A DNA stretch of 5,904 nucleotides from JALXCG01 sp026991065 [NCBI: Gemmatimonadota bacterium] (GTDB lineage Bacteria; GCA-2686955): contig JALXCG010000446.1 in NCBI GenBank assembly GCA_026991065.1, forward strand, positions 1-5,904. The letters run 5' to 3'. Shown here one piece after another: positions 1 to 5,904 of the stretch; the stretch's first letter is position 1; each line of letters begins with the position of its first letter. The notes below the pieces were generated by a model. The model saw nothing but the letters and a program-made list of their open reading frames with translations. It had not been told where the DNA came from and made no database searches. The translations under genes and the position numbers were made by a program.

Positions 1-50
1 GTTCCGCAGGCGCGCACGCTAACTCGCTTCACTCCGGCGCAACCGGCTTT

Positions 51-86
51 CTGTGGCGCGGATGCCGGGAAACGCTCGGGCCACAG
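51..86. repeat. Inverted repeat, 7-bp arms
   Basis: CTGTGGC at 51-57 is perfectly complementary to GCCACAG at 80-86. The 22-nt interior contains a further CCG/CGG pairing. No T-run follows on either strand, so it is not a clear intrinsic terminator. Its role is unknown. Confidence 0.35.
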
Positions 87-115
87 GGTCTCAACCCGCG
101 CGAAACCGGAGGCAC

Positions 116-244
116 TCAGAAGCAAGCGCGCACAAAAACCAGCAGGGCCGTGACCGAAGCCAAGAACACCATTAGCCGCATGTCGCTGCTCTCGGGTGTT
201 TCGAGATCGACTCTCTTGCTGGACGGGGGAGATGAAGCACTCAT
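116..244 (-). CDS. Possible 42-aa single-pass membrane peptide
   Basis: This is an ATG (242-244) to TGA (116-118) frame of 42 codons. The N-terminal half is polar (Ser/Pro-rich, then KRVDLETPESSD). The C-terminal 20 residues form one hydrophobic segment, MRLMVFLASVTALLVFVRAC, ending in Phe. This is the layout of a small tail-anchored or single-pass membrane peptide. About 69% of third positions are G/C, compatible with coding in this genome. It lies 163 nt downstream of birA on the same strand. Against it: there is no convincing Shine-Dalgarno (only CGGG before the ATG), I recognise no homologue, and longer open frames overlap it on both strands. It may be a chance ORF. Confidence 0.25.
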   Translation of the reverse strand: MSASSPPSSKRVDLETPESSDMRLMVFLASVTALLVFVRACF

Positions 245-350
245 GGTACCCGTTCGACACGCAAGACGCGCGCCAGCTATCACGCACTCCGGTCCAGAAC
301 CGCTATCTTCAATGTACCCATGATGTTACGTCAGCACAGAAGAACCCACT

Positions 351-365
351 CGTGATTTCATCACG
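351..365. repeat. Dyad CGTGAT-TTC-ATCACG
   Basis: A perfect 6-bp dyad with a 3-nt centre lies about 43 nt past the birA stop. In the birA transcript it would fold into a short hairpin, CGTGAT-GAA-ATCACG, but no uridine run follows. It is therefore a weak terminator candidate. The symmetry would equally suit a dimeric DNA-binding protein. Confidence 0.35.
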
Positions 366-407
366 GAACTGCGGGCCTCAATTCTCCCCTGCAATTCAGC
401 GTTGTCT

Positions 408-1265
408 TCATATTGGGACGTCGATCTCCACCAGTTCTCCCGCACCCACCACCCTCTCTCCGCCCCCGCCATCGGCCAGGCGAAGGCAGCCATTGTGGTC
501 GATGCCTTGGACCCGCCCGACTACCGCGCCCGGACCGCTGCCGACCTCGACCCAGCGACCGAGATGATCGCAGCGGGCGTTCCAAGCCTCCACCAGCGGC
601 GCAAATCCATCCTGCAAAACCGTCGACCAGCGCGCCTCCAGAGCGGGGACTATTGCTGCAACCACCTCGCTCAGAGAGATGGGGCGCTGGGCGGCCAGCG
701 CCATGCTGCTGCTTCTTCGGCGCAGGCCTTGAGGGAAATCCTCGGCTCTGTGGCCAACATTGACACCGATTCCGATGACGATCCAGCGAATGCCCCCGCC
801 GCGCGTCTCTGCTTGCGCCAAGACTCCGGCGACCTTGCGGCCCTCAATCCGAACGTCGTTCGGCCACTTCACAGCTACACGTCCTTCACCCGACCCCGAG
901 TTGCCGCCGCCAAGCAGCGAATCCAAGGCCTCACAGAGCGCCAAGCCGGTAGCCGGACTCAGTGCACCGAGACCATCCGCCGGCCCTTCCGGGCGCAGAA
1001 TGAGCGAGCAGTAGAGCCCCAATCCGGGCGGAGAATCCCAAATCCGCGCATGTCGGCCCCGACCACGCGTCTGCTGCACAGCGGCAACGATAGCGCCATG
1101 CGGAGCGGGATCGGATGTCGCCCGAGCCCATTCCACCGCCACATCCATGGTGCTGGTTGCGCTCTCAAGAACCCGAGCCGGGCGTCCCAGGCGACGCGTT
1201 GCCAAGGCACCGAACGCGGCCCGCAACTGACCTGCTATTTCCTTAATGTCATGATCAGAATCCAT
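408..1265 (-). CDS. birA: Biotin--[acetyl-CoA-carboxylase] ligase (short, no HTH)
   Basis: This cytoplasmic enzyme activates biotin with ATP to biotinyl-5'-AMP and transfers it to the target lysine of biotin carboxyl carrier domains, such as acetyl-CoA carboxylase BCCP. The 285-aa product shows the family motifs in order: substrate-contact ATSTMD (36-41), the biotinyl-AMP-binding loop QQTRGRGRHARIW (64-76), KWPNDV (133-138), the catalytic-lysine motif GRKVAGVL (142-149, Lys144) and GIGVNV (165-170). A small C-terminal beta domain follows. About 30 residues precede the catalytic core, so the roughly 60-residue winged-helix repressor domain of E. coli BirA is absent. This is a class I ligase that should not bind operators itself. 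The ATG at 1265 has a purine-rich site (AGAGAGGGCGAGAG) directly upstream. A TTGACA-containing promoter lies about 60 nt upstream, overlapped by a palindrome. The common partner coaX is not visible next to it. Confidence 0.93.
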   Translation of the reverse strand: MDSDHDIKEIAGQLRAAFGALATRRLGRPARVLESATSTMDVAVEWARATSDPAPHGAIVAAVQQTRGRGRHARIWDSPPGLGLYCSLILRPEGPADGLGALSPATGLALCEALDSLLGGGNSGSGEGRVAVKWPNDVRIEGRKVAGVLAQAETRGGGIRWIVIGIGVNVGHRAEDFPQGLRRRSSSMALAAQRPISLSEVVAAIVPALEARWSTVLQDGFAPLVEAWNARCDHLGRWVEVGSGPGAVVGRVQGIDHNGCLRLADGGGGERVVGAGELVEIDVPI

Positions 1266-1300
1266 CTCTCGCCCTCTCTTACCGCGCTGATTGCGCCCAC

Positions 1301-1331
1301 AACGTACTCAGAACATGCACCCGAGTGTCAA
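1301..1331 (-). promoter_or_regulatory. Candidate sigma-70-type promoter of birA
   Basis: On the minus strand an exact TTGACA (1326-1331) is followed 19 nt later by TACGTT (1301-1306), a weak -10 matching TATAAT at T1, A2 and T6. The 19-nt spacer is longer than the preferred 17, so the -10 assignment is loose. It would give a birA leader of roughly 30 nt. The -35 lies inside the palindrome at 1325-1343. Confidence 0.35.
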
Positions 1332-1343
1332 AAATGGTGACAC
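1325..1343. promoter_or_regulatory. Palindromic operator candidate GTGTCA-N7-TGACAC
   Basis: GTGTCA (1325-1330) and TGACAC (1338-1343) are perfect inverted copies around a 7-nt AT-leaning centre (aaaatgg). A 19-bp site with about two helical half-turns between arm centres is typical for a dimeric helix-turn-helix protein. It covers the TTGACA facing birA, where binding would repress. It also lies about 120-140 bp upstream of the sigma-54-like element facing right, the usual distance for an enhancer-binding protein. Which protein binds, if any, cannot be told. BirA here has no DNA-binding domain. Confidence 0.5.
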
Positions 1344-1460
1344 AAGAGAGTGGGAAACGCGGTGCAAATGCCACGCTGCAGTAGCCAGCAAAGAAGGGAG
1401 AGCAGGCCAAGCGAAGACTCAATAACGCCTTAGTAATCGGGAGCGACGATCGCGCCGGAA

Positions 1461-1478
1461 CCGGCACGTCCCTTGCGT
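1461..1478 (+). promoter_or_regulatory. Sigma-54-type -24/-12 promoter candidate
   Basis: CCGGCACGTCCCTTGCGT matches the sigma-54 (RpoN) consensus YTGGCACG-N4-TTGCW at all but two fixed positions: C for T before GG, and G in the final W. The diagnostic GG (1463-1464) and GC (1475-1476) have the required 10-nt spacing. Transcription would begin near 1487-1488, giving an approximately 88-nt leader to the ATG at 1576. The match was found by eye in a GC-rich region, so a chance hit is possible. Confidence 0.4.
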
Positions 1479-1514
1479 AACGAAAGGCCGTCGGTCATCG
1501 AACCGGCTTTCGTT
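1479..1514. repeat. Imperfect hairpin in small-gene leader
   Basis: AACGAAAG (1479-1486) pairs perfectly with CTTTCGTT (1507-1514). Nested inside, CGGT (1492-1495) pairs with ACCG (1502-1505) around a CATCGA loop. The stems are separated by an asymmetric internal loop. If transcription starts near 1488, the outer left arm lies just before the start and only the inner stem would be in the RNA. The outer arms may then be a DNA-level repeat. No T-run follows. Confidence 0.35.
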
Positions 1515-1564
1515 CCGCCACTCGTGAGACCGCCCGCGTGAGCGCGCGCCACGAGCATTTGAAA

Positions 1565-1570
1565 AGAGGT
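1565..1570 (+). promoter_or_regulatory. Ribosome binding site AGAGGT
   Basis: AGAGGT, preceded by further A residues, ends 5 nt before the ATG at 1576. It is a close match to AAGGAGGT at good spacing. This is the main evidence that the short frame that follows is translated. Confidence 0.6.
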
Positions 1571-1575
1571 CAACC

Positions 1576-1722
1576 ATGGGACTCGAATACTTCCTCCGCG
1601 CCATTACTGCCGACAACGACTCCGAGATGCTGCGCGTACTCGACGAATACGATGAAGTGCTGGAAACCGCGCGAGCACTGGAGAGCCTCTCGCGCGAAGA
1701 CGATATGGTAGCCGCCGGCTGA
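1576..1722 (+). CDS. Small acidic protein, 48 aa, unknown function
   Basis: An ATG to TGA frame of 48 codons, the only convincing plus-strand gene in the window. It has a well-placed AGAGGT site. Third positions are 34 of 48 G/C, like real genes here. The product has 13 Asp/Glu, 4 Arg, no Lys, Cys, Trp or Pro, so it is strongly negative. Hydrophobic residues recur at 3-4 spacing across residues 18-38 (M18, V21, L22, Y25, V28, L29, L35, L38), predicting one amphipathic helix able to dimerise or dock on a partner. There is no signal peptide or membrane segment. It is divergent from birA and convergent with the glycosyltransferase, stopping 33 nt before that gene's stop. A sigma-54-like promoter lies about 100 nt upstream. 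I do not recognise the family. Longer minus-strand frames over the same bases (1419-1766, 1604-2200) look like shadows. Confidence 0.6.
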   Translation: MGLEYFLRAITADNDSEMLRVLDEYDEVLETARALESLSREDDMVAAG

Positions 1723-1755
1723 CCCGCGGCCAACTCACTCGGCCCGGTCGAAATC

Positions 1756-2760
1756 TCAAACCGCACAGAGAAAATCCTCGCCCTCGACCAGGCCCAGCCG
1801 CTTCAACTCGCCGCGAACCACGTCTCTCTGCAGGCGTGCGCTTACCGCGGCGAGATAGAGCGCCCCACGAAATCGTAGAGCTTCGGCCGCATGAAGAACC
1901 GGGATGCCGTGGATCTTCTTGCCGATCTTGCGCGGGTTTAGATCGAGAAAGGCACTGAGCTGAACGCCGTGCCGCAAGAGCGCCCGCGCCAAAGGTTTTC
2001 CCACCACTCCGGCCCCCACGATGACCACCGAGCGACCTGTCTCCAGGGTCTTCGCCACATGCTCCGCCTTGAGGTCGATAAACCGTCGGCGCGCATACAT
2101 GGGGTGGGTCCGCGTGAGTCGCTCCTCGCGCTCGCGCCAGGCGTGCAACACCTGGGGTAGCTTCCGAAAACGGTAACCGCGGCGATGCATTCGCAGCCAC
2201 AAGTCGTAGTCCTCCGGAAACTCCCCCTGACGATAGCCCCCGACCTCAACCAGCGCACGCTTGCGCACCATCACGCTCGGGTGCACCACCGGACACTCGA
2301 TGAGGATCTCGCGGGCAACGCTCTCCGGCTCCAAAACCTGGTTTGACCAAGCCAGATACTCGCGCATGCCGCGACGAGTGGCCGAACGTGGAAACGAACG
2401 CACCCGACTTGCGACCACCGCCACCTCTCGTTCCCGTTCCAGCGCCTTGACCTGCAGTGCAAAACGGTCGCGATGGGTGATGTCATCGGCATCCATCCGT
2501 GCCACGAACTCAGCCCGCGACAGCGTGATCCCCTGGTTCAGCGCCGCCACGATCCCGCGCGGGGGTGTGTGGAAAACGCGGATCCTGGAGTCGTGCCGGG
2601 CATACTCCGCGGCCAAAGCTCCACTGCCGTCACGAGAGCCATCGTCAACGCAGATGATCTCCAACTCAACAAGGCTCTGCCGTTGTATCGAGCGTAGCGC
2701 GGCACCGAGGTGGGCAACGCAATCGCGGACCGGCAGAATGCAGGAAACTCGGGGAGTCAG
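1756..2760 (-). CDS. Family 2 glycosyltransferase with C-terminal Rossmann-like domain
   Basis: This likely cytoplasmic, nucleotide-sugar-dependent glycosyltransferase (GT-A fold) transfers a sugar to a glycan or lipid-linked acceptor for surface polysaccharide. The substrate cannot be predicted. Counting from the chosen start (334 aa), the GT2 domain runs from about residue 3 to 215: beta-strand VSCILPVRD, nucleotide-binding CVDDGS (37-42), the metal-binding motif MDADD (89-93) and the catalytic-base motif EDYDLWLR (183-190). From about 240 a second domain begins with VVIVGAGVVGKPLA, a glycine-rich nucleotide-binding turn (GAGVVG 249-254), followed by FLDLNPRKIGKKIHGIPVL. It resembles NAD-binding or PglD-N/CoA-binding-like folds. 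No membrane helix is seen. The frame opens further upstream (GTG 2862, GTG 2793), but the GT2 fold starts at once after CTG 2758-2760, which lies 7 nt behind a perfect GAGGAGG. I prefer CTG; GTG 2793 is the main alternative. Confidence 0.88.
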   Translation of the reverse strand: MTPRVSCILPVRDCVAHLGAALRSIQRQSLVELEIICVDDGSRDGSGALAAEYARHDSRIRVFHTPPRGIVAALNQGITLSRAEFVARMDADDITHRDRFALQVKALEREREVAVVASRVRSFPRSATRRGMREYLAWSNQVLEPESVAREILIECPVVHPSVMVRKRALVEVGGYRQGEFPEDYDLWLRMHRRGYRFRKLPQVLHAWREREERLTRTHPMYARRRFIDLKAEHVAKTLETGRSVVIVGAGVVGKPLARALLRHGVQLSAFLDLNPRKIGKKIHGIPVLHAAEALRFRGALYLAAVSARLQRDVVRGELKRLGLVEGEDFLCAV

Positions 2761-2767
2761 GACGCCG

Positions 2768-2774
2768 CCTCCTC
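2768..2774 (-). promoter_or_regulatory. Strong RBS that points to a CTG start
   Basis: GAGGAGG on the minus strand is followed by a 7-nt spacer and then CTG (2758-2760) in the glycosyltransferase frame. No ATG, GTG or TTG lies at a usable distance. GTG 2793 is upstream of this site and has no site of its own at normal spacing. Confidence 0.5.
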
Positions 2775-2809
2775 GGTCCTCGCGAAAAGACACCGACCGG
2801 TGTCGACAT

Positions 2810-2830
2810 CCCCTCCCCGGCCCATCCTCC
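2810..2830 (-). other. G-rich tract upstream of glycosyltransferase RBS
   Basis: The minus strand reads GGAGGATGGGCCGGGGAGGGG, with G-runs of 2, 2, 3, 4 and 4 separated by 1-2 nt. It could form a two-layer G-quadruplex in the leader RNA about 36 nt ahead of the GAGGAGG site. Composition alone may explain it. Confidence 0.25.
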
Positions 2831-2871
2831 GGAAGCCCACACCTCCGGAGCACCACCGCCACCGAGCCACC

Positions 2872-2892
2872 GGGAGCCCGAGACGGGCTCCC
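2872..2892. repeat. Perfect 9-bp hairpin GGGAGCCCG-AGA-CGGGCTCCC
   Basis: GGGAGCCCG (2872-2880) and CGGGCTCCC (2884-2892) are exact inverted copies around a 3-nt loop. This would be a very stable stem in RNA from either strand. There is no T-run on either side, so it is not a canonical intrinsic terminator. On the minus strand it lies 111 nt ahead of the glycosyltransferase start, so it could be a leader structure or an RNA-stability element. Confidence 0.55.
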
Positions 2893-3044
2893 AGCAGAGC
2901 GGAGGAGGTTTGCTCAAGAGTGGCACCTCTCGAGCCCAGTCGTGGACAACCGAGCGACCGCACGACCCAGGCGAAGCCCGCGGTGAGGGGAAAACAGACC
3001 ACCACGGACACTGCCGCGTCCCACGGACGCCCACGAAGAAACAC

Positions 3045-3087
3045 CTTGTGAAACAAGATGTTCGGACAGTTCGGCATCCTGTCCGAA
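3045..3087 (-). terminator. Tandem hairpins downstream of trxB
   Basis: In the trxB direction, TTCGGACAG pairs with CTGTCCGAA (3061-3069 with 3079-3087, 9 bp, 9-nt loop). A few bases later CTTGT-TTC-ACAAG forms a second small stem (3045-3057). The bases between and after are T-leaning (CATCTTGTTTC, then GTGTTTCTTC) but lack a clean uridine run. A transcription terminator or mRNA 3'-end structure for trxB about 140 nt past its stop is the best guess. Confidence 0.35.
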
Positions 3088-3157
3088 GCACGCGCTGACC
3101 CCCAAGCGGGTCCGGCGATCTCTCCAGGGGAAGTCTCACGACCTGGACGCATCATAG

Positions 3158-3204
3158 GCGAAGAAAGAGCGAAGATGCAACAAGAAAAGCGAAGAAAAAG
3201 CGAA
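3158..3204. repeat. GCGAAGA short repeat, purine-rich tract
   Basis: GCGAAGA occurs at 3158-3164, AGCGAAGA at 3168-3175 and 3188-3195, and AGCGAA at 3199-3204, joined by A-rich spacers. In trxB mRNA this becomes a pyrimidine-rich, G-poor tract (TTCGCTTTTTCTTCGC...) starting about 25 nt after the stop codon. A 4-bp stem GCGA-GAAAT-TCGC sits at its start, followed by T5. It could serve as a weak intrinsic terminator or a Rho-loading region, or be simple slippage-derived sequence. Confidence 0.4.
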
Positions 3205-3228
3205 TTTCTCGCGGCAGTGCAGCGCTAC

Positions 3229-4164
3229 TTACTCATGCTCCGCCAAGTAGCGTTCCGCATCAATGGCTGCCATGCATCCGGAACCAGCCGCCGTAATCGC
3301 CTGTCGATAACGGGAGTCCGCCACATCCCCGGCCGCGAATACGCCCTCGACACTGGTATAGGAGGTCGCATTCATGGTCTTCAGGTAGCCCACCTCGTCC
3401 ATCTCCAGCACGCCCTTGAAGAGATCGGTGTTGGGCCGGTGGCCTATCGCAATGAAAAGGCCGTCCACCGCGAGTTCGCGTACCTCGCCGGTTTTCACGT
3501 TCCGCAGTTGAACACCGCGCACACCGCCCGCATCCGGCTCACCGAGAATATCGACGACCACTGAATCCCAGGCGAATTCAATCTTCTCATTCGCCAGGGC
3601 ACGCTCCTGCATGATCTTCGATCCACGCAGAGCATCGCGGCGGTGAATCAGTGTGACCTTGGAAGCGTAGCGGGTCAGGAAAAGAGCCTCTTCCAGCGCG
3701 GTGTCGCCACCGCCAACGATCGCCACCGCTTTGTCCCGGTAGAAAAACCCGTCACAGGTCGCGCAGGCGGAAACCCCCATCCCCATGAGCGTCTTCTCTT
3801 TTTCCAACCCAAGCAAGCGCGCGGTCGCGCCGGTTGCCACAATCACGGTGCGCGCCAACACGCTGCCCTGGTCGGTGGTGATGCGGAAGGGGCGTTGACT
3901 CAGATCCACAGCCGTAACCGTGTCGGGGTTCAGCTCGGTGCCGAAACGCTCTGCCTGTTTCCGAAAAAGCTCCATGAGTTGCGGCCCCATCACTCCCTCG
4001 GGAAAGCCCGGGTAGTTTTCCACATCGGTGGTGATGGTCAACTGCCCGCCGGGCTGCAGCCCTTCAAAAAGCAGCGGTTCCAGATTCGCCCGGGCAGCGT
4101 AGATCGCGGCGGTGTAGCCCGCCGGGCCGGAGCCGATAATGACGACGTTTTTTACTTCACTCAT
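3229..4164 (-). CDS. trxB: Thioredoxin reductase (NADPH, FAD)
   Basis: This cytoplasmic flavoenzyme passes electrons from NADPH through FAD and a redox disulfide to oxidised thioredoxin. The 311-aa product is close to the usual 310-320. Visible motifs are the N-terminal FAD-binding GSGPAGYTAAIYAARA (11-26), ENYPGFP (49-55), the redox centre CATC (Cys134, Cys137) followed by DG, the NADPH-binding GGGDTALEEA (151-160), HRR (174-176, contacts the NADPH 2'-phosphate) and the C-terminal FAD motif GVFAAGDV (274-281) with the RQAITAAGSG segment (287-296). The frame is open to 4302, but the extra 46 residues are low-complexity and the enzyme fold begins right after ATG 4162-4164. That ATG has GAGAGA a few bases upstream. 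The gene is complete. It stands apart from its neighbours: 344 nt from cysQ upstream and 468 nt from the glycosyltransferase downstream. No thioredoxin gene is in view. Confidence 0.96.
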   Translation of the reverse strand: MSEVKNVVIIGSGPAGYTAAIYAARANLEPLLFEGLQPGGQLTITTDVENYPGFPEGVMGPQLMELFRKQAERFGTELNPDTVTAVDLSQRPFRITTDQGSVLARTVIVATGATARLLGLEKEKTLMGMGVSACATCDGFFYRDKAVAIVGGGDTALEEALFLTRYASKVTLIHRRDALRGSKIMQERALANEKIEFAWDSVVVDILGEPDAGGVRGVQLRNVKTGEVRELAVDGLFIAIGHRPNTDLFKGVLEMDEVGYLKTMNATSYTSVEGVFAAGDVADSRYRQAITAAGSGCMAAIDAERYLAEHE

Positions 4165-4216
4165 GATTCTCTCGATCTCTGGGATTCCCGTCACGGTCAG
4201 CTTCCCGAGTAGGCTA

Positions 4217-4245
4217 CCTGAGTTCCGTGGGTCCCTGGACTCAGG
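4217..4245. repeat. Bulged hairpin in trxB leader
   Basis: CCTGAGT (4217-4223) pairs with ACTCAGG (4239-4245), and after a bulged T the CC at 4225-4226 pairs with GG at 4237-4238, closing a 10-nt loop. It lies 53-81 nt upstream of the trxB ATG. It may be a leader structure, and a protein site is equally possible. Confidence 0.35.
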
Positions 4246-4390
4246 ACGCGGCTGTCCAAGCGAGACGGGCGGTGGGTGGAAAAGATGCGCTGAGCTGCTC
4301 ATTGCGCCGGGAAAACAGTGTGACTTCAGCCCCCATCTTGCACCATCTTCCTGCGTTGGCGCGGGCTCTGACGGGCGATGTGGGCCAGGA

Positions 4391-4412
4391 CCAGCGGCGC
4401 TTCCGCCGCTGG
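4391..4412. repeat. Perfect 9-bp hairpin CCAGCGGCG-CTTC-CGCCGCTGG
   Basis: The arms 4391-4399 and 4404-4412 are exact inverted copies around a 4-nt loop (CTTC on plus, GAAG on minus). On the minus strand it lies about 97 nt after the cysQ stop. The sequence after it (TCCTGGCCC) is not T-rich, so it could be a Rho-independent-like end without a U-tract, a repetitive extragenic palindrome-type element or part of a structured leader. Confidence 0.55.
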
Positions 4413-4439
4413 CGCGTGCCTCCCGGTACAGCTCTTCCG

Positions 4440-4505
4440 GAAGTCCACGACTTTACCCGGACTTCTCACCATTTTCCTGCCACAACGTCGAATCTGGTGA
4501 GAAGT
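4440..4505 (-). promoter_or_regulatory. Two mutually exclusive inverted repeats after cysQ
   Basis: ACTTCTCACCA (4461-4471) is a perfect 11-bp complement of TGGTGAGAAGT (4495-4505), with a 23-nt loop that begins 3 nt past the cysQ stop. The same central arm also takes part in GGACTTC (4459-4465) pairing with GAAGTCC (4440-4446). The two stems share 4461-4465, so they cannot form together. This is the geometry of an attenuator or 3'-end switch, although there is no T-run. The outer stem alone may simply protect the cysQ mRNA end. Confidence 0.4.
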
Positions 4506-4508
4506 TCA

Positions 4509-5339
4509 TTAGAGATCATCATCGTCCAGCTCGCCTCGAATCGCCCGCACAGCGGCCTCGACCAGTTGATCATGAATCAGAGCATTGCTGGCCAGGACCC
4601 CGCGATGGTTGAGGACGTCGCGCACATTGTACTTCAGAGGTGCGCCGTAGCAATCGCTCATCTTGCCGCCGGCTTCCTCCAGGATCACTTGAGAGGCGCA
4701 GGTATCCCACGCCTTGGTGTGCCCCGAGGGATGAATATAGAAATCGCCACGCTGCTCCGCCACGAGGCCGACCTTCAGTCCTACCGAACCACAGGCGACC
4801 TCATTGCTGATTCCCAACAAGTACTGCACATCGTCGATCCGCGTGTCCCGGTGCGAGCGCGACACGACCATCAGCATCCTCTCCGGCGAGGAGATCTCCG
4901 AGACCCGCAATGGAGTTTCCTCTCCCCCCCGCTCGACCCACGCACCGCTTCCCCGCGCGGCCGAATAGAGCGAGTCGGAGACCGGATGATAGATCGCCCC
5001 AACCATCGGCTCGCCATCGATCGCTAAGCCGATCAGAACGCTGAACTCGCCGTTTCCGGCGCCAAACTCGCGGGTTCCATCCAGCGGATCGATCACCCAG
5101 CAGCGCGCGCACTGCAACCGCGCCACCGATTCCTTGGACTCTTCCGAGAGCAGAGCATCGGCAGGAAACGCCTGCGCAATGCCGTTGGCGATAATCTCGT
5201 ACGATGCCTGGTCGGCGGCCATCAAAGCACCAGCCATGGCATCATTCCCGTTCGCTGATGGATCGTAATGGGTAAGCAGGGCTTCTCCGGCACGCCGGGC
5301 AAGTGAACGCGCCAGTTCAAGTTCCGCACCTAGATTCAC
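4509..5339 (-). CDS. cysQ: 3'(2'),5'-bisphosphate nucleotidase, CysQ-like (IMPase fold)
   Basis: This Mg-dependent phosphatase of the inositol-monophosphatase superfamily most likely hydrolyses adenosine 3',5'-bisphosphate (PAP), the by-product of PAPS use, to AMP. From GTG 5337-5339 (276 aa) the metal-binding set is present: Asp43 in MAADQAS, LSEES (65-68, Glu66), VIDPLDGT (82-89, Asp84 and Asp87) and AWD (210-212, Asp212). GSVGLKVGLVAE (184-195) and the C-terminal YGAPLKYN with GVLASN favour CysQ over SuhB or HisN, but substrate cannot be settled by eye. Oddities: the usual T-x-x-D around Asp43 reads LMAAD, and the tail is acidic (ELDDDDL). The frame is open to GTG 5423. I prefer 5339 because AGGGGG lies 6 nt upstream and the family alignment begins there. 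The 5423 start would put the initiator next to a hairpin. A role alongside trxB in sulfur assimilation is inference. Confidence 0.8.
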   Translation of the reverse strand: MNLGAELELARSLARRAGEALLTHYDPSANGNDAMAGALMAADQASYEIIANGIAQAFPADALLSEESKESVARLQCARCWVIDPLDGTREFGAGNGEFSVLIGLAIDGEPMVGAIYHPVSDSLYSAARGSGAWVERGGEETPLRVSEISSPERMLMVVSRSHRDTRIDDVQYLLGISNEVACGSVGLKVGLVAEQRGDFYIHPSGHTKAWDTCASQVILEEAGGKMSDCYGAPLKYNVRDVLNHRGVLASNALIHDQLVEAAVRAIRGELDDDDL

Positions 5340-5345
5340 GACTGA

Positions 5346-5351
5346 CCCCCT
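5346..5351 (-). promoter_or_regulatory. RBS AGGGGG deciding the cysQ start
   Basis: AGGGGG on the minus strand is 6 nt upstream of GTG 5337-5339. The upstream alternative, GTG 5421-5423, is preceded by the stem ACCGGG rather than a purine-rich site. Confidence 0.5.
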
Positions 5352-5408
5352 GAACTGGGCCCATTGCGGCGCCCCAGATTCTCCCGGTTGCAAACACTGA
5401 TTCAACTG

Positions 5409-5449
5409 CTCACGCGTCACCACCCGGTGCGCTACCGGGCTGTCGTGAG
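5409..5449. repeat. Two-stage hairpin in the cysQ leader
   Basis: The inner stem CCCGGT (5423-5428) pairs with ACCGGG (5434-5439) around a 5-nt loop. The outer stem CTCACG (5409-5414) pairs with CGTGAG (5444-5449) across an asymmetric internal loop (8 and 4 nt). It lies 70-110 nt upstream of the preferred cysQ start and overlaps the alternative GTG at 5423, so it would hinder initiation there. No T-run follows it. Confidence 0.4.
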
Positions 5450-5462
5450 TAAGGCAATAGGG

Positions 5463-5468
5463 ATTTTA
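5463..5468 (-). promoter_or_regulatory. Candidate -10 element TAAAAT ahead of cysQ
   Basis: The minus strand reads TAAAAT, five of six matches to TATAAT, in an AT-rich patch of an otherwise GC-rich gap. No good -35 is seen 16-18 nt upstream, where there is a C/T-rich run with T7 (5481-5487). A promoter here would transcribe the hairpin at 5409-5449 as leader. Confidence 0.25.
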
Positions 5469-5503
5469 ATTCGTCGCAGCAAAAAAAGGGAGAAAAGAAC
5501 GCG

Positions 5504-5904
5504 TCAGACACCCACATCATTCGGTGGATAGCAGATCTCCTGAAAAGCGCACCGCGCACAGACCCGGCGATCTTCTACCCGCGGAAAATCCTCGATTCGC
5601 GCGAAGTTCTTTTGCGGATCGGCAAGCAAGCCGCGGGCCGCGGCGATGCGCTCAGCCACTTCTGCGCTGGTCCTGTCCAAGAGCGCCTGGTCGAAGTTCA
5701 GCACCTTCTCCTGACCGTCGACCAAGTAGAAGGCACGAGCACTGATCTTGGACGGGGAGATTCCCCATTCATGCGCCGCATAGAGCCCGTAGACACGCAA
5801 CTGGAAGGTGTCCGCGTCGCGCGGTTCGCCGCTCTTCCAGTCGTAGATTGTGACCGCGTCGTCCGGCGGCGCACAGACCAGGTCCATCGCGACCCAGATC
5901 TTGG
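5504..5904 (-). CDS. PD-(D/E)XK nuclease, AddB/RecB/Cas4-like, C-terminal part
   Basis: This is the C-terminal end of a larger gene whose start lies beyond the right edge. At least 132 codons are in view, and the frame is open at position 5904. The visible part is the PD-(D/E)XK nuclease core: AMDLV with the metal-binding Asp, then YDWKSG, the D-x-K catalytic pair, and FQLRVYGLYAAHEWG with the glutamine motif typical of RecB-family nucleases. The end carries CARC-AFQEI-C (CX2CX5C), the spacing of three of the four iron-sulfur cysteines of AddB and Cas4 type 'iron-staple' nucleases. The first cysteine would be outside the window. Candidates are AddB, a PDDEXK_1-family protein, a RecB-like exonuclease, or a Cas4-like protein. 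No CRISPR repeats or cas genes are seen here, so repair is the default. After the TGA comes a T-rich tract with T7 but no hairpin. Confidence 0.82.
   Translation of the reverse strand, partial: KIWVAMDLVCAPPDDAVTIYDWKSGEPRDADTFQLRVYGLYAAHEWGISPSKISARAFYLVDGQEKVLNFDQALLDRTSAEVAERIAAARGLLADPQKNFARIEDFPRVEDRRVCARCAFQEICYPPNDVGV

Follow-up and report, generated by a model that had tools for sequence, protein, structure and literature searches.

Bacterial small proteins, the products of small open reading frames (smORFs or sORFs), are catalogued in GMSC (PMC11364881) and sORFdb (PMC11796252). The 48-residue protein analysed here resembles the catalogued proteins in having fewer than 100 codons and a function that is unknown. 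Its gene is intergenic, has its own ribosome-binding site and is limited to near relatives; unlike the catalogued proteins, its product has no family match in the libraries searched here, and it may already stand in GMSC or sORFdb. The gene lies in a 5,904-nt stretch of a Gemmatimonadota contig (JALXCG010000446.1), the whole of which we call the window, with the following features around it:

1563 to 1570, plus strand: ribosome-binding site AAAGAGGT, from the sequence and an ungapped DNA alignment with the related genome ARS67
1576 to 1722, plus strand: gene for the 48-aa small protein, ATG to TGA, from its homolog, codon log-odds and shuffle tests
408 to 1265, minus strand: birA-like biotin ligase (PF03099, E 1.7e-18), divergent neighbour, in the window only
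1756 to 2763, minus strand: GT2 glycosyltransferase (PF00535, E 3.6e-28 on the longer frame 1756-2862), convergent neighbour
3229 to 4164, minus strand: open reading frame of a trxB-like gene, conserved flank
4509 to 5423, minus strand: inositol monophosphatase (IMPase) family gene (PF00459, E 1.3e-53), conserved flank
1475 to 1518, no strand: 17-nt inverted repeat (82%, 10-nt loop), 57 nt 5′ of the small-gene start

The GTG start of the GT2 gene is inferred from its homolog, and the gene at 3229-4164 is presumably trxB, judging by its sequence.

Coding evidence for the 48-codon frame

A preliminary description drawn from the letters alone had proposed this frame as an overlooked gene, and its account of the frame proved accurate: 48 aa from ATG to TGA at 1576-1722 on the plus strand, AGAGGT (1565-1570) spaced 5 nt from the ATG, G or C at 34/48 third codon positions, and a product with 13 acidic residues of 48 and no lysine (four residues are basic). 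The length of the frame is no evidence, since the GC-rich window holds 66 open reading frames of at least 40 aa, and third-position GC is by itself weak evidence of coding because its value of 0.71 lies near the 0.73 of five reference genes, in DNA of 0.62 overall GC. Stronger evidence comes from full codon log-odds, for which the training genes were the window's birA, GT2, trxB and IMPase together with rpoB of the same genome. The frame scores 0.395 per codon, above 63.5% of 457 true-gene windows, a value matched by just 0.58% of 3,644 open wrong-frame stretches and by 0 of 753 open intergenic stretches of the window; the stretches overlap in all three sets, and leave-one-out scoring was used for the true-gene and wrong-frame stretches.

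The single other genome of the phylum in our search set, the metagenome-assembled genome Gemmatimonadetes bacterium ARS67 (G001), carries a homolog on contig NYZA01000171.1 (E 7.8e-10; 50 aa, L004:6001-6153), and each of the two genomes has one match to the small protein. Over residues 1-35 the proteins are identical at 22 of 35 positions and similar at 29 of 35; residues 1-10 (MGLEYFLRAI) are invariant and the C-terminal tails diverge past about residue 35. The ATG is conserved, and an ungapped DNA alignment places AAAGAGG at an equal distance, 6 nt, before both starts. Codon use is gene-like in both genomes, at 0.39 per codon in the window and 0.45 in ARS67, and the plus frame scores best of six in each. 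Because the only other genome of the phylum that was searched encodes the same protein in the same place, the 48-codon frame is almost certainly a genuine gene.

The selection tests compare one pair of sequences only, the window and ARS67, and yield rough dN/dS values: about 0.23 over codons 1-35 (pS 0.60, pN 0.23, dS 1.2) and about 0.42 over codons 1-46, alongside about 0.12 for GT2, 0.09 for trxB and 0.23 for IMPase, neighbours whose dS of 1.6 to 2.5 is near saturation. The BLOSUM score of 119 over 35 codons was equalled in 4 of 20,000 permutations of the alignment columns (P 0.0001 when columns were permuted within 15-nt blocks), and the score of 113 over 46 codons in none of 20,000 (P 0.0004 in blocks). 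Plain amino-acid identity gave permutation P values of 0.004 for 35 codons and 0.010 for 46, and in blocks 0.005 and a marginal 0.053, respectively. Read from this pair, the small protein is under purifying selection at the protein level, with conservative replacements above the column-shuffle null. Two genera thus share the frame together with its start, ribosome-binding site and position, under constraint on the protein. The proposal of a protein-coding gene is thus supported by the homolog, the conserved start, the codon log-odds and the selection tests; the check named in advance, which concerned relatives, the start, frameshifts and synonymous bias, came out in favour of a gene in ARS67, the sole related genome compared.

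Substitution positions of this kind have a mirror image on the other strand. Minus frame 1, open in the window as a 115-aa frame (1419-1766), shares its third positions with the plus frame, and 22 of 34 residues are identical there too; on this account the antisense frame would be the gene and the plus frame its shadow. Because of that identity, the substitution-position test cannot separate the two frames. Other evidence makes the antisense gene extremely improbable: in ARS67 minus frame 1 is interrupted inside the conserved block by a stop flanked by conserved stretches, its BLOSUM score is 81 against 119 for the plus frame, and its codon log-odds are -0.21 per codon in the window and -0.02 in ARS67. 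Conservation 5′ of the plus-strand ATG consists only of the ribosome-binding site and scattered pieces of matching DNA. The minus 0 frame has codon log-odds of 0.27 and 0.30, below those of the plus frame, yet is identical at only 14/35 positions and scores 59 by BLOSUM.

The conserved element might instead act as RNA or DNA, such as a regulatory leader or small RNA, with the frame incidental to it. Codons 2-10 are identical between window and ARS67 at 7 of 9 positions where 3.7 are expected (P 0.02), and an inverted repeat is present 5′ of the gene. Against these stand the substitutions, which are distributed as in a protein, and the RNA of 1480-1640, which folds no better than shuffled sequence (z +1.62; 194 of 200 shuffles fold as well). 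Rfam gives no match at gathering thresholds, and the window has no known same-strand gene 3′ of the small frame that could be a regulatory target. We consider an RNA or DNA element with an incidental frame very unlikely.

The identity of codons 2-10 (1579-1605) may reflect an early-codon or RNA constraint. A leader peptide acting in attenuation was considered and rejected: in the window, the minus strand carries the genes that come next, and in ARS67 the frame that follows on the same strand is one of 57 aa. The inverted repeat at 1475-1518 has a folding energy of -19.8 kcal/mol, which 8 of 200 shuffles of 1470-1525 equal, and could possibly be a terminator or an operator. A search for terminator-like sites returned one, at 1490-1507, against 1.1 expected in shuffles. 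The corresponding DNA of ARS67 has just a 10-nt palindrome, folding no better than shuffles (96 of 200), and a second copy of the repeat was found in neither genome. Likewise rejected was the idea that the upstream DNA belongs to a repeat family, as it has no second copy and its other matches have E values of 0.41 or worse. The interval 1200-1900 yielded no sigma-70-type promoter.

Neighbourhood and distribution

The order GT2-trxB-IMPase, convergent to the small gene, is common to the window and ARS67, with protein identities of 63% for GT2, 74% for trxB and 56% for IMPase. The left flank differs: where the window has birA, ARS67 has a gene for a 692-aa protein with a weak TPR match (L004:3697-5775), and the 40 kb examined of the 44-kb ARS67 contig show nothing that matches birA convincingly (best E 0.013). 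The preliminary description had stressed that the small gene is divergent from birA, which is true of the window and does not extend to ARS67. Because the left flank differs in ARS67 and lacks a convincing birA, the adjacency, judged from these two loci, is a local accident and not a link.

The GT2 gene has features of its own. The C-terminal part of its product weakly resembles CoA-binding, Rossmann-like domains (PF02629, E 0.0007, below the cut-off), and three genomes of another phylum have matches of 43-44% identity that extend over nearly the whole of GT2. Two genomes of that phylum have a repeat-rich-looking gene (L017:271-1545 and L015:236-1528) that is convergent to GT2 and overlaps its end; these genes and the 692-aa gene of ARS67 may be related.

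In ARS67 a putative 57-aa frame with two hydrophobic stretches (L004:6178-6351) starts 24 nt past the stop of the homolog, and it is the best candidate for a partner of the small protein in that genome. The small protein and a small membrane protein could then be translation-coupled partners, such as a soluble regulator and its membrane target, and the window genome would have lost or moved the second gene. The 57-aa frame has no family match, and no convincing homolog (best E 0.17) in the 84%-complete window genome. Such a two-gene arrangement is an unlikely account of the protein, although less so than an antisense gene or a conserved RNA.

A profile built from the two sequences matched 2 of 386 genomes at E <= 0.001, the window genome and ARS67, both of this phylum, and gave no match in the other 384. 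With the same profile, 0 of 8 genomes of the phylum nearest by rpoB identity matched at E <= 0.01, as did 0 of 5 of the next phylum; 5 of these 13 genomes are already among the 386, and these nearby-phylum searches held no positive genome, the profile having found both positives elsewhere. A match in genome G076 (E 0.005, 38% identity over 34 aa within a 489-aa open frame) was set aside as chance and is absent with the two-row profile. Searches of plasmids with the window protein and of phages with the ARS67 protein returned no relative, and among viral contigs 49 pattern matches gave 0 confirmed. A scan of contigs with exact 8-residue patterns, by which diverged copies would be missed, found ARS67 alone.

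We also followed the neighbouring GT2 gene, which has homologs at E <= 1e-30 in 4 of 23 genomes of other phyla tested. In these four loci (L015-L018) tblastn found no small protein at E <= 1, and the frames beside GT2 in three of them (L018, cut at a contig end, was left out) include none resembling it; the three neighbourhoods without an equivalent frame belong to the second-nearest phylum by rpoB.

Family searches gave a corresponding picture. Pfam, NCBIfam and PHROGs hold no family match for the small protein (best E 0.082, to a PHROG of unknown function, with the ARS67 protein), and PDB sequences no significant match (best E 1.1). The best Pfam match, TPR_CHK1 (PF25503; 26 residues, E 0.14, 11.9 bits against a cut-off of 27), and the best NCBIfam match, DnaD_dom (TIGR01446; 38 residues, E 0.15, 12.3 bits against a cut-off of 24.95), are at chance level.

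Predicted fold and proposed role

AlphaFold2, run on the two-row alignment of the window and ARS67 proteins, models two helices at modest confidence (mean pLDDT 78.7, pTM 0.44). On the DNA these correspond to:

1579 to 1611, plus strand: predicted amphipathic N-terminal helix, codons 2-12, from the model, the alignment and the hydrophobic moment
1618 to 1716, plus strand: predicted long second helix, codons 15-47, from the model; conservation reaches about residue 35, and the tail beyond it varies

The protein is thus predicted to form a short amphipathic helix followed by a long one. A Foldseek search of the PDB with the model gave nothing significant (best E 6.6). The hydrophobic moment of helix 1 (residues 2-12) is matched by 128 of 20,000 shuffles of the window protein and 184 of 20,000 of the ARS67 protein, whereas that of residues 18-38 is matched by 4,800 and 3,486 of 20,000, respectively. 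In both proteins helix 1 is thus more amphipathic than shuffling would produce. The heptad-like pattern that the preliminary description had seen over residues 18-38 is no stronger than chance would give. We accordingly discarded a heptad or coiled-coil docking peptide, the periodicity of helix 2 lying within chance in both proteins as measured by the hydrophobic moment at 100 degrees, which is not a coiled-coil predictor.

The same description had suggested, from an acidic and lysine-free composition, a regulator, an anti-sigma-like docking peptide or a nucleic-acid mimic. The window protein does have 13 acidic residues in 48 and no lysine. In the ARS67 homolog 10 residues are acidic and 6 basic, with one lysine among the latter, so that the strong negative charge is not kept (13 acidic and 4 basic against 10 and 6). 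Nor did searches of Pfam, NCBIfam, PHROGs and PDB sequences give a significant match that would speak for a mimic or anti-sigma-like peptide. Because the charge differs in ARS67 and the periodicity of helix 2 is within chance, readings built on mimicry or on charge-based docking lose their basis: acidity, freedom from lysine and the heptad are all unsupported as conserved traits. An acidic mimic or anti-sigma-like peptide is accordingly highly improbable.

Our leading explanation, which we hold tentatively and at slightly under an even chance, is that the gene encodes a genuine single-copy, lineage-restricted small helical-hairpin protein of 48-50 aa that docks through helix 1 on one conserved partner. 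The hydrophobic face of helix 1 (L3, F6, L7 and I10), invariant between the two proteins, would be the working surface, and the partner could be a protein or a membrane face. The long helix would set orientation or oligomerization and leave the variable tail free. The small gene would be transcribed alone in the window genome and together with the 57-aa frame in ARS67, and its product would serve as a small accessory or regulatory subunit. We attach modest confidence to a docking or accessory role. A bolder version, and an improbable one, is that the two proteins are the first described pair of a phylum-specific family whose invariant helix 1 docks on and tunes a core machine, for example RNA polymerase, the ribosome or the adjoining GT2.

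The protein looks like a further example of something familiar, a small protein confined to its lineage, and not like a novel type of system, and by itself it opens no new mechanism. A hunch from raw sequence has become a supported gene that passes tests named beforehand, in a phylum with two genomes examined. The protein is a phylum-restricted addition to the known small proteins, and its invariant residues are clear.
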